A stretch of DNA of 56,048 nt. It comes from Microcystis aeruginosa Ma_SC_T_19800800_S464 (lineage in GTDB: Bacteria; Cyanobacteriota; Cyanobacteriia; Cyanobacteriales; Microcystaceae). Where the stretch lies: NCBI GenBank assembly GCA_007095785.1, contig SFBL01000084.1:1-56048 (forward strand). The letters run 5' to 3'. Made by a program: the position numbers and the translations under genes. A model generated the notes under the pieces. The model was not told the origin of the DNA. It worked only from the letters and a program-made list of their open reading frames with translations, and searched no databases. Shown here in pieces: positions 1-56,048 of this stretch. Position 1 is the stretch's first letter, and the number at the start of each line of letters is the position of its first letter.

Positions 1-1
1 A

Positions 2-112
2 GCTATTTATGAATGTCTGAATGATGCCCATCTGAAACATAAAAAAGAACTGGATTCCTTGCTGACTCTACGATTTCAGAAGTTTAATAAATCTCAGATT
101 ATGAACGTCTAA
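2..112 (+). CDS. C-terminal end of a gene cut by the window edge
   Basis: An open frame enters from the left edge and stops at TAA, giving 36 residues that are Lys- and Leu-rich (it includes NDAHLKHKKELDSLL). I do not recognise the family from so short a tail. Its stop overlaps by 4 nt the stop of the convergent coiled-coil gene. It could be a chance frame, but there is no stop from the edge onward and the composition looks protein-like. Confidence 0.4.
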   Translation, partial: AIYECLNDAHLKHKKELDSLLTLRFQKFNKSQIMNV

Positions 113-309
113 AGTATAGCTTGCTCAATCCGACGCTCGCTTTCTAATCTAGCTTGCTCAATCCGGCGATCGCTTTCTAATCTAGCTTGCTCAATCCGGC
201 GATCGCTTTCTCTTAAACGGCGATCGCTTTCTCTTAAACGGCGATCAAACTCCTCAGCAGAAGTGCGGAATATTTGGTAAATATCTTCAAGTGTTACTGG
301 TTCGCTCAT
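109..309 (-). CDS. Short coiled-coil protein, probably a truncated member of a nuclease-fold family
   Basis: This 66-residue protein starts MSEPVTLEDIYQIF and then consists almost wholly of repeats: three RLRESDR-like heptads followed by 11-residue units of the type RRIEQARLESD. That pattern predicts a charged coiled coil. Cyanobacteria carry many proteins with this kind of N-terminus followed by a PD-(D/E)XK-like domain (DUF3782-type). Here the frame stops after the coiled coil, so the catalytic part is missing. HIP1-like GCGATCGC sites lie inside the DNA repeats. A fragment resembling the missing C-terminal half of the same family is at 2230-2331. The full-length family assignment is an inference from memory of the family layout. 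Confidence 0.5.
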   Translation of the reverse strand: MSEPVTLEDIYQIFRTSAEEFDRRLRESDRRLRESDRRIEQARLESDRRIEQARLESERRIEQAIL

Positions 310-519
310 CGGTTTTATCCAAATCCTAACTTACTTATTATAGCATAAACTTATTGTTTTCTGAAAGATTGAAGTAAGGGAACAAAAAACAGGTTTTGGA
401 TAACTAAAATTTACTCAAAGTCGAATGAAATTTAAGAGAAAATAGCTATATTTTTGTAGTAAATACTTCAACTTTTACTGCGTTTTAAAAATCTTAATAA
501 TTTTTTAATTTTTATTAGC

Positions 520-548
520 TTGACAAAATCGGGGGGGGGTAAGAATAG
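520..548 (+). promoter_or_regulatory. Candidate promoter with a nine-G tract in its spacer
   Basis: TTGACA at 520-525 is followed by AAATC, nine consecutive G (531-539) and TAAGAATAG. A weak -10-like GAATAG sits 17 nt after the -35, and AAGAAT sits 15 nt after it. The tract lies upstream of the PEP-CTERM gene. Slippage in the G tract would change spacer length. The rest of 313-602 is AT-rich and I see no gene in it. Confidence 0.35.
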
Positions 549-602
549 TTGGGAATCTATTTATTTTTAGATTCAAAAGCATTCACTTTACTCTATACAT
601 CA

Positions 603-1343
603 ATGCAAAAATCATCTATCCTCGGCCTTGTATCGGGAATCGCCCTTGCGACTCTCGGAACCGCTAGTGCTGTACAAGCGGCGATCATCACTGTACCTAC
701 CGGTCTCAATCCAGGTGATCAATATCGTTTGGTGTTTGTCACATCTGGGACTCGGGATGCAACTTCCACGAACATAGCAGATTACAATACCTTTGTGACT
801 AATGCTGTGGTAGGGAGTGCCTTACAAAGCTCTTTAACTGCTAATGGACTTGCCCCGACTTGGACGGCGATCGGTTCGACGTCGAGTGTAAATGCCAAAA
901 CTAATACGTTGACCGATCCAGTGGCAAATGCCAGTACGAGTGTACCAATCTACCTCATAGATGGCAACCTAGTCGCCACTGGATACTCGGATCTGTGGGA
1001 CGGCAGTATATTGGTGCCGATCAACCTCACGGAGTTAGACAGTCAAATTAGCGAGGAAGTGTGGACGGGAACAGGTTTCGATGGAAATACTCGTCCGTCG
1101 CAATTTCTTGGCGGCAGTTCAGGTACAGCCGAACTTGGTTTCTCTTCAGACATCGATAATAATTGGATTTCGGAAGATGACGAAACAAGAAGTCTTCTAA
1201 AGAATTTGTACGGGATGTCTTCGGTGCTGACGGTACCGGGGGGCGCTCAACCCCAACCTGTTCCCGAACCCAGTAGCCTTCTTGGTTATATCACGTTAGG
1301 GAGTTTAATGCTAGGTGTTGCTATTCGCAGAGCAAAAAAATAG
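603..1343 (+). CDS. PEP-CTERM sorting domain surface protein
   Basis: This exported protein of 246 residues has an N-terminal signal peptide (MQKSSILGLVSGIALATLG, then a small-residue site ending VQAA). Its C-terminus is a classic PEP-CTERM tripartite tail: VPEPSSLLG, a hydrophobic stretch, then IRRAKK. Such proteins are thought to be processed by an exosortase and placed at the cell surface or in extracellular polysaccharide. The middle is rich in Thr, Ser and Asn, with no domain I recognise. I chose the ATG at 603 over the upstream TTG at 549 because it begins the signal peptide directly. A strong inverted repeat follows the stop codon. Confidence 0.85.
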   Translation: MQKSSILGLVSGIALATLGTASAVQAAIITVPTGLNPGDQYRLVFVTSGTRDATSTNIADYNTFVTNAVVGSALQSSLTANGLAPTWTAIGSTSSVNAKTNTLTDPVANASTSVPIYLIDGNLVATGYSDLWDGSILVPINLTELDSQISEEVWTGTGFDGNTRPSQFLGGSSGTAELGFSSDIDNNWISEDDETRSLLKNLYGMSSVLTVPGGAQPQPVPEPSSLLGYITLGSLMLGVAIRRAKK

Positions 1344-1351
1344 TTACCCAC

Positions 1352-1384
1352 AGAAAACGGGTTTTTTCAAGAAACCCGTTTTCT
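1352..1384 (+). terminator. Hairpin downstream of the PEP-CTERM gene
   Basis: The arms AGAAAACGGGTTT and AAACCCGTTTTCT form a perfect 13-bp stem with a 7-nt loop, starting 8 nt after the stop codon. There is no clean T-run after the stem, so it may be a 3' stabiliser or a weak intrinsic terminator. Confidence 0.6.
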
Positions 1385-1450
1385 AGCGATCACCGTCGAT
1401 TAAATAATCAAATCAATTATAGTTAAGACAATTTACTAAAAGATTTAGCA

Positions 1451-1726
1451 ATGGATAGAAGCAGTATAGAACGACAACAGCTACTGGAAGCAGTCAACTC
1501 TCTTCCTGAAGATGCTTTGGTGGAACTTGCTAGTTTCCTTGACTATCTTCACTATAAATCAAGCTATCAAACAGAACTGATCACTGATGCTTCTAGCTTT
1601 CTCCTGGCAATTGCAGGTTTAGGAAATTCTGGTCAACAGGATATTTCAGAACAGGATGAGGAAATTCTTCGCCATGAAATTGATCCAGTGTCTGGCTGGA
1701 ATTTTCAACCCAACAATTCTGTATGA
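1451..1726 (+). CDS. Antitoxin-like protein upstream of a PIN toxin
   Basis: This 91-residue acidic protein (MDRSSIERQQLLEAVNSLPEDALVELASFLDYL...) resembles the N-terminal helical segment of the DUF2281-like antitoxins common in cyanobacteria. The motif SLPEDALVELASFLDYL is typical of that group. Its stop codon overlaps the start of the next gene by 4 nt (ATGA), the usual coupling of a VapBC-type operon. Its role as the labile partner that neutralises the downstream PIN RNase is inferred from this arrangement. Confidence 0.7.
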   Translation: MDRSSIERQQLLEAVNSLPEDALVELASFLDYLHYKSSYQTELITDASSFLLAIAGLGNSGQQDISEQDEEILRHEIDPVSGWNFQPNNSV

Positions 1727-2136
1727 CAGCGATACTCGACACCAGTTTTTTGTTTGCGTTGACTGACCAAAGCGATCGCAACCATGAGCGTGTTTTGGCT
1801 GTTGCTCAAAGCATTAATGAGTCATTAGTGCTACCTGTAGTCGTCTTACCTGAAGTCTGCTATCTAATCGGCTCCAGATTGGGGCATCAAGCAATGCGAC
1901 GTTTTGTGTCTAGTATAACACCTGATACGGTTCAAGTCGAACCTTTAATGCCAGACGATTTAGTGCGAGTGCATGAAATTTTAGAACAGTATGCTGATAA
2001 TCAGCTTGATTTTACGGATGCAGCGATTATTGCTATAGCTGAAAGGCTAAATATTACTCGCGTTTACACAATTGATCGTCGAGATTTTTCGATTATTCGT
2101 CCAAGTCACTGTGATTACTTTGAGTTATTCCCTTGA
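1723..2136 (+). CDS. PIN-domain ribonuclease toxin (VapC-like)
   Basis: This 137-residue protein spans a whole PIN domain. The conserved acidic metal-binding residues are visible: Asp6 in LDTSF, Glu44 in LPEV, Asp99 in FTDAAI and Asp118 in TIDRRDF. PIN toxins cleave RNA, often initiator tRNA or other structured RNA. The gene is translationally coupled to the upstream antitoxin candidate. Nothing looks broken, so it is probably an active type II toxin. Confidence 0.85.
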   Translation: MTAILDTSFLFALTDQSDRNHERVLAVAQSINESLVLPVVVLPEVCYLIGSRLGHQAMRRFVSSITPDTVQVEPLMPDDLVRVHEILEQYADNQLDFTDAAIIAIAERLNITRVYTIDRRDFSIIRPSHCDYFELFP

Positions 2137-2229
2137 ACTTCAGCAAACCCTAAATAGATAAAGTGTGGAGACAGGTTTTTAAACTGTCGAAGTACATGAC
2201 ATGAATTCCCCAGAAGCAATCTCAAAAGT

Positions 2230-2331
2230 TTAAGATTGCTTCACTTTCGCGAGGATATCAATTTCCATCGCAATACCTTGACGTTTAAACCTAGCGCGTG
2301 GATAAATTTCTTTAATATCAATACCTTGTAG
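2230..2331 (-). pseudogene. Remnant of a PD-(D/E)XK/DUF3782-like gene
   Basis: An unstarted reading frame of 33 codons reads LQGIDIKEIYPRARFKRQGI followed by AMEIDILAKVKQS and a stop. The MEIDILA segment resembles the catalytic Asp strand of the cyanobacterial coiled-coil nuclease-fold family, whose N-terminal type is at 109-309. There is an in-frame TAG just before it and no start codon. The rest of the gap 2137-2462 shows nothing further. Confidence 0.45.
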
Positions 2332-2462
2332 CTAATTTCTACCTGGGGAGTGCTGAATTTTTCTGTGTTAGAATGGTATTTGAGTAAGCCGAACACAGCC
2401 CCAAAAAGATTTAGTAAATATTTTACACAATTGATACCAGATAAGTGCCACGGCTCACCCGA

Positions 2463-2729
2463 CTATTCTACGACAATTCGCCATTCATGAAGTTCGTATT
2501 CCACACAACCATTTTTGATTAAAGGATCGCGAAGTATAATTGCTTGAGCCTCCTCAAGAGAATCGGCCTTAAATAATAACATTCCGCCGCCCCTTTCTGC
2601 CCAATAACCGGTTTTTGCTGCTCGTCCTTGGCTAATTAAATCACGCACATAGTCCTTATGGGCGCTGACATAGCGATCGAAGGTAGTTTTATCAACAATG
2701 CCTTTTTCTATCTTGACAAACCAGGGCAT
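2463..2729 (-). CDS. YciI-like protein
   Basis: This 88-residue single-domain protein has a ferredoxin-like YciI fold. It shows an N-terminal FVKIEKG strand, the conserved His (VSAHKDYV) and a C-terminal segment LEEAQAIILRDPLI followed by VEYELHEWRIV. YciI-like proteins are small dimeric proteins of mostly unknown biochemical role, some linked to hydrolytic or dehalogenase-like chemistry. The length is normal for the family. It is a stand-alone gene convergent with the toxin region. Confidence 0.8.
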   Translation of the reverse strand: MPWFVKIEKGIVDKTTFDRYVSAHKDYVRDLISQGRAAKTGYWAERGGGMLLFKADSLEEAQAIILRDPLIKNGCVEYELHEWRIVVE

Positions 2730-2890
2730 AAATTCTCAGGAAGCTAGGACTGATTAACAATCATATAATTATACCGATTAATCTTGGCCGTCGAGGGTGC
2801 AATGTAACAGAGCTATACAATTAGCTTAGAGTTATGGAAGACTGCTAGAATCGAGGTGACAGCTTTATTTCTGTAGCTTTGCTTGTTTCC

Positions 2891-3442
2891 ATGAATCAAC
2901 CTCAGGGATCTCTATTTTTTATCGCGCTTTTGCCGCCGCCAGAAGTACAGGAAATTGCCACAAAAATCAAGTTAGAGTTTGCAGAAATTTACAATAGTCG
3001 CGCTGCCCTGAAATCGCCTCCCCACGTCACTCTCCAACCTCCTTTCCGGTGGAATTTAGAAGAATTACGGGATTTAGAAAGATGTTTAGAGGAATTTGCC
3101 CGCTTGCACTCTCCCATTCCCCTGATTCTCCAGAATTTTGCCGCCTTTAAACCGCGAGTCATTTATATTAATGTCCAGAAAACCCCAGAATTATTAACCC
3201 TGCAAAAACGGCTTTTACAGGAGCTAGAATCTTCCTTGAATATCAGTGATAACGTCTCAAAAAGCCGAGCTTTTGCGCCTCATTTAACCGTTGGCTTCCG
3301 AGATTTAACTAAAGATAATTTCTGGAAAGCTTGGTCAAAATATGCTAATCAAGAGCTATTTTTTGAGGTAATGATCGATCAAATTACCCTCCTAATTCAT
3401 AACGGTAAGCGCTGGGAAATTTATCGGCAATTTTCTCTATAA
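2891..3442 (+). CDS. 2H phosphoesterase / 2'-5' RNA ligase family protein
   Basis: This 183-residue protein has the two HxT motifs that define the 2H superfamily: His45-Val-Thr47 (PPHVTLQ) and His131-Leu-Thr133 (APHLTVG). Members include ThpR/LigT 2'-5' RNA ligases and cyclic phosphodiesterases acting on 2',3'-cyclic phosphate ends. I chose the ATG at 2891 because the upstream TTG at 2879 adds only four residues. The protein is complete. Confidence 0.8.
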   Translation: MNQPQGSLFFIALLPPPEVQEIATKIKLEFAEIYNSRAALKSPPHVTLQPPFRWNLEELRDLERCLEEFARLHSPIPLILQNFAAFKPRVIYINVQKTPELLTLQKRLLQELESSLNISDNVSKSRAFAPHLTVGFRDLTKDNFWKAWSKYANQELFFEVMIDQITLLIHNGKRWEIYRQFSL

Positions 3443-3589
3443 TCCGGACTCTTGCAGGTTTCTATCTACAGGGGAGGGGGTTGTAGTGGTAAAATAGGAG
3501 AGAGCAGTTTTTAAAGCTTTATTTCTGGCTTTTTGGCGATATTTTAACCTATAGAGCGATTTTATGGCGACTCCGCCGCCCTGAAACCT

Positions 3590-5056
3590 ATGTTACTCAA
3601 AAATCCCCCGAAAATCTCCCCCAATCTGATTAAACAGCTAGAAGCGATCCTCGGTAAAGATGGAGTTATCCGTCGCAAAGATGAATTATTAACCTACGAG
3701 TGCGATGGTATCACAGGATACAGACAAAGACCCGCTCTTGTGGTACTGCCCCGCAGCACCGCAGAAATTGCGGCGGTGGTGAAACTCTGTCACGATAACG
3801 AGATTGCCTGGGTAGCGAGGGGTGCAGGAACGGGCTTATCGGGAGGGGCGTTACCCTTAGAAGAGGGGATTCTAATCGTCACGGCGCGGATGAATCAGAT
3901 TCTGGGGGTTGATTTAGATAATCAAAGGGTGGTGGTACAGCCCGGGGTGATTAATAATTGGGTGACACAAGCAGTAAGCGGGGCGGGATTTTATTACGCA
4001 CCAGATCCCTCTAGTCAAATTATCTGCTCGATCGGCGGTAATGTGGCGGAAAATTCCGGCGGGGTTCACTGTTTAAAATACGGTGTCACTACCAATCACG
4101 TTATGGGCTTAAAAATCGTCCTTCCCGATGGTTCAATTATCGATGTGGGGGGGGCGGTACCGGAACAACCGGGCTACGATTTAACCGGTTTATTTGTGGG
4201 TTCCGAGGGAACTTTAGGCATTGCCACGGAAATCACCTTAAGAATCCTGAAAACTCCGGAATCTATCTGTGTTTTACTGGCCGATTTTACCAGTATCGAG
4301 GCGGCGGGCCGAGCGGTGGCGGATATTATTAAATCGGGAATGATTCCAGCGGGGATGGAGATTATGGATAATCTCAGTATTAACGCCGTGGAAGACGTGG
4401 TGGCTACCGGCTGTTATCCCCGGGATGCCGAGTCAGTTTTATTAGTGGAATTGGATGGTTTAGGGGTAGAAGTGGCCAGTAATAAACATCGGGTTGCCGA
4501 GATTTGCCGTCAAAATGGGGCGAGAAATATCACCACTGCTAATGATGCCGAAACCCGCTTGAAACTCTGGAAGGGCAGAAAAGCGGCTTTTGCGGCGGCG
4601 GGGAAAATTAGCCCTAATTATTTTGTGCAAGATGGGGTGATTCCGCGCACTCAATTGGTGTCTGTTCTTCAGGAAATTAAGGCTTTAAGTGAAAAATACG
4701 GTTATAAAATCGCCAATGTTTTCCACGCTGGGGATGGCAATTTACACCCGTTGATTCTCTACGATAACAGGGTAGAGGGGGCCTGGGAAGAAGTGGAGGA
4801 ATTAGGCGGTGAAATTCTCAAACTTTGTGTGCGGGTTGGGGGCAGTTTATCAGGTGAACATGGTATCGGCATCGATAAAAATTGTTATATGCCCGCCATG
4901 TTCAACGAGATTGACTTAGAAACTATGGGCTATGTGCGGGATTGCTTTAATCCCAAAGGTTTGGCTAACCCGGGGAAATTATTCCCCACCCCGCGCAGCT
5001 GTGGGGAAGCGGCTAATACCAAAATACAAGGGTTTGCGGGGGTGGATGTGTTTTAG
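3590..5056 (+). CDS. glcD: FAD-linked glycolate/D-lactate dehydrogenase subunit
   Basis: This 488-residue protein matches GlcD. It has an N-terminal PCMH-type FAD domain with RPALVVLPRSTAEIAAVVK and the nucleotide-binding loop RGAGTGLSGGALP, then a C-terminal FAD-linked oxidase domain with VFHAGDGNLHP and SGEHGIG. In cyanobacteria GlcD oxidises photorespiratory glycolate to glyoxylate, and some forms also use D-lactate. Electrons pass to the quinone pool. No glcE or glcF lies adjacent. The start ATG lies directly before the conserved N-terminus, and the length is normal. Confidence 0.9.
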   Translation: MLLKNPPKISPNLIKQLEAILGKDGVIRRKDELLTYECDGITGYRQRPALVVLPRSTAEIAAVVKLCHDNEIAWVARGAGTGLSGGALPLEEGILIVTARMNQILGVDLDNQRVVVQPGVINNWVTQAVSGAGFYYAPDPSSQIICSIGGNVAENSGGVHCLKYGVTTNHVMGLKIVLPDGSIIDVGGAVPEQPGYDLTGLFVGSEGTLGIATEITLRILKTPESICVLLADFTSIEAAGRAVADIIKSGMIPAGMEIMDNLSINAVEDVVATGCYPRDAESVLLVELDGLGVEVASNKHRVAEICRQNGARNITTANDAETRLKLWKGRKAAFAAAGKISPNYFVQDGVIPRTQLVSVLQEIKALSEKYGYKIANVFHAGDGNLHPLILYDNRVEGAWEEVEELGGEILKLCVRVGGSLSGEHGIGIDKNCYMPAMFNEIDLETMGYVRDCFNPKGLANPGKLFPTPRSCGEAANTKIQGFAGVDVF

Positions 5057-5085
5057 GTTATCGGTAAGTATTGACTGACTACTGA

Positions 5086-5853
5086 TTACAGTCCACCTTG
5101 GGGTCCTAGGGGCAGATTGATATTAGAGGGGAAAACCTGGACTTGTCTTTCTAGAAAGCGTTGAGTGACTAATTCTCGGAAAATCTCTAGGTCTTTTTGC
5201 CATTGTCCCAGATATTGTTTGAGCAGATTTAATCGATCGCTGCCCTCGGCCAGATTATAGTTAAAGTTACCGGCAAATAATAGTGCCGCTAGGGTTTTGC
5301 CATCGGGTAATTGCAATTTTGCCTCGTTAATCGCCAGGGATAGCTGAGAGGTTTCTAACTGATAAATTAGATTGATGCCAGCTTGTAGGGGGGCCTTACC
5401 GAAATTGTGCCAGGGACCGGGGGCGAGAAGAGTTTCGGTGATATATTTTTTAGCGGCATCGGGACTACTAGGGAAAGGAACAATACTTTTCGGCGCGATA
5501 CCCAGGGCTTGATATTCGGCTAAAGGGAGTTTATCTAGATATAAAGCAACAATTTCTGGCAGTTTCAGGTTCAGGCTATCGGGAGAGTTAATTATCTCCA
5601 CAAAGGTAATTTTCCGGGGTTGGGCGACGATGCTGATACCATTTTGAAAATTAACTTGAGCGTAATTAGGATTGAGTACCGGCTGGCCATTTAATTCCCA
5701 GTCGGGGGGAACTATTCCCGAATATTTGAGGAAATCAACCGTTAGCATGGCGGGATTGAGGCTTTTGGCTGTAATTGCGATGGCAAGTTCTTGTATTTCC
5801 CGCAAACTAGCCAGAGCTTGATTGGAGTTATTGTCAGTGGTGGCAGTCATCAA
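5086..5853 (-). CDS. Conserved cyanobacterial-type protein of unknown function
   Basis: This 255-residue soluble protein begins with a Thr/Asn-rich leader (MMTATTDNNSNQ) and has no motif I can name. The body alternates predicted strands and helices (VNFQNGISIVAQPRKITFVE, GNFNYNL), and the C-terminus ends in LPLGPQGGL. It shows no signal peptide or membrane segment. It lies 66 nt downstream of the creatininase-family gene on the same strand, so the two may be co-transcribed. Two adjacent ATGs are possible starts. Confidence 0.6.
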   Translation of the reverse strand: MMTATTDNNSNQALASLREIQELAIAITAKSLNPAMLTVDFLKYSGIVPPDWELNGQPVLNPNYAQVNFQNGISIVAQPRKITFVEIINSPDSLNLKLPEIVALYLDKLPLAEYQALGIAPKSIVPFPSSPDAAKKYITETLLAPGPWHNFGKAPLQAGINLIYQLETSQLSLAINEAKLQLPDGKTLAALLFAGNFNYNLAEGSDRLNLLKQYLGQWQKDLEIFRELVTQRFLERQVQVFPSNINLPLGPQGGL

Positions 5854-5919
5854 TTTTCTCCTTGGATATTTAAGTTTTGTCTCTAGGGTTACAGTTAAAT
5901 TATTCCGGGTCTCGGAGGC

Positions 5920-6687
5920 CTAGTCACTAATCAACTTAGACAAAGGACAAGAGAGCCATTCCAGATAAGTATTACTCAATTCTTTCACGGCTAATTCATA
6001 GAACCTCTGACCGTGTTCGGGAGTGGCTAAAGCAGGATTGGAACCCATACGACCATCGGGGTAATTTTGGCGAAAATTAGCCGCACCGTAAATACCATGA
6101 CCAGAAGCCACTTTTTCGGATAAAAAGGCATTTTTAAGGCTCTCAGGGTAAAGATACTGAGTTAAGGCCACTTCGCTCGGTGTAGCGTGAGAACCTTCCT
6201 GATCTCCATACAATTCTTTGGCTAAAAGATAAACATCTCGCACCATAAACCAATTGGCCACTTGACATTTAACCTCGTTTGTGTTAGGCAAATTAAGGGA
6301 ATCCAAATGATAATAGGTTTCCGCAAAAGCGGCTTTTAGGGTGGCAATATTGCCCCCGTGACCATTAATAAAGAAAAATTGACGAAAACCCGCTCTAGCT
6401 AAACAAGTCACATAGTCGAGGATGACTTGAATCAAAGTGCTAGGACGAAGGCTAATTGTACCAGGGAAAGCCGTGTGATGTAGGGCCATACCGACATTTA
6501 AGGTAGGTGCTACCATTGCTCCTACCTGTTTCCCCACTCCTTTAGCGATCGCCTCAGCACATAGAGCATCTGTACCAATCAGTCCCGTCGGCCCGTGTTG
6601 TTCCGTGGAACCAATGGGAATAATAATTCCCTGAGATTGTTCTAGATAGGATTCCACCTCTAACCAGGTAGATAACTGTAATAACAT
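5920..6687 (-). CDS. Creatininase family amidohydrolase
   Basis: This 255-residue protein has the metal ligands of the creatininase/creatinine amidohydrolase family: Glu29 and His31 in STEQHGP, Asp40 in GTDALCA and the HGGN segment (His110), plus a downstream EGSHATPSEV. The family opens cyclic or amide substrates with a binuclear metal centre. Members include creatininase, MftE and FAPy deformylases, and the substrate here cannot be read from sequence. It is divergent from sphR and probably first in an operon with the unknown protein downstream. Confidence 0.85.
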   Translation of the reverse strand: MLLQLSTWLEVESYLEQSQGIIIPIGSTEQHGPTGLIGTDALCAEAIAKGVGKQVGAMVAPTLNVGMALHHTAFPGTISLRPSTLIQVILDYVTCLARAGFRQFFFINGHGGNIATLKAAFAETYYHLDSLNLPNTNEVKCQVANWFMVRDVYLLAKELYGDQEGSHATPSEVALTQYLYPESLKNAFLSEKVASGHGIYGAANFRQNYPDGRMGSNPALATPEHGQRFYELAVKELSNTYLEWLSCPLSKLISD

Positions 6688-6761
6688 TCGGCTCTAGCCT
6701 TCCAAAACGAGTGCGGGTTGACAAATTGAGATAAAATCAAGACGAATAATCAAGTATTTTT

Positions 6762-7517
6762 ATGTTAACCCTTGACACCCCCCCCTTGTCGGCGAGTGCG
6801 GATTTCGTTCCCAATCATCGGATTTTAATCGTTGAAGATGAAGAAGTGATTCGGGATATGATTATTTTGGCTTTGGAAGAAGAAGGTTACGAGGCTCTCG
6901 GTGTTAGTGATGGTCGCGTTGCCCTAGAATTACTGCAAAGTCAAGAATCTAGTAATCACGGTAAATCTCGGTTTGATTTGGTCGTTTTGGATTTAATGTT
7001 ACCCCAAATCAGTGGTCTTGATATCTGCCGTCTGTTGCGCTATCACGGCAATATTATCCCGATTTTAATCTTAAGTGCTAAGGCCAGCGAAACCGATCGA
7101 GTTTTGGGTTTAGAAGTGGGTGCCGATGATTATCTGACTAAACCCTTTAGTATGCGAGAATTAGTCGCTCGTTGTCGCGCTCTGATTCGTCGTCAAGGAT
7201 TTACTTCCCTCGCTGCCGCTCCCGTGCGGAAATTCCGCGATGTTCTTCTCTATACCCAAGAATGTCGGGTGACGGTGCGAGATGAAGAAATTAACCTTTC
7301 TCCTAAAGAATTCCGTCTCCTCGACCTATTTATGAGTTATCCGCGCCGAGTTTGGTCAAGAGAGCAGTTAATTGAACAAATTTGGGGACCAGATTTTTTA
7401 GGAGATACCAAAACCGTCGATGTTCACATTCGCTGGTTACGGGAAAAACTAGAAATCGATCCCAGTCAACCGGAATACCTGATTACTGTACGCGGTTTCG
7501 GTTATCGTTTTGGCTAG
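6762..7517 (+). CDS. sphR: OmpR-family response regulator, likely SphR (phosphate starvation)
   Basis: This 251-residue protein has a receiver domain with acidic pocket Glu25-Asp26, phospho-acceptor Asp77 (VLDLMLP) and Lys127 (TKPF), then an OmpR/PhoB winged helix ending LITVRGFGYRFG. The next gene is a PAS-type histidine kinase and the third is phoU, the arrangement expected for the cyanobacterial Pho system. SphR activates phosphate-uptake and alkaline phosphatase genes. A 19-residue N-terminal extension precedes the receiver. The symbol rests mainly on gene context. Confidence 0.8.
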   Translation: MLTLDTPPLSASADFVPNHRILIVEDEEVIRDMIILALEEEGYEALGVSDGRVALELLQSQESSNHGKSRFDLVVLDLMLPQISGLDICRLLRYHGNIIPILILSAKASETDRVLGLEVGADDYLTKPFSMRELVARCRALIRRQGFTSLAAAPVRKFRDVLLYTQECRVTVRDEEINLSPKEFRLLDLFMSYPRRVWSREQLIEQIWGPDFLGDTKTVDVHIRWLREKLEIDPSQPEYLITVRGFGYRFG

Positions 7518-7564
7518 GTGAGCGATTATATTTTCAAGTTTAGCGATCGCTACTTTCGGGGATA

Positions 7565-8857
7565 ATGACTATTTTCGCTTTTATTTTCGGAGTAGTTTTA
7601 GGTTTGAGTATTTCTTACTGGCAAGTCTCACGCTTAAATAGAGAGTTAAAGCGAACTCTGAGCGCTCTCTCGGATTCGGCGGATTTGTCCGCTTCTTTTC
7701 CCGTTACCTCGTTGGTGCGTCGAGAATTACAGTTTCTCTCCCAAAGTCTGCAAGAGCGAGAAAAGAGCTTAGAAATTCAGAAATCCTTGCTAGAACTAGC
7801 ACCGATCGCCTATCTTCATATAGATGCCGATAATCAACTGCTCTGGTGCAATCAACAGGCAATTACCCTCTTAAAACTCGATCGCTGGCAGCCAGATCAA
7901 GTGCGTCTGCTGCTGGAATTGGTGCGCTCCTACGAATTAGATCAATTAATTCAAGAAACTCGCCAAAAACAGAGTCCACAGGTGCAAACTTGGACTTTTT
8001 ACCCGACTAATTATCCTGTCACCCCCATAAGCGATCGCCAAGTGATTGCTCCTAAATCGATTGCCTTGAAGGGTTACGGTTATCCCTTGCCAGAAGGTGA
8101 AATCGCTGTATTTATCGAAAATAGACAGCCTTTAGTGGAATTATCGCAAAATCGCGAGCGAGCTTTCTCTGACTTAACTCACGAGTTACGCACTCCCTTA
8201 ACCTCCATTTCTCTCCTTACCGAAGCTTTACAAAAACGCCTCCAAGCTCCCGAAAGACGCTGGTTAGAACAAATGGGGAAAGAAGTGGAGCGTTTGAGTC
8301 AATTAGTGCGCGATTGGCTAGAAATCAGTGAATTACAAGCGGATGCGGGGAGATCTTTACAATACCAGATGATTAATCTAGAGGAATTAATCACCGCTGC
8401 TTGGCAGACTGTCACCCCAATAGCCGCCCAAAAACAGATTAGCTTAGATTATTCCTCTCCGCTGGATTGGACGGTAGAAGTCGATCACTCTCGTCTGCTG
8501 CAAGTTTTCCTGAATCTCTTTGATAATGCCATTAAGTATAGTCCTGATCAGGGGAAAATTCGCCTAGAAATTCGGGAAATATCCGATACTATCGGGGAAA
8601 AATGGCTAAAAATTGACGTTATCGACAACGGGAAGGGATTTAACGAAGCGGATCTACCCTACGTTTTTGATCGCCTCTTTCGCGGTGATCCTTCCCGCAC
8701 CCGTCAAAAACAAGGCACAAAGGATTATAGTACCGGTTTAGGTTTATCGATTGCCAAAGAGATTATTCAAGCCCACGGCGGTTCGATCGTCGCTCAAAAT
8801 GATCCTAACACCGGCGGCGCTCGCCTACAAGTCACTCTCCCCCGTCAAAAAAATTAG
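7565..8857 (+). CDS. sphS: Sensor histidine kinase, likely SphS
   Basis: This 430-residue protein begins with a hydrophobic segment at residues 2-20 that could anchor it to the membrane. A coiled-coil/PAS-like region (about 60-190) contains LLELAPIAYLHIDADNQLLW. The H-box has the phospho-accepting His206 (FSDLTHELRTPLTS), and the ATPase domain has N, G1 and G2 boxes (NLFDNAIKYS, DNGKGF, GLGLSIAKEI). It lies 47 nt after sphR. SphS senses low phosphate through its membrane-proximal N-terminus and is held off by a PhoU-like protein, which is encoded next. Confidence 0.82.
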   Translation: MTIFAFIFGVVLGLSISYWQVSRLNRELKRTLSALSDSADLSASFPVTSLVRRELQFLSQSLQEREKSLEIQKSLLELAPIAYLHIDADNQLLWCNQQAITLLKLDRWQPDQVRLLLELVRSYELDQLIQETRQKQSPQVQTWTFYPTNYPVTPISDRQVIAPKSIALKGYGYPLPEGEIAVFIENRQPLVELSQNRERAFSDLTHELRTPLTSISLLTEALQKRLQAPERRWLEQMGKEVERLSQLVRDWLEISELQADAGRSLQYQMINLEELITAAWQTVTPIAAQKQISLDYSSPLDWTVEVDHSRLLQVFLNLFDNAIKYSPDQGKIRLEIREISDTIGEKWLKIDVIDNGKGFNEADLPYVFDRLFRGDPSRTRQKQGTKDYSTGLGLSIAKEIIQAHGGSIVAQNDPNTGGARLQVTLPRQKN

Positions 8858-8872
8858 GTGAGGTGATGGGTG

Positions 8873-9066
8873 TGGGGGTGTTGGGGTTTTAGGGTTTTAG
8901 GGTTTTAGGGTGTTGGGGTTTTAGGGTGTTGGGGTTTTAGGGTTTTAGGGTTTTAGGGTTTTAGTTGAATTTCCCCTATCCCCATTTCCCCATTTCCCCA
9001 TTTCCCCATTTCCCCATTTCCCCATTCCCCCAACCCCTATCCCCCATCCCCCAACCCCCATCCCCC
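8873..9066. repeat. G-rich then C-rich low-complexity tract between sphS and phoU
   Basis: The left half is built of GGGTTTTA units with some GGGTGTTG units. The right half is built of CCCCATTT units and CCCCCAAC/CCCCCAT units. GGGTTTTA repeats are G-quadruplex-capable on the + strand, and the right half is G-rich on the - strand. No gene is visible in 8858-9164. Confidence 0.85.
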
Positions 9067-9164
9067 AAAAAATCTGTCAAGTTCTCTAGACAACTGTACA
9101 AAATCGAAAATTTTCTTGTTATCACTGTAGAGAAAGAGTAGTTTTATGTTAAACGAATCCGACC

Positions 9165-9833
9165 GTGAGCCTATCCAAAGAAACCAATCATCCCGATCGC
9201 ACCTATTTCGCGCGTTCTCTCCAGCGATTGGAACAGGATGTGCTGAGAATGGGAACCTTGGTCGAAGAATCCTTTCGTCTTAGCCATCAATCCCTTTTTG
9301 CTAGGGATTTGGAAATGGCGAAAAAAATCGCCCCCCTTGACAAGGAAATCGATCGCTACTACCGTCAAATCGAGTTAGATTGTGCCACTCTCATGACGCT
9401 ACAGGCTCCCGTAGCTCAAGATTTGCGGCTGTTAAGTGCTTTTATGCAATTAGTGCGCGATTTGGAGCGTATCGGCGATTATGCCAAGGATTTGGCTGAA
9501 ATAGCACTCAAATTATTCGCCTATACTCCCCACGATTGTATGGGTGAGATCGAGGCTATGTCCCACCATGCCCAGTATATGTTAGCCACGAGCCTTGTTG
9601 CCCTGGCCGACCTCGATCAAGAAGCCGGTCCAAAGGTCAAAGAACTAGATAATACAGTCGATCGAGCCTATGATTATCTCTATCACACTCTCGCCCATCA
9701 AAGAGATATTAAGGGTGTGGTGGAACCAATCCTGCTGATGGCTTTACTAATCCGTCATCTGGAACGTATGGCCGATCACGCCACCAATATCGCCCAAAGG
9801 GTATCTTACATCGTTACCGGACAGAGAGGCTGA
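9165..9833 (+). CDS. phoU: PhoU-family phosphate signalling regulator
   Basis: This 222-residue all-helical protein has two PhoU three-helix repeats: ELDCATLMTLQAPVAQDLR... with RDLERIGDYAKDLAE, and ILLMALLIRHLERMADHATN. The ERxxDxxxN/D metal-binding signatures are present in both halves. PhoU-type proteins couple phosphate transport to the sensor kinase; in cyanobacteria the equivalent (SphU) represses SphS in phosphate-replete cells. I chose the GTG at 9165 because it gives the usual start-to-first-helix distance; the nearby ATG at 9146 is in another frame. Confidence 0.88.
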   Translation: MSLSKETNHPDRTYFARSLQRLEQDVLRMGTLVEESFRLSHQSLFARDLEMAKKIAPLDKEIDRYYRQIELDCATLMTLQAPVAQDLRLLSAFMQLVRDLERIGDYAKDLAEIALKLFAYTPHDCMGEIEAMSHHAQYMLATSLVALADLDQEAGPKVKELDNTVDRAYDYLYHTLAHQRDIKGVVEPILLMALLIRHLERMADHATNIAQRVSYIVTGQRG

Positions 9834-9882
9834 GGGTGTGGAAGTTCCTCAGATGATTTCCCTCGAACTCTGGCCCTCGCTT

Positions 9883-10758
9883 TTAGCGTTTACGACTCAG
9901 GGGGTTAAAAATTTCACTTAACCCCTCCCCCAAGAGGGATAAACCCACCACCATCGTGGTCATTGCTAATCCGGGGAATAAAGTGGTCCACCAGATACCT
10001 GTAGATAAATCCGCCAAAGCTTCCTTGAGATCATGTCCCCATTCCGGCACTTCTTCTGGTAATCCTAAGCCTAAAAAGCCTAAACCGCCTAAAACCAGGA
10101 TCGCATCCGCTGCGTTGAGGGTAAACAGAACCGGGACACTCTGGACGACATTAAAGAAAAGATATTTTGATAATATACGGCTAGGACTGGCCCCGATCGC
10201 TCGCGCTGCTTCGATAAATAACTCATTTTTAACGCTGGCGGTTTGATTTCTGACCACGCGAAAATATTGGGGAATATAGGCAATGCTAACAGCGATCGCT
10301 ACATTGAGGATACCACGACCCAAAACGAAAGCGAGAGCCACCGATAATAATAACCCCGGCAAGGTGTAGAGGGTATCCATGAGAAAGAGGAGAACGCGAT
10401 CGATTTTACCCCCCAAATAACCGCTAATTAGTCCTAAAGGAACCCCTATGACTAAAGATAATCCTGTGGCCAAAAATACCACGGACAAGGCCGCTCGCGC
10501 CCCGAATAGGGTGCGGGAAAAGACATCATAACCGCGCATATTTGTCCCGAACCAATGCCCGGAACTGGGGGATTGTAGGGGATAATTGCTTAAAATGTCG
10601 GTTGGATCCTGAATCAGTCCGATCGCTTGCAGAAGGGGCGAAAACAGGGCAATCAGGATAAAAATAATTGTCAATACCAACCCAACCCCTAGGAGCTTAG
10701 TGGTTAGGTTGGGTTTCAGAAAAGGATCGATCGGCAATTTAACAGGAGTCATCGACAA
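9883..10758 (-). CDS. DppC/OppC-type ABC transporter permease
   Basis: This 291-residue integral membrane protein has an N-terminal transmembrane segment and OppC-N region, the conserved HWFGTNMRGYDVFSR segment, five more hydrophobic spans, and the EAARAIGASPSRIL cytoplasmic loop that contacts the ATPase. It belongs to permeases of peptide/nickel ABC importers. No binding protein, ATPase or second permease is adjacent; scattered subunits are common in cyanobacteria. Substrate unknown. Confidence 0.85.
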   Translation of the reverse strand: MSMTPVKLPIDPFLKPNLTTKLLGVGLVLTIIFILIALFSPLLQAIGLIQDPTDILSNYPLQSPSSGHWFGTNMRGYDVFSRTLFGARAALSVVFLATGLSLVIGVPLGLISGYLGGKIDRVLLFLMDTLYTLPGLLLSVALAFVLGRGILNVAIAVSIAYIPQYFRVVRNQTASVKNELFIEAARAIGASPSRILSKYLFFNVVQSVPVLFTLNAADAILVLGGLGFLGLGLPEEVPEWGHDLKEALADLSTGIWWTTLFPGLAMTTMVVGLSLLGEGLSEIFNPLSRKR

Positions 10759-10826
10759 AATTTAGCCATTGCATAGAACGCTAATTGTAGAAGACAAGGC
10801 TAACCAGCGACAAGAGCAGTATTTTT

Positions 10827-10940
10827 TCAGACAGCCGGGGCCGAAACGACCATAAACCAGAGCAAGACTGCCAAAGCTAAAACAGTTAGTTTAATCAGGA
10901 CATAAAGCAGTCCGTTGGGATAAAGGAGATCGTGAAACAT
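10827..10940 (-). CDS. 37-residue single-span membrane protein, divergent from ndhN
   Basis: The protein MFHDLLYPNGLLYVLIKLTV continues through a hydrophobic helix (LALAVLLWFMVV) to SAPAV. It has a near-perfect Shine-Dalgarno AAGGAGG 5 nt before the ATG, which is unusually strong for this window and argues that the gene is real. Size and design resemble the tiny subunits of thylakoid complexes (for example NDH-1 or photosystem small subunits). The divergent neighbour is ndhN, but I cannot assign it to a named subunit. I see no other gene in 10759-11067. Confidence 0.65.
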   Translation of the reverse strand: MFHDLLYPNGLLYVLIKLTVLALAVLLWFMVVSAPAV

Positions 10941-11067
10941 ATTGCCTCCTTGGGAGAGAGTAGCGATTGTCTCTTTCTCATACTCTGATCCTAAGTCTTT
11001 TTCTGTTCACCTGACGCACAACTTAACAAAACGTGCGATTATAGGGAAAAAGATTTTTTTACTAGCT

Positions 11068-11544
11068 ATGGCACTACTGACCACAGGAAAACCATTTATT
11101 CGCGATCTGGAACAATACGGTGCTTTAGGTGTTTACGCACCCTTAGAAGGAGGTTACGAGGGACGCTATCAAAGACGTTTACGGGCCACTGGGTACAATG
11201 TCCTGCATATCACCGCTAGAGGTCTAGGGGATTTAAGTGCCTATCTTACCGGCATTCATGGAGTCCGTCCCCCCCATTTAGGTAAAAAAAATATTGGTCG
11301 GGAAGCAGCCGTGGGACCGGTTTATTTTATTCCTCCCATTGCTACCTATCAATTGGAAAATTTACCCCCCAAATCTAAGGGTTTAGTGATTTGGATTATT
11401 GAAAGTTTTGTTTTATCCTCGGAAGAAAAACAATACTTAATTAATCTTAGTCAACAGGAACCCCGTTTAAAATTTGTCCTCGAATTGGGTGGGGAAAGAT
11501 ATTTCCGTTGGCAACCTTTGGGCAAATCTTTAATCGCTGCCTAA
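11068..11544 (+). CDS. ndhN: NAD(P)H-quinone oxidoreductase subunit N
   Basis: This 158-residue protein matches NdhN closely: MALLTTGK..FIRDLE, GGYEGRYQRRLRATGY, ARGLGDLSAYLT.IHGVRPPHLG, LPPKSKGLVIWIIE and a C-terminal FRWQPLGKSL. NdhN is a peripheral subunit of the thylakoid NDH-1 complex (cyclic electron flow, respiration, CO2 uptake). I chose the ATG at 11068 because the family starts at MALLTTG; the longer frame from 10942 is extension into the upstream region. Confidence 0.93.
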   Translation: MALLTTGKPFIRDLEQYGALGVYAPLEGGYEGRYQRRLRATGYNVLHITARGLGDLSAYLTGIHGVRPPHLGKKNIGREAAVGPVYFIPPIATYQLENLPPKSKGLVIWIIESFVLSSEEKQYLINLSQQEPRLKFVLELGGERYFRWQPLGKSLIAA

Positions 11545-11746
11545 ATTACCGAAATAACACGGTTACTGAAATATCTCCCCCTCAACCCCTCTCCCCAGAG
11601 AGGGAGACTTCAATTCTTGAGAGTTTGTTGTTCCTTTCTCACCCTTTGGTAGCTATTTATTTAATTTTCTTAATTTTGCGAGTTGGTCTAGGTGAATTTG
11701 CAATAATATGGGATATCGTTGCCGCAAAAAACCTAGGAGTTAGATC

Positions 11747-13189
11747 GTGACAGTGAGAGTTCGTATTGCCCCCAGTCCCACGGGAAATTTACACATTGGA
11801 ACAGCACGCACAGCCGTGTTTAACTGGCTTTTTGCCCATCATCACCGGGGTAAATTTATCCTGCGCGTGGAAGATACAGATTTAGAACGTTCTCGACCAG
11901 AATATACGGAAAATATTCAAGCGGGCCTACAATGGTTAGGACTGAATTGGGATGAAGGTCCTTTTTTTCAAACTCAACGCCTTAATTATTATCTTCAAGC
12001 TATTCAAACCCTGCTCGATCGAGGTTTAGCCTATCGTTGTTATTGTACCCCGGAAGAATTGGAAAAAATGCGGGAAGAACAAAAAGCCCGTAATCTTGCC
12101 CCCCGTTACGATAATCGTCACCGTTATCTCACCCCCGAACAACAAGCGCAATTCGAGCAAGGGGGGAGAAAAGCAGTAATTCGTTTTATTATTGATGATG
12201 ATCGAGAAATTATTTGGCAGGATTTAATCCGGGAAAAAGTCATCTGGAAAGGTAGTGATTTAGGGGGGGATATGGTGATCGCTCGTACCTCGGAAAATGC
12301 CGAGGAAAACTTCGGTCAGCCTCTCTATAATTTAGCGGTAGTTGTTGATGATATCGATATGGCAATTACCCATGTTATTCGTGGGGAAGATCACATCGCT
12401 AATACGGCTAAACAAATTCTTTTATACGAAGCTTTGGGGGCAAAAGTGCCGGAGTTTGCCCACACTCCTTTGATCTTAAATCAGGAGGGTCGCAAGTTAT
12501 CTAAACGGGATGGAGTCACTTCGATCGATGATTTCCGAAAACTGGGTTTTTTGCCGCAAGCTTTGGTTAATTACATGACTCTACTGGGTTGGACTCCTCC
12601 CGATTCCACTGAAGAAATTTTTACCCTTGAAGCGGCCGCTGAAGTGTTTAGTTTAGAACGGGTAAATAAAGCGGGGGCAAAATTTGACTGGACGAAATTG
12701 GATTGGATTAATAGTCAATATCTCCATCGTTTAACCGGTGAGGAATTAGTGCCTTTACTTCTCCCCTACTGGCAAGAAGCAGGGTATAATTTTGCTGCTG
12801 AAACTGATCGAGCTTGGTTGATCGGTTTGGCTACTCTCATCGGTCCGAGCTTAACTCGTTTAAGCGATGCTGTCGCCGAAAGTCGCTTACTTTTAACCCC
12901 TCTGGCGAATTATAATCAGGAGGCTTTGAGTCAATTACAATTAGAGGGAGTTAAGGATATTATCAAGGATATTCTCGCCGCTATTACTCCCGATTTGACC
13001 GGAGAAGCTGCTAAGGGAATTGTGGAGACAACAACTAAAGCCCATCGGGTTAAAAAAGGTCTGGTGATGAAGTCTCTACGCGCCGCTTTGATGGGGGAGT
13101 TACACGGTCCAGATTTAATGCAGTCTTGGCTACTTCTCAATCAAAAAGGTTGGGATATATCCCGTCTTCAGCAAGCAGTAAATAGTTAA
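11747..13189 (+). CDS. gltX: Glutamyl-tRNA synthetase
   Basis: This 480-residue class I aminoacyl-tRNA synthetase has the HIGH-type motif at residues 10-19 ([10 protein letters not shown]) and the KLSKR motif at 250-254. It charges tRNA-Glu for translation, and Glu-tRNA also starts tetrapyrrole synthesis (haem, chlorophyll, bilins). Start is a GTG. The 202-nt gap before it holds a short CCCTCTCCCC/GAGAGGG imperfect palindrome but no gene I would support. Confidence 0.95.
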
Positions 13190-13233
13190 ATTGATTGGCT
13201 ATCAGTTATCAGAAAATTTCTCGTATATTGGGG

Positions 13234-13341
13234 TTGACAAATGCCCTAATATTGCTATATACTTTCTAGTATAATAGGGATCCGTGTCGCCCTGCATACC
13301 CTGCTCGTGATCGATTACTGAGGGGACAGGGGCGAATTTTT
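13234..13341 (+). promoter_or_regulatory. Promoter and structured leader upstream of pfkA (repeat copy A)
   Basis: TTGACAAAT (13234), TATACTT (13258) and TATAAT (13270-13275) are followed by AGGGATCCGTG and TCGCCCTG. Further on, CAGGGGCGA (13327-13335) can pair with TCGCCCTG, and a T-run follows at 13337-13341. That arrangement fits a short terminated RNA or an attenuator in the pfkA leader. The promoter and early transcribed sequence recur at 53828 and, on the other strand, at 55431. Confidence 0.55.
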
Positions 13342-13450
13342 CGGTTTTTTCCCCTAGCTGTCAGGGACGATCTAGAAACTTTCTTAATTTTTAGGCATTA
13401 TCCGCAACTTTTCCCTAAATATAGATTTGTTAATCTCCTAACAAAAAGCT

Positions 13451-14533
13451 ATGGGTGAAAAAAAACGAATTGGACTTCTCACCAGTGGTGGCGACTGTGC
13501 GGGTTTAAATGCCGCCATTCGTGCCGTTGTCCACCATGCCACTGGCAATTATGGCTGGGAAGTGGTGGGTATTCGAGAAGCAACTAACGGATTAGTTAAC
13601 CGTCCCCCCAAAACCACGATCTTTGATATTGAAGGAGTTGATCGCCTGTTAGTGATGGGGGGAACAATTCTCGGTACTACCAATAAGGGGGATCCCTTCG
13701 CTTTCCCGATGCCGGATGGAACCTTGATCGATCGCTCTCAGGACATCATCGACGGCTATCATAGTTTGGGACTGGATGCCCTGATCGGTATCGGTGGCGA
13801 TGGTAGTCTGGCGATTTTGCGCCGTATTGCCCAACAGGGAGGCATTAATCTGATTGGTATCCCCAAAACCATCGATAATGATGTGGGAGCCACAGAAGTC
13901 TCCATCGGCTTCGATACAGCTACTAATATCGCCACAGAAGCCCTCGATCGCCTCCATTTTACCGCCGCTAGTCATAACCGGGTGATGATTCTAGAAGTTA
14001 TGGGTAGAGATGCCGGCCATATCGCCCTGGCTGCCGGTATTGCGGGGGGGGCCGATATCATTCTCATTCCCGAAATTCCCTACCGATTAGAGAAGGTCTG
14101 CGAGAAGATCCGGCAACGGCAGCGTATGGATAAACAGTTTTCTCTGATTATTGTCTCCGAGGCTGTGCGTACCGAAACTGGCGATCGCCTAGTGCAAAAG
14201 GAAGCCCTAGGAGAAGATCGTCTCGGGGGTATCGGTCGCTATTTAGCCGAAGAAGTTGCCAGGGAAACCGGGGCCGAAACGAGAGTGACTTTCCTGGGCC
14301 ACATTCAACGGGGGGGCATTCCTTCTCCGATGGATCGCTTACTGGGGGCGGCTTTTGGCGTGGCGGCCGTGGATCTGATCGCCAGGAGGGAATTCGATCG
14401 CATGGTGGCCTGGCAAAATCGGCAAGTGGTCAGTGTTCCCATCGAGGAGGCGATTAAAACCTATCGCATCGTCGATCTCGAAGAAACTTTAGTCAAAACC
14501 GCCAGGGGTTTGGGTATTTGTCTAGGGGATTGA
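13451..14533 (+). CDS. pfkA: 6-phosphofructokinase
   Basis: This 360-residue PfkA-family enzyme phosphorylates fructose 6-phosphate in glycolysis. Visible motifs are LLTSGGDCAGLNAAIR at residues 9-24, GGDGS at 115-119 (nucleotide site) and PKTIDND at 138-144 (catalytic loop with Asp). The Gly in GGDGS fits ATP use, while Lys in PKTIDND is the residue also seen in pyrophosphate-dependent enzymes, so the signature is mixed, as in many bacterial ATP-PFKs of this group. Length is normal. Confidence 0.92.
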   Translation: MGEKKRIGLLTSGGDCAGLNAAIRAVVHHATGNYGWEVVGIREATNGLVNRPPKTTIFDIEGVDRLLVMGGTILGTTNKGDPFAFPMPDGTLIDRSQDIIDGYHSLGLDALIGIGGDGSLAILRRIAQQGGINLIGIPKTIDNDVGATEVSIGFDTATNIATEALDRLHFTAASHNRVMILEVMGRDAGHIALAAGIAGGADIILIPEIPYRLEKVCEKIRQRQRMDKQFSLIIVSEAVRTETGDRLVQKEALGEDRLGGIGRYLAEEVARETGAETRVTFLGHIQRGGIPSPMDRLLGAAFGVAAVDLIARREFDRMVAWQNRQVVSVPIEEAIKTYRIVDLEETLVKTARGLGICLGD

Positions 14534-15045
14534 GATTAAATCTAGGGGAATTGGTGCGAGAATTAACCCTTTAGTATCGCCCTTTCCCCACCGATTAAAA
14601 TTACCCCTCAAATAAAGAAGTTATTTCACCATTAAGATAACTTCTCTATTCATAGTAAGCGCCAATTCAAATTTGATACGCATCAAACCCCAGAAAAACC
14701 CTTATTTCTCCAACGGGTTAACGGCTATGAGCCTTATAAAGCAAGCCTTTTAGTCGCTCTGTCACCCCTTGAAGGTCAAAAGCCTTATTTTAAAAGGGTT
14801 TTACCATTATTCAGCAAGCCCTAAGTAGGTAGGTGAAATTAAATATAAGATAAACGTAGGTTGGGTTGACGCATGAAACCCAACGCCCGCATGGGTTACG
14901 AAGTGCGCTAACCCATCCTACAAATAATTGCGCCTCCCCACTTATTCCTGATAAGTCCTCTCTTGATCAATAATGTGGTGGGTTACGGCGAATTTTTAAT
15001 TATTGGTTAACTGCTTAACTTATGGTCGCCTAACCCACCCTAGAT
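14534..15045. repeat. Intergenic region with two interspersed hairpin repeats
   Basis: No gene is visible. 14856-14921 holds nested inverted repeats (GTAGG...CCTAC outside, GTTGGGTT/AACCCAAC and ATGGGTTA/TAACCCAT inside). 14977-14991 (GGTGGGTTACGGCGA) pairs with 15026-15039 (TCGCCTAACCCACC). Both look like dispersed cyanobacterial palindromic repeats between the ends of the convergent pfkA and ndhD genes, and they may also end transcription. Confidence 0.6.
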
Positions 15046-16629
15046 TTAGATTTCGGGGGCTTTTAGGGAATAAAGGGAGAAACTAGGGGTTTTTGCCTTT
15101 GCCTGTTGCACTAAACTGGGGACAGAATTACGCGCTAGGGCGGTTAATTTATTGGTAGTAGCATCGTAAATTGTCGTGGCCACTTTGGGATAGAGTCCAA
15201 TACCGATAATTGGCACTAATAGAGAAGCGATGATAAAGACTTCCCGGGGTTCCGCATCCACTAGGGGATGGTGTTCTTCTAATTCCTTATTTTCCGGCCC
15301 GTAGAGAATTTCTCGCAACATGGACAAGAGATAAATTGGGGTGAGAATGACACCGATAGCCGCTAAAAAGACGATAATAACTCGGAAAGTGGGACTATAG
15401 GCATCACTGGTGGCAAAACCGATAAATACCATTAATTCCGCCACAAAACCGCTCATCCCGGGCAAAGCGAGGGAAGCGAGGGAACAGGTGGTCCACATGG
15501 CAAAAACTTTCTTCATTTTCTTGCCGACACCGCCCATCTCGTCTAACATCAGGGTATGGGTGCGATCGTAGGTACAACCGACCATAAAGAATAAACTCGC
15601 CCCAATCAGTCCGTGGGAAATCATCTGTAACATCGCCCCACTTGTACCAATATCGGTAAAGGAAGCCATACCAATCAGGACAAATCCCATGTGAGAGATG
15701 GAAGAATAGGCAATTTTGCGCTTAAGATTGCGTTGGGCAAAGGAAGTTAAGGCGGCGTAGATAATATTAACTACCCCTAAAATCACCAAAACGGGGGCGA
15801 AAACGGCGTGAGCATCGGGTAACATCCCCATATTCATCCGTAAGAGCGCATAACCACCCATTTTAAGCAAAATTCCCGCTAGTAACATATGGGCGGGGGC
15901 AGTGGCTTCGCCGTGGGCATCCGGTAGCCAAGTATGGAGGGGGAAGATGGGCAGTTTTACCCCGTAGGCAATCAGGAAACCGGCGTAGAGGAATAATTGC
16001 AGTTTCAGGGGAAAATCCTTGCCGGCAATAGTCACCATGTCAAAGGAGACGGTATCGCCATAAAAAGCCATCGTCAGCGCCGCTACAAGGATGAAGAGAG
16101 AGCCTCCGGCGGTGTAAAGGATAAATTTGGTGGCTGCGTAGAGACGGCGTTTACCGCCCCAAATAGAGAGGATTAGATAGACGGGGACTAATTCTAATTC
16201 CCAGACGAGGAAGAACAGTAACAGATCCTGCACGGCAAACACCGCAACCTGTCCCCCGTACATCAACAGCATCAGGAAGTAGAATAGTTTCGGTTTAAAA
16301 GTCACTGGCCAAGCCGCTAAGATAGCTAGAGTGGTGATAAATCCCGTTAAGATAATCAGAGGCATGGAGAGGCCATCGGCTCCTAATGACCATCTTAGGT
16401 CAATTTCGGGCAACCATTGGTAACTTTCCACTAATTGCAGATTGGGATTAGCGAAATCGTAACTGGTGTAGAAAGCGTAGATAATTAGGGCAAAGTCGAT
16501 TAATCCCACCGTCAGAGCAAACCATCTCACGGTTTTACCGTCTTTATCGGGAATTATGGGAACCAATAAGGCGGCGACGATGGGAAAAAGGATGATGGCA
16601 GTTAACCAAGGAAAGTTCGTTAGATTCAT
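15046..16629 (-). CDS. ndhD1: NAD(P)H-quinone oxidoreductase chain 4 (NdhD1 type)
   Basis: This 527-residue polytopic protein is the proton-pumping NdhD subunit. It has about 14 hydrophobic spans, the conserved Glu in [18 protein letters not shown], and [20 protein letters not shown] with the lysine and histidine of the antiporter-like fold, then [14 protein letters not shown]. Sequence style matches the NdhD1/D2 group used in respiration and cyclic flow rather than the CO2-uptake NdhD3/D4; the number is inferred. It is monocistronic here. Confidence 0.9.
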
Positions 16630-16689
16630 CGGCTGTTTTAATATTTATTTAATCGTCAGAATCGAGAAATTAAGCTAGAGGCTTTTTGA

Positions 16690-16718
16690 CGGTTTTCCCA
16701 GGGAAACCGCCTTTTTTT
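16690..16718 (+). terminator. Intrinsic terminator-like hairpin facing out of ndhD
   Basis: CGGTTTTCCC and GGGAAACCG form a tight stem with a one-base loop region and are followed by seven T. On the + strand this would stop transcription running antisense through ndhD; on the - strand it lies in the ndhD leader. Confidence 0.5.
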
Positions 16719-16929
16719 CGCTTGTTCTCGCGGTTACATTTGACTGCACCTAACTCAATCTAGCAATTATTCTCCCGTCCTTGTCTGTTAATATTGTTAA
16801 GTTTCAAGAGACTTCTGGCCTAATTAGGGTTTGAGAGTTCAAAAATGGGAAAAATAGCGATGAGGTTGCAGAAAATCTCTAAATAAGAGGTAGGTGTTAA
16901 AAATTGTCGGCTCCCCCCCATATTGAAGG

Positions 16930-16971
16930 TAGGGTTGATTCATGAATCAACCCGACGATGAATCAACCCTA
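16930..16971. repeat. Palindromic GGGTTGATTCAT element with two alternative right arms
   Basis: 16932-16953 is a perfect 22-bp palindrome (half-site GGGTTGATTCA). A second copy of the right arm, ATGAATCAACCCTA, at 16958-16971 can also pair with the left arm at 16930-16943. The rest of 16630-16999 holds the hairpin upstream of ndhD and no gene. Confidence 0.7.
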
Positions 16972-16999
16972 GGATCAAGGGGGAAAGGGATAGTTCAGT

Positions 17000-17737
17000 T
17001 TAATCGGGCAAATCAAAGAGAACCCCCGTCATATAACGCTCTGCCCATTCCCACCCGAAGGCTTTTTCTAGTACACGCCGAGTTTTATCGTTTTTTTGCT
17101 GTTGACTACAATAATCCCGTTGTCCCTGTAAATAAATGCGCGCTTCTTCCCCAGAAAGAGGCTGACTTTCCCTAGCACATTTGCAGTGAATTGTCAAGAA
17201 ATCTGTTACTCTTTGTAAAAATTGTCCTTCCTCGGCGGCGGTTTCGGGACGAATAAACAGACAATATTGGGAGAAAATATGACCCCAAGGGGGCAAATCA
17301 CGAGCTTGAGCGAAATCAGCCGCAGGTAAAGCCGCTAAAGCTTGATTATAGGCACTAGAGAGGGTTTTATCGCCACTGGTGGGAGAAAGATCCACAATAG
17401 CAGCACTGATTCCCGCTTTGCCAGAGACTATATCACATCCGAACATCGGCAGCGGATATTCTGGACGGGGGAACATGACACAGTGAAGGATATCCAAACC
17501 ATTGCCCAGTTTAGCCAGTTCTAGGTGCATTTTGCGGAACTGGGGGGTTTGATAGCAGCGATTCTCGATAATTAATTTTTCCCCTTCTAAACGTCCCTCC
17601 ACATAGCCTAAACCTTCTGGCAACTCAAAGGGCGACAAATCAAGATAATTTTCCCAGTGGGACAGAATTGCCGTGGCTAATTGTCCAATCAGGGGATGAA
17701 GTAACGGTAAAATTTCAGGGTTGGTAACGGCTATCAT
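17000..17737 (-). CDS. pcyA: Phycocyanobilin:ferredoxin oxidoreductase
   Basis: This 245-residue enzyme reduces biliverdin IXalpha to phycocyanobilin using four electrons from ferredoxin, supplying chromophore for phycobilisomes and phytochromes. It carries the catalytic residues expected from the Synechocystis enzyme with a three-residue offset: Glu73 ([10 protein letters not shown]), His85 ([12 protein letters not shown]) and Asp102 (FGCDIVSGK). Length is normal. It starts beside a long heptamer array. Confidence 0.95.
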
Positions 17738-17740
17738 AGG

Positions 17741-18030
17741 TCAGTTATCAGTTATCAGTTATCAGTTATCAGTTATCAGTTATCAGTTATCAGTTATCAG
17801 TCATTAGTCATCAGTTATCAGTCATCAGCTTTTTTCTCCCTATCACCCTATCTCCTATCACCCTATCTCCCTATCTCCTATCACCCTATCTCCTATCTCC
17901 CTATCTCCTATCACCCTATCTCCCTATCACCCTATCACCCTATCACCCTATCACCCTATCACCCTATCACCCTATCACCCTATCTCCTATCTCCTGTCTC
18001 CTGTCTCCTGACTCCTGTCTCCTGACGACT
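17741..18030. repeat. Low-complexity array: TCAGTTA heptamers then CACCCTAT/CTCCTAT units
   Basis: From 17741 about a dozen TCAGTTA heptamers run in tandem with slight decay. From about 17838 the unit changes to mixtures of CCTATCA and CCTATCTC, then CTCCTGT. It fills the divergent interval between pcyA and the transglutaminase-fold gene. No gene is seen in 17738-18122. Confidence 0.9.
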
Positions 18031-18122
18031 GACATCTAAAATCCACTTTACCCTATGGAGCGATCGAGATTAGAACTGGGAAATATAAAATTAACTTCTT
18101 TATCCTTCTCCCAATTTAGCCT

Positions 18123-20435
18123 ATGGTTAGCAGTGCCGCTCGTCCAAAACCTTCCTTAAAAACCCTCTGGCAAAAGATAGAATCTTCTCCCTTGCCAGAA
18201 ACCGAGGAATCGATTATTTTAAGAATTCTGGTGCAAGCTTTAGTAATCGTGGGTATTATCGCCACCGATGTGGCTACCGATAGTTATACCAGTATTTGGG
18301 CTGTTCCTCTCAGTATTATCGGCGGAATCTGGAGTTGGCGACGCAGGAAAAAGCGCAATATCGGGGCAAAATTTTGTATAGCGATCGGAATGTTGGTAGT
18401 GTTGGCGCTATTCTTGGGTGATATCGTTGCGATGCAGGATAGTCGCATTGCCCTAACACAATTATTAATTCAACTGCAAATTCTCCATAGTTTTGACCTG
18501 CCCCGACGCAAAGATTTAGGGTATTCTATGGTCATCGGTTTAATTCTCTTGGGAGTCGCCGGGACAATCTCCCAAACCCTCGCTTTTGCGCCTTGGTTAA
18601 TCCTCTTTCTGCTTTTATCCCTACCTACCCTAGTTTTAGACTATCGTTCTCGTTTAGGTTTAGATAATCTCAATCAGAGTCTCCCTTTCTTCTCAAGGAA
18701 ATCCCCGCGTCTAGCCACAAAAAAATTAGTTTCCCCGCAAAATTCCCCCCTTTCTCCCAAACGTTTCGGGATTTTCTTTCTGACAATTCTCCTCTTGGGA
18801 TTGACAATTTTTGCCCTGATGCCGCGTTTTCCGGGTTATCAAATTCAATCTTTTCCCGTCAATAGTCCCGAAGGTATGGAAAATCAGGATTTTGAACAGG
18901 GAGACAGACAAATCGTTAACCCCGGCTATGTGCGCGAGGGTGAAACGGGGAATGGTGGCGTAAATGGTGGGAATAGTCCCACTACAGGGTCAGGACAGTT
19001 AGATACTACCTTTTATTACGGTTTTAACAGCCAAATTAACCAAAATTTGCGGGGAAGTATGACTCCCCAGACAGTCATGCGGGTACGTTCTCAAGCCCCC
19101 GGATTCTGGCGCGCCATGGCCTTTGATCGCTATACTGGTCAAGGGTGGCAAATCTCGCGAGATCAAGAATTAGAGGATTTAAATCGCAGTAGTTGGTCCT
19201 ATCGCTTTTTTGTGCCGTTACCCGCAACCCAGGCCAAAACTCATCAGGCAGTTCAAACCTACAGCATTGTCTCCAGTTTACCGAATATTATCCCTGCTCT
19301 TACCTCGCCTCAGTTTCTCTTTTTTCCTACCCGACAGGTATCTCTGGACCGAGAAAATAGCTTAAGGTCGCCGGGGGGATTAGCGGAAGGGCTAACTTAT
19401 ACTGTAATCTCACAAGTGCCGGAACGCAATCGCAGCCAACTGCGATCGGCCCCAGAAACCTACCCTAAGTCTATTCTCAAGTATTATTTACAAATTCCTG
19501 CCGAAATTGCCCCGAAAGTCCGCCGAAAAACCGAGGAATTGCTGGCCAAATCTCCCAAACCGTTAACCTCTCCCTACGAGAAGGCCCTATATTTGGCCCA
19601 AGCATTAAAGCAAAACTACGAATTAAAAACCGATTTGCCCTTTTTAGCCGAAAATGAGGATTTAGTCTCGGCCTTTTTGTTTCGTTTTCAGGGGGGTTAC
19701 GCCGATCATTTTTCCACCGTGTTAACGATTATGTTACGCTCGATCGGTATTCCTGCCCGATTAGCCACCGGTTTTGCCCCTGGCCAGTTTAATCCTTTCA
19801 CTGGCTTTTATGTTGTCCAAAATACGGACGCTTACGCCATCACAGAGGTGTTTTTCCCGGGTTACGGTTGGTACACTTTCGATCCTATTCCAGGCCACGA
19901 ATTAATTCCCCCATCCTTTGAGGAAGCGGAACCTTTTAGCGTCCTCAAGCAATTTTGGCAATGGGTGGCCGGATGGTTGCCCTCTCCAGTCACGGGTTTT
20001 CTCGGTCTGATTTGGGAAAATGTTATCGTTACTATCGGTCAGTTATTGACCTGGTTATGGCGCTTTATTTCCGGCAGTCTTTTCGGGGGAATTCTCGGCG
20101 GTTTAGTCGGGGTCGTCTTCGCCTACGCTAGTTGGTTAGGATGGCGACAGTTCCATCGTTGGCGTAGGAGTCGCAAGTTAGCAAAACTACCACCAATCGA
20201 GCGTTTATACCAGCAAATGTTAGGAATCTTAACAGAAGCCGGTTATGGCAAACATCCCGCTCAAACCCCTTTAGAATACGCCACCGCCGCCCGCCGCGTC
20301 CAACCGCCCCCAGTGGCGAATATTATCGAGGAGATTGCTCGCGCCTACGTTGATTGGCGTTATGGCGGGAAATTGGCTAATATTGAGAGATTACGCCAAC
20401 GTTTTCGAGAATTTGTCAAGTTGGTGAAAAAGTGA
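18123..20435 (+). CDS. Large membrane protein with an inactive-looking transglutaminase fold (TgpA-like)
   Basis: This 770-residue protein has several N-terminal transmembrane helices (about residues 33-235, DUF3488-like), an extracytoplasmic transglutaminase-like core (about 320-600), another hydrophobic span near 650-680 and a DUF4129-like cytoplasmic tail. In active members the core has a Cys in G-x-C-E-H and a His in DAHAW. Here these read GGYADHF (Ala527) and DAYAI (Tyr571), while Asp587 in FDPIPG is kept. The catalytic Cys and His are therefore absent, suggesting a binding or scaffolding role. Its last 57 coding bases recur 9.2 kb downstream. Confidence 0.82.
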   Translation: MVSSAARPKPSLKTLWQKIESSPLPETEESIILRILVQALVIVGIIATDVATDSYTSIWAVPLSIIGGIWSWRRRKKRNIGAKFCIAIGMLVVLALFLGDIVAMQDSRIALTQLLIQLQILHSFDLPRRKDLGYSMVIGLILLGVAGTISQTLAFAPWLILFLLLSLPTLVLDYRSRLGLDNLNQSLPFFSRKSPRLATKKLVSPQNSPLSPKRFGIFFLTILLLGLTIFALMPRFPGYQIQSFPVNSPEGMENQDFEQGDRQIVNPGYVREGETGNGGVNGGNSPTTGSGQLDTTFYYGFNSQINQNLRGSMTPQTVMRVRSQAPGFWRAMAFDRYTGQGWQISRDQELEDLNRSSWSYRFFVPLPATQAKTHQAVQTYSIVSSLPNIIPALTSPQFLFFPTRQVSLDRENSLRSPGGLAEGLTYTVISQVPERNRSQLRSAPETYPKSILKYYLQIPAEIAPKVRRKTEELLAKSPKPLTSPYEKALYLAQALKQNYELKTDLPFLAENEDLVSAFLFRFQGGYADHFSTVLTIMLRSIGIPARLATGFAPGQFNPFTGFYVVQNTDAYAITEVFFPGYGWYTFDPIPGHELIPPSFEEAEPFSVLKQFWQWVAGWLPSPVTGFLGLIWENVIVTIGQLLTWLWRFISGSLFGGILGGLVGVVFAYASWLGWRQFHRWRRSRKLAKLPPIERLYQQMLGILTEAGYGKHPAQTPLEYATAARRVQPPPVANIIEEIARAYVDWRYGGKLANIERLRQRFREFVKLVKK

Positions 20436-20442
20436 GCTTGAG
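20379..20442 (+). repeat. Left copy of the 64-nt direct repeat bounding the dynamin island
   Basis: This copy covers the last codons of the transglutaminase-fold gene (NIERLRQRFREFVKLVKK, stop) and 7 nt beyond. The matching copy at 29547-29610 has 9 mismatches by hand alignment. Sequence on either side of the two copies does not match, so the repeat has sharp edges. Confidence 0.8.
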
Positions 20443-20669
20443 CCTATAGTTAGGGTTTGCGGCAAAAAGTTTTTCAGCAAATCCTAAATAATCAGTCTTT
20501 AATAACTGGATTTAGTATTACTTGGTCGTCTTTTGATAAATGGCGATCGCATTGCACTAATCCGATGGCTTCGACTAGAATAAATATGCTAGGATTAGGG
20601 TAATTTATCTGGATCAAGTTATTCCCTAGCTTAAATAAACACTCATTCCTCCACTGACAACATATCATC

Positions 20670-21308
20670 ATGGATCTACCAGCCTTTGATCATAACCTTC
20701 ATCAGTCCGATGCCACTTACACTTTACACGCTGATTTGGATTCGTCGCTGGATTTGCACGACCACCAAGATTTGTTAAACGACCCCAATTTGGGAGTTCA
20801 CCACGATCCCTTTGTCCCATCTAATATCAGCATTTATGAGCCTCATCATATCCATAATGCTTTTGAGCATCAGGGTTTAGCAGATTATCAACCCCATCAC
20901 GCTAATGGTTTATTAGACCATCAATATTCTCAAGTTGATCATCCTTCTCATTTTGATCAAGGTTTTGAGAACCAGCACTTAGCAGATTATCACCCTCATC
21001 ATGCTAACAGTTTCCCAGACCATCAATATTCCCACCCAGATCATACTTCCCATTGGGATCATCTTTCACAGCGATCTGGTTCTGAGACGGCTTCTGAGTT
21101 ATTAAGTAAAGCAAATGAAATGGAGAAACGGGCTAATGAAAGTTTAAGTCGTTCTCAGAGTCACAGTAAAGAAGCCGATTGGCATCGTGAGCATAAAAAC
21201 CAGTCAGATGCCTCTAGTCATGGGAAAGAAGCCCAAAATGCGATGGCTGAATCTGAGAAATATCAGGCGGAAGCTCAAAAGTTAAGGGAACAGGCGAAAA
21301 AAGTCTAG
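20670..21308 (+). CDS. His/Asp-rich repeat protein with C-terminal coiled coil
   Basis: This 212-residue protein is extremely rich in His and Asp in its first 135 residues. It holds two copies of a unit of about 37 residues, recognisable by LADYQPHHANGLLDHQYS and LADYHPHHANSFPDHQYS. The last 75 residues are charged and helical (SELLSKANEMEKRANESL, QAEAQKLREQAKK), predicting a coiled coil. I do not recognise the family. His clusters suggest metal binding or pH sensing (inference). It precedes the dynamin genes by 161 nt on the same strand and may belong to their unit. No signal peptide. Confidence 0.7.
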   Translation: MDLPAFDHNLHQSDATYTLHADLDSSLDLHDHQDLLNDPNLGVHHDPFVPSNISIYEPHHIHNAFEHQGLADYQPHHANGLLDHQYSQVDHPSHFDQGFENQHLADYHPHHANSFPDHQYSHPDHTSHWDHLSQRSGSETASELLSKANEMEKRANESLSRSQSHSKEADWHREHKNQSDASSHGKEAQNAMAESEKYQAEAQKLREQAKKV

Positions 21309-21469
21309 AGGGTTATTATGAAAGGTAGCTTTTAGACTGTCGCATTAGAGAGCAAAAACCTTGACTTTTACCTTCTTTCTGATAGCCCAGGACAGGATTG
21401 TTCTGTATTACTGGGGTTGACTAAGACTAAATTAAAGTTACGAAAAACCATTGTGGAGGATTTAGAAAT

Positions 21470-24400
21470 ATGTCTTGGATGTATGGCTTAAGTTTGTTAG
21501 CATCAAGTGGCATTAATGCTTGGTCAGCATCAGAAAATCGTAAATCTTCTGAAAGTATCAGTCGGCTAAATCGGGATTCTTCCGAAGAAATTGCTCGATT
21601 AAGTAGAAAGCATTCCGCAGAATTGCAGTATAATCAATTAAAATTTTCCGTATTGCAACAAAGAGAAAATCAAGAATTTCAAAGAGAATTAGCTGAACTT
21701 AACCACGAAAGAGCGAAGGAAATTGAGGCTTTTCGGGCGAAAGTGAGTCACGCTATTAATCAAAAAAATCTGGATTTTCAAAAATGGCGTTTTGAGCAGG
21801 AAAAGAAAATTCAATATGATATTTTACAGTTACAGCAGGATTTTCAACGGGAGTTAAGCCGTCTTCAACATCAAAATGCGGTGGAGTTGATGCGGGAAAG
21901 GGTAAGATCAGATAAATCTCCTATTCATAATCAAGCTTTCGATTTATTAGAAAATTCTTTTGCTCATCCGTTGATGCCTTTGCAGGTACTAATTTCACCG
22001 CCCCAACTAAATTATGATCCCAAAACAGGTAAACCCTATCTTTCTGGCTTTGAAGATACTTTAGCGGAGGAAATTCATCAGTTTCTTAGTCAGGGCCATG
22101 CTCTTAATCAAGAATGGCCTGTTCAATTCCTAAATGGAAATTGGATCTCTAATAGCCAGGGTGGAAATGCTGCTCTATTGTCTCTGCATTCACAGTTAAA
22201 AAGCATTCACGTTCTAGTTTTGGATACAAAAATCCCATTGGATAAACTAAATTTCAGTGTGGGATACTGGTTTAGTGGTGATACTACTTTTACTCGCCGT
22301 CCCATTTTGTCAGGTCAATCTTTTCCTGATTTGCTTTATGAATCTGCTAAAAAAAGAGCGCTGGAATGGGAGAAAAAAAGAGAAAAAATCAAGGCTAGTG
22401 GTAAGGATGAAGCATATATTAAGGCTTTAGGGAAGGTCGATGAGGAAAATTTACAGATTTATTTCCAAGAGTTAGCAGGAATTGCTGAATTAAAACAAAC
22501 TGGTGTTACCGATTTACTTATTCGTAAAGAATACAAGATTACGGAGGAAGATTATAAAACATTTTATCAATATTTGGCGGTATGGCATTGTTTAGCGATC
22601 GGGCTTTATGCTGACATTCTCTTTTTGGGTAATTCTTGGGAAAATATTCCTTTATTGCCTAGTTTAATTCCTTATCTGTTAGAAAAATATCGGGATAACC
22701 CTCTGTTAACTTCGGAGTTTTGGCAGGAAGCCATTTCCAGCATTGTGAAGGTTTACGGAGAGTTTTATAATAGCTTGAGGTCGGATTTTGCCCATTGGGC
22801 GACTGAAATTCGGATGGAGTTAGCATTATCTTTGGCTAATTTACCAAGCGAGTATCAGTGTTTGGCTTTAGAGCAAGGTAATCAGGCTTTTTCCGATTGG
22901 TTACGAGCTAATGATGCGCCTTCGGACAAGGTTTTTGATCTCGACAATGACGCTGATTGTCAGCTTTTGAAACGGATTATTTATCAAGAAGATAAGCCGT
23001 TTTTAGAGTCATTAAAGTTGTTATTAGAGAAAATTCGGGGGGCAGAGGGGATTGATGAAATTAAAACGAATGTAATTGGCAGTTTTTTAGTTGGTTGGGA
23101 GTTTTTGATCTGTCCTGATAGTACTTACAATCTATCAATGATAGAAGCCGAAAAATTACCAGCGATTGTGGAGACAAATCCTGAAAAATCTGATATAATT
23201 AGTCAAGCAAGCATCAGTTGTCAAACAACCACGAGGAAAAATCCCATGAGTAATCAAACTTCTTCCGTTAATTTCGAGGCAACTGAAGTTCGTCTTTGGT
23301 TTGCCGATCAACTGGATCAAATACGTCAAACTTTAGTTACATCAGAGAAACAAGCGGCAGAAGCATCAGGAAAGTTGGCACTATCGGCTCTAATAGATAA
23401 TTTGCGTAGGGAAGTTGATAAACTGAAAAATGCAAAATTTCGTTTTTTGATTATTGGAGATTTTAATCGTGGTAAGAGTAGTATTTTAAATGTTTTATTT
23501 GGTCAAGAACTGCTACCAATGGGAGTCACGCCTACTACGTCTATTCCTACTTTTATTCAATACGGGGAACAAGCAAAAGTCATAGTTTACAAGAAAGATG
23601 GTACACAAGAAAGCATGGGCTTAAAGGAGTATCAACAGAAATATACTTTTAACTCAAAACAGGTAAAAGATAAAATCAAAAATATTTTTAAAACAGTTGA
23701 AAATTGGCTAAATTCTTTAGAAAAAGCCGAAATCTATTACCCAATCGAATTGTTATCGAGGGGGGTAGAGTTTATTGATACAGCAGGACTGAACAGTTCG
23801 GAAGCTGAAGATAGAAAAACGTTGTCGTACATTCCTGAGTGTCATGCAATTCTATTTGTTTTAAGTGCTCACCAGCAGCTTACTGCCAAAGAGCAAGCTT
23901 ATCTAAACACACATATTAAGGATAAAGTAGGATCAGTATTCTTTTTGATCAATCAATGGGAATTAGTCCCAGAATCAGATAAAGAAGAAATACATGAGGC
24001 TTTTGTTGAAAGATTATCTGACTGTTTAACAGCAAAAGAAGAAGAAATCGAACAAATGTGGGAGGACACCATATTTGATGTATATGCTCGTACAGCTTTA
24101 GAAAGACTAAAAGAAAAAAACTCTCTCGACGGCACTGGATTTATGCAATTCAGCGCGAGACTTGATCATTTTTTGATTCATGAACGATTAATTGCTGAAC
24201 TATTGCCATCTCTTCAAACGGCAACATCCGTTACGAATAGGGTAACTGAGGTTGTTGAGGAAAGATTACTTGTTCTTAATGAGACGGTAAAGTCTTTGGA
24301 AGAAAAAATCAGAAAAGTTAATCCTCATATTAAGTCAATGAAAACAATTGCCAAAGGGTTAAGAAAGGGAGCTACTAATACCAAAAATGCTTGTATTGCA

Positions 24401-25297
24401 CAAGTTGGGGGAGAGTATCAGAGTTATTTTAGTCAAATACTAAGCAAAATTGAGAATGATTTCACAATGCCTCCTGTAGCTGGTCTCGGAGAGAATCAGA
24501 AAGAGAACTATACAAAACAGTTAGAGAAAAAATTCCAAGAATACCAGCAAGAGAAACTTGATGGATGGAAAAAAATAAGTGCGGGTATAGTAGCCAATAA
24601 TTATCTTGAGTTAACTGAGTTGTTTAGTGAAGAAAATAAGGAATACGATAGAGAAAGACAAGAAATTAAGGAAATTCTTGAAGGAAAAGACCTTAATATT
24701 CAAAATCAATCTCAGCTATCAACTTATCAAACTGGTTCTACTCCAGAAAGTTCTCTAAAGGCAATTGATGGTAACGCAACTAAAAAAATGATTTTAGCTG
24801 GATCAGCCGCTACAGTGGGTACAATCACAGCAGGTGTTGGAGTGGCTACTGCTGCGAACGTTTATCTTGGTACTCATATACTATTAGCGGCTGGGTTAGC
24901 TGTAACACCAATAGGAGCGGCTTTATTAGCTGTTAGTGTTGTAGGTGGTGGACTTGCAACTTGGTGGGGACGACGTTCGGAGATCGATAAATTTCAAAAA
25001 GAAATGCAAAAACAATTAGCGCAAGAATTTCAAAAATTGCTTGAACCTAAGCAAATATCGGGTATTAAGGAAGCTATTGGGAATTTATTTGTTGGTTTTG
25101 AGAGTTATGCCGATCAATTAAAAGATGACGTTGAATCTTTGGAAAGTTCTCTGAATAACTTACTGGAATCCAAAAGGAGTAAAGAAGTTGATGCTCAAGC
25201 TGAAGCAAAACGTTTAGAAGCCTTGAAAGCAGATATTTCTGCTCAATGGGAAACTATTAATGTCAAATATAAGGAGATAGCTACAGCTAAAAAATAA
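21470..25297 (+). CDS. Giant bacterial dynamin-like protein with a novel N-terminal module
   Basis: This 1275-residue protein has two parts. Residues 1-155 are a long charged coiled coil; about 155-590 is a mixed globular region I do not recognise (contains PLQVLISPPQLNYD and FSVGYWFSGD). Residues 593-1275 are a whole dynamin-family GTPase: G1 GDFNRGKSS (663-671), switch/G2 TPTTSIPT, G3 DTAG (770-773), G4 NQWE (828-831), helical stalk, then a hydrophobic Gly/Ala-rich paddle (about 1105-1166) and a final coiled coil. The C-terminal 683 residues match the size of stand-alone cyanobacterial BDLPs, which bind and bend membranes. An internal Met593 has its own ribosome site. Confidence 0.85.
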   Translation: MSWMYGLSLLASSGINAWSASENRKSSESISRLNRDSSEEIARLSRKHSAELQYNQLKFSVLQQRENQEFQRELAELNHERAKEIEAFRAKVSHAINQKNLDFQKWRFEQEKKIQYDILQLQQDFQRELSRLQHQNAVELMRERVRSDKSPIHNQAFDLLENSFAHPLMPLQVLISPPQLNYDPKTGKPYLSGFEDTLAEEIHQFLSQGHALNQEWPVQFLNGNWISNSQGGNAALLSLHSQLKSIHVLVLDTKIPLDKLNFSVGYWFSGDTTFTRRPILSGQSFPDLLYESAKKRALEWEKKREKIKASGKDEAYIKALGKVDEENLQIYFQELAGIAELKQTGVTDLLIRKEYKITEEDYKTFYQYLAVWHCLAIGLYADILFLGNSWENIPLLPSLIPYLLEKYRDNPLLTSEFWQEAISSIVKVYGEFYNSLRSDFAHWATEIRMELALSLANLPSEYQCLALEQGNQAFSDWLRANDAPSDKVFDLDNDADCQLLKRIIYQEDKPFLESLKLLLEKIRGAEGIDEIKTNVIGSFLVGWEFLICPDSTYNLSMIEAEKLPAIVETNPEKSDIISQASISCQTTTRKNPMSNQTSSVNFEATEVRLWFADQLDQIRQTLVTSEKQAAEASGKLALSALIDNLRREVDKLKNAKFRFLIIGDFNRGKSSILNVLFGQELLPMGVTPTTSIPTFIQYGEQAKVIVYKKDGTQESMGLKEYQQKYTFNSKQVKDKIKNIFKTVENWLNSLEKAEIYYPIELLSRGVEFIDTAGLNSSEAEDRKTLSYIPECHAILFVLSAHQQLTAKEQAYLNTHIKDKVGSVFFLINQWELVPESDKEEIHEAFVERLSDCLTAKEEEIEQMWEDTIFDVYARTALERLKEKNSLDGTGFMQFSARLDHFLIHERLIAELLPSLQTATSVTNRVTEVVEERLLVLNETVKSLEEKIRKVNPHIKSMKTIAKGLRKGATNTKNACIAQVGGEYQSYFSQILSKIENDFTMPPVAGLGENQKENYTKQLEKKFQEYQQEKLDGWKKISAGIVANNYLELTELFSEENKEYDRERQEIKEILEGKDLNIQNQSQLSTYQTGSTPESSLKAIDGNATKKMILAGSAATVGTITAGVGVATAANVYLGTHILLAAGLAVTPIGAALLAVSVVGGGLATWWGRRSEIDKFQKEMQKQLAQEFQKLLEPKQISGIKEAIGNLFVGFESYADQLKDDVESLESSLNNLLESKRSKEVDAQAEAKRLEALKADISAQWETINVKYKEIATAKK
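23233..23248 (+). promoter_or_regulatory. Internal ribosome site and ATG inside the giant dynamin gene
   Basis: GAGG at 23233-23236 lies 9 nt before an in-frame ATG at 23246 (Met593). This is just where the dynamin half begins (MSNQTSSVNFEATEVRLWF) and after a low-complexity linker. Translation here would give a free 683-residue dynamin-like protein in addition to the fusion. Confidence 0.45.
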
Positions 25298-25389
25298 ACG
25301 TATTTTCGTAATTGTTTAAGCGTAGTTTACTAAAATTATTATTTAGTGGGCTACGTTTTTCTCTATTAATTCAAGGGCTTATATTCAAA

Positions 25390-27045
25390 ATGAAATCTGT
25401 AATTACAACTTCAAACACTCTTAAAACGGCTTGCCAATTTCTTGACCCTCAAGAACACCAACAGCTTATTAAAGATGTAGAATTAGTCTGCGAACAACTC
25501 GTTGATCCTAACTTTAGAGTAGCTGTTCTTGCACCCTTTAATTTCGGCAAATCCACACTAATTAATGCTCTGTTAGGTCAAAATATAATGCCTGTTAAGA
25601 TGATCAGAACAACTGGTATAGCAATCAGGATTAAATACGGAAAAACTTTAACTACAATTATTACCTTAAAATCAGGTGAAATCATTAGAAGCAATGACAC
25701 AGAAATCCTCAAAGAATTTGCCGTGTTAAACAAAAAAGGACAACGAAGAGAAGATGTTGACTCTGTAGAAGTTTTATGCCCTCATTTCCTATTAAAGAAC
25801 GGAGTAGAATTGCTAGATTTGCCTGGAACAAACGATAGAGAAGCACAAGATATTTTAGTCCGTGATCAATTATTACAGGTTGATTTAGTCATCCAAATAT
25901 TAAATGCAAGACAACCCTTTACTCAAGGTGAACAAGACACTTTAAATCAATGGTTAATTGAGAGAGGAATAAAAACAGTTATTTTTGTTCTGAATCGTAT
26001 GAATCAAATAGAAAACAAAAAAGACAAAAGTGAAATATATGATGATGTAGTCTCCACAATTAAATTTTTCAAACCTGACTTACCAGAGGGCTTAAAAAAA
26101 CTATATTGTGTTGATGCCCTTCCTGCTCTAGAAGCAAAACAAAACAAGAAAAAATGGAATGTCTTTAAAAGTGGCATCATTGATTTTGAAGTTAGTTTAT
26201 TGACTATCATCTCATTGTATAAAAAAAGAACAAGTCAAACTAGGTTACTCCGTGTAATTACTATGGCAAGTAAAGTAAAATCTATATTGCATAAGCAAGC
26301 TAAAGACTTAGCTATGGAAATTTCAAATGCTGAAAATATCAGAAATCTTGCTATTGAGAAAGGAAAACAACAAGAAAAATCACTAAAAGAAGAATTTAAA
26401 AAAAGAGTAGAAAATTATCAAAACTGGCTGTCCCCAAATATTCTTGTTGCGAGTTATCAAATAGATGCAGCAAAAACTTTAGAGACTAGAGGTTTTTATG
26501 ACTGGCAAGATAGCAAGTTTAAGTCCATTATTCTTGATTACACTCAAGCTATAGAAAAATGTGTTAGCAAAGCCTGTACAAAACTTCAAAAAAGTAATTC
26601 TAATCGTATTAATATTTCATTTCCTGAGTATCCAAAAGTCTCATTACCTAGTCGTCAAGATAGAAATGCGGGACAGTGGATTGGTGACATTTTTAACGGT
26701 GGCGCAAATCGCAAGAAATTAGACCAGGAATATGAAAATAAGAAGTGGCAAGCTTATAAAGATGCTGCCTATAGTTATTTATCCGAATTTAGTAAAAATA
26801 CCTTAGCTTCCCTAAATGAATATGAAAAAAATATTGATCCCTTAATTACTTTTTCTATACCACCAGAATCTCGTGAAGTTATTTACAAACGTAACGACTT
26901 GAATTCTATAAATTCTTCCATTAACTCAATTCAATGTTTAGAATCACAAAAAGCTAGAATAAATAGATATAAATTAAAAACTTTGGAACTTCTTAAGGTA
27001 TTTATAATATTTTGGAGTAACTGGTTTTTATATTTTTTAAAGTAA
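25390..27045 (+). CDS. Second dynamin-family GTPase
   Basis: This 551-residue protein starts at the ATG at 25390; the in-frame TTG at 25312 would add an unlikely 26 residues. The P-loop reads APFNFGKST (48-56), with Ala replacing the usual first Gly. G3 is DLPG (143-146). G4 is NRMN (202-205), so the Asp that reads guanine is Asn. A helical stalk follows, rich in Lys and Glu, and the last 15 residues are hydrophobic (VFIIFWSNWFLYFLK), a possible membrane anchor. It lies 92 nt after the giant dynamin gene and is probably its functional partner, as in other paired bacterial dynamins. Confidence 0.8.
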   Translation: MKSVITTSNTLKTACQFLDPQEHQQLIKDVELVCEQLVDPNFRVAVLAPFNFGKSTLINALLGQNIMPVKMIRTTGIAIRIKYGKTLTTIITLKSGEIIRSNDTEILKEFAVLNKKGQRREDVDSVEVLCPHFLLKNGVELLDLPGTNDREAQDILVRDQLLQVDLVIQILNARQPFTQGEQDTLNQWLIERGIKTVIFVLNRMNQIENKKDKSEIYDDVVSTIKFFKPDLPEGLKKLYCVDALPALEAKQNKKKWNVFKSGIIDFEVSLLTIISLYKKRTSQTRLLRVITMASKVKSILHKQAKDLAMEISNAENIRNLAIEKGKQQEKSLKEEFKKRVENYQNWLSPNILVASYQIDAAKTLETRGFYDWQDSKFKSIILDYTQAIEKCVSKACTKLQKSNSNRINISFPEYPKVSLPSRQDRNAGQWIGDIFNGGANRKKLDQEYENKKWQAYKDAAYSYLSEFSKNTLASLNEYEKNIDPLITFSIPPESREVIYKRNDLNSINSSINSIQCLESQKARINRYKLKTLELLKVFIIFWSNWFLYFLK

Positions 27046-27057
27046 TGGATAAATAAA

Positions 27058-27153
27058 TATAGCGGCATTCTCCTGAGTGAGAACATGGAACTTCTTGCGG
27101 ATTAAGGATTTTAGCCATTTTATTTGTCCCTCACCAGCTCAGATGCCGCTATA
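27058..27153. mobile_element. 96-bp MITE-like element with TATAGCGGCAT ends
   Basis: TATAGCGGCAT at the left and ATGCCGCTATA at the right are perfect 11-bp inverted repeats, with further partial matching inward (AGTGAG/CTCAC). The ends allow a TA target duplication, as in IS630/Tc1-mariner-type elements. There is no coding capacity. It lies between the second dynamin gene and a toxin pair. Confidence 0.6.
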
Positions 27154-27191
27154 ATTCATAATTGATAACTTTAAGGGAGGATTAATAAATC

Positions 27192-27452
27192 ATGTTAACA
27201 ATTAATCTAGATCATGAATCAGAAAAATATTTAATTGAAATTTTATCAGAAGAGAAAATAACTAGCCAAGAATTAGTTAAAAAACTCTTGCGTAACCATT
27301 GGATTACTCTAAAAAAATCGCCAACAGTTTTAGAAAGAATGGGTGGTTATCCTGAACATTTATTAGACGAAAAAGAAGACTTGTCTGACAGAGATATTCG
27401 TAAGCAAAAAATTGCTAAATATTTGCGCCAAAAACATGAACGCCATGAATAG
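27192..27452 (+). CDS. Antitoxin-like protein upstream of a PIN toxin
   Basis: This 86-residue, highly charged protein starts MLTINLDHESEKYLIEILSE and ends in Lys/Arg/Glu-rich helix. The N-terminal strand followed by helices suggests a small dimerising DNA-binding antitoxin, but I cannot name the class. A GGGAGG ribosome site lies 11 nt upstream. The PIN gene starts 2 nt after its stop, which supports the antitoxin role. Confidence 0.65.
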   Translation: MLTINLDHESEKYLIEILSEEKITSQELVKKLLRNHWITLKKSPTVLERMGGYPEHLLDEKEDLSDRDIRKQKIAKYLRQKHERHE

Positions 27453-27454
27453 TT

Positions 27455-27883
27455 ATGACTGAATATTACCCCTTTATCCTTATTGATACAGGAATTATCG
27501 TCGCATTTTACAATAAAGGTGATCGTTATCATCAACAAGTTGTTAATTTTTTTGCTAATTGTAGTAGTCAATTAATTACGACTGTTAGCTGTATAACTGA
27601 ATGTATGTGGTTACTTGCACCAGATGTAAAAGTTCAAACAGAGTTTTTATCAGCCTTAGAAAAAGAAGTATTTATTGCTGAACATTTACTATCAGAATAT
27701 TATCAAAAAATCAAACAGTTAAATCAGATTTACCAAGATTTACCTGCTGATTTCACTGATTTATCGTTAATAGCAATTTCTGAAAGATTAAATATACCTG
27801 CTATTGCCACTTTAGATAAAGATTTTGATATTTATCGCCGTTATCGTAATCAATTTTTTATCAGAGTTTTTTATCCTCAGTAG
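27455..27883 (+). CDS. PIN-domain ribonuclease toxin
   Basis: This 142-residue PIN protein has the acidic residues Asp11 (LIDTG), Glu49 (CITEC), Asp102 (FTDLSL) and Asp121 (TLDKDF). It is translationally coupled to the preceding small gene as a VapBC-like module. AT-rich codon use matches the dynamin island rather than the flanking core genes. Confidence 0.83.
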   Translation: MTEYYPFILIDTGIIVAFYNKGDRYHQQVVNFFANCSSQLITTVSCITECMWLLAPDVKVQTEFLSALEKEVFIAEHLLSEYYQKIKQLNQIYQDLPADFTDLSLIAISERLNIPAIATLDKDFDIYRRYRNQFFIRVFYPQ

Positions 27884-28045
27884 TGCGATTACTCTTATTA
27901 TCTATGGCTAAAGCCATTACTACCAACCAAAAGGCGATCGCAAGTTTTCGGGTTATTTGTATGCCGTAGAGTTTGTCATTTTCTCCTTTATTAAAATCCC
28001 TCAATCTCCTAACTATCTTCAGGACTAAATTGAGAAAGCATAATT

Positions 28046-28105
28046 ATGACAAATTATCAAACAGAAATCCGAATCAAAGTTCCTTTAGATGTTGCTGAAA
28101 CTTAG
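28046..28105 (+). pseudogene. Truncated duplicate of the start of the gene at 29123
   Basis: MTNYQTEIRIKVPLDVAET then a stop. The first 19 codons match the gene at 29123 nearly base for base, and the TAATTATGACAAA start context also matches. The match ends at GAAACTTA, exactly where the opposite-strand antitoxin is truncated, so this is a recombination junction. Confidence 0.8.
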
Positions 28106-28260
28106 AGGAGATATAACGTTTCTTGTACCGATTTCCAATCCCCTTCAGATAGCAAAACTGCATTACCATCGCATCCCTCAATAATAATGGGTTCGTGGGA
28201 AACAGTCACTGAATCAATCAAATCCTGCAACTTTTGTTGAGCCTCATTAACCGGGATCAT
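28102..28260 (-). pseudogene. Phd/YefM-family antitoxin, truncated at the C-terminus
   Basis: The frame codes 52 residues from MIPVNEAQQKLQDLIDSV through AVLLSEGDWKSVQETLYLL to a stop. This is the N-terminal DNA-binding and dimer part of a YefM antitoxin, with the family's LSEEDWxSxxETLYLL segment. Normal members run about 30 residues longer, and that part neutralises a RelE/YoeB toxin. No toxin follows. The AGGAGG ribosome site upstream is intact. It may still bind operator DNA, but toxin binding is probably lost. Confidence 0.7.
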
Positions 28261-28316
28261 AAATCCTCCTAATTGTTTTCTACCAGTGCCGAAAGAAAAT
28301 CTTCTGATAATCCTAG

Positions 28317-28418
28317 CGCCAATTACCCAAACCTGACTCCATTCGTAACTATCTCGGCGCTTACCCTAACGGTACTGGTCAGGCGATATTCTGGCTTTAT
28401 TCCAAACGACAAGTTTAA
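28317..28418 (+). pseudogene. Gene-end fragment of unknown family
   Basis: An unstarted frame reads RQLPKPDSIRNYLGAYPNGT then GQAIFWLYSKRQV and stop. Its composition looks like real protein, but there is a TAG just before it and no start. I do not recognise the family. The region 27884-28424 holds this, the two truncated fragments beside it and no intact gene. Confidence 0.3.
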
Positions 28419-28424
28419 ACAAAT

Positions 28425-28694
28425 CTAAGCGCTTTCCTCACTAGATAATCGTCCTTCAATCGGTTCGTATTCATCTTCCAAGAGCCAGAGTTGAGCCTCT
28501 TCATAATCTGGAAACGCCTTGACGAGACGGTACTTTTCAGCAGGATCAAAAACATAACACCCCCTCGCCTTATCGATCAACACTAGCAGGATATAGGGAG
28601 GGGACTGCATGGAATCCACCCAAACTTCTAGGAAGCGCCAATTATCCTTCACTAGGTCGGGTTCGAGGAATTGCGTGATATTGGTTGTTTGCAT
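28425..28694 (-). CDS. Small conserved-looking protein of unknown function
   Basis: This 89-residue acidic protein (MQTTNITQFLEPDLVKDNWR..., WLLEDEYEPIEGRL) has no motif I can name. Aromatic and acidic residues are plentiful. It overlaps by 53 nt the end of the upstream gene on the same strand in another frame, which suggests coupled translation. Two small overlapping genes in a TA-rich zone could be an uncharacterised toxin-antitoxin or regulatory pair (inference). Confidence 0.55.
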   Translation of the reverse strand: MQTTNITQFLEPDLVKDNWRFLEVWVDSMQSPPYILLVLIDKARGCYVFDPAEKYRLVKAFPDYEEAQLWLLEDEYEPIEGRLSSEESA

Positions 28695-28872
28695 TAATCT
28701 TAACCTCGCCGTAGAATAAAGAAGACTTTAAACCATCTGGGCTAATTCGACAACCAATCGCTTCGGCAAAAAATAGCCCATAGCGTTCATAGTTACGAAT
28801 ATTTCCCGTGTATTCACCCCTTTCCATGATAGCCTGAATAACTCGTAGCATTGTATCTTCATCTTTAAACAC
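28642..28872 (-). CDS. Small protein overlapping the next gene
   Basis: This 76-residue protein starts MFKDEDTMLRVIQAIMERGE and includes NIRNYERYGLFFAEAIGCRI and SSLFYGEVKI. A second possible start is Met8. Its last 17 codons overlap the following gene in a different frame. The family is not recognised. It probably forms a two-gene unit with its neighbour. Confidence 0.5.
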   Translation of the reverse strand: MFKDEDTMLRVIQAIMERGEYTGNIRNYERYGLFFAEAIGCRISPDGLKSSLFYGEVKINANNQYHAIPRTRPSEG

Positions 28873-29122
28873 ATGAATAGCTCGTCCTCGTAACAGTAAT
28901 CTCTAGATTTAGTCCAGGCACTGAAGAATACTTACACTAGCGGCGCTGGTTTTTCGCAACCAAAGTAAATTATATATCTTAAATTGAGAGTAACTAAACT
29001 TGACAATCAGTTTAACAATGCGCTAGAGTAACCGAAACTTCTAAACTGTAACGCTGGCTGAAGGGAGGCTATTAATTTCGACTAAATTTCTTTATTACTA
29101 ACTCAACTAAGAAAATATAATT

Positions 29123-29371
29123 ATGACAAACTATCAAACAGAAATTAAAATCAAAGTTCCTTTAGATGTTGCTCAAACTTATTGGAATGCAACGGAAGAA
29201 GATCGTCAAAAAATAGAGAAAAAAATTGCTTTTTATGTTCAATCCTCAACCTTATCTAGGAAGGAATCTCTGGACAAATTATATAAAACGATGGCTACTA
29301 TTGGACAAAAAGCGCAAGAGAGAGGATTAACCCCTGAAATTTTAGAATCTCTCTTAAATGAAGATGACTAA
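29123..29371 (+). CDS. Antitoxin-like small protein lacking a toxin partner
   Basis: This 82-residue protein starts MTNYQTEIKIKVPLDVAQTY, followed by amphipathic helices and a C-terminal LTPEILESLLNEDD, an acidic tail often seen in cyanobacterial antitoxins that precede PIN toxins. Here the expected toxin start is replaced by an MITE inserted 11 nt after the stop codon. Antitoxin assignment is inferred. A truncated duplicate of its start lies 1.1 kb upstream. Confidence 0.6.
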   Translation: MTNYQTEIKIKVPLDVAQTYWNATEEDRQKIEKKIAFYVQSSTLSRKESLDKLYKTMATIGQKAQERGLTPEILESLLNEDD

Positions 29372-29382
29372 ATGCTTTGTTC

Positions 29383-29514
29383 GGCTCTTCTGGTTTATGT
29401 GTGGAAACGAAGCCTATACTGATAGTTTCTTCGGCAAAATAGTCGTAAAAGTCCTTCTCAGTCAACATTTCACGATTCCATAAGCAAAAATTATCACACA
29501 AAGTCGAGAAGAGC
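29383..29514. mobile_element. 132-bp MITE with 8-bp target duplication (ISL3-like ends)
   Basis: The ends GGCTCTTCT and AGAAGAGC are inverted, with further matches inward (TGTGTG/CACACA). The 8-bp CTTTGTTC at 29375-29382 is repeated exactly at 29515-29522, the size of duplication typical of ISL3-family elements, whose ends also begin GGCTCTTC (family knowledge). No transposase is encoded; the 67-aa frame across it is not a real gene. I see no other gene in 29372-29837. Confidence 0.8.
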
Positions 29515-29546
29515 CTTTGTTCTCGATCCCAATGTTATTATCAGTT

Positions 29547-29610
29547 AATATCGAGAGTTTACGCCAACGTTTTCGAGAGTTGCTCAAGCTAGTGAAAAAG
29601 TTAGCCTGAG
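29547..29610 (+). repeat. Right copy of the 64-nt direct repeat bounding the dynamin island
   Basis: This segment would encode NIESLRQRFRELLKLVKKLA and a stop, a variant of the C-terminus of the transglutaminase-fold protein at 18123-20435. It has no start and is flanked by unrelated sequence. It marks the right edge of a 9.2-kb block. Confidence 0.8.
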
Positions 29611-29837
29611 AGCAGTTATCTTAATGGTGAGGTAGGAAGTTTTCGTTTTGGGGAGTCGATCGCCGGTCGTCCATAGCAAATTAGGTTACACTTCATCTTG
29701 ATGAGAAAGGCTATAAACAAGACTATGTTAAGAAATGTAACCAAGGCCGAAACCCTTACTGTTGCCTTGTCTGCACAGTTAACTTTATTTTTGTCCGACT
29801 ACCGATAATTCTCAGCCAGCAATTTATAAGCAGATCA

Positions 29838-30302
29838 ATGTCATCTTGTCAAGTATTTGAACAATCAATTCAGATTAAAGCTAGTGCCACGACGGTGGAG
29901 CGTTGTATCACGGATTTAGAGTTAATGCGTCGTTGGTTGAATCCGGTGTTAGTTTGTGAACCTATCGGCGATTGGAAGACCGATATCGGTGGTAGAAGTC
30001 GTTTTTTGATTCAAATCCCCCTAATTCAGCCAACGCTAAAAAGTACGGTGATTGAAAGAGAACCGGGGTTAATTGTCTGGCAATTTGAAGGCTTTTTTCG
30101 CGGCTGCGATCGCTGGGAATGTCAACCCAATGACAGCGGCACTTGTCTAATCAATCGTTTTGAGTTTGCGATTCCTAATCCGGTTGTGGGGTGGGGATTC
30201 CAGCAATTCGCCGCCAAATGGACTAAAAAGGATATGGAAGCGCAATTAAGACGCTTAAAACGAGTAGCCGAGGAAATTTATCTACTTTCAGCAACAAGTT
30301 AA
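29838..30302 (+). CDS. SRPBCC/START-like family protein
   Basis: This 154-residue protein has the SRPBCC pattern: an N-terminal strand (VFEQSIQIKASATTVERCI), the helix LELMRRWLNP, a string of beta strands with WQFEGFFRGCDRWECQP, and a long C-terminal helix (KKDMEAQLRRLKRVAEEIY). Such proteins bind lipids, polyketides or pigments in a deep pocket. The ligand is unknown. It ends in a hairpin shared with the convergent gene. Confidence 0.75.
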   Translation: MSSCQVFEQSIQIKASATTVERCITDLELMRRWLNPVLVCEPIGDWKTDIGGRSRFLIQIPLIQPTLKSTVIEREPGLIVWQFEGFFRGCDRWECQPNDSGTCLINRFEFAIPNPVVGWGFQQFAAKWTKKDMEAQLRRLKRVAEEIYLLSATS

Positions 30303-30326
30303 GCTGATGGGGTGGTAAGCGGGGGG

Positions 30327-30360
30327 TGTTGGGGATGGGAGAATACCCTTATCCCCAACA
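30327..30360. terminator. Bidirectional hairpin between convergent genes
   Basis: TGTTGGGGAT and ATCCCCAACA form a perfect 10-bp stem, with GGG/CCC pairing extending it inward. It lies 24 nt after one stop and 15 nt before the other. Confidence 0.6.
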
Positions 30361-30375
30361 GCTAACCCCTGATCC

Positions 30376-30579
30376 CTAATCGATCGAGATCGACTGGGGA
30401 CTATTGCCGTTATCCTGATTATTGTCCTTAAAACTGACTAATCCCTGCTGTTCTAACCATTTTTTGAGGGGATCGTCCGAAAGTTTCAAGCGCAGTAATC
30501 CCGAGGCAAAACCACCGAAAAAAGCGATCGGTTGTTGAATCAGTTCTTTAACAACGGGTTGTAATTCATCGAGAAACAT
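30376..30579 (-). CDS. Small conserved-looking protein of unknown function
   Basis: This 67-residue protein has an amphipathic N-terminal half (MFLDELQPVVKELIQQPIAF), a short hydrophobic stretch (FGGFASGLLRL) and an Asn/Asp-rich tail. AGGAGATAG precedes the ATG. No family is recognised. The hydrophobic patch suggests membrane association but not a full span. Confidence 0.55.
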   Translation of the reverse strand: MFLDELQPVVKELIQQPIAFFGGFASGLLRLKLSDDPLKKWLEQQGLVSFKDNNQDNGNSPQSISID

Positions 30580-30649
30580 CTTATTCTATCTCCTGATATT
30601 GTCACACCTATCAATGTTAAGTTAATTGAAGTGATTCTGTGAGACTAGC

Positions 30650-31165
30650 ATGACTGAAACTTCCGACACGGTGAAAAAATCTTTCCGGCTAACCCCGTTT
30701 ATTTTCCTGGGAATACTGCTCATCTGGCTAGGAATTAGGTTAATTGCTCCCGATAGCGTTAGTTTATTCGCTGGTACTCGTCCCGATTATTTGGGAGTCA
30801 GGGAAGGTAAACTGGCCCCTTGTCCGGTCACTCCTAATTGTGTTAGTAGTCAGAGTCAGGATCAGGCTCATTCGATCGAACCCCTTAGTTATCAGGGTAG
30901 CGGTGAAAAAGCGATCGAGCAATTAGCTAAAATTATCGCTTCCCAACCGAGAACTAAAATTATTAGCCAAGACAGTAACTATCTCTACGCCGAATTTAGC
31001 AGTCAATGGATGGGATTTGTCGATGATGTGGAGTTTTCTCTGAATCCTAGCAAAAATGCGATCGATGTTCGCTCGGCCTCCCGGTTAGGAGAATCGGATT
31101 TAAATGTCAATCGAGAACGAGTGGAAACCCTGAGAAAACTCTTTTCAGTGATCAGTAAACAGTGA
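30650..31165 (+). CDS. DUF1499 family protein
   Basis: This 171-residue protein has one N-terminal transmembrane segment (FIFLGILLIWLGIRLI), then the DUF1499 domain with GxLAPCPxTPNCVSSQ and YAEFSSQWMGFVDDVEF. The domain is widespread in cyanobacteria and plastids and has no known activity. The final codons (SVISKQ, stop) run straight into an AGTAAACAGTGA repeat array, so the repeat supplies the C-terminus and stop. Confidence 0.82.
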   Translation: MTETSDTVKKSFRLTPFIFLGILLIWLGIRLIAPDSVSLFAGTRPDYLGVREGKLAPCPVTPNCVSSQSQDQAHSIEPLSYQGSGEKAIEQLAKIIASQPRTKIISQDSNYLYAEFSSQWMGFVDDVEFSLNPSKNAIDVRSASRLGESDLNVNRERVETLRKLFSVISKQ

Positions 31166-31274
31166 GCAGTAAACAGTGAGCAGTAAACAGTAAACAGTGA
31201 AAAGACAGCAGTAAACTGCTATTTGATGATGCTCACTTAAAACTGATAACTGATAACTGATAACTGATAACTGA
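31159..31274. repeat. AGTAAACAGTG array and CTGATAA heptamers
   Basis: AGTAAACAGTGAGC units begin within the DUF1499 stop codon, and five CTGATAA heptamers follow at 31238-31274. There is no gene in the gap. Confidence 0.85.
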
Positions 31275-31295
31275 ATACTATAAACTTGAAAAATT

Positions 31296-31793
31296 ATGTT
31301 TCGTCCCCAACCGATACCAGCAAAAGCAGGACAGGAATCCGTCTGGGATTATCCTCGTCCCCCGCGCCTAGAATTATCGCCTAAACACCTAAAAATTATC
31401 TTTAATGGTGTGATAATTGCCGATACTAAAAGCAGTTATCGAGTTCTAGAAACCAGTCATCCTCCAGTTTATTATCTACCGCCCCAAGATATTAAAATGG
31501 AATACCTGCAAGCGACAGCAGAAAAGTCTTTTTGTGAGTGGAAAGGTTTAGCGGGATATTACAATATCACCGTTGGGGATCAACAGGCAATTAACGTCGC
31601 TTGGTATTATCCGGACCCGACACCAGAGTTTCAGGCAATTAAGAATTATCTGGCTTTTTATCCTGCCAAAATGACCGCTTGCTATGCCGACGGCGAATTA
31701 GTACAACCGCAACCGGGCAACTTTTACGGGGGATGGATAACCTCCGATGTGGTTGGTCCGTTTAAAGGCGTTCCCAATAGTTGGGGCTGGTAA
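31296..31793 (+). CDS. DUF427 domain protein
   Basis: This 165-residue protein has a DUF427 beta-barrel: IIFNGVIIADT, YYLPPQDIKMEYL, CEWKGLAGYYNI, VAWYYPDPTPEFQAIKNYLAFYPAKM. The C-terminal extension GNFYGGWITSDVVGPFKGVP is typical of the longer members. Function unknown. A second, shorter DUF427 gene is at 47913. Confidence 0.85.
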   Translation: MFRPQPIPAKAGQESVWDYPRPPRLELSPKHLKIIFNGVIIADTKSSYRVLETSHPPVYYLPPQDIKMEYLQATAEKSFCEWKGLAGYYNITVGDQQAINVAWYYPDPTPEFQAIKNYLAFYPAKMTACYADGELVQPQPGNFYGGWITSDVVGPFKGVPNSWGW

Positions 31794-31946
31794 TCACGTT
31801 AAGTAAGTAGTCGTGCAAAATTAACTTCTTGGTTAGGAAAGGCAAAAGGTAGCTTTTTTCTCCCCACTTCCCACTTCCCCAACCCCCCATCTCCCCACAC
31901 CCCACACCCCCCGTTAACTCCTAGTTTCTACTTTTGACGAGAAATT

Positions 31947-32828
31947 ATGACTATATCCCAACCCGATCTAGAACCCACTTGGATGACGATTATTCGCCTC
32001 TTGCGCTGGGATAAACCCGCCGGTAGGTTAATTTTGATGATTCCCGCTTTATGGGCGGTATTTTTGGCGGCAGACGGGGTGCCACCACTACCCTTGATCG
32101 GGGTGATCGTTTTGGGAACTTTGGCTACTAGCGCCGCCGGCTGTGTGGTTAACGATCTTTGGGATCGGGATATCGATCCACAAGTCGATCGCACCCGTAA
32201 CCGTCCTTTAGCGGCCAGAGCTTTATCGATCAAGGTTGGTTTGATTATCGCTCTGATTGCTTTCTTTTGCGCCGCAATTTTAGCTTTATATCTCAATTTC
32301 CTGAGTTTTTGCCTATGTTTAGCCGCCGTTCCCCTGATTATCTGCTATCCTCTCGCCAAGCGTTTTTTTCCCGTACCCCAATTGGTTCTTTCTCTCGCTT
32401 GGGGTTTTGCGGTTTTAATCTGTTGGAGTGCCGTCACCGGGTCCTTAAATAGTAATACATTTATATTATGGGGAGCGGTGATTTTTTGGACATTGGCATT
32501 TGATACAATTTATGCTCTGTCCGATCGAGAGGATGATCTCAAGGTTGGTATTAACTCTAGTGCCATATTTTTCGGCAAATACGCCCCAGAAGCCGTGGGG
32601 GTCTTTTTTGCCCTAACAGTGGGTCTATTGGCTTGGCAGGGGCAAAAAATGCAGTTATCAGCCTCTTTTTGGCTAGGGTTGGGTCTAGCGGCGATCGCTT
32701 GGTTGCGTCAATACCGGCTGTTACGTCAATCGGATTTACCTAAACCAGTTTATGGTCAAATGTTCGGTCAAAATGTTTGGGTCGGTTTTATTTTATTAGC
32801 GGCTATGATTGGGGGAACTTTGTATTAA
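31947..32828 (+). CDS. 4-hydroxybenzoate polyprenyltransferase (UbiA family)
   Basis: This 293-residue polytopic enzyme has both Asp-rich prenyl-diphosphate motifs: NDLWDRDID (69-77) and SDREDD (about 193-198). It has about eight hydrophobic helices. In cyanobacteria the UbiA-like 4-hydroxybenzoate solanesyltransferase makes the prenylated head group of plastoquinone. The start WTMIIRLLRWDKPAGRL-type segment is well conserved. Confidence 0.88.
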   Translation: MTISQPDLEPTWMTIIRLLRWDKPAGRLILMIPALWAVFLAADGVPPLPLIGVIVLGTLATSAAGCVVNDLWDRDIDPQVDRTRNRPLAARALSIKVGLIIALIAFFCAAILALYLNFLSFCLCLAAVPLIICYPLAKRFFPVPQLVLSLAWGFAVLICWSAVTGSLNSNTFILWGAVIFWTLAFDTIYALSDREDDLKVGINSSAIFFGKYAPEAVGVFFALTVGLLAWQGQKMQLSASFWLGLGLAAIAWLRQYRLLRQSDLPKPVYGQMFGQNVWVGFILLAAMIGGTLY

Positions 32829-32848
32829 AACCCCCCCAAAAATGTCCC

Positions 32849-32876
32849 TAGAGTCAGTTTGTCTATTCTGACTCTA
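32849..32876. terminator. Convergent hairpin whose right arm lies in coding sequence
   Basis: TAGAGTCAG and CTGACTCTA form a 9-bp stem with a 10-nt loop. The right arm includes the last codons of the minus-strand gene (ESE, stop). Confidence 0.55.
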
Positions 32877-33429
32877 ATAATCCCATTACCTTAGCTGATG
32901 CGGGTTCACCAGTCATCAAAGCTATCCGTCTTTGAAAATTTTTCTCCACAGCAATGCAGGTATTTAATGGATCTAAAATACCCTTTCTGATTTCCCTTTC
33001 CCAAGAATAATTTATTTCTCGGTGTTTAAATCTTGATAATTGCTGGGTGAAAACAGTAACCACTTGATAAATGATTTTTAAATCGTAAAGAGAGTCAATT
33101 TGAGAAATTTTAACCGCTAAAGCCCGAAATTGACGGGATATTTCTTGAGCTTGCTCTTGACTACAGCCATGGTCACGATGATAATAATTAACTACTTCTG
33201 CCATGTACTGAGCGTGTTTAGCGGCATTTTGAATGCTATGTTGAGCATTTTCCACAGGGGCAAGAAATCGATCTAATAATAGCTGTTGAGCGTAGGCATC
33301 GCGAAGGGAGGAATTAGAGATTATTTGTAATTCTGCCATTCTTTCTTCATGTTTACGGCGATTTTCGGCATAAATCTCCGTCAGAATAGTATCTAACAGC
33401 TTGGGAATCGGATAAAAGACATCAATCAT
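32863..33429 (-). CDS. Unknown helical protein
   Basis: This 188-residue, mostly alpha-helical protein (MIDVFYPIPKLLDTILTEIY, SIQNAAKHAQYMAEVVNYYH) has no signal or membrane segment. I do not recognise the family. It is rich in Gln, His and Arg and may be a four-helix-type bundle. It stands alone. Confidence 0.6.
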   Translation of the reverse strand: MIDVFYPIPKLLDTILTEIYAENRRKHEERMAELQIISNSSLRDAYAQQLLLDRFLAPVENAQHSIQNAAKHAQYMAEVVNYYHRDHGCSQEQAQEISRQFRALAVKISQIDSLYDLKIIYQVVTVFTQQLSRFKHREINYSWEREIRKGILDPLNTCIAVEKNFQRRIALMTGEPASAKVMGLLESE

Positions 33430-33555
33430 AGGAAATTTTAGCTTAGTTTGTCTAGAGATAAGAAAATCTATGGATAGAATTACCCAAAATTATAGCAGTT
33501 ATCTTAATAGTCAGGTACGATAAAATTAAGTTAGTAAATTACCGAACCTTAACCA

Positions 33556-33795
33556 ATGTCTAACTCGAAATCCGATAACGTTTGGGATCACAAACCCCGT
33601 TGGTGTCAACCTTGGTCGATTTTGTTGACAGGAATTACCCTAATTGCTGGGTGTTGGTTTTTAACTCAGCGTCTCTGGTTAACCCTACTCCTATCTATTC
33701 CCATACTCCTTTGGTGGTTTGTCTTCCTAATTCTTTATCCCCGGACGCTGCAGCAACAGTTAAACACAGAAAGAATCGGGGAAAGCATTGATTAA
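33556..33795 (+). CDS. Small two-span membrane protein
   Basis: This 79-residue protein has a polar N-terminus (MSNSKSDNVWDHKPRWCQPW), two closely spaced hydrophobic helices (ILLTGITLIAGCWFL and LLLSIPILLWWFVFLILYP) and an acidic tail. This fits a small cyanobacterial membrane family, possibly DUF6737-like. The 3' end overlaps the convergent helicase gene by 36 nt. Confidence 0.65.
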   Translation: MSNSKSDNVWDHKPRWCQPWSILLTGITLIAGCWFLTQRLWLTLLLSIPILLWWFVFLILYPRTLQQQLNTERIGESID

Positions 33796-36060
33796 AACAG
33801 GAAGGACAGGACAGGGATTTTTATCCTGTAATTGACTACTTTCATCTCCGCGAAAAGTGTTCCAACGGAAAGGAGCTTTTTTTTCACTCGACATCCATAA
33901 AAGTCTTTTTGCTCGCGTCATCGCTACATATAGAAGTCGGTATTCTTCAGCTTTTTTAAGTTGTCCAGCTTCTAACCAAGCGCTTAAAGGTGGGGGAATA
34001 ATTGGTATGCTGTCGGGGTTTAAATACCGTTGATGAACCGCTGCTCGAATTTGCGCTCTGGCCACTTCTGCAAGGCTAAAATCTCCCAAAAATTTCGCCC
34101 CATTGGGAACCCAAGGTTTACCCGGGATAATATCTTCGTGAAGAAAGGGAATAAAAACATAATCCCAGTCTAAACCCTTGGCTTTGTGCATAGTAATAAT
34201 TGTCAGTTGTCCGGGACGAGTATAACAATCATCGTTATCTTCTTCCACTCCTTCAAAGCGCTCAGAGGCGATAATTTCATTGAGAGTATTAATTGTATTT
34301 TTCAGAGAACTATTACCAGCAGTTTCCTGATAAATACGAGCGTTTAATTTTTGCAACGTGGCTAATTCTGACCCTGAATATTGGAGAGTCATAGCGAAAA
34401 AAGATAGGAGTTGATAATGGGGTAATTCTAATCTAGCTTTTAATAGACTGCAACAATAACGACGGGCAATTTTTTCGTTAGATTTCAGTTCAGGATCGAG
34501 GGGAGTGGGATAAAGAAATTGTTCGGGATAGGTAACTAAAGGATTTAAATCTTGGGCAGTAATTAACCCCCTAAATTGTAGCACTTCTAAGGCCGCTTTG
34601 AGATAATCGGGAGAGTGGGGACGTTCGACAAAAGCTAATAGTTTCAGCATTTCGGCGGGAATTTGAGAAAAGCGATCAATCTCGTTAGCTTCAAAAATTC
34701 TGATTTGATAACTTTTATAAAAATGGGCGAATTTTTGAGCAAAAAAGTGTCCCTGTCGATTTTCTCTAACGAGGATAGCCGCATTATGTTGAGGATTTTC
34801 TTGGAGTAATTTAACTAGACGTTTTTCAATTAATTCTACTGTTTGATAAATGTCATCGGGTTGATAAATTTCTAATCCTTTTCCCTCCTTGATTGGATTA
34901 GGTTGGGGATCTTCAGCACTGACGGGAATAATCGCTTGAACCCGAAAAGGAGCCTCGGTAACTTTATGATTATCTTTCCCCTGTTTCCAATCTCGATCGA
35001 CCCATTGTAACACTAAATTAGCAGCTTCAATAATTTTAGTATTGCTGCGACCTGCTTGGTTCATAGTCGATAAATTGCCTTCGTTTTGACAACTTTCACA
35101 AAACCAATTAAAGTAAACAGGATCTGCGGGGGTAAAGGTAGAATTAATGGCTTGATTGGGATCGCCGACGCGAATTAAATTAGGTGTTTCCCCGTCATTA
35201 TTTTTTGCTAAAATAGTAATTAGTTTTTCTTGGAGAGGACTAGAATCCTGTGCCTCATCTTCAAAAACTCCAAAGACAGATTTTTGCCATTGTCGGCGAA
35301 TTTTTTCTTCCTCTAATACTCGCAAGGCTCCTAAAATCATGTCATCATAATCTATATAGTTTTTCTGACGCATCAGGATTTCATACTGTTGGTACAAACC
35401 ACTAGCCATAGCGAGAATTTGATAATTATCGTCGGTATAGTGGCTTAATTCCCAGACTTGCTGCGGTGATAATCCCGAACTTTTTAGCTCATGAATAGCC
35501 CCATAGGCAAGACTAGGTAAAATTTCGGTTCTCAGCACCGATTGACGGCGTAATCTTTCGGTTTCTTCCCCATCAAATTCTACTCCTTCTAATAACTTTT
35601 GATAACGAATTGGGTCGGCAATTAGCCATTTTTCCACCGAGTTTCTAATAATTCTGTGGCTAGGAGTCGGAATAACTAAGGTAGAAGATTCGAGGTCTAA
35701 TCCCGATAATTCCGGGTGACGACGGGCCAATTGTAGGGCCAGTCCGTGCAGAGTTTGAACGCTGAAACCTTGGGCTGAAAGTTGTAAATCTTGCAAACGT
35801 TGTTTAATTTTAGCTTTAATACTAGCGGCAGCCGAGCGCGTGTAGGTGACAATAATTAACTGTTTTTTAGCATGAAGTTGCTCACGAGCAATAACCATAG
35901 CGGCAGCTACGGCCAAACTGTGGGATTTTCCCGCCCCCGGCACCGCAGAAATCGCCATTTTTCCCCCTTGCCAATCGGCTAATTCCTGTTGTCCGGCTCG
36001 CAGTTGTTGCCGGAGATTTACCAGTAAATTTTCTCGATTAATTACTTTAGTTTCGCTCAT
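33760..36060 (-). CDS. UvrD/Rep-like superfamily I helicase
   Basis: This 766-residue ATP-dependent helicase has Walker A AVPGAGKSHS (39-48), motif Ia (VTYTRSAAASIKAKI), Walker B/motif II VFEDEAQD, motif III region (RVGDPNQAINSTF), motif V MHKAKGLDWDYVF and motif VI LLYVAMTRAKRLL. The DEAQ box differs slightly from the common DExQ of UvrD. It is probably a 3'-5' DNA translocase in repair or replication restart. No AddB or nuclease domain is seen. Confidence 0.88.
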   Translation of the reverse strand: MSETKVINRENLLVNLRQQLRAGQQELADWQGGKMAISAVPGAGKSHSLAVAAAMVIAREQLHAKKQLIIVTYTRSAAASIKAKIKQRLQDLQLSAQGFSVQTLHGLALQLARRHPELSGLDLESSTLVIPTPSHRIIRNSVEKWLIADPIRYQKLLEGVEFDGEETERLRRQSVLRTEILPSLAYGAIHELKSSGLSPQQVWELSHYTDDNYQILAMASGLYQQYEILMRQKNYIDYDDMILGALRVLEEEKIRRQWQKSVFGVFEDEAQDSSPLQEKLITILAKNNDGETPNLIRVGDPNQAINSTFTPADPVYFNWFCESCQNEGNLSTMNQAGRSNTKIIEAANLVLQWVDRDWKQGKDNHKVTEAPFRVQAIIPVSAEDPQPNPIKEGKGLEIYQPDDIYQTVELIEKRLVKLLQENPQHNAAILVRENRQGHFFAQKFAHFYKSYQIRIFEANEIDRFSQIPAEMLKLLAFVERPHSPDYLKAALEVLQFRGLITAQDLNPLVTYPEQFLYPTPLDPELKSNEKIARRYCCSLLKARLELPHYQLLSFFAMTLQYSGSELATLQKLNARIYQETAGNSSLKNTINTLNEIIASERFEGVEEDNDDCYTRPGQLTIITMHKAKGLDWDYVFIPFLHEDIIPGKPWVPNGAKFLGDFSLAEVARAQIRAAVHQRYLNPDSIPIIPPPLSAWLEAGQLKKAEEYRLLYVAMTRAKRLLWMSSEKKAPFRWNTFRGDESSQLQDKNPCPVLPVLINAFPDSFCV

Positions 36061-36123
36061 TATGCCCCGCCAATTTTATTTCTAGTTTAATTGTATTACT
36101 ATTAACACTGTCCATTTAAAACT

Positions 36124-36168
36124 GTAATCTGATAACTGATTACTGATAACTGATCACTGATAACTGAT
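36124..36168. repeat. ACTGATAA-type heptamer array at the tilS stop codon
   Basis: About six CTGATAA/CTGATTA/CTGATCA units run into the end of tilS, and its last codons (ISYQ, stop) are made of the repeat. Confidence 0.85.
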
Positions 36169-37128
36169 ATGTAGCCAATTTTGTTGTACTTCTACCCGAA
36201 TTTTGCCGGTTAAGGAGGAAGTGGCATCGCGATTAACACCAGTAATGAGATTAACCACTGACTCAACTTCGGCAAAATTAGGCGATGAGGGTAAATATTC
36301 AGCTAAAAATAAACGAATCACTCGTCTTTGTATCGCTAGAGGTAGAATTTGTAAAGGGGAGCGATCGAGTCTTTGTTGATCTAGATCAATAACCTGACGA
36401 AAAATATCCCGGGCAATACTATCTAAATAATCGCTTTCTGCTTCCAAAATTTCGGCAGTCTGGGCGAGATGTTTTTCGATTTGGGGATTTAAATTAGTTT
36501 GCAGGTAGGGTAATAATTCCAGACGGATGCGATTGCGAGCATAGCGTAAATTTTCATTAGCTTGATCGTACCAGATCGGTAATTCTCGACTTTGACAAAA
36601 AGCGAAAGTTTCCCCGCGAGTGACATTTAAGAGGGGACGGACTAAAAAAATATCTGGGGTTAAACTTGTCCACCAAGTTAAGGCAGAAAGTCCATCACTA
36701 CCCGCTCCGCGCGTGAGATTATAAAGGAAAGTTTCCGCTCGATCGCTCCTTGTGTGTGCCGTGAGAAGATAATTAAAACCCTCTTCTTGGGCGATTGTTT
36801 GTAAAGCTTGATAACGCCATTGTCTTGCTTTGGCTTCCGTTTCCGCCATGGGGGGTGCGGTGGCAATATAAACAGGTAATTGCCAAATTTCGGCGATTTT
36901 CTGCACATGATCCACTAATCCTCGGTCGTAGGACCAACGGTGATCACAATGAGCGAGCGCTAGTTGCCAACCCCAACGAGAGCGCAAATCCAGCAATAAT
37001 TGACCTAAACAGAGGGAATCCTGACCTCCTGACAATGCCACTAACAGAGACGCATTTTTAGGTAGTAATTGTCCCTTTTTCACCGTGGTTTCCAGACGAG
37101 TATGGAGAGGTGTCCAAAAATTAGCCAA
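36154..37128 (-). CDS. tilS: tRNA(Ile)-lysidine synthase
   Basis: This 324-residue N-type ATP pyrophosphatase has the PP-loop SGGQDS (33-38), AHCDHRW and the LLTAHTRSDRAETFLYNL segment. TilS converts the wobble C34 of tRNA-Ile(CAU) to lysidine so that it reads AUA. The length corresponds to a compact form with NTD and a short CTD. The C-terminal residues come from the heptamer repeat, so the protein end may vary between strains. Confidence 0.92.
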   Translation of the reverse strand: MANFWTPLHTRLETTVKKGQLLPKNASLLVALSGGQDSLCLGQLLLDLRSRWGWQLALAHCDHRWSYDRGLVDHVQKIAEIWQLPVYIATAPPMAETEAKARQWRYQALQTIAQEEGFNYLLTAHTRSDRAETFLYNLTRGAGSDGLSALTWWTSLTPDIFLVRPLLNVTRGETFAFCQSRELPIWYDQANENLRYARNRIRLELLPYLQTNLNPQIEKHLAQTAEILEAESDYLDSIARDIFRQVIDLDQQRLDRSPLQILPLAIQRRVIRLFLAEYLPSSPNFAEVESVVNLITGVNRDATSSLTGKIRVEVQQNWLHISYQ

Positions 37129-37216
37129 AATTTTTAGATTTATTTACTTGACAAATGACAGATAACCAGAAAAGGAGAAGGGAATTATGAATTATGAATT
37201 ATGAATTGGGAAGTAT

Positions 37217-37378
37217 TTTCAGTGAACAGTAATCAGTGAACAGTAATCAGTGAAAAGAAATTAGCGAAGTTTTCACCTAACACTGTCCACTTAAAACTAT
37301 AATCTGATAACTGATAACTGATAACTGATAACTGATAACTGATAACTGATAACTGATAACTGATAACTGATAACTGAT
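37217..37378. repeat. AGTGAACAGTAATC units then CTGATAA heptamers beside hemF
   Basis: Two or three 14-nt AGTGAACAGTAATC units are followed after about 50 nt by eleven CTGATAA heptamers (37302-37378), ending at the hemF stop codon. There is no gene in 37129-37378. Confidence 0.9.
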
Positions 37379-38401
37379 TTAACCTTGCCAATTAACCCAA
37401 TCTTGGGGTTTTAGGAAGACATCATAGAGTTTTGCTTCTGGGGTGTTTGGTGCGGGTTGATAACAGTATTCCCAACGGACTAAAGGAGGTAAAGACATCA
37501 AAATTGACTCGGTACGACCGTTAGTTTGCAGCCCAAAAATTGTGCCACGATCATAAACTAAATTAAATTCTACATAACGACCGCGACGATAGAGTTGAAA
37601 CTGACGTTCTCTGTCACCGTATTCCGTCGAGCGCCGTTTCTGGACAATGGGAACATAAGCGGGTAGAAAAGCTCGGCCACAGTCATTAATGAAACTAAAA
37701 ATTTCTTCCCAGTTGCGGGGTTGTTGGGGAGATAATTTTTCTGAATAGATAGCGGCATCACTTTCGGCAAAGGGACCCCGATAGAGAGGGTCTAAACCGT
37801 CTTGGTAATCAAAGAAAATACCGCCGATACCTCTGGCTTCCTGACGATGATTGAGATAAAAATATTCATCACACCAGCGTTTAAAAACGGGATAATATTC
37901 GGGATGATGTTGGTCGCAAACCTGTTTAAAAGTGCGGTGAAAATGACTAGCATCTTCTTCAAAAGCATAGTAGGGAGTTAAATCGGCCCCACCGCCAAAC
38001 CACCAAACTGGACCTGCTTCAAAATAGCGATAATTGAGGTGAACCGTGGGAATATAAGGATTGCGAGGATGTAAAACCATCGAGGTTCCCGTGGCGTAAA
38101 ATTGATGACCGGCAGCCTCAGGCCGTTGTTTGGCAATGCTAGGAGGTAATTCTTTCCCCCAAACTTCCGAAAAATTCACCCCTGCTTGTTCAAAAATTGC
38201 CCCTTCCCGCAAAACTCGCGAACGTCCGCCGCCACCTTCGGGCCGTTGCCAACTATCTTCGATAAATTTTGCTTGTCCATCCACTTCTTCTAATCCCCGA
38301 CAAATTTCATCCTGTAGGGATTTCATAAATTCACTGACGCGGCTACGGCTGTCACTGGCGGGTAAATTGGTAAGGGTGGGGGTTGTGGTGAATGCAGTCA
38401 T
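37379..38401 (-). CDS. hemF: Oxygen-dependent coproporphyrinogen III oxidase
   Basis: This 340-residue enzyme makes protoporphyrinogen IX from coproporphyrinogen III with O2. It shows the HemF signature region ([26 protein letters not shown]), [21 protein letters not shown], and [19 protein letters not shown] with SILMSLPP. I chose the ATG at 38401 over a TTG two codons upstream. The product feeds haem, chlorophyll and bilin synthesis and so connects with pcyA in this window. Confidence 0.95.
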
Positions 38402-38500
38402 ACTCAAGGATCAAAGTTGATAACTCAGTGATTATATTACTACTGGGTGATGAAATGGCCGATCTTCGATACTTAACTTAACATTTAGACGGATTGGGAG

Positions 38501-38592
38501 CAGGGAGTGGGGTGTGGGGTGTGACCCCCCCAACCCCCCCGACATCGGGGGGAGGCAGGTGGGGTGTAGGGTGTAGGGTGTAGGGAAGGAAA
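38501..38592. repeat. G/C-homopolymer-rich intergenic tract with a hairpin
   Basis: GGGGTGT units flank a hairpin core CCCCCCGA/TCGGGGGG (around 38535-38552), followed by GTAGGGT units. The short frames through it code for Pro/Gly/His-rich nonsense. No gene is present in 38402-38674. Confidence 0.7.
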
Positions 38593-38674
38593 CCTCTTTC
38601 ATCTGTGGTGGTGAAAATTTTTTCATCGGGACTGACTCCTGAATACTGAATCCTGAATTTCGCCCGAATTAGTC

Positions 38675-39463
38675 TCAATCAGGTTTTTTTAAGAGTTTTG
38701 CGCCACAGTTTTTACAAAAATTGGCATCCATATCGTGACGGGGTAGGCCACAATCTGGACAAGGATAATCAGTTTGAGTACCAGATTTTAATAGTTGTTT
38801 AGTCAGATCGCTAATTTGTAAGGGAATTAACAAAACTCCCGTTAAAATCATTAGAACTGTCACCATTTTGCCCCCATCAGAAAGGGGAGTCACATCCCCA
38901 AATCCCACGGTAGTCATAGTGACAACGGCAAAGTAAAAAGCATCAAAAAATGTCCGATAAACTTGGGGATTAATTGGGTGTTCGATCTGATAAATTAAAC
39001 CTGCATAGACAAAAATAATCGAGAATAGAGTTAGTAATATGCGAGTAAATACTATCTGATCGGAAGTTTTAATTTGAAAAATAGAAAGATCGGAACCAAA
39101 AAAACGAATCACTCGCAAAATTCTAAACCAGCGAAAAATTCTAAAAAACCTAATATCAAAAAAACCAAAAAATAGAGGCAGGATTGATAATAAATCTAGG
39201 ATGGAAAAAATGTTAAAAACAAAGCCTAGTTTTGATTCCGCACACCAAAACCGAATTAAATACTCTAGGGAAAATAAGCTTAAAATTCCCCAATCAAGCT
39301 GACGTAACCACATTTGCCAAGTGGCGGATAAGGGATAGGTTTGAGCCACATAAATCCCCAACGAGAGTAAAATTAATGCTAGGATAAGCAGATTTACCGT
39401 CAGTCCGATCGCCGTGGTGACATCCTCTAAATAAAAAGCTATCTTGGCACGAAAAGAGAGCAT
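38675..39463 (-). CDS. Voltage-gated-type K+ channel with C-terminal zinc ribbon
   Basis: This 262-residue six-span channel has an arginine-rich S4-like segment (FFRIFRWFRILRVIRFF), a pore helix with selectivity filter TTVGFGD, and S6. After S6 comes a short zinc ribbon (CPDCG, 8 residues, FCKNCG). I chose the ATG at 39463 because the longer frame runs into heptamer repeats and nadK. It is probably a tetrameric potassium channel; the zinc ribbon may be a cytoplasmic regulatory cap (inference). Confidence 0.85.
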   Translation of the reverse strand: MLSFRAKIAFYLEDVTTAIGLTVNLLILALILLSLGIYVAQTYPLSATWQMWLRQLDWGILSLFSLEYLIRFWCAESKLGFVFNIFSILDLLSILPLFFGFFDIRFFRIFRWFRILRVIRFFGSDLSIFQIKTSDQIVFTRILLTLFSIIFVYAGLIYQIEHPINPQVYRTFFDAFYFAVVTMTTVGFGDVTPLSDGGKMVTVLMILTGVLLIPLQISDLTKQLLKSGTQTDYPCPDCGLPRHDMDANFCKNCGAKLLKKPD

Positions 39464-39515
39464 AAATTCAGCTATCAGTAAACAGTAACTAGCAATCAAT
39501 GAACTGAAAGCTCGC

Positions 39516-39542
39516 ATCTGATAACTGATAACTGATAACTGA
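39516..39542. repeat. CTGATAA heptamers at the nadK stop codon
   Basis: Three or four heptamers lie directly after the nadK stop (on the minus strand). Confidence 0.8.
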
Positions 39543-40460
39543 TTAAGGTAATTCCACCGAAGTTGGTTTAGCAATATGAGGCAAACCCCAACCCAATTTT
39601 TCCCGGAGGATGCGGAAGAATTCCGTCGATTGCAGACGAATAAAATGGACTTGGTGGGGCGATTTCTGCACATTAATTCGATCTTCTGGCAAGATATAAG
39701 AACCGCCATTACCGTCCACTACCATCACCATCCGATTAGCAGTTGCTGGGAAAATATTTACAGTTTCCTTGTCAGAAAATACCAAGGATCTCGAAGCTAA
39801 AGAATGGGGACAAATGGGAGCTAATTGTAATACCGGCACATCGGGAGTTATTACCGGGCCACCGGCGCTGAGAGCATAGGCAGTAGAACCAGTAGGAGTG
39901 GAGAGAATAACCCCATCGGCAGCGATATCGACAGGTGCGTGTTCACCAATTTGAATCTCAAAATGACACATACTGGTGAGGGGTTCCCGGTGGACGACCA
40001 CCTCATTGAGAGAAAGTGCCTCCCAGAGGAGGGTATCTTCGCGAAACAGTCGCACCGTGATCATCGAGCGATTTTCGATGGTGTATTTCCCCTCTAGAAC
40101 CTGCTCTAAGGCGGGTTCAAGCTGATTTAGGTAAATTTCGGTCAAAAAGCCCATGTGTCCCGTATTGACCGTTAACAGGGGCAAATTAAGGGTGGCCAAC
40201 TGCCGGGCTGCCGATAGGACTGTACCATCGCCCCCCAGCACGATCGCAAAACTTAAATCTTGCTCGAAGTGGGGGGGGACTAACTGATCGATCGGGGTAA
40301 AACAAACCGGACGAGAGGGTTTAGAATGGCCTAGCAGACCACCGCTGCCGGTAGCCATAAACACCTGGCAACCTAGGGAAAGTAGCTGATCTTGTATCTG
40401 ATGGGCTGTTTTACAAGCGATAGGCTTAATATCGTTGTAAATAATGCCGATTTTGGGCAT
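39543..40460 (-). CDS. nadK: NAD kinase
   Basis: This 305-residue enzyme phosphorylates NAD to NADP. It has the GGDGT motif ([15 protein letters not shown]), the LNE..VHR segment and the Gly-rich [14 protein letters not shown] loop. I chose the ATG at 40460 ([10 protein letters not shown]) over the TTG two codons earlier. Its stop is followed directly by heptamer repeats. It lies 23 nt downstream of ycf39 on the same strand, and the two probably share a transcript. Confidence 0.94.
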
Positions 40461-40483
40461 TGACAAATTTTCCTACTGCTGAA

Positions 40484-41461
40484 TCACGCTTTCTTTTTGA
40501 AAGGAGTTTTCTTCTTCTTCTGAGCTTTTTGTTTCTCGAAGTCGATTTCCTTGAGCTTCTTGAGAATGCGGCTAAAGTATTCTTGTAAATAGGATTCTAA
40601 AGTAGTTGTTTGATTCGGATCAAGGCCAAATACTTGATAAACTTCTGCCATGGGGGCATCAAGGGCTTGATCACTAGCGAGAACTTCCGCAAAAGCTAGT
40701 CGGTCAGATATATTATAGGTCCATTGGAAACAACGGCTTATTCCTCGCATAAAACGCAGTAATCCCATGGGTAAACGCCAAATTTTCCCCTCTTTACCCG
40801 ATAGGCGTTCGCAAACTTCGATAATTTCTTCAGCTTTCCAAGCTTTGCTGCCGACCACGGGATAGGACTGACCGACGGTTTCGGGGACTTCTAAAGCACG
40901 AACGGCAAATTTAGCGATATCTTGGGTGTCCATGTAGGCGATCGCTGTACTTTCCCCCGTGATCCAGACGGTTTGATTATCTAACATCGGGATGGCGTAT
41001 TGACCGATTAAACCCTGCATAAAGCCACAGGGACGGAGAATTGTATATTTTAAACCCGATTCTGCTAGAAATTTCTCGGTACAGCGTTTTATCTCCATCA
41101 AAGGCACGTTGGGATATTTTTCGGCATTGAGGATCGAAAAGAAAATAAAGCGATCTACCCCGGCGGTTTTAGCCGCTTGAATCAGATTAACTTTACCATC
41201 CCAATCCACCTGTTTAATGCTGGCTGAGTCCGTCGCCCGGGCTGTAGCGGCATCGATCACCGCGTCCATTCCCTCTAAAGCAGCAATAATGGTATTTTTA
41301 TCCCGCAGGGTTCCCCCGACTAATTCCGCGCCCCATTCCTTCAAAAAAGCCGCTTTTCTCTGACTGCGTACCAAACAACGCACTTGATGTCCCTGATCGA
41401 TGGCATGACGCACGATCTGTCGCCCTAGGGTTCCCGTCGCACCGACAACTAATACTTTCAT
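40484..41461 (-). CDS. ycf39: Photosystem II assembly factor Ycf39 (atypical SDR)
   Basis: This 325-residue Rossmann protein starts MKVLVVGATGTLGRQIVRHA (NAD(P)-binding Gly-rich loop) and contains GGTLRDKNTI, DAATARATDSASIKQVDW and LESYLQEYFSRILKKLKE, matching Ycf39/HCF244. Ycf39 acts with the chlorophyll-binding Hlip proteins in early D1/PSII reaction-centre assembly. The tail is a Lys-rich extension (KKKKTPFKKKA). Directly upstream of nadK. Confidence 0.92.
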   Translation of the reverse strand: MKVLVVGATGTLGRQIVRHAIDQGHQVRCLVRSQRKAAFLKEWGAELVGGTLRDKNTIIAALEGMDAVIDAATARATDSASIKQVDWDGKVNLIQAAKTAGVDRFIFFSILNAEKYPNVPLMEIKRCTEKFLAESGLKYTILRPCGFMQGLIGQYAIPMLDNQTVWITGESTAIAYMDTQDIAKFAVRALEVPETVGQSYPVVGSKAWKAEEIIEVCERLSGKEGKIWRLPMGLLRFMRGISRCFQWTYNISDRLAFAEVLASDQALDAPMAEVYQVFGLDPNQTTTLESYLQEYFSRILKKLKEIDFEKQKAQKKKKTPFKKKA

Positions 41462-41526
41462 CTATAATTAATTTTTTGTTACATTTGTTAACACTTCTCT
41501 AAGATACTATCAAAAAAGTGGATCAT

Positions 41527-42414
41527 TTACGGATAGAAAAATTCTAAGATTCCCCGATCCCCGTCCAGTTCTACCATTGTTCCCACTGGTAAAGCGGCAT
41601 TATCGCCATCATGACCGAAAGGTAACTCAGCAATAACCGCAATGCCTAAATCGCCCAAACGCTCTTTTAAGACTTCCTCCACGGTTTGACTATCACTACC
41701 GGGAGCTGCCAGACAACGGCTAAAACGACCGAGAGCAATGGCTTTAATTTGGGAGAAAATGCCCAGCATTCGCCACTGAGTTAACATTCGATCGATCCGG
41801 TAGGGGGCCTCGGTTACGTCCTCTAGGGCTAAAATTACCCCCTCTAGGGTGGGTTGAACCGAGGTTCCGAGGAGATGGGTGGCTACGGTTAAATTAGCTG
41901 GTAATAAGCGTCCCCGCACTTTGCCCCCACCCCAACCTTGACCGATAAGAGGGGCTAAAGGACGACCTTCCAGAAGAGAAAAGAGGCGATCAATTGATTG
42001 GGGACTTTCTTGGGCTAAGGTGGTTAAAACTGGCCCGTGAACGCTACAAATGCCCTGTTTCGCTAAACTCCATAAAATCCCCGTCACGTCGGAAAAACCG
42101 ATTAACCATTTCGGGTTAGTTTTTGCCCATGTCCAATTTTCCAAGAGGCGAGCGCTACCGTAACCCCCCCTAGCGCAGAGAATTGCTTGACAATCGTCAT
42201 CTTGCCATGTTTGGGCTAAAGCTTGACGACGTTGCTCGTCGCTACCGGCGAGATAACCGAGACGATTAGCCCAATTATCGCTCAATTCCACTTGATAACC
42301 CCTTGATCGCCAGATTTCTACGCCTTTTTCGAGGGCGGCTAATTCCTTGACGGCTCCACTGGTGGCCACCAGAGAAACTTTAGCACCGGGTTGCAGAAAC
42401 GATGGGATGATCAT
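41527..42414 (-). CDS. ldcA: LD-carboxypeptidase (peptidase S66)
   Basis: This 295-residue peptidase has the S66 catalytic triad: Ser108 (GFSDVT), Glu198 (LEDVTE) and His268 (PFGHDGD). It removes the terminal D-Ala from tetrapeptides of murein during peptidoglycan recycling. Length is normal for LdcA, although microcin-resistance MccF-type enzymes share the fold. The symbol is tentative. Confidence 0.85.
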   Translation of the reverse strand: MIIPSFLQPGAKVSLVATSGAVKELAALEKGVEIWRSRGYQVELSDNWANRLGYLAGSDEQRRQALAQTWQDDDCQAILCARGGYGSARLLENWTWAKTNPKWLIGFSDVTGILWSLAKQGICSVHGPVLTTLAQESPQSIDRLFSLLEGRPLAPLIGQGWGGGKVRGRLLPANLTVATHLLGTSVQPTLEGVILALEDVTEAPYRIDRMLTQWRMLGIFSQIKAIALGRFSRCLAAPGSDSQTVEEVLKERLGDLGIAVIAELPFGHDGDNAALPVGTMVELDGDRGILEFFYP

Positions 42415-42454
42415 AGGCGGATTAAGCTGAAATTACAGGCAATTTTGTGGCAGT

Positions 42455-43291
42455 ATGAAAACTGACAGCATATTCTATCGAATGTTTCTCGATTTTCCCG
42501 ATTCGTTCTTTGAATTAATCGAACGACCCGATGCTAGGGTTAGCAATTATCGATTTACTTCCCAAGAAGTCAAACAACTAGCTTTTCGATTAGATGGTTT
42601 ATTTTTGCCGCTCGATAATCTAGAAAATTTGCCTTTTTATCTGGTAGAAGTGCAGTTTCAAAAGGATGAAGACCTATATTATCGATTATTTTCGGAACTT
42701 TTCTTGTATCTTAGACAGTATAAACCTTTGTCACCTTGGCAGATAGTTGTTATTTATCCTAGCCGAGAAATTGAGCGAGAACATCCCCAGCAATTTGCAG
42801 ATTTGTTATCCTTGGCCAGGATTAAAAGAATCTATCTGGATGAATTGGCAAATGACGAGACTCCTTCCTTAGCGATCGCTTTGATCAAATTGGTTACGCA
42901 AAGTGAGAGTCAAGCTGTTAATTCTGCTAAGATTTTAATTAAACAGGCTCAAAGAGAAGTGAGCGATCGCTTAGTGCAGAGAAATGTCATTGATTTAATC
43001 GAAACGATAATCATTTATAAGTTACCCCAAAAAAGTCGAGAGGAAATTGAAGCTATGTTGGAACTACAAGACCTAAAACAAACTCGTTTCTATCAAGAAG
43101 CTTTTGGAGATGGAATTGAACAGGGAATTGAACAGGGAATTGAACAGGGAATTGAACAGGGAATCAACTTGCAAAAATTGAAAACAATTCCGCTACTACA
43201 AGACCTCGGTTTAACCCCACAACAAATCTCGGAACGTTTAGACTTGACTCTGGAAACAGTGCTTAACTATTTGGCACAACAGCAACAATAA
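42455..43291 (+). CDS. Rpn/DUF2887-type PD-(D/E)XK nuclease-like protein
   Basis: This 278-residue protein has the nuclease-fold core motif pair LDGLF (Asp47) and LVEVQFQ (Glu65, Gln67). Such transposase-like Rpn proteins are multi-copy in cyanobacteria. Near the C-terminus there are four IEQG repeats from a 12-nt tandem (GGAATTGAACAG). The last third is duplicated directly downstream. The activity is probably DNA cleavage promoting recombination (family knowledge). Confidence 0.8.
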   Translation: MKTDSIFYRMFLDFPDSFFELIERPDARVSNYRFTSQEVKQLAFRLDGLFLPLDNLENLPFYLVEVQFQKDEDLYYRLFSELFLYLRQYKPLSPWQIVVIYPSREIEREHPQQFADLLSLARIKRIYLDELANDETPSLAIALIKLVTQSESQAVNSAKILIKQAQREVSDRLVQRNVIDLIETIIIYKLPQKSREEIEAMLELQDLKQTRFYQEAFGDGIEQGIEQGIEQGIEQGINLQKLKTIPLLQDLGLTPQQISERLDLTLETVLNYLAQQQQ

Positions 43292-43325
43292 TCAAACCTG
43301 TTTTAACAGTCTAGAAAAACAGTAA

Positions 43326-43593
43326 TCGAGAGGAAATTGAAGCTATGTTGGAACTACAAGACCTAAAACAAACTCGTTTCTATCAAGAAGCTTTTGGAGA
43401 TGGTATTGAACAGGGAATTGAACAGGGAATTGAACAGGGAATAAACTTGCAAAAACTAAAAACAATTCCTCTACTGCAAGACCTCGGTTTAACCCCGCAA
43501 CAAATCTCGGAACGTTTAGACTTGACTCTGGAAACAGTGCTTAACTATTTGGCACAACAGCAACAATAATCAATCCTGTTTAAACAGTCTATA
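43326..43593 (+). pseudogene. Direct duplicate of the 3' end of the Rpn-type gene
   Basis: From TCGAGAGGAAATTG this segment repeats 43036 onward at a 290-bp offset, with few substitutions and one fewer 12-nt IEQG unit. It keeps an open frame of 74 codons (ATG at 43345) covering the C-terminal helix region only. There is no promoter or nuclease core, so it is probably a non-functional tandem duplication. Confidence 0.85.
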
Positions 43594-43667
43594 AAAGCAA
43601 TAATTGCTAAGTAGTGGATAAATGGATAGTAGCTAATTGTGACCTTTAAGCTATCAGCAATGACTCG

Positions 43668-43778
43668 ATGAATAACGACTTATTGACGTTTCTCTTTTGT
43701 ATTGCTCTTCTCACTCTCTATCTAGTTTTTTCAGCTTTAACCGAGATGGGAACAAAATGGCCTTGGACAAAAAAATAG
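43668..43778 (+). CDS. 36-residue single-span membrane peptide
   Basis: MNNDLLTFLFCIALLTLYLV is followed by FSALTEMGTKWPWTKK. It has one hydrophobic helix and a positively charged end. There is no strong ribosome site, so confidence is low. It lies 75 nt before another small membrane gene, and the two could form a unit. Confidence 0.4.
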   Translation: MNNDLLTFLFCIALLTLYLVFSALTEMGTKWPWTKK

Positions 43779-43853
43779 GAGAAATACTTACATTGGGAAA
43801 ATTATAGAGATTTGCCATCTCAACAATTAACTCTATTGCTCTACTGATAAAAT

Positions 43854-44054
43854 ATGAAACTAATTGGTGATATTTCCCTGAGCTTGGATTTATTCTTGTT
43901 GCTTTTTTTCTGGCATTGTCTCATCGGTGGCATTGCTACAGTCATCGCTATCAATAAAGGCTATCCAAGATTAAATTGGCTAATCTTCGGACTTCTGGGA
44001 GGAACCTTTACCTTTTTTATCGCCCTCTTTCTAGAAAAAAAGCCCAAAATTTAA
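43854..44054 (+). CDS. 66-residue two-span membrane protein
   Basis: Two hydrophobic helices (LFLLLFFWHCLIGGIATVIA and LIFGLLGGTFTFFIALFL) flank a polar NKGYPRLN turn, with a Lys-rich end. No family is recognised. The design is coherent, so the gene is probably real. Confidence 0.55.
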   Translation: MKLIGDISLSLDLFLLLFFWHCLIGGIATVIAINKGYPRLNWLIFGLLGGTFTFFIALFLEKKPKI

Positions 44055-44071
44055 GGGATGATATGGCTTGA

Positions 44072-44530
44072 TTATCCTTTAATAGTTCCCATCAACACCT
44101 CTAAATCTTCTGCGTCTAACTCCTCTGGGATACCATTGCGAATTAATTCCGAAAAATCCTCATTGGGAACCATAAAACATAGTGCATAAAGTCTTCCGTC
44201 CCCGACATTTCTAATCTCGTGAATACCCGTGGGACGGACTAATAAACTATCCCCCGGCCCCAGGGGAATCGGTTTACCATCACAGATAGCCATTCCCTCC
44301 CCTTTGAGGATAAAAAACATTTCTACGGCAAAATGATGACGATGGGTAGGGGTGCGACCGTGGGGGTCGAAAATTTCCACACAGACGGTCAAGGAATCCC
44401 CCGCTACGGTAGAATCAAAGACGATCGCTAAACGATTCGTATCCCCAGCACTAATGCGAAAAACTTGATAATCCCGGGGAGATCGAATCACGGGTAACAT
44501 ACAATGATCGCTGGTTAGTTGGCTATTCAT
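44072..44530 (-). CDS. Cupin-domain protein
   Basis: This 152-residue protein has one cupin barrel with metal ligands in PTHRHHFAVEMFFILKGEG (His-x-His and Glu) and GPGDSLLVRPTGIHEIRNVG (second-motif His). Single-domain cupins are often dioxygenases or ligand sensors. I chose the ATG at 44530; the TTG at 44572 would nearly touch folP. It lies 48 nt after folP on the same strand, so it is possibly co-transcribed. Confidence 0.8.
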   Translation of the reverse strand: MNSQLTSDHCMLPVIRSPRDYQVFRISAGDTNRLAIVFDSTVAGDSLTVCVEIFDPHGRTPTHRHHFAVEMFFILKGEGMAICDGKPIPLGPGDSLLVRPTGIHEIRNVGDGRLYALCFMVPNEDFSELIRNGIPEELDAEDLEVLMGTIKG

Positions 44531-44578
44531 CGCTAATTTCGATCGAAGTGTGGATGATTCTAAGACTAACAAAAATTT

Positions 44579-45421
44579 TCAACTTCGCTCGATTGCGTCC
44601 ACCACTTTACTCACATCTACGATCGCAGCCACATCATGGACGCGCAGGATATCGGACCCTTTGGCGATCGCTATAGCACAGGCCGCCGCTGTTCCGAAAA
44701 CTCGTTCTTTTGGGTCATCTTTGCCTGTAATCTCGCCGATAAAGCGTTTTCTCGACAATCCAATTAAAATAGGTAAGTCTAAATCCCGAAATTGGCCTAA
44801 TTCTCGCAATAACTCAAGATTTTGTGTCCCGGTTTTGGCAAAACCAATCCCCGGATCGATGATAATATTTTCCCTAGCAATACCCCACTGTAAAGCTTCC
44901 TTAACGCGATCCTGTAAAAATTCTTTAATTTCCTTGACTAAATCGTCATAATGTGTTAGAGATTGCATGGTTTGCGGATTGCCCCGCAGGTGCATGAGAA
45001 TGATGGGAACGGCCAATTTAGCCACCGTAGGCAATAATAGGCGATCGAAGGTTCCCCCAGAAATATCATTGATCAAATCGGCCCCGGCGGCGATACCTTC
45101 GTCCGCCACGATCGCCCTAGTGGTATCGAGAGAGATAGGAATAGAACTTTGTTGTCGAATAGCGGTGATTACGGGGATAACTCGCGATAATTCTGCTTCT
45201 AGGCTAATTTCTTGCGCTCCTGGACGGCTGGATTGACCACCGATATCGATTATATCAGCCCCAGCCTCGATCATTTTCATCGCCTGTAGCAGGGCATTTT
45301 CAACACTGTCAAATTCTCCCCCATCACTGAAACTATCGGGAGTAACGTTTAAAACACCCATGATATAGGTGCGTTTTCCCCAAGCAAAAATATGTTCACG
45401 AATTGCCATTAAATTAGACAT
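44579..45421 (-). CDS. folP: Dihydropteroate synthase
   Basis: This 280-residue TIM-barrel enzyme joins p-aminobenzoate to pterin in folate synthesis. It shows both signatures: MGVLNVTPDSFSDGG and ADIIDIGGQSSRPGA. Further conserved parts are DLINDIS, IILMHLRGNPQTMQ and DPGIGFAKT. It is complete. Confidence 0.94.
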   Translation of the reverse strand: MSNLMAIREHIFAWGKRTYIMGVLNVTPDSFSDGGEFDSVENALLQAMKMIEAGADIIDIGGQSSRPGAQEISLEAELSRVIPVITAIRQQSSIPISLDTTRAIVADEGIAAGADLINDISGGTFDRLLLPTVAKLAVPIILMHLRGNPQTMQSLTHYDDLVKEIKEFLQDRVKEALQWGIARENIIIDPGIGFAKTGTQNLELLRELGQFRDLDLPILIGLSRKRFIGEITGKDDPKERVFGTAAACAIAIAKGSDILRVHDVAAIVDVSKVVDAIERS

Positions 45422-45459
45422 AATAATAGACCTCTTGTAAAAATCAAAAATTGTTGTTA

Positions 45460-45788
45460 GGGTTAGGAGTCAGTAGTCAGTAGTCAGGAGAATTAAGAAT
45501 GAATAATAATCAATTAAATGGTCTATTTACATATTTTATACAATTTAATCCTTACTTTTGCCGTTTTTGAACCTTCACAAATTAATTATGCAAGAGGTTT
45601 AATAAATCCTGTTACTGATTACTGATTACTGATTACTGATTACTGATTACTGATTACTGATTACTGATTACTGATTACTGATTACTGATTACTGATTACT
45701 GATTACTGATTACTGATTACTGATTACTGATACTGATTACTGATTACTGATTACTGATTACTGATTACTGATTACTGATTACTGATAA
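45460..45788. repeat. Long TGATTAC heptamer array
   Basis: After short TCAGTAG units at 45470, a nearly perfect TGATTAC array of about 25 units runs from 45613 to 45787 and ends just before the stop of the minus-strand gene. The remainder of 45422-45794 is AT-rich without a gene. There are no spacers, so it is not CRISPR. Confidence 0.92.
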
Positions 45789-45794
45789 CCATAG

Positions 45795-46592
45795 TTAATT
45801 TTTAGGTAGGGAAGAATCTTTTAGTTCAAAATAAGCTTGTACTTCTCCTTTCCAGAGTTGATATTTTTCTTGAATTAGTTGATATTGACTAGCAAAATCG
45901 AGGTTACAATCAACGAAATTGCTATCGATATCGGATTGCACTAATTCCCGTTCGATCAGAGTTTCTCGGATAAATTTTAAACATTCTTGTCCTAAAGTTT
46001 CCGCTTGATCAATAATTAGCTGGACTTGATTAATTGCTCGATCATATAATGGAGTTTGTGAATGAAAAATTTCGGAAGATGCGGCCAGATTTCGCAGTCT
46101 ATGTAATTGATTTTTCTTTTCTACTAAACTGGCAATTTTGGGGTTAATTTCAAAAAGTAAGGTTTTCACCAGAGGAGCCAAGCGGCGAGTGTTAGTATAA
46201 TCATAGTTATTAAGGTCTGATTTAATCAGGTGTACCTGTTGTAAATCGACGGTAATATCGTGGAATTGGATCTCGGTTTCGGTGATGGTGGGATGAATCG
46301 TTTTAACTTTCCAAGTAGTAATAGAAGTCAACTGCTGGCGCTCACTATTAACCATTTGCTGCTCCATTTTCAGCACATCGAGGGGAATGCTATAAAGTTT
46401 TTTATCGGGAATATAGATGACATCGCTACTGAGAATGCGATCGATTTTAGGACGACGATATAAATAATGATACAGGAATCGATAAAAGCTTTTACTACCT
46501 TGAAATATCTGGAGAAATAACCAAATTTTCCAGCTGAATAACCCGCTAAGAAAGCGTCCGAATAGAGGGGAATTCGAGGAGGGGTTATTCAT
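45795..46592 (-). CDS. Conserved-looking cyanobacterial protein of unknown function
   Basis: This 265-residue protein has an N-terminal amphipathic/aromatic region (FGRFLSGLFSWKIWLFLQIF) that may attach to membranes. A mixed region (about 55-130) and a long helical C-terminal half follow. No motif I recognise. The heptamer array abuts its stop codon. Confidence 0.55.
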   Translation of the reverse strand: MNNPSSNSPLFGRFLSGLFSWKIWLFLQIFQGSKSFYRFLYHYLYRRPKIDRILSSDVIYIPDKKLYSIPLDVLKMEQQMVNSERQQLTSITTWKVKTIHPTITETEIQFHDITVDLQQVHLIKSDLNNYDYTNTRRLAPLVKTLLFEINPKIASLVEKKNQLHRLRNLAASSEIFHSQTPLYDRAINQVQLIIDQAETLGQECLKFIRETLIERELVQSDIDSNFVDCNLDFASQYQLIQEKYQLWKGEVQAYFELKDSSLPKN

Positions 46593-46654
46593 GAAATTCC
46601 GTTATCAGTTATCGGTGAGTAATCGGAGGTTTGGTTCTTTTCAGCGATCGGTAA

Positions 46655-46747
46655 ATAGTAAACAGTAATCAGGGATAAAGATAACTAACTCACTAATTAA
46701 CTTAAAACTTACATCTGATAACTGATAACTGATCACTGATAACTGAT
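46655..46747. repeat. CTGATAA heptamer and AGTAAACAGTAATCAG units
   Basis: Repeat units of the same family fill the gap and touch the stop codon of the coiled-coil gene. Confidence 0.8.
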
Positions 46748-47406
46748 TAAGGACGTTCTCCGGATAGATTTTTTAAAGATGTTGGTTTCGATCTTACCTG
46801 TTGACGACCGTTACGGACAACCTGTAACATTTGTCCTAATTGTTGATCAAGATGTTCTAAAACCGCTTCAGCATAGTCGTCAGCGCCTTTTTGAATTTCA
46901 TGACATTCAGCTTGGGTTTTTTGTCGTAACTGTTGCACTTCCTGCAAGGTGCTGTGACGCATCTGTTCGATTTCATCGAGGGTTTGTTGTTGCAAGGATT
47001 CGCACTCCTGCTGAACCCGTTGACGAATTTGGGACGCTTGCCGTTCTGCTTGTTGAATAATACCAGACTCGTCGAGAATTTGGGCGGCCCTTTGTTGAGC
47101 AGAACGAAGGACTTGTTGAGCGTATTCCTCCGCTTTAGTGATAATTTCCTCTTCTTCCCGTAAAATTGCTAAAGCTTTCTGTACTGCCGGTGGCACGGTT
47201 TCATAGATGATATCGATCTGTTCGGATATCTGTCCCTCATCGATCATTGTCCAACGGGTGAGGGGGATATGGAAACTATCAAAAATCATCTCTTGCAGAC
47301 GCGCCAAATCCTGATAGATATCGAAATCGACGGGTGGACTGGGAACCGCACTATTAGAAGTGTTAGGTACTGCTTTTCTGGGATCATTAGGTTCTCGGCG
47401 CGCCAT
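46747..47406 (-). CDS. Coiled-coil DivIVA/ATP-synthase-B-like protein
   Basis: This 219-residue protein has a disordered N-terminus, a short helical domain (IYQDLARLQEMIFDSFHIPL) and then more than 120 residues of continuous Gln/Glu-rich coiled coil (QQAERQASQIRQRVQQECES). Similar proteins occur beside coaD in other bacteria, which matches this context. A cell-envelope or division scaffold is possible (inference). No transmembrane part. Confidence 0.65.
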   Translation of the reverse strand: MARREPNDPRKAVPNTSNSAVPSPPVDFDIYQDLARLQEMIFDSFHIPLTRWTMIDEGQISEQIDIIYETVPPAVQKALAILREEEEIITKAEEYAQQVLRSAQQRAAQILDESGIIQQAERQASQIRQRVQQECESLQQQTLDEIEQMRHSTLQEVQQLRQKTQAECHEIQKGADDYAEAVLEHLDQQLGQMLQVVRNGRQQVRSKPTSLKNLSGERP

Positions 47407-47442
47407 AGGTTCAGATCGTCCTCATTACTGTATTTTAGTATG

Positions 47443-47916
47443 TTAACTGTAGTATGAGTAAATATCCCTAGAAACGTTTTCCGGGACTAGATGGCTGACA
47501 GAGCCACCGAATTGAGCGATTTCTTTAACCACGCTACTACTTAAAAAACTATATTCTTTAGTGGTGGCTAAAAAAACCGTTTCGATTCCTTCCCAGAGAG
47601 TTTTATTGGTGTGTGCCATTTGCAGTTCTTTTTCAAAGTCCGAGAGAACCCGCAACCCCCGCAACAGGACCTTAGCTCCCTTTAATCTGGCATATTCAAC
47701 CGTCAATCCCGAAAAACTGTCTATCTCAACGTTTTTCAGGTGTTTTGTACAGTAGCTGATCTGTTCTATGCGTTTTTCGACGGTAAACAGGGGGTTTTTA
47801 TGGGGATTGCAGAGAACTGCCACGATTACTCGCTCGAATAGTGGCACACTGCGTTCGATAATATCTAAATGACCGAGTGTAACTGGATCGAAGCTGCCGG
47901 GGTAGATGGCGATCAT
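47443..47916 (-). CDS. coaD: Phosphopantetheine adenylyltransferase
   Basis: This 157-residue enzyme makes dephospho-CoA from phosphopantetheine and ATP. It has the nucleotidyltransferase motif TLGH in [15 protein letters not shown] and the C-terminal [13 protein letters not shown] segment. It overlaps the upstream DUF427 gene by 4 nt and lies 36 nt before the coiled-coil gene, forming a likely three-gene unit. Confidence 0.95.
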
Positions 47917-48197
47917 TTCTCAACCTGCACACCTCGCCAAAAAGCGATATATCCTTTAATATTTTGGGCTTTTGGTTTAGGATCGGGATAATACCAAGCG
48001 GCATCTTTATTGTCCTGTCCATCTACCCTGAGAGTATAATAACTAGCCTCTCCTTTCCAAGAACAAATGGTATGGGTGTTACTGGGTTGAAAATATTCAG
48101 CTTTGATGGTATCGGGGGGAAAATAGTAGTTTCCCTCGACAATTTCACAGTTATCGCTTTCCGCTACCACTGCACCATTCCAAATCGCCTTTGCCAT
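47913..48197 (-). CDS. Short DUF427 domain protein
   Basis: This 94-residue DUF427 domain protein has [38 protein letters not shown] and [21 protein letters not shown]. It is the minimal form of the family, coupled by a 4-nt overlap to coaD. Function unknown. Confidence 0.88.
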
Positions 48198-48230
48198 GAC
48201 ACTAACTCCTAGTTCTGGTTCAAAATTATC

Positions 48231-48548
48231 TTACAACAGAGTTTGTAAATGTTGAACCAGTTGGTTAACCTGCATCACTCCCTCGATTCGATCGATCGGT
48301 TGACCATTTTTAAAGACTACTAAAGTGGGTAAAGCTTGAATACCGTACTTACTGGCTAAATTGGGATATTTGTCTGTATCAATTTTGACAATTTGTAGGC
48401 GATTTTTGAAATACATTCCCGTTTGTTCTAGAATCGGAGCCATCATTTGACAAGGACCACACCAAGTGGCATAGAAATCCACTAACACGGGGAGATTAGT
48501 GGTTTGCAACAGTTCCTGAAAACTGGAAAACTCTTTTTTGACTGCCAT
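48231..48548 (-). CDS. trxA: Thioredoxin
   Basis: This 105-residue thioredoxin has the redox motif Cys30-Gly-Pro-Cys33 in YATWCGPCQ, cis-Pro in ALPTLVVFKNG and the C-terminal helix. It reduces disulfides in target enzymes. The subtype cannot be fixed by eye, so trxA is a family label. Confidence 0.9.
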   Translation of the reverse strand: MAVKKEFSSFQELLQTTNLPVLVDFYATWCGPCQMMAPILEQTGMYFKNRLQIVKIDTDKYPNLASKYGIQALPTLVVFKNGQPIDRIEGVMQVNQLVQHLQTLL

Positions 48549-48679
48549 AAATTGTCACCTCGCTGGAAAAATAGCCTTTTTCCTACTATAGCTTTTCTAA
48601 ATGTCCCTTGATTTCTCCAGAGCAGTCATCGATCGCCGGGAAAATGCTAAGTTAGGTAAAGACTCTGAGCCAACTTTCC

Positions 48680-49525
48680 ATGAACATCCTAACCAAGCTG
48701 CTTTTTCCCGAAACTAAAACCCCAGAGCAAGTAGGTTCACCGCGAGTACAGAAAAGCCGCCGGGGAATCGAAACCAAATCCGCCGCAGAAATCGTTATTA
48801 TGCGACAAGCGGGTAAAATTGCCGCTACAGTCCTCAAGGAAATTGCCGAGATCGCTCAACCCGGGATAACGACGGCGGATCTGGATGTCTATGCGGAAAA
48901 ACGTATCCGCGCAATGGGTGCTACTCCCAGTTTTAAAGGTTATTATGGCTTTCCTGCCTCGATTTGTGCCTCCGTCGATAACGAAGTCGTTCACGGTATC
49001 CCTAGCCCGAAAAAACGCCTCAAAGCCGGTTCTGTGTTAAAGGTAGATACGGGGGCCTACTACCAAGGTTATCATGGGGATTCCTGTATTACGATCGCGA
49101 TCGGTTCCGTCTCTCCCAAAGCCGAAAAATTAATCCGCGTAGCGGAAGAAGCTTTATATAAAGGCATAAATCAGGTAAAAGCTGGCAATTATCTGCTCGA
49201 TATTGCAGGAGCGATCGAAGATCACGTTCAAGCTAACGGTTTCCAAGTGGTAGAAGATTTTACCGGTCATGGAGTCGGCAGAAATCTCCACGAAGAACCC
49301 TCGGTATTTAATTTTCGCACTAATCAGTTACCCAATGTCAAACTCCGCGCTGGGATGACTCTCGCAATTGAACCAATTGTCAATGGGGGATCTAAACATA
49401 CCAGAACTTTACGCGATCGTTGGACGGTGGTGACGATGGATAATGCTCTCTCTGCTCAATTTGAGCATACTGTCCTAGTAACTGCCACGGGTTACGAAAT
49501 CTTAACCGATCGCAATAACCTATAA
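48680..49525 (+). CDS. map: Methionine aminopeptidase, type I
   Basis: This 281-residue enzyme removes initiator Met. All five metal ligands are present: Asp123 (KVDTGA), Asp134 (YHGDSC), His197 (GHGVG), Glu231 (AIEPI) and Glu262 (QFEHT). A basic N-terminal extension of about 30 residues precedes the catalytic core, as in MAPs that dock at the ribosome. Confidence 0.93.
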
Positions 49526-49593
49526 AATTGTCTATAGATTTTTTGCTCCGGAATCTTAATTGGAAATTTATTTAGCGACAGGATTTAGTCAAA

Positions 49594-49995
49594 ATGTTTA
49601 AAAATATCGTTGTTGCCTTAGATTGTGGGGAATCATCCCATCGAGTCCTTCATGCTTTGAATTCCCTCTCTCTAACGGCAAATTCTTACATCATCATCAC
49701 CCATATTCTTGGTAAGGAGGGAGATGAATCGGCAGTGGATCGCCCTCACCCCTCCCGTGAGATCATTGAAGATCAATTGCGCTGCTATCAATCCCAAATT
49801 GCTACCCCTAGTGAAATCGAGGTCATCTTTGGCGATCCAGCGGAGGAAATTATTCGTTTAGCTAATATCTATCAAGCTGATCTGATCGTGATCGGCAGCA
49901 GGGGATTAACGGGAGTTCAACGGGTGATTGAAGATTCTGTTAGTAGTCTCGTGGTGGCAGAAGCTACCTGTTCCGTATTGGTGGTAAAAGCATAG
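49594..49995 (+). CDS. Universal stress protein (UspA family)
   Basis: This 133-residue UspA fold protein starts FKNIVVALDCGESS and ends in LIVIGSRGLTG, EDSVSSLVVAEATCSVLVV. The ATP-binding G-2x-G-9x-G pattern is altered (EDSVS has Asp for the last Gly), so nucleotide binding is uncertain. It stands alone 68 nt after map. Confidence 0.88.
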   Translation: MFKNIVVALDCGESSHRVLHALNSLSLTANSYIIITHILGKEGDESAVDRPHPSREIIEDQLRCYQSQIATPSEIEVIFGDPAEEIIRLANIYQADLIVIGSRGLTGVQRVIEDSVSSLVVAEATCSVLVVKA

Positions 49996-50146
49996 CAGCC
50001 AGCATTCAGCGTCGAGACTCCCAGACTTGTGAGATAGCTATCAGGGATCGGATTTGAGCAGCACTGCTGATTAAAATTTGCAAATCTTATTTTTCCCCGA
50101 TGTTTTCCCCCATACATTCCCCAGTCTTTCCCCACTCACTCCCCAG

Positions 50147-50176
50147 TTTTCCACAGTTTACCCAGACTTTTCCACA
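50147..50176. promoter_or_regulatory. Pair of DnaA-box-like TTTTCCACA sites
   Basis: TTTTCCACA occurs at 50147-50155 and 50168-50176, 21 bp apart and in the same orientation, within a CCCC-rich stretch. TTTTCCACA is the cyanobacterial DnaA box form (established knowledge). No dnaA or dnaN lies nearby, so this could be a DnaA titration or regulatory site. No gene is seen in 49996-50439. Confidence 0.4.
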
Positions 50177-50439
50177 AGCAACAGCGATATAATCGGCACT
50201 TGCTTGCAGAAAAAATTAATCTTGATTGTCAAAATCCCCATGGATAGATACTGAGTTACTGTTAAGTTGAGTAAATAAAATCTAGCTCTAACCCTTATTC
50301 CCTCGTAAATATTAAGTTTTTCTAAAGCATTCCTTTACATCTGGTAATATTGCAACTCCCCCCAACTTGGCTCACAATAGTCCTTACTGTCCACTGCACC
50401 AGTCAGGGATTTCCCCACTTCCGATCAGAGGTAAACGAT

Positions 50440-50664
50440 ATGAATACATCCGTCAGTATCTTGGCAGAAATCCCCGAAATCCTCCACCAATCCCTACAAC
50501 AATACCTAGAAACTCACCCCGGTTGGGATCAAGATGGTGTGTTTACGGCGGCAATATCATTTTTTCTACTTAATTGTCAATCACCCGAAAGGATGAATTT
50601 TGAGGAGCAAAATAGCTGTGCCAAGGTTTATCTAGAAACTTTGTTCCAGCGCTCGGAGTGCTAA
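50440..50664 (+). CDS. DUF2811 family protein
   Basis: This 74-residue protein contains SILAEIPEILHQSLQQYLET and HPGWDQDGVFTAAISFFLLN, the pattern of the small cyanobacterial DUF2811 family. I chose the ATG at 50440; the longer frame upstream has no family match. Function unknown. A terminator hairpin follows. Confidence 0.78.
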   Translation: MNTSVSILAEIPEILHQSLQQYLETHPGWDQDGVFTAAISFFLLNCQSPERMNFEEQNSCAKVYLETLFQRSEC

Positions 50665-50679
50665 TTCGGTGATAATAAG

Positions 50680-50708
50680 AATCGGGTCCTGGTTAAAAAC
50701 CCGATTTT
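50680..50708 (+). terminator. Intrinsic terminator after the DUF2811 gene
   Basis: AATCGGGT and ACCCGATT form an 8-bp stem, and the right arm merges into TTTT. It lies 15 nt after the DUF2811 stop and just before the pth ATG. Confidence 0.6.
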
Positions 50709-50713
50709 CCCCT

Positions 50714-51340
50714 ATGAATTCCGATAAAACCCCTAATTTAATTATTCCTCGGCTAATTATCGGTTTGGGCAATCCCGAACCCAAATATGATCGCACCCGT
50801 CATAATATCGGTTTTGAAGCTGTGGACTCATTAGCGCGGGATTGGGGGCTATCTTGGCAGGAAAACAAGCGATTTCAAGGTTTTATCGCCGAGGGTGACG
50901 GTCCTCTCCTGGGCAAAATTCGTCTTTTGAAACCCCAAACCTATATGAATCGCTCCGGGCAGTCGGTGCGAGCGGTGCTGGACTGGTATAAACTAGCTCC
51001 AGAGTCGATTTTAGTTATTTACGATGATATGGATCTGCCCCTAGGCCGGTTGAGAATCCGTCTATCGGGATCGGCAGGCGGACACAACGGTATTAAATCG
51101 ATGATTGCCCACGTTGGCACGGAAAACTTCGCTCGTTTACGCATAGGAATCGGTAAATCAACCGAAAAAGCGACAATTTCCCACGTTTTAGGCCGATTCA
51201 CTCCCCAAGAAAACGAAGTGATCTTGAAAGTGTTAGACTTGTCCAGAAAAGCGATCGAACTTGGTCTCAAACAAGGGTTACAAAAGGCAATGAGTCTCTA
51301 CAACAATCAAAGTGTAGAGATTGGTTCTAATCTATGCTGA
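50714..51340 (+). CDS. pth: Peptidyl-tRNA hydrolase
   Basis: This 208-residue enzyme frees tRNAs from stalled peptidyl-tRNA. It shows IIGLGNPEPKYDRTRHNIGF (catalytic Asn and His), LLKPQTYMNRSG, IYDDMDLPLG and SGSAGGHNGIKS. I chose the ATG at 50714 because the upstream GTG extension would translate a terminator hairpin. Confidence 0.94.
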   Translation: MNSDKTPNLIIPRLIIGLGNPEPKYDRTRHNIGFEAVDSLARDWGLSWQENKRFQGFIAEGDGPLLGKIRLLKPQTYMNRSGQSVRAVLDWYKLAPESILVIYDDMDLPLGRLRIRLSGSAGGHNGIKSMIAHVGTENFARLRIGIGKSTEKATISHVLGRFTPQENEVILKVLDLSRKAIELGLKQGLQKAMSLYNNQSVEIGSNLC

Positions 51341-51474
51341 TAGCAAATAAGCCTGATTTTAGTAATGGTTATAATCGCCATTTTCGTCTATACTATTACA
51401 GAACCCTCGGTTAAATCTTGATCGCCCTTTGCTAGATTAGGTCAATTTTTATCGTCGATATTAGCAGTTTAAGT

Positions 51475-53805
51475 ATGATTAATCGCCAAAGTTTGCTGAG
51501 ATTCGCCCACAAGTTTAATCTCATTTTATTGATAATCGCTACAGTTTTTTGTCTTTGGAGTAATCCCGCTTTTGCCCATCGTCCCCATGATGTGATTAGT
51601 CAAGTGGAAGTCTCTCCTGATTTCCAGACAGATAATACAGTATATATATTGGTGCGAAATAACTTTTATAAGTCTAGCGACGGAGGTAGCAACTGGACAA
51701 GATTAATTCAAGGTTTAGATTATACGGGGGAATTAAGTTCCCTCTCCCTATCTCCCGTCAATAAAAATATTCTCTATTTAGCTTCAAGATCCGATGGTAT
51801 TTATAAAAGTGAAGATGCGGGGGAATCTTGGCAGAAAGTTAATCAGGGTTTAGAAACTAACTTTATTAACTTCCTAGAAATTGCCCCTTCCGATCCCAAT
51901 ATAGCAGCAGCAGTGGGATTAGAAAAAGGGGTTTATTTAACCGAAGATGGTGGTAAAAATTGGTCAAATATTTTCCCCACCAAGACACTAATAACCTTTC
52001 TCGCTATTACTCCCAACAATCCAGGGCGAATTTTTTTCGGGGATGAACAGGGTAAATTATACACTTCCTCCGATGGGGGGAAAACTTGGCAGAATCTCCC
52101 CTTACCTACCAATGTGGGGGCAGTAGATACAATTGCTTTTTCTCCTAATTTAGACAGGGATAAAACCTTTTTTGTCGGCACAGAAGAAGCAGGTATTTTA
52201 AAAACCGTTGATGATGGTAAAACCTTCCAAGCCGTTAACGAAGGAATTAAAGATAAAATCATCGAAGACATCGTTATTTCTCCCGACTATGCCCAAAACT
52301 CCACCCTTTATGCCATTACTTGGTATGACGGAATGTATGTTTCGCAAGATGGGGGCAAAAGTTGGAAAAAGATGAGCGAGGGTTTAACGAAAGATAAACA
52401 GGCTGATGATTATAAAGTTCCCCACTTTATGGATTTAAAAGTCGTTGAAGATACGATGTTTTTAGGGGGATTTAATGGCTTATTTAAAACCACAGATAGC
52501 GGCAAACAATGGCAGGAAATAGAAACTTTAGACCGGGGAACAGTTATCGCTATGGCGGTTTCTCCTAATTATGCCCAGGATGGTACTGTCGTCATTGCTA
52601 ATTATGTAGGCAATATCTTCATCAGTCGGGATAAAGGGGAAACTTGGACACCAATTAATCGCGGTTTAGAGGTTTATCGACTTGGTAAAGATCCCGAAGA
52701 ATCAGGACAAGATCCCCGGCGTTTCTTTGACATTGCCTTTTCTCCTAACTATGGAAAAGATAGAACTATTTTTGCGGGGTTTTTACGCAATAGATTTGCC
52801 AAATCCGATAACGGTGGTGATTTATGGAAAATTATCGAAATTGATAAAGGAGTACGCGGTCCGAGAATAGTTCCTTCTCCAGATTTTGCCAAGGATAAAA
52901 CTCTTTTTCTCACCAATCAGCAGGGTAGAATATTTCGTTCTACCGATGGAGGAAATACGGTTAAAAATATCAGTGAAGTGGGCAGAATTTCCGGTAATTA
53001 TGCCCCTGCCATGGTAGCTTCCCCCGATTTTGCTAAGGATAAAACTTTGTTTGTCACGGGAACAGAGGGGATTTATCAAAGTGTTGATGGTGGACTAACT
53101 TGGAAAAATGTCAGCCAAGGAACCCCCCTATCACAAGCTTCTAATGTGCAGTTGGCAATATCTCCCAATTATCCCAGTGATGGAACTATTTTTGCGGGGA
53201 CAATTTTTTCTGGTTTGTATGTCAGCAAAGATGGGGCTAAAAGTTGGACAAAATTAGAGAAACCGGGGTTTAATCCCAATACCTCAGTAGAAACCATTGC
53301 TATCTCTCCTAATTATGCTAATGATCGCACGGTAATAGTTAGTTTACAGGGAGATGGTTTGTTTAAATCTACCGATGGAGGAGAAACTTTTAAATCAATT
53401 GGTGATCCTAAAATACCCCTAGTGAAAATTCATAGTATCCCTTCCTCTGGTATCTCCGTCCAGTTTTCTCCTAATTACGCTCAAGATAAAACTTTATTCG
53501 GTTTTGGTGGCGCTCAAACTACAGTTTTTCGTTCCACCGATGGGGGGGAAACTTGGACAAGTGCAACCATTCCTCCTCACGCGGAAGAAAATACACCCCG
53601 CTATAAAATCGGTGAGTTTTTCTCTGGTCGCCTTGGCACAATCCTACGCTTAGTTATCCCGATTCTCCTCGCAATCGTCGCTTATTTTCTGGTGGGTTTC
53701 TTGAAACTGGAGAAAATTATTAATCTTCCTAAACCATTCTTCCGCATGGCAGCAGCATTTATGATTTTTCTGTTTGTTTTCTTCGCTATCATCACCCAAG
53801 TTTAG
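51475..53805 (+). CDS. Exported BNR/Asp-box repeat protein with C-terminal membrane anchor
   Basis: This 776-residue protein has an N-terminal signal sequence (hydrophobic LILLIIATVFCLWSNPAFA), about fourteen Asp-box motifs of the type SxDGGxTW, and repeated SPNYAxDxT segments, predicting one or two beta propellers. The last about 60 residues hold two hydrophobic helices (IPILLAIVAYFLVGFL and MAAAFMIFLFVFFAII). The propeller probably faces the lumen or periplasm. It is much longer than the PSII factor Ycf48, which uses the same repeats. The ligand is unknown. Confidence 0.8.
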   Translation: MINRQSLLRFAHKFNLILLIIATVFCLWSNPAFAHRPHDVISQVEVSPDFQTDNTVYILVRNNFYKSSDGGSNWTRLIQGLDYTGELSSLSLSPVNKNILYLASRSDGIYKSEDAGESWQKVNQGLETNFINFLEIAPSDPNIAAAVGLEKGVYLTEDGGKNWSNIFPTKTLITFLAITPNNPGRIFFGDEQGKLYTSSDGGKTWQNLPLPTNVGAVDTIAFSPNLDRDKTFFVGTEEAGILKTVDDGKTFQAVNEGIKDKIIEDIVISPDYAQNSTLYAITWYDGMYVSQDGGKSWKKMSEGLTKDKQADDYKVPHFMDLKVVEDTMFLGGFNGLFKTTDSGKQWQEIETLDRGTVIAMAVSPNYAQDGTVVIANYVGNIFISRDKGETWTPINRGLEVYRLGKDPEESGQDPRRFFDIAFSPNYGKDRTIFAGFLRNRFAKSDNGGDLWKIIEIDKGVRGPRIVPSPDFAKDKTLFLTNQQGRIFRSTDGGNTVKNISEVGRISGNYAPAMVASPDFAKDKTLFVTGTEGIYQSVDGGLTWKNVSQGTPLSQASNVQLAISPNYPSDGTIFAGTIFSGLYVSKDGAKSWTKLEKPGFNPNTSVETIAISPNYANDRTVIVSLQGDGLFKSTDGGETFKSIGDPKIPLVKIHSIPSSGISVQFSPNYAQDKTLFGFGGAQTTVFRSTDGGETWTSATIPPHAEENTPRYKIGEFFSGRLGTILRLVIPILLAIVAYFLVGFLKLEKIINLPKPFFRMAAAFMIFLFVFFAIITQV

Positions 53806-53818
53806 GAGAAATTTTGAC

Positions 53819-53843
53819 CGGCGGGGCTTGACAAATCCCGCCG
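53819..53843. terminator. GC-rich hairpin after the BNR gene
   Basis: CGGCGGG and CCCGCCG form a 7-bp stem around an 11-nt loop that contains TTGACA of the next promoter-like repeat. No T-run follows. Confidence 0.4.
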
Positions 53844-53907
53844 CTTGCCATATACTTATATGTATAATGGGAATCCGTGCCTGCCTGCGACCTCTGATTT
53901 TTACAGC
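53828..53907 (+). promoter_or_regulatory. Promoter/leader repeat copy B, facing the 3' end of fumC
   Basis: TTGACAAAT (53828), TATACTT (53851) and TATAAT (53863-53868) are followed by GGGAATCCGTG and CCTGCGACCTCT. The copy points into the 3' end of fumC, so it would make an antisense or short RNA. It is related to copies A (13234) and C (55431, minus strand). A TATAC-N7-GTATA inverted repeat overlaps the -10. Confidence 0.55.
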
Positions 53908-53925
53908 AGTTATCCCCTCAGACAA

Positions 53926-55329
53926 TTAACCATCAGCAACGTAGGGATTAACCATCTTAGCGGGGTCAACAATGCGATCAAAATCCTCTTCCTCGATGTA
54001 TCCTAGTTGCAAGGCTGCCACTTTCAGGGTTAAATCCTTTTCTAGGGCATAATGAGCGACGTAGGCAGCCTTTTGGTAACCAATCACGGGACTTAATGCA
54101 GTCACCAGCATCAAGGATTGATTTAAAAAAGTCTCAATTTGTTTTTGATTAGCAGTCATCCCCTGAACCAAAAATTGACAGAAATTACCGCAACCATCCG
54201 TGAGCAAACGGATAGACTGCATGAGATTATGAATCAACAGCGGTTTATAGACATTCATCTCCAGATGTCCTCCAGCACCTCCCATCGTCACCGCTAAATC
54301 ATTAGCCATCACCTGCACTGCTATCATCGATAAAGCTTCGCATTGGGTGGGATTAACTTTCCCCGGCATAATTGAAGAACCCGGTTCATTTTCCGGCAGC
54401 TGTAATTCTCCTAATCCACAACGGGGACCACAGCTAAGTAAACGGATATCATTAGCAATTTTATAGAGGGAACTAGCGATAGTTTTCAGTCCCCCGCTCA
54501 AAAAAACCAGAGCATCGTGGGAACCTTGCACGGTAAACTTATTAGGAGCGGTAATAAAGGGTAATTTGGTCAGATTAGCGATTTCGGCAGCCACATCTTC
54601 AGCAAAACCGAGAGGAGCATTAATTCCCGTACCGACTGCTGTTCCTCCCAAGGATAAACGATAGACTTTTTCTAGACATTTTTCTAGCCAATCGCTGCCA
54701 TCATCTAATAAACCCACATAACCAGAGAATTCTTGTCCGAGGGTTAAAGGGGTGGCATCCTGTAGGTGAGTGCGACCAATTTTAACTATATTTGCCCATA
54801 ATTGCGCCTTTTCATCGAGACTATTCCGTAATAGTTGCAGACTGGGAATTAATTTTTCCTTGACTGCCAAGGCAACGGCAATATACATGGCCGAGGGAAA
54901 GGAATCATTAGTCGATTGGGACATATTAACATGATCGTTGGGGTCAACGGGAGTTTTGCTACCCAGAGGATTCCCCGTCAGTTGACTGCAACGATTGGAG
55001 ATGACTTCGTTGATGTTCATGTTAAATTGGGTGCCACTTCCCGTCATCCAAACGTAGAGGGGAAAGTTATCTGCGTGTTGTCCGGCTAAAATCTCATCGC
55101 AGACTTGACAGATAAGATTTTTTCTCTCCTGACTGAGACGATTTTTTTGCTGATTGACAATTGCACAGGCTTTTTTGAGAATGGCATAGGACCGGATCAT
55201 CTCCCGGGGCATGAGATTATCACCGATACTAAAGTATTGTAGGGATCTTTGGGTCTGCGCTCCCCAAAGTTTATCGGCAGGTACGGGAATTTCTCCCATG
55301 CTGTCTTTCTCGATGCGAAATTCTGTCAT
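53926..55329 (-). CDS. fumC: Fumarate hydratase, class II
   Basis: This 467-residue enzyme interconverts fumarate and malate. It carries the superfamily signature [11 protein letters not shown], the substrate-binding [14 protein letters not shown] and [11 protein letters not shown] segments, and [11 protein letters not shown] chose the ATG at 55329 ([17 protein letters not shown]), which gives the usual FumC length; the upstream extension translates the leader and promoter. It is flanked on both sides by copies of a promoter-like repeat in inverted orientation. Confidence 0.95.
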
Positions 55330-55353
55330 CTTTAAGTTACTTCTGCATCTGGC

Positions 55354-55431
55354 CTGAAAAGAGAGAGGTTGCAGGGCGACACGGATTCCCATTATAACAA
55401 AAGTATAAGTCAAGTCTAGCTAGTTTGTCAA
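55354..55431 (-). promoter_or_regulatory. fumC promoter and leader (repeat copy C)
   Basis: Read on the minus strand: TTGACAAAC (from 55431), TATACTT (55407), TATAAT (55396-55391), GGGAATCCGTG, TCGCCCTGC, AACCTCT. The fumC ATG follows about 60 nt after the -10, so this is very likely its promoter. The -35 to -10 distance (29 nt) is too long for direct sigma-70 contact, suggesting an activator or an alternative arrangement. Confidence 0.6.
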
Positions 55432-55821
55432 GCCTTATTGAGGATTTTTTCCGATGTTAGGGACTAAAAAGAGCGCAGTTGATCGAGTCGGTTTGATGGG
55501 GGCAAATTTATTGCCATGATTATCGGTAACGTCAATGCTAATCGTGAGGCAATTATTCAGCGATCGCTGATCTGGATAATAATTGCTTGCTACCGTTGGA
55601 CGTTGTGAAAACTTTCTCAATTGCTGAGGAGCGATCGCCTAATGCTGGATTAACTTATTCCCCGGTATCAAGTTACAGCTTTGTAAAGATTGGTTACAGA
55701 CTAAGCCAAGAGAGAAAACTAGGGGTAAATTGACAGTAATCTTGCCGATCACCCCTAAAAAACGACAACAATTAGTGCTGTTTACAGTACGCTGATCTAG
55801 CTAACACGCTTTTGGACGTGA

Positions 55822-55922
55822 TATACGGAAAGATTCTTGCGATCACTCCACTTGAGCGTAATATACGGAAAGATTCTTTTAAAAGTGCGTATTTAGCGTA
55901 GTATAAGGAAAGTTTCCGTATA
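55822..55922 (+). promoter_or_regulatory. Operator-like array of TATACGGAAAG at 40-bp spacing
   Basis: TATACGGAAAGATTCTT begins at 55822 and 55862, and TATAAGGAAAG begins at 55902, so the three copies are exactly 40 bp apart. A fourth copy in reverse (TTTCCGTATA, 55913-55922) forms a palindrome with the third. Each unit starts with a CGT(A/G)-like box (GACGTG, AGCGTA, AGCGTA). It lies 71 nt before a gene start. The remainder of 55432-55821 shows no gene I can support. Confidence 0.65.
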
Positions 55923-55992
55923 TTATATAGTTAGGCTGACAGATTCTACCAAGCTGCAAAAGCGAACCTAATCACAAATAGGAGAGAGCGCA

Positions 55993-56048
55993 ATGTCTCA
56001 CGGATCACCCTTAAGCATTAATTACGAAAAACTTGAGTCTCTACTTTC
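55993..56048 (+). CDS. Start of a gene cut by the right edge
   Basis: AGGAGAGAG precedes the ATG by 6 nt, and the first 18 codons read MSHGSPLSINYEKLESLL. The NYEKLESLL segment resembles the opening helix of GUN4-type domains (DYTKLRDLL), but this is a weak guess from few residues. The upstream operator-like array suggests tight regulation. Confidence 0.6.
   Translation, partial: MSHGSPLSINYEKLESLL

Follow-up and report, generated by a model that had tools for sequence, protein, structure and literature searches.

An N-terminal module in frame with a dynamin-like GTPase of Microcystis aeruginosa, and its combination with another GTPase pair in two congeners

In the stretch of Microcystis aeruginosa DNA analysed here (56,048 nt, hereafter the window), a large N-terminal module stands in frame before a dynamin-like GTPase, and a second dynamin gene follows. 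The module belongs to a family whose C-terminal parts were exchanged repeatedly, and in two congeners the module at this locus is followed by another GTPase pair. The reading we favour, held at somewhat below even confidence, is that of one unit, in which a constant adaptor module would be combined with an exchangeable GTPase pair that carries out, at the membrane, the response of a stress or defence switch.

The tandem dynamins and the N-terminal module

ORF1 (21470-25297, + strand, 1275 aa, start ATG) is followed head to tail by ORF2 (25312-27045, +) after a gap of 14 nt. Both contain a Dynamin_N domain (PF00350; E 5.9e-28 in residues 593-1275 of ORF1, E 6.9e-22 in ORF2), in agreement with the first-pass annotation, which had described two dynamin-family genes. 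The same C-terminal part of ORF1 contains the bacterial dynamin helical domain (PF21808, E 2.1e-57, positions 3-373 of 373). NosDLP (2j68) was the top solved structure, matched over residues 606-1270 (E 3.5e-80), and was matched over its full length by a 7-row profile that contains dynamin 1 itself (E 3.4e-237). A paddle-like hydrophobic run lies at about residues 1108-1165. The GTPase motifs are GDFNRGKS (P-loop), DTAG (DxxG) and NQWE, the last of which we read as the G4 motif. Judged by these matches, the C-terminal part of ORF1 is a complete NosDLP-type dynamin in frame with the N-terminal module, and the full-size, paddle-bearing BDLP proposed at first pass is well founded. Feature coordinates are listed in Table 1.

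Table 1. Coordinates of features at the module-dynamin locus
Feature	Coordinates	Strand	Basis
His/Asp-rich 212-aa ORF accompanying the module in the genus	20670..21308	+	Identity in L032, L031
N-terminal module proper, residues 1-~520	21470..23029	+	42-sequence alignment A1
Linker, open in this frame only	23030..23245	+	Base shuffles; L031/L032 homology stops at 23216
Segment exchanged for the other GTPase pair in L031/L032	23217..28045	+	blastn breakpoints 23216, 28046
Shine-Dalgarno-like GAGGA, 8 nt before internal ATG	23233..23237	+	Sequence
Dynamin 1 (NosDLP type; helical domain, hydrophobic paddle)	23246..25297	+	Pfam; 2j68 E 3.5e-80
17-pair stem-loop between both dynamins	25318..25358	+	Sequence; no second copy found in genome
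Dynamin 2, likely 551 aa, hydrophobic C-terminal tail	25390..27045	+	Dynamin_N; start and tail aligned with relatives
VapBC-like toxin-antitoxin pair (PIN) directly downstream	27192..27883	+	PIN domain; position

The dynamin had been credited with about 590 extra N-terminal residues, a coiled coil plus a globular domain. The separate module stands, but 592 residues are only an upper bound because an internal ATG at 23246, the start position of stand-alone relatives, opens the dynamin part; the predicted extension is 520-590 residues. The module is composed of a charged, coiled-coil-like stretch in its first 145 residues (coiled coil judged by charge pattern) and a globular domain without a name. 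Residues 1-592, profiled alone as had been proposed, gave no match in Pfam (E up to 1) or NCBIfam (E up to 0.1), and a 42-row module profile found nothing convincing in the PDB (best E 0.33). On these empty Pfam and PDB searches, assignment to a known fold was rejected. The window module, itself one of the sequences in the A1 profile, covers positions 21-514 of its 526 at E 3.4e-162. By single-sequence search the family is present in 73/243 genomes of the order, the window's own included, and with a dN/dS of 0.28-0.29 the module is evidently kept by selection. No relatives of the module were found in plasmids or viral contigs, nor did window positions 20000-44000 match any plasmid, which argues against phage- or plasmid-borne mobility of the module.

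The open frame of ORF2 begins at TTG 25312, but the true start is most likely ATG 25390, since the starts of aligned relatives fall at this position or slightly upstream of it, by a few residues. The smaller size and hydrophobic tail reported for the second dynamin were borne out, the tail being common to its four nearest relatives. Its P-loop, APFNFGKS, has Ala in place of the first Gly, a position that is Ala or Gly in seven aligned relatives. The stem-loop between the dynamins has no second copy in the genome and was rejected as a repeated element; stem-loop-type sites in the region were not above the count in shuffles, and promoter and terminator scans likewise gave counts as in shuffles.

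Replacement of the GTPase pair and the fusion junction

At the same locus in the congeners L031 and L032, the module is joined to a GTPase that belongs to another family, and here too a paralogous GTPase gene comes next. The upstream flank is 97% (L032) and 95% (L031) identical in nucleotides to the window and the modules are 83% identical to the window's, while two segments of the downstream L032 flank are only 90-91% identical. In the window, the replaced segment also contains the vapBC-like pair, whose PIN gene (27455-27883) was identified at E 1.7e-8 in Pfam and whose first gene owes the name antitoxin to its position only; the L148 slot holds both genes at 95-96%, without module or GTPases. 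The 212-aa ORF upstream is 95% identical in L032 and 86% in L031, with a 164-aa remnant in L141; it had no match in the other eight genus loci and none in Pfam. The other GTPase resembles interferon-inducible GTPases (IRG) in the P-loop region only (E 0.01 for the single sequence, 1.6e-5 by profile; EngB scores 3e-6), and one of ten family members gave Dynamin_N at E 0.0054. Relatives of the first gene of this pair occur in 11/234 order genomes, including G202.

Both pairs also exist without the module, the dynamins as adjacent genes in the four closest relatives (L150-L153), so that the two genes do co-occur elsewhere, and the other GTPases as tandem genes in L316-L318. A fixed housekeeping locus, which would have spoken against the first-pass reading, was not found: the unit is at 1/12 genus loci and the slot lacks it in most genus genomes. 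These counts bear on the proposal that the pair maintains the thylakoid or plasma membrane outside any defence, the module only setting its place. Dynamin relatives are common (117/237 order genomes) and module-gene neighbours are ordinary among the best 25 of 205 Pfam families, as upkeep would predict. However, the pair is accessory in the genus, the six other genus genomes that were sampled having none at E 1e-20, and a pair needed for housekeeping would scarcely be expected to give way to GTPases from a different family at one locus; we consider upkeep rather unlikely.

Base shuffling left the 72-codon linker open in 0.2% of cases, and both other frames contain stops, so its openness is more than chance. 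The internal ATG at 23246 is also the start position of stand-alone dynamin relatives, and a similar arrangement, AGGAG before an ATG, is present at the other GTPase fusion (L031/L032). Both kinds of module-GTPase junction thus lie at or near the natural GTPase start, with a Shine-Dalgarno-like sequence retained. The product may be the long fusion, free dynamin or both, and with this ribosome site the long protein may not accumulate. It could be argued from these signals, and from the AT-richness of the cassette (GC3 0.23-0.31 versus 0.46 for the neighbour TgpA), that a cassette swap placed a dynamin operon after the module and that each is translated from a start of its own, the joined frame meaning little. 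The rarity of an open linker in shuffles, the in-frame continuation of the module into a C-terminal domain in most relatives and the in-frame joining of two different GTPases make such a relic unlikely.

The module-dynamin fusion was seen once, in the window: it is absent from the 99 other module ORFs whose C-terminal end could be read, some of them cut by contig ends. A 982-aa dynamin-like ORF of G002 (L314) was inspected and lacks the module. Separately, a dynamin was seen near the module in other genomes only for L267 and L315/L063, too few to argue from.

Exchange of C-terminal parts across the module family

The module usually runs in frame into a C-terminal domain, with short exceptions (L043, L260, L275). 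The partners include WD40, FGE (some diversified by DGRs), TPR, Hsp70-like, CobW and other GTPases. Classes were set by our own sequence motifs, with Pfam run on 8 module proteins and then on 4 module proteins plus 6 distant relatives. The putative GUN4 labels were given by motif; the SH3-like label of L049 was given by eye, and no Pfam family was found there. On a quick tree, whose long branches drew a program warning, the class changes 15 times without the 9 short or other rows and 23 times with them, a count inflated by some 'TPR' and 'short' labels that are contig ends. Since shuffles gave 43.2 changes against these 23, the classes are clustered and the exchange is repeated but not free. 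One supported group contains the window, L031, L032 and L033, the last an FGE protein.

The Hsp70-like protein is fused to the module in L063 and is a separate neighbouring gene in L043 and L260, which indicates an association of the module with the NTPase. Of the 26 module-FGE genes examined, four contain repeats with the strong A bias that is typical of DGR diversification; DGR targets have been proposed as antigen sensors (PMC10907252). At first pass the module had been proposed to sense or recruit. In most relatives, however, the sensor-like parts (WD40, FGE, TPR) sit at the end opposite the module, and for this reason we think that the module is more likely an adaptor than a sensor.

Known systems, defence and possible function

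Dynamin 1 resembles NosDLP/BDLP1 of Nostoc punctiforme (2j68) over its full length, in the GTPase, helical and paddle parts, and as in tandem cyanobacterial dynamins a second dynamin lies beside it. It differs in the large N-terminal module, absent from L150-L153, and in the smaller downstream partner with its hydrophobic tail. Like B. subtilis DynA, which has an anti-phage effect, ORF1 is a large dynamin chain. DynA consists of two fused dynamins, with no mention of such a module (PMC5827413). Several DGR-diversified FGE (lectin-like) target proteins of cyanobacteria bear the same module at the N-terminus, whereas the window protein lacks an FGE domain. GAP1 models are present in Pfam. The DO-GTPase/GAP1 and MoxR-vWA ternary conflict systems, as outlined in Kaur 2020, share a constant component, an often-paired NTPase switch and exchangeable sensors or effectors; in place of DO-GTPases the window has dynamins (IRG-like GTPases in the sisters), and its module has no Pfam match up to E 1. 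No MoxR or vWA domain was found by Pfam in nine window proteins (ORF1, ORF2, seven nearby), and over these nine the locus does not fit the MoxR-vWA kind.

The pair had also been interpreted as a stress or defence module, of which the defence part was not supported. PADLOC gave no match to whole ORF1 up to 0.1, while ORF2 matched LeoA in part (2.6e-13) and LeoBC weakly (7.4e-5). Among the 148 of 348 neighbour ORFs scanned, those beside the best-scoring modules, 97 PADLOC families were recorded at 1e-10, compared with 56 among 117 control ORFs. The resulting 0.66 versus 0.48 families per ORF is slightly higher but crude: many models overlap (several methyltransferase models list one protein each), the listings give 25 families for each set, and the counts are of families rather than proteins. 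This survey therefore revealed no clear defence-gene enrichment around module homologues, contrary to the defence-island expectation, and a defence role of the unit is our inference. A stand-alone anti-phage system of the Leo/Eleos kind would fit the tandem layout, the variable locus and the ORF2 matches. It is nevertheless improbable, with ORF1 matching no Leo model, the best LeoA stretch spanning only profile positions 103-368 of 559 and NosDLP as the nearest solved family; we do not assign the pair to Leo/Eleos.

Returning to the adaptor unit, the module would self-associate and bring the first GTPase to its place. On arrival of a signal, for example from phage or a damaged envelope, GTP-driven pairing with dynamin 2, its tail in the membrane, would then remodel or seal the membrane. 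If fusion and free dynamin 1 are both made from the two starts, the ratio of anchored to free subunits may be tunable. A bacterial dynamin pair is known to form hetero-tetramers that tether membranes (PMC6104087), and DynA delays phage lysis (PMC8844932). Against this explanation speak the single dynamin fusion, the empty fold search for the module, the absence of clear defence enrichment, the clustered C-terminal classes and the internal ribosome site.

The module is a widespread domain, nameless in the libraries searched, and the close strains that share the adaptor but differ in their GTPase pairs constitute a natural experiment. Because two relatives keep the module at the same spot with a different GTPase pair, stress or immune signalling by a plug-in system is suggested. 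What NosDLP does in vivo has been called unclear so far (PMC5827413 section 7); a NosDLP-type dynamin wired to a module paired elsewhere with sensor-like repeats and DGR-hypermutated lectin folds provides a concrete hypothesis. In its broadest form, which we regard as somewhat unlikely, these would be cyanobacterial immune-type adaptors that take whole tandem GTPase pairs (dynamin here, IRG-like in the sisters) and elsewhere lectin or propeller sensors, some DGR-hypermutated. If true, such bacterial systems would parallel in design the dynamin-like (Mx) and IRG GTPases that serve cell-autonomous immunity in animals.

Architecture of the dynamin genes

The first-pass annotation had described two head-to-tail dynamin genes, the first with an N-terminal extension and the second smaller and with a hydrophobic tail, and the ORFs, domain matches and alignment bear this out. 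ORF1 contains a complete NosDLP-type dynamin (residues 593-1275). ORF2 is a smaller dynamin, whose hydrophobic tail is common to its four nearest relatives in the alignment. The dynamin part of ORF1 has its own ATG at 23246, with GAGGA just before it, and stand-alone relatives start at the same position. Similarly, aligned relatives of ORF2 begin at its internal ATG (25390) or a few residues upstream.

The extension was rightly called unrecognised, as residues 1-592 matched no family in Pfam or NCBIfam. No PADLOC family matched ORF1, and a search of the PDB with the module (the unnamed N-terminal part, residues 1 to about 520) gave nothing convincing. A literature search at the level of titles and abstract beginnings found no dynamin with such an extension. 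The 17-pair stem-loop between the dynamins has no second copy in the genome and could be a terminator or attenuator, or chance.

Coordinates of features in the window and in related loci
Feature	Locus	Position	Remark
ORF1	window	21470-25297	head to tail with ORF2
ORF2	window	25312-27045	head to tail with ORF1
Stem-loop	window	25318-25358	17 pairs
VapBC-like pair	window	27192-27883	downstream of the dynamins
Short interspersed repeats	window	20485-20520, 36120-36176, 46680-46749	
First IRG-like GTPase	L031	6678-8393	
First IRG-like GTPase	L032	8053-9768	
Three-gene set	L043	9839-15154	module, Hsp70-like ATPase, third protein
Three-gene set	L260	4860-9571	module, Hsp70-like ATPase, third protein

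GTPase exchange behind the module

The window genome (4.77 Mb) was compared with eleven others of the genus. The TgpA-like neighbour gene is present in 12/12, and the module occupies the adjacent slot in three. In the window genome, the slot holds a His/Asp-rich ORF of 212 aa, the module joined to dynamin 1, dynamin 2 and the VapBC-like pair. In G202 and G241 the 212-aa ORF precedes a module fused to another GTPase, after which comes a second GTPase. The G211 contig keeps a remnant of this ORF along with a PIN-like ORF, and then ends. In the remaining eight genomes the slot lacks the module, the 212-aa ORF and any GTPase pair (the G221 contig ends about 1.2 kb past TgpA). The module is absent from the entire genomes of G211 and G221, and from the locus in G243-G246. 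No dynamin relatives at E 1e-20 or better were found in six other genus genomes, a sample that excludes G241.

The VapBC-like pair also lies in the slot of G244, one of the eight genomes lacking the module there. The same pair, at 95-96% identity, was observed in the L148 slot without module or GTPases, and VapBC-like genes thus visit the slot independently. A piece near the first interspersed repeat has copies in 12/12 genus genomes.

The junctions were located by aligning the window with L031 and L032, the same-locus relatives carrying the other GTPase pair. TgpA and the 212-aa ORF are 97% identical in nucleotides to L032 and 95% to L031. The module is 89% identical to that of L032 up to 23216, ten codons upstream of the dynamin start, where similarity ends; it picks up again at 28046, with 96-98% identity over most of the alignment and 90-91% in two segments. 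The GTPase in the dynamin's place matches Pfam MMR_HSR1 in L032 (1.4e-6) and falls slightly below the cut-off in L031. As a single sequence, its likeness to interferon-inducible GTPases (hence "IRG-like") is confined to the P-loop region (E 0.01); a ten-row profile reached these GTPases at 1.6e-5, but EngB at 3e-6. The second GTPase of the pair is a distant paralogue of the first (30% identity).

Both pairs also occur without the module. The IRG-like genes are tandem and in the same order in L316, L317 and L318, and the dynamin pair recurs in L150-L153. Relatives of the first IRG-like GTPase were found in 11/234 order genomes, G202 counted, and its fused form has an internal Met within about eight residues of the stand-alone start. 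What the aligned loci document, at the level of sequence, is modular exchange with a retained module, natural pairing of both GTPases, and in-frame junctions that fall on or close to natural start codons.

Between window and L031/L032, the module has a dS of 0.31-0.33 and a dN/dS of 0.28-0.29. The flanking genes have diverged less (dS 0.07-0.11 for TgpA, bilin reductase and SRPBCC), and the 212-aa ORF gave dS values of 0.26 and 0.09. GC3 is 0.23-0.31 in module and dynamins versus 0.46 in TgpA. We read these values as marks of an acquired, recombining cassette that is under purifying selection.

Two further observations concern the GTPases. Between L031 and L032, the first IRG-like GTPase has a dS of 0.50, while the preceding module (0.03) and the following GTPase (0.08) are almost unchanged, which makes this gene a local hot spot for exchange or diversification. 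On contig C18 of G165 (L267, L316), a module-TPR gene and, convergent with it, a dynamin pair lie about 1 kb apart with one ORF between; an IRG-like pair is on the same stretch of about 62 kb.

The module family and its partners

The module was found in 73/243 order genomes by single-sequence search and in 50/386 phylum genomes by profile search, the window's own genome counted in both; two of the latter lie outside the order, and several were reached by distant, partial matches only. None was found in plasmids or viral contigs. The loci fetched, a subset of the places found, gave 110 distinct module ORFs besides the window's, and in none of the 99 that are not partial (11 are) does a dynamin, judged by its P-loop motif, follow the module.

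By our own labels, the 95 near-complete modules, window included, divide by C-terminus into WD40 (48), the lectin-like FGE domain (23), TPR only (6), NTPase (6), GUN4 (3) and short or other (9). The NTPase class comprises the window dynamin, two IRG-like, one Hsp70-like and two CobW proteins. Pfam bore out WD40, FGE, TPR, CobW and HSP70 in the proteins scanned, and gave no family for L049 and L275. In a quick tree, the window clusters with L031/L032 (support 99), then with L033 (support 100). L033 and L159 (Gomphosphaeria aponina) are one and the same protein, with a C-terminal FGE domain by motif. Class changes on the tree number 15 without the short or other rows and 23 with them, versus 43.2 in shuffles; FGE alone changes 11 times, and well supported branches force 10 of these changes. 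By these counts C-terminal exchange recurs, though classes also follow clades.

The module is a separate gene near an Hsp70-like gene in L043 and L260, and a single joint protein in L063. The third protein of the L043/L260 set has, by eye, a stretch in common with the end of module protein L049. WD40 proteins of about 600-760 aa (L239-L248; WD40 Pfam-confirmed in 6/6 scanned) carry a distantly related form of the module (E between about 1e-8 and 1e-11), and the domain superfamily is therefore wider. One module relative, L191, comes from a record with the title Thiotrichaceae bacterium, whose sample code S06 is shared with a cyanobacterial bin; it reflects either transfer or misbinning.

Reverse-transcriptase ORFs with a motif that we take to mark the DGR type lie near module genes at four separate loci: L039 (on the contig of L164, Planktothrix sp. 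PCC 11201), L208 (where the module is in broken pieces), L264 and L277. Some outside repeat of the gene's 3' end was present in 7/26 module-FGE loci tested. Mismatches fall mainly at template A in four (L039, 12/16; L277, 13/15; L258, 13/15; L053, 14/15); the L264 repeat has 11/28 there, the 44-base repeat of L208 lacks the bias, and that of L181 is a second module gene (12/44). Passages of PMC10907252 propose such FGE domains as conflict-system antigen sensors, and passages of PMC7517822 as ligand-binding parts of signalling proteins. The module is not described in the available passages of these two papers or of PMC7159879 and PMC8195603.

Defence context and proposed mechanism

Defence-island enrichment around homologues, which the first-pass annotation proposed to survey, was not clearly seen. 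Among the 148 of 348 module-neighbour ORFs scanned, 97 PADLOC families were matched at 1e-10, versus 56 among 117 ORFs taken as controls from 20 arbitrary stretches (0.66 versus 0.48 families per ORF, a crude measure that counts families, not proteins). The Pfam families displayed for these neighbours are ordinary, and there is no clear sign of defence-gene enrichment.

Passages of PMC6104087 describe hetero-tetramers and membrane tethering by a bacterial dynamin pair, and the abstract of PMC8844932 a delay of phage lysis by DynA. The weakest steps of the mechanism we propose are the trigger, which may be stress or infection, and the existence of a long chain in the cell. The module would be a self-associating adaptor, and the GTPase pair placed behind it would act as executor at the membrane.
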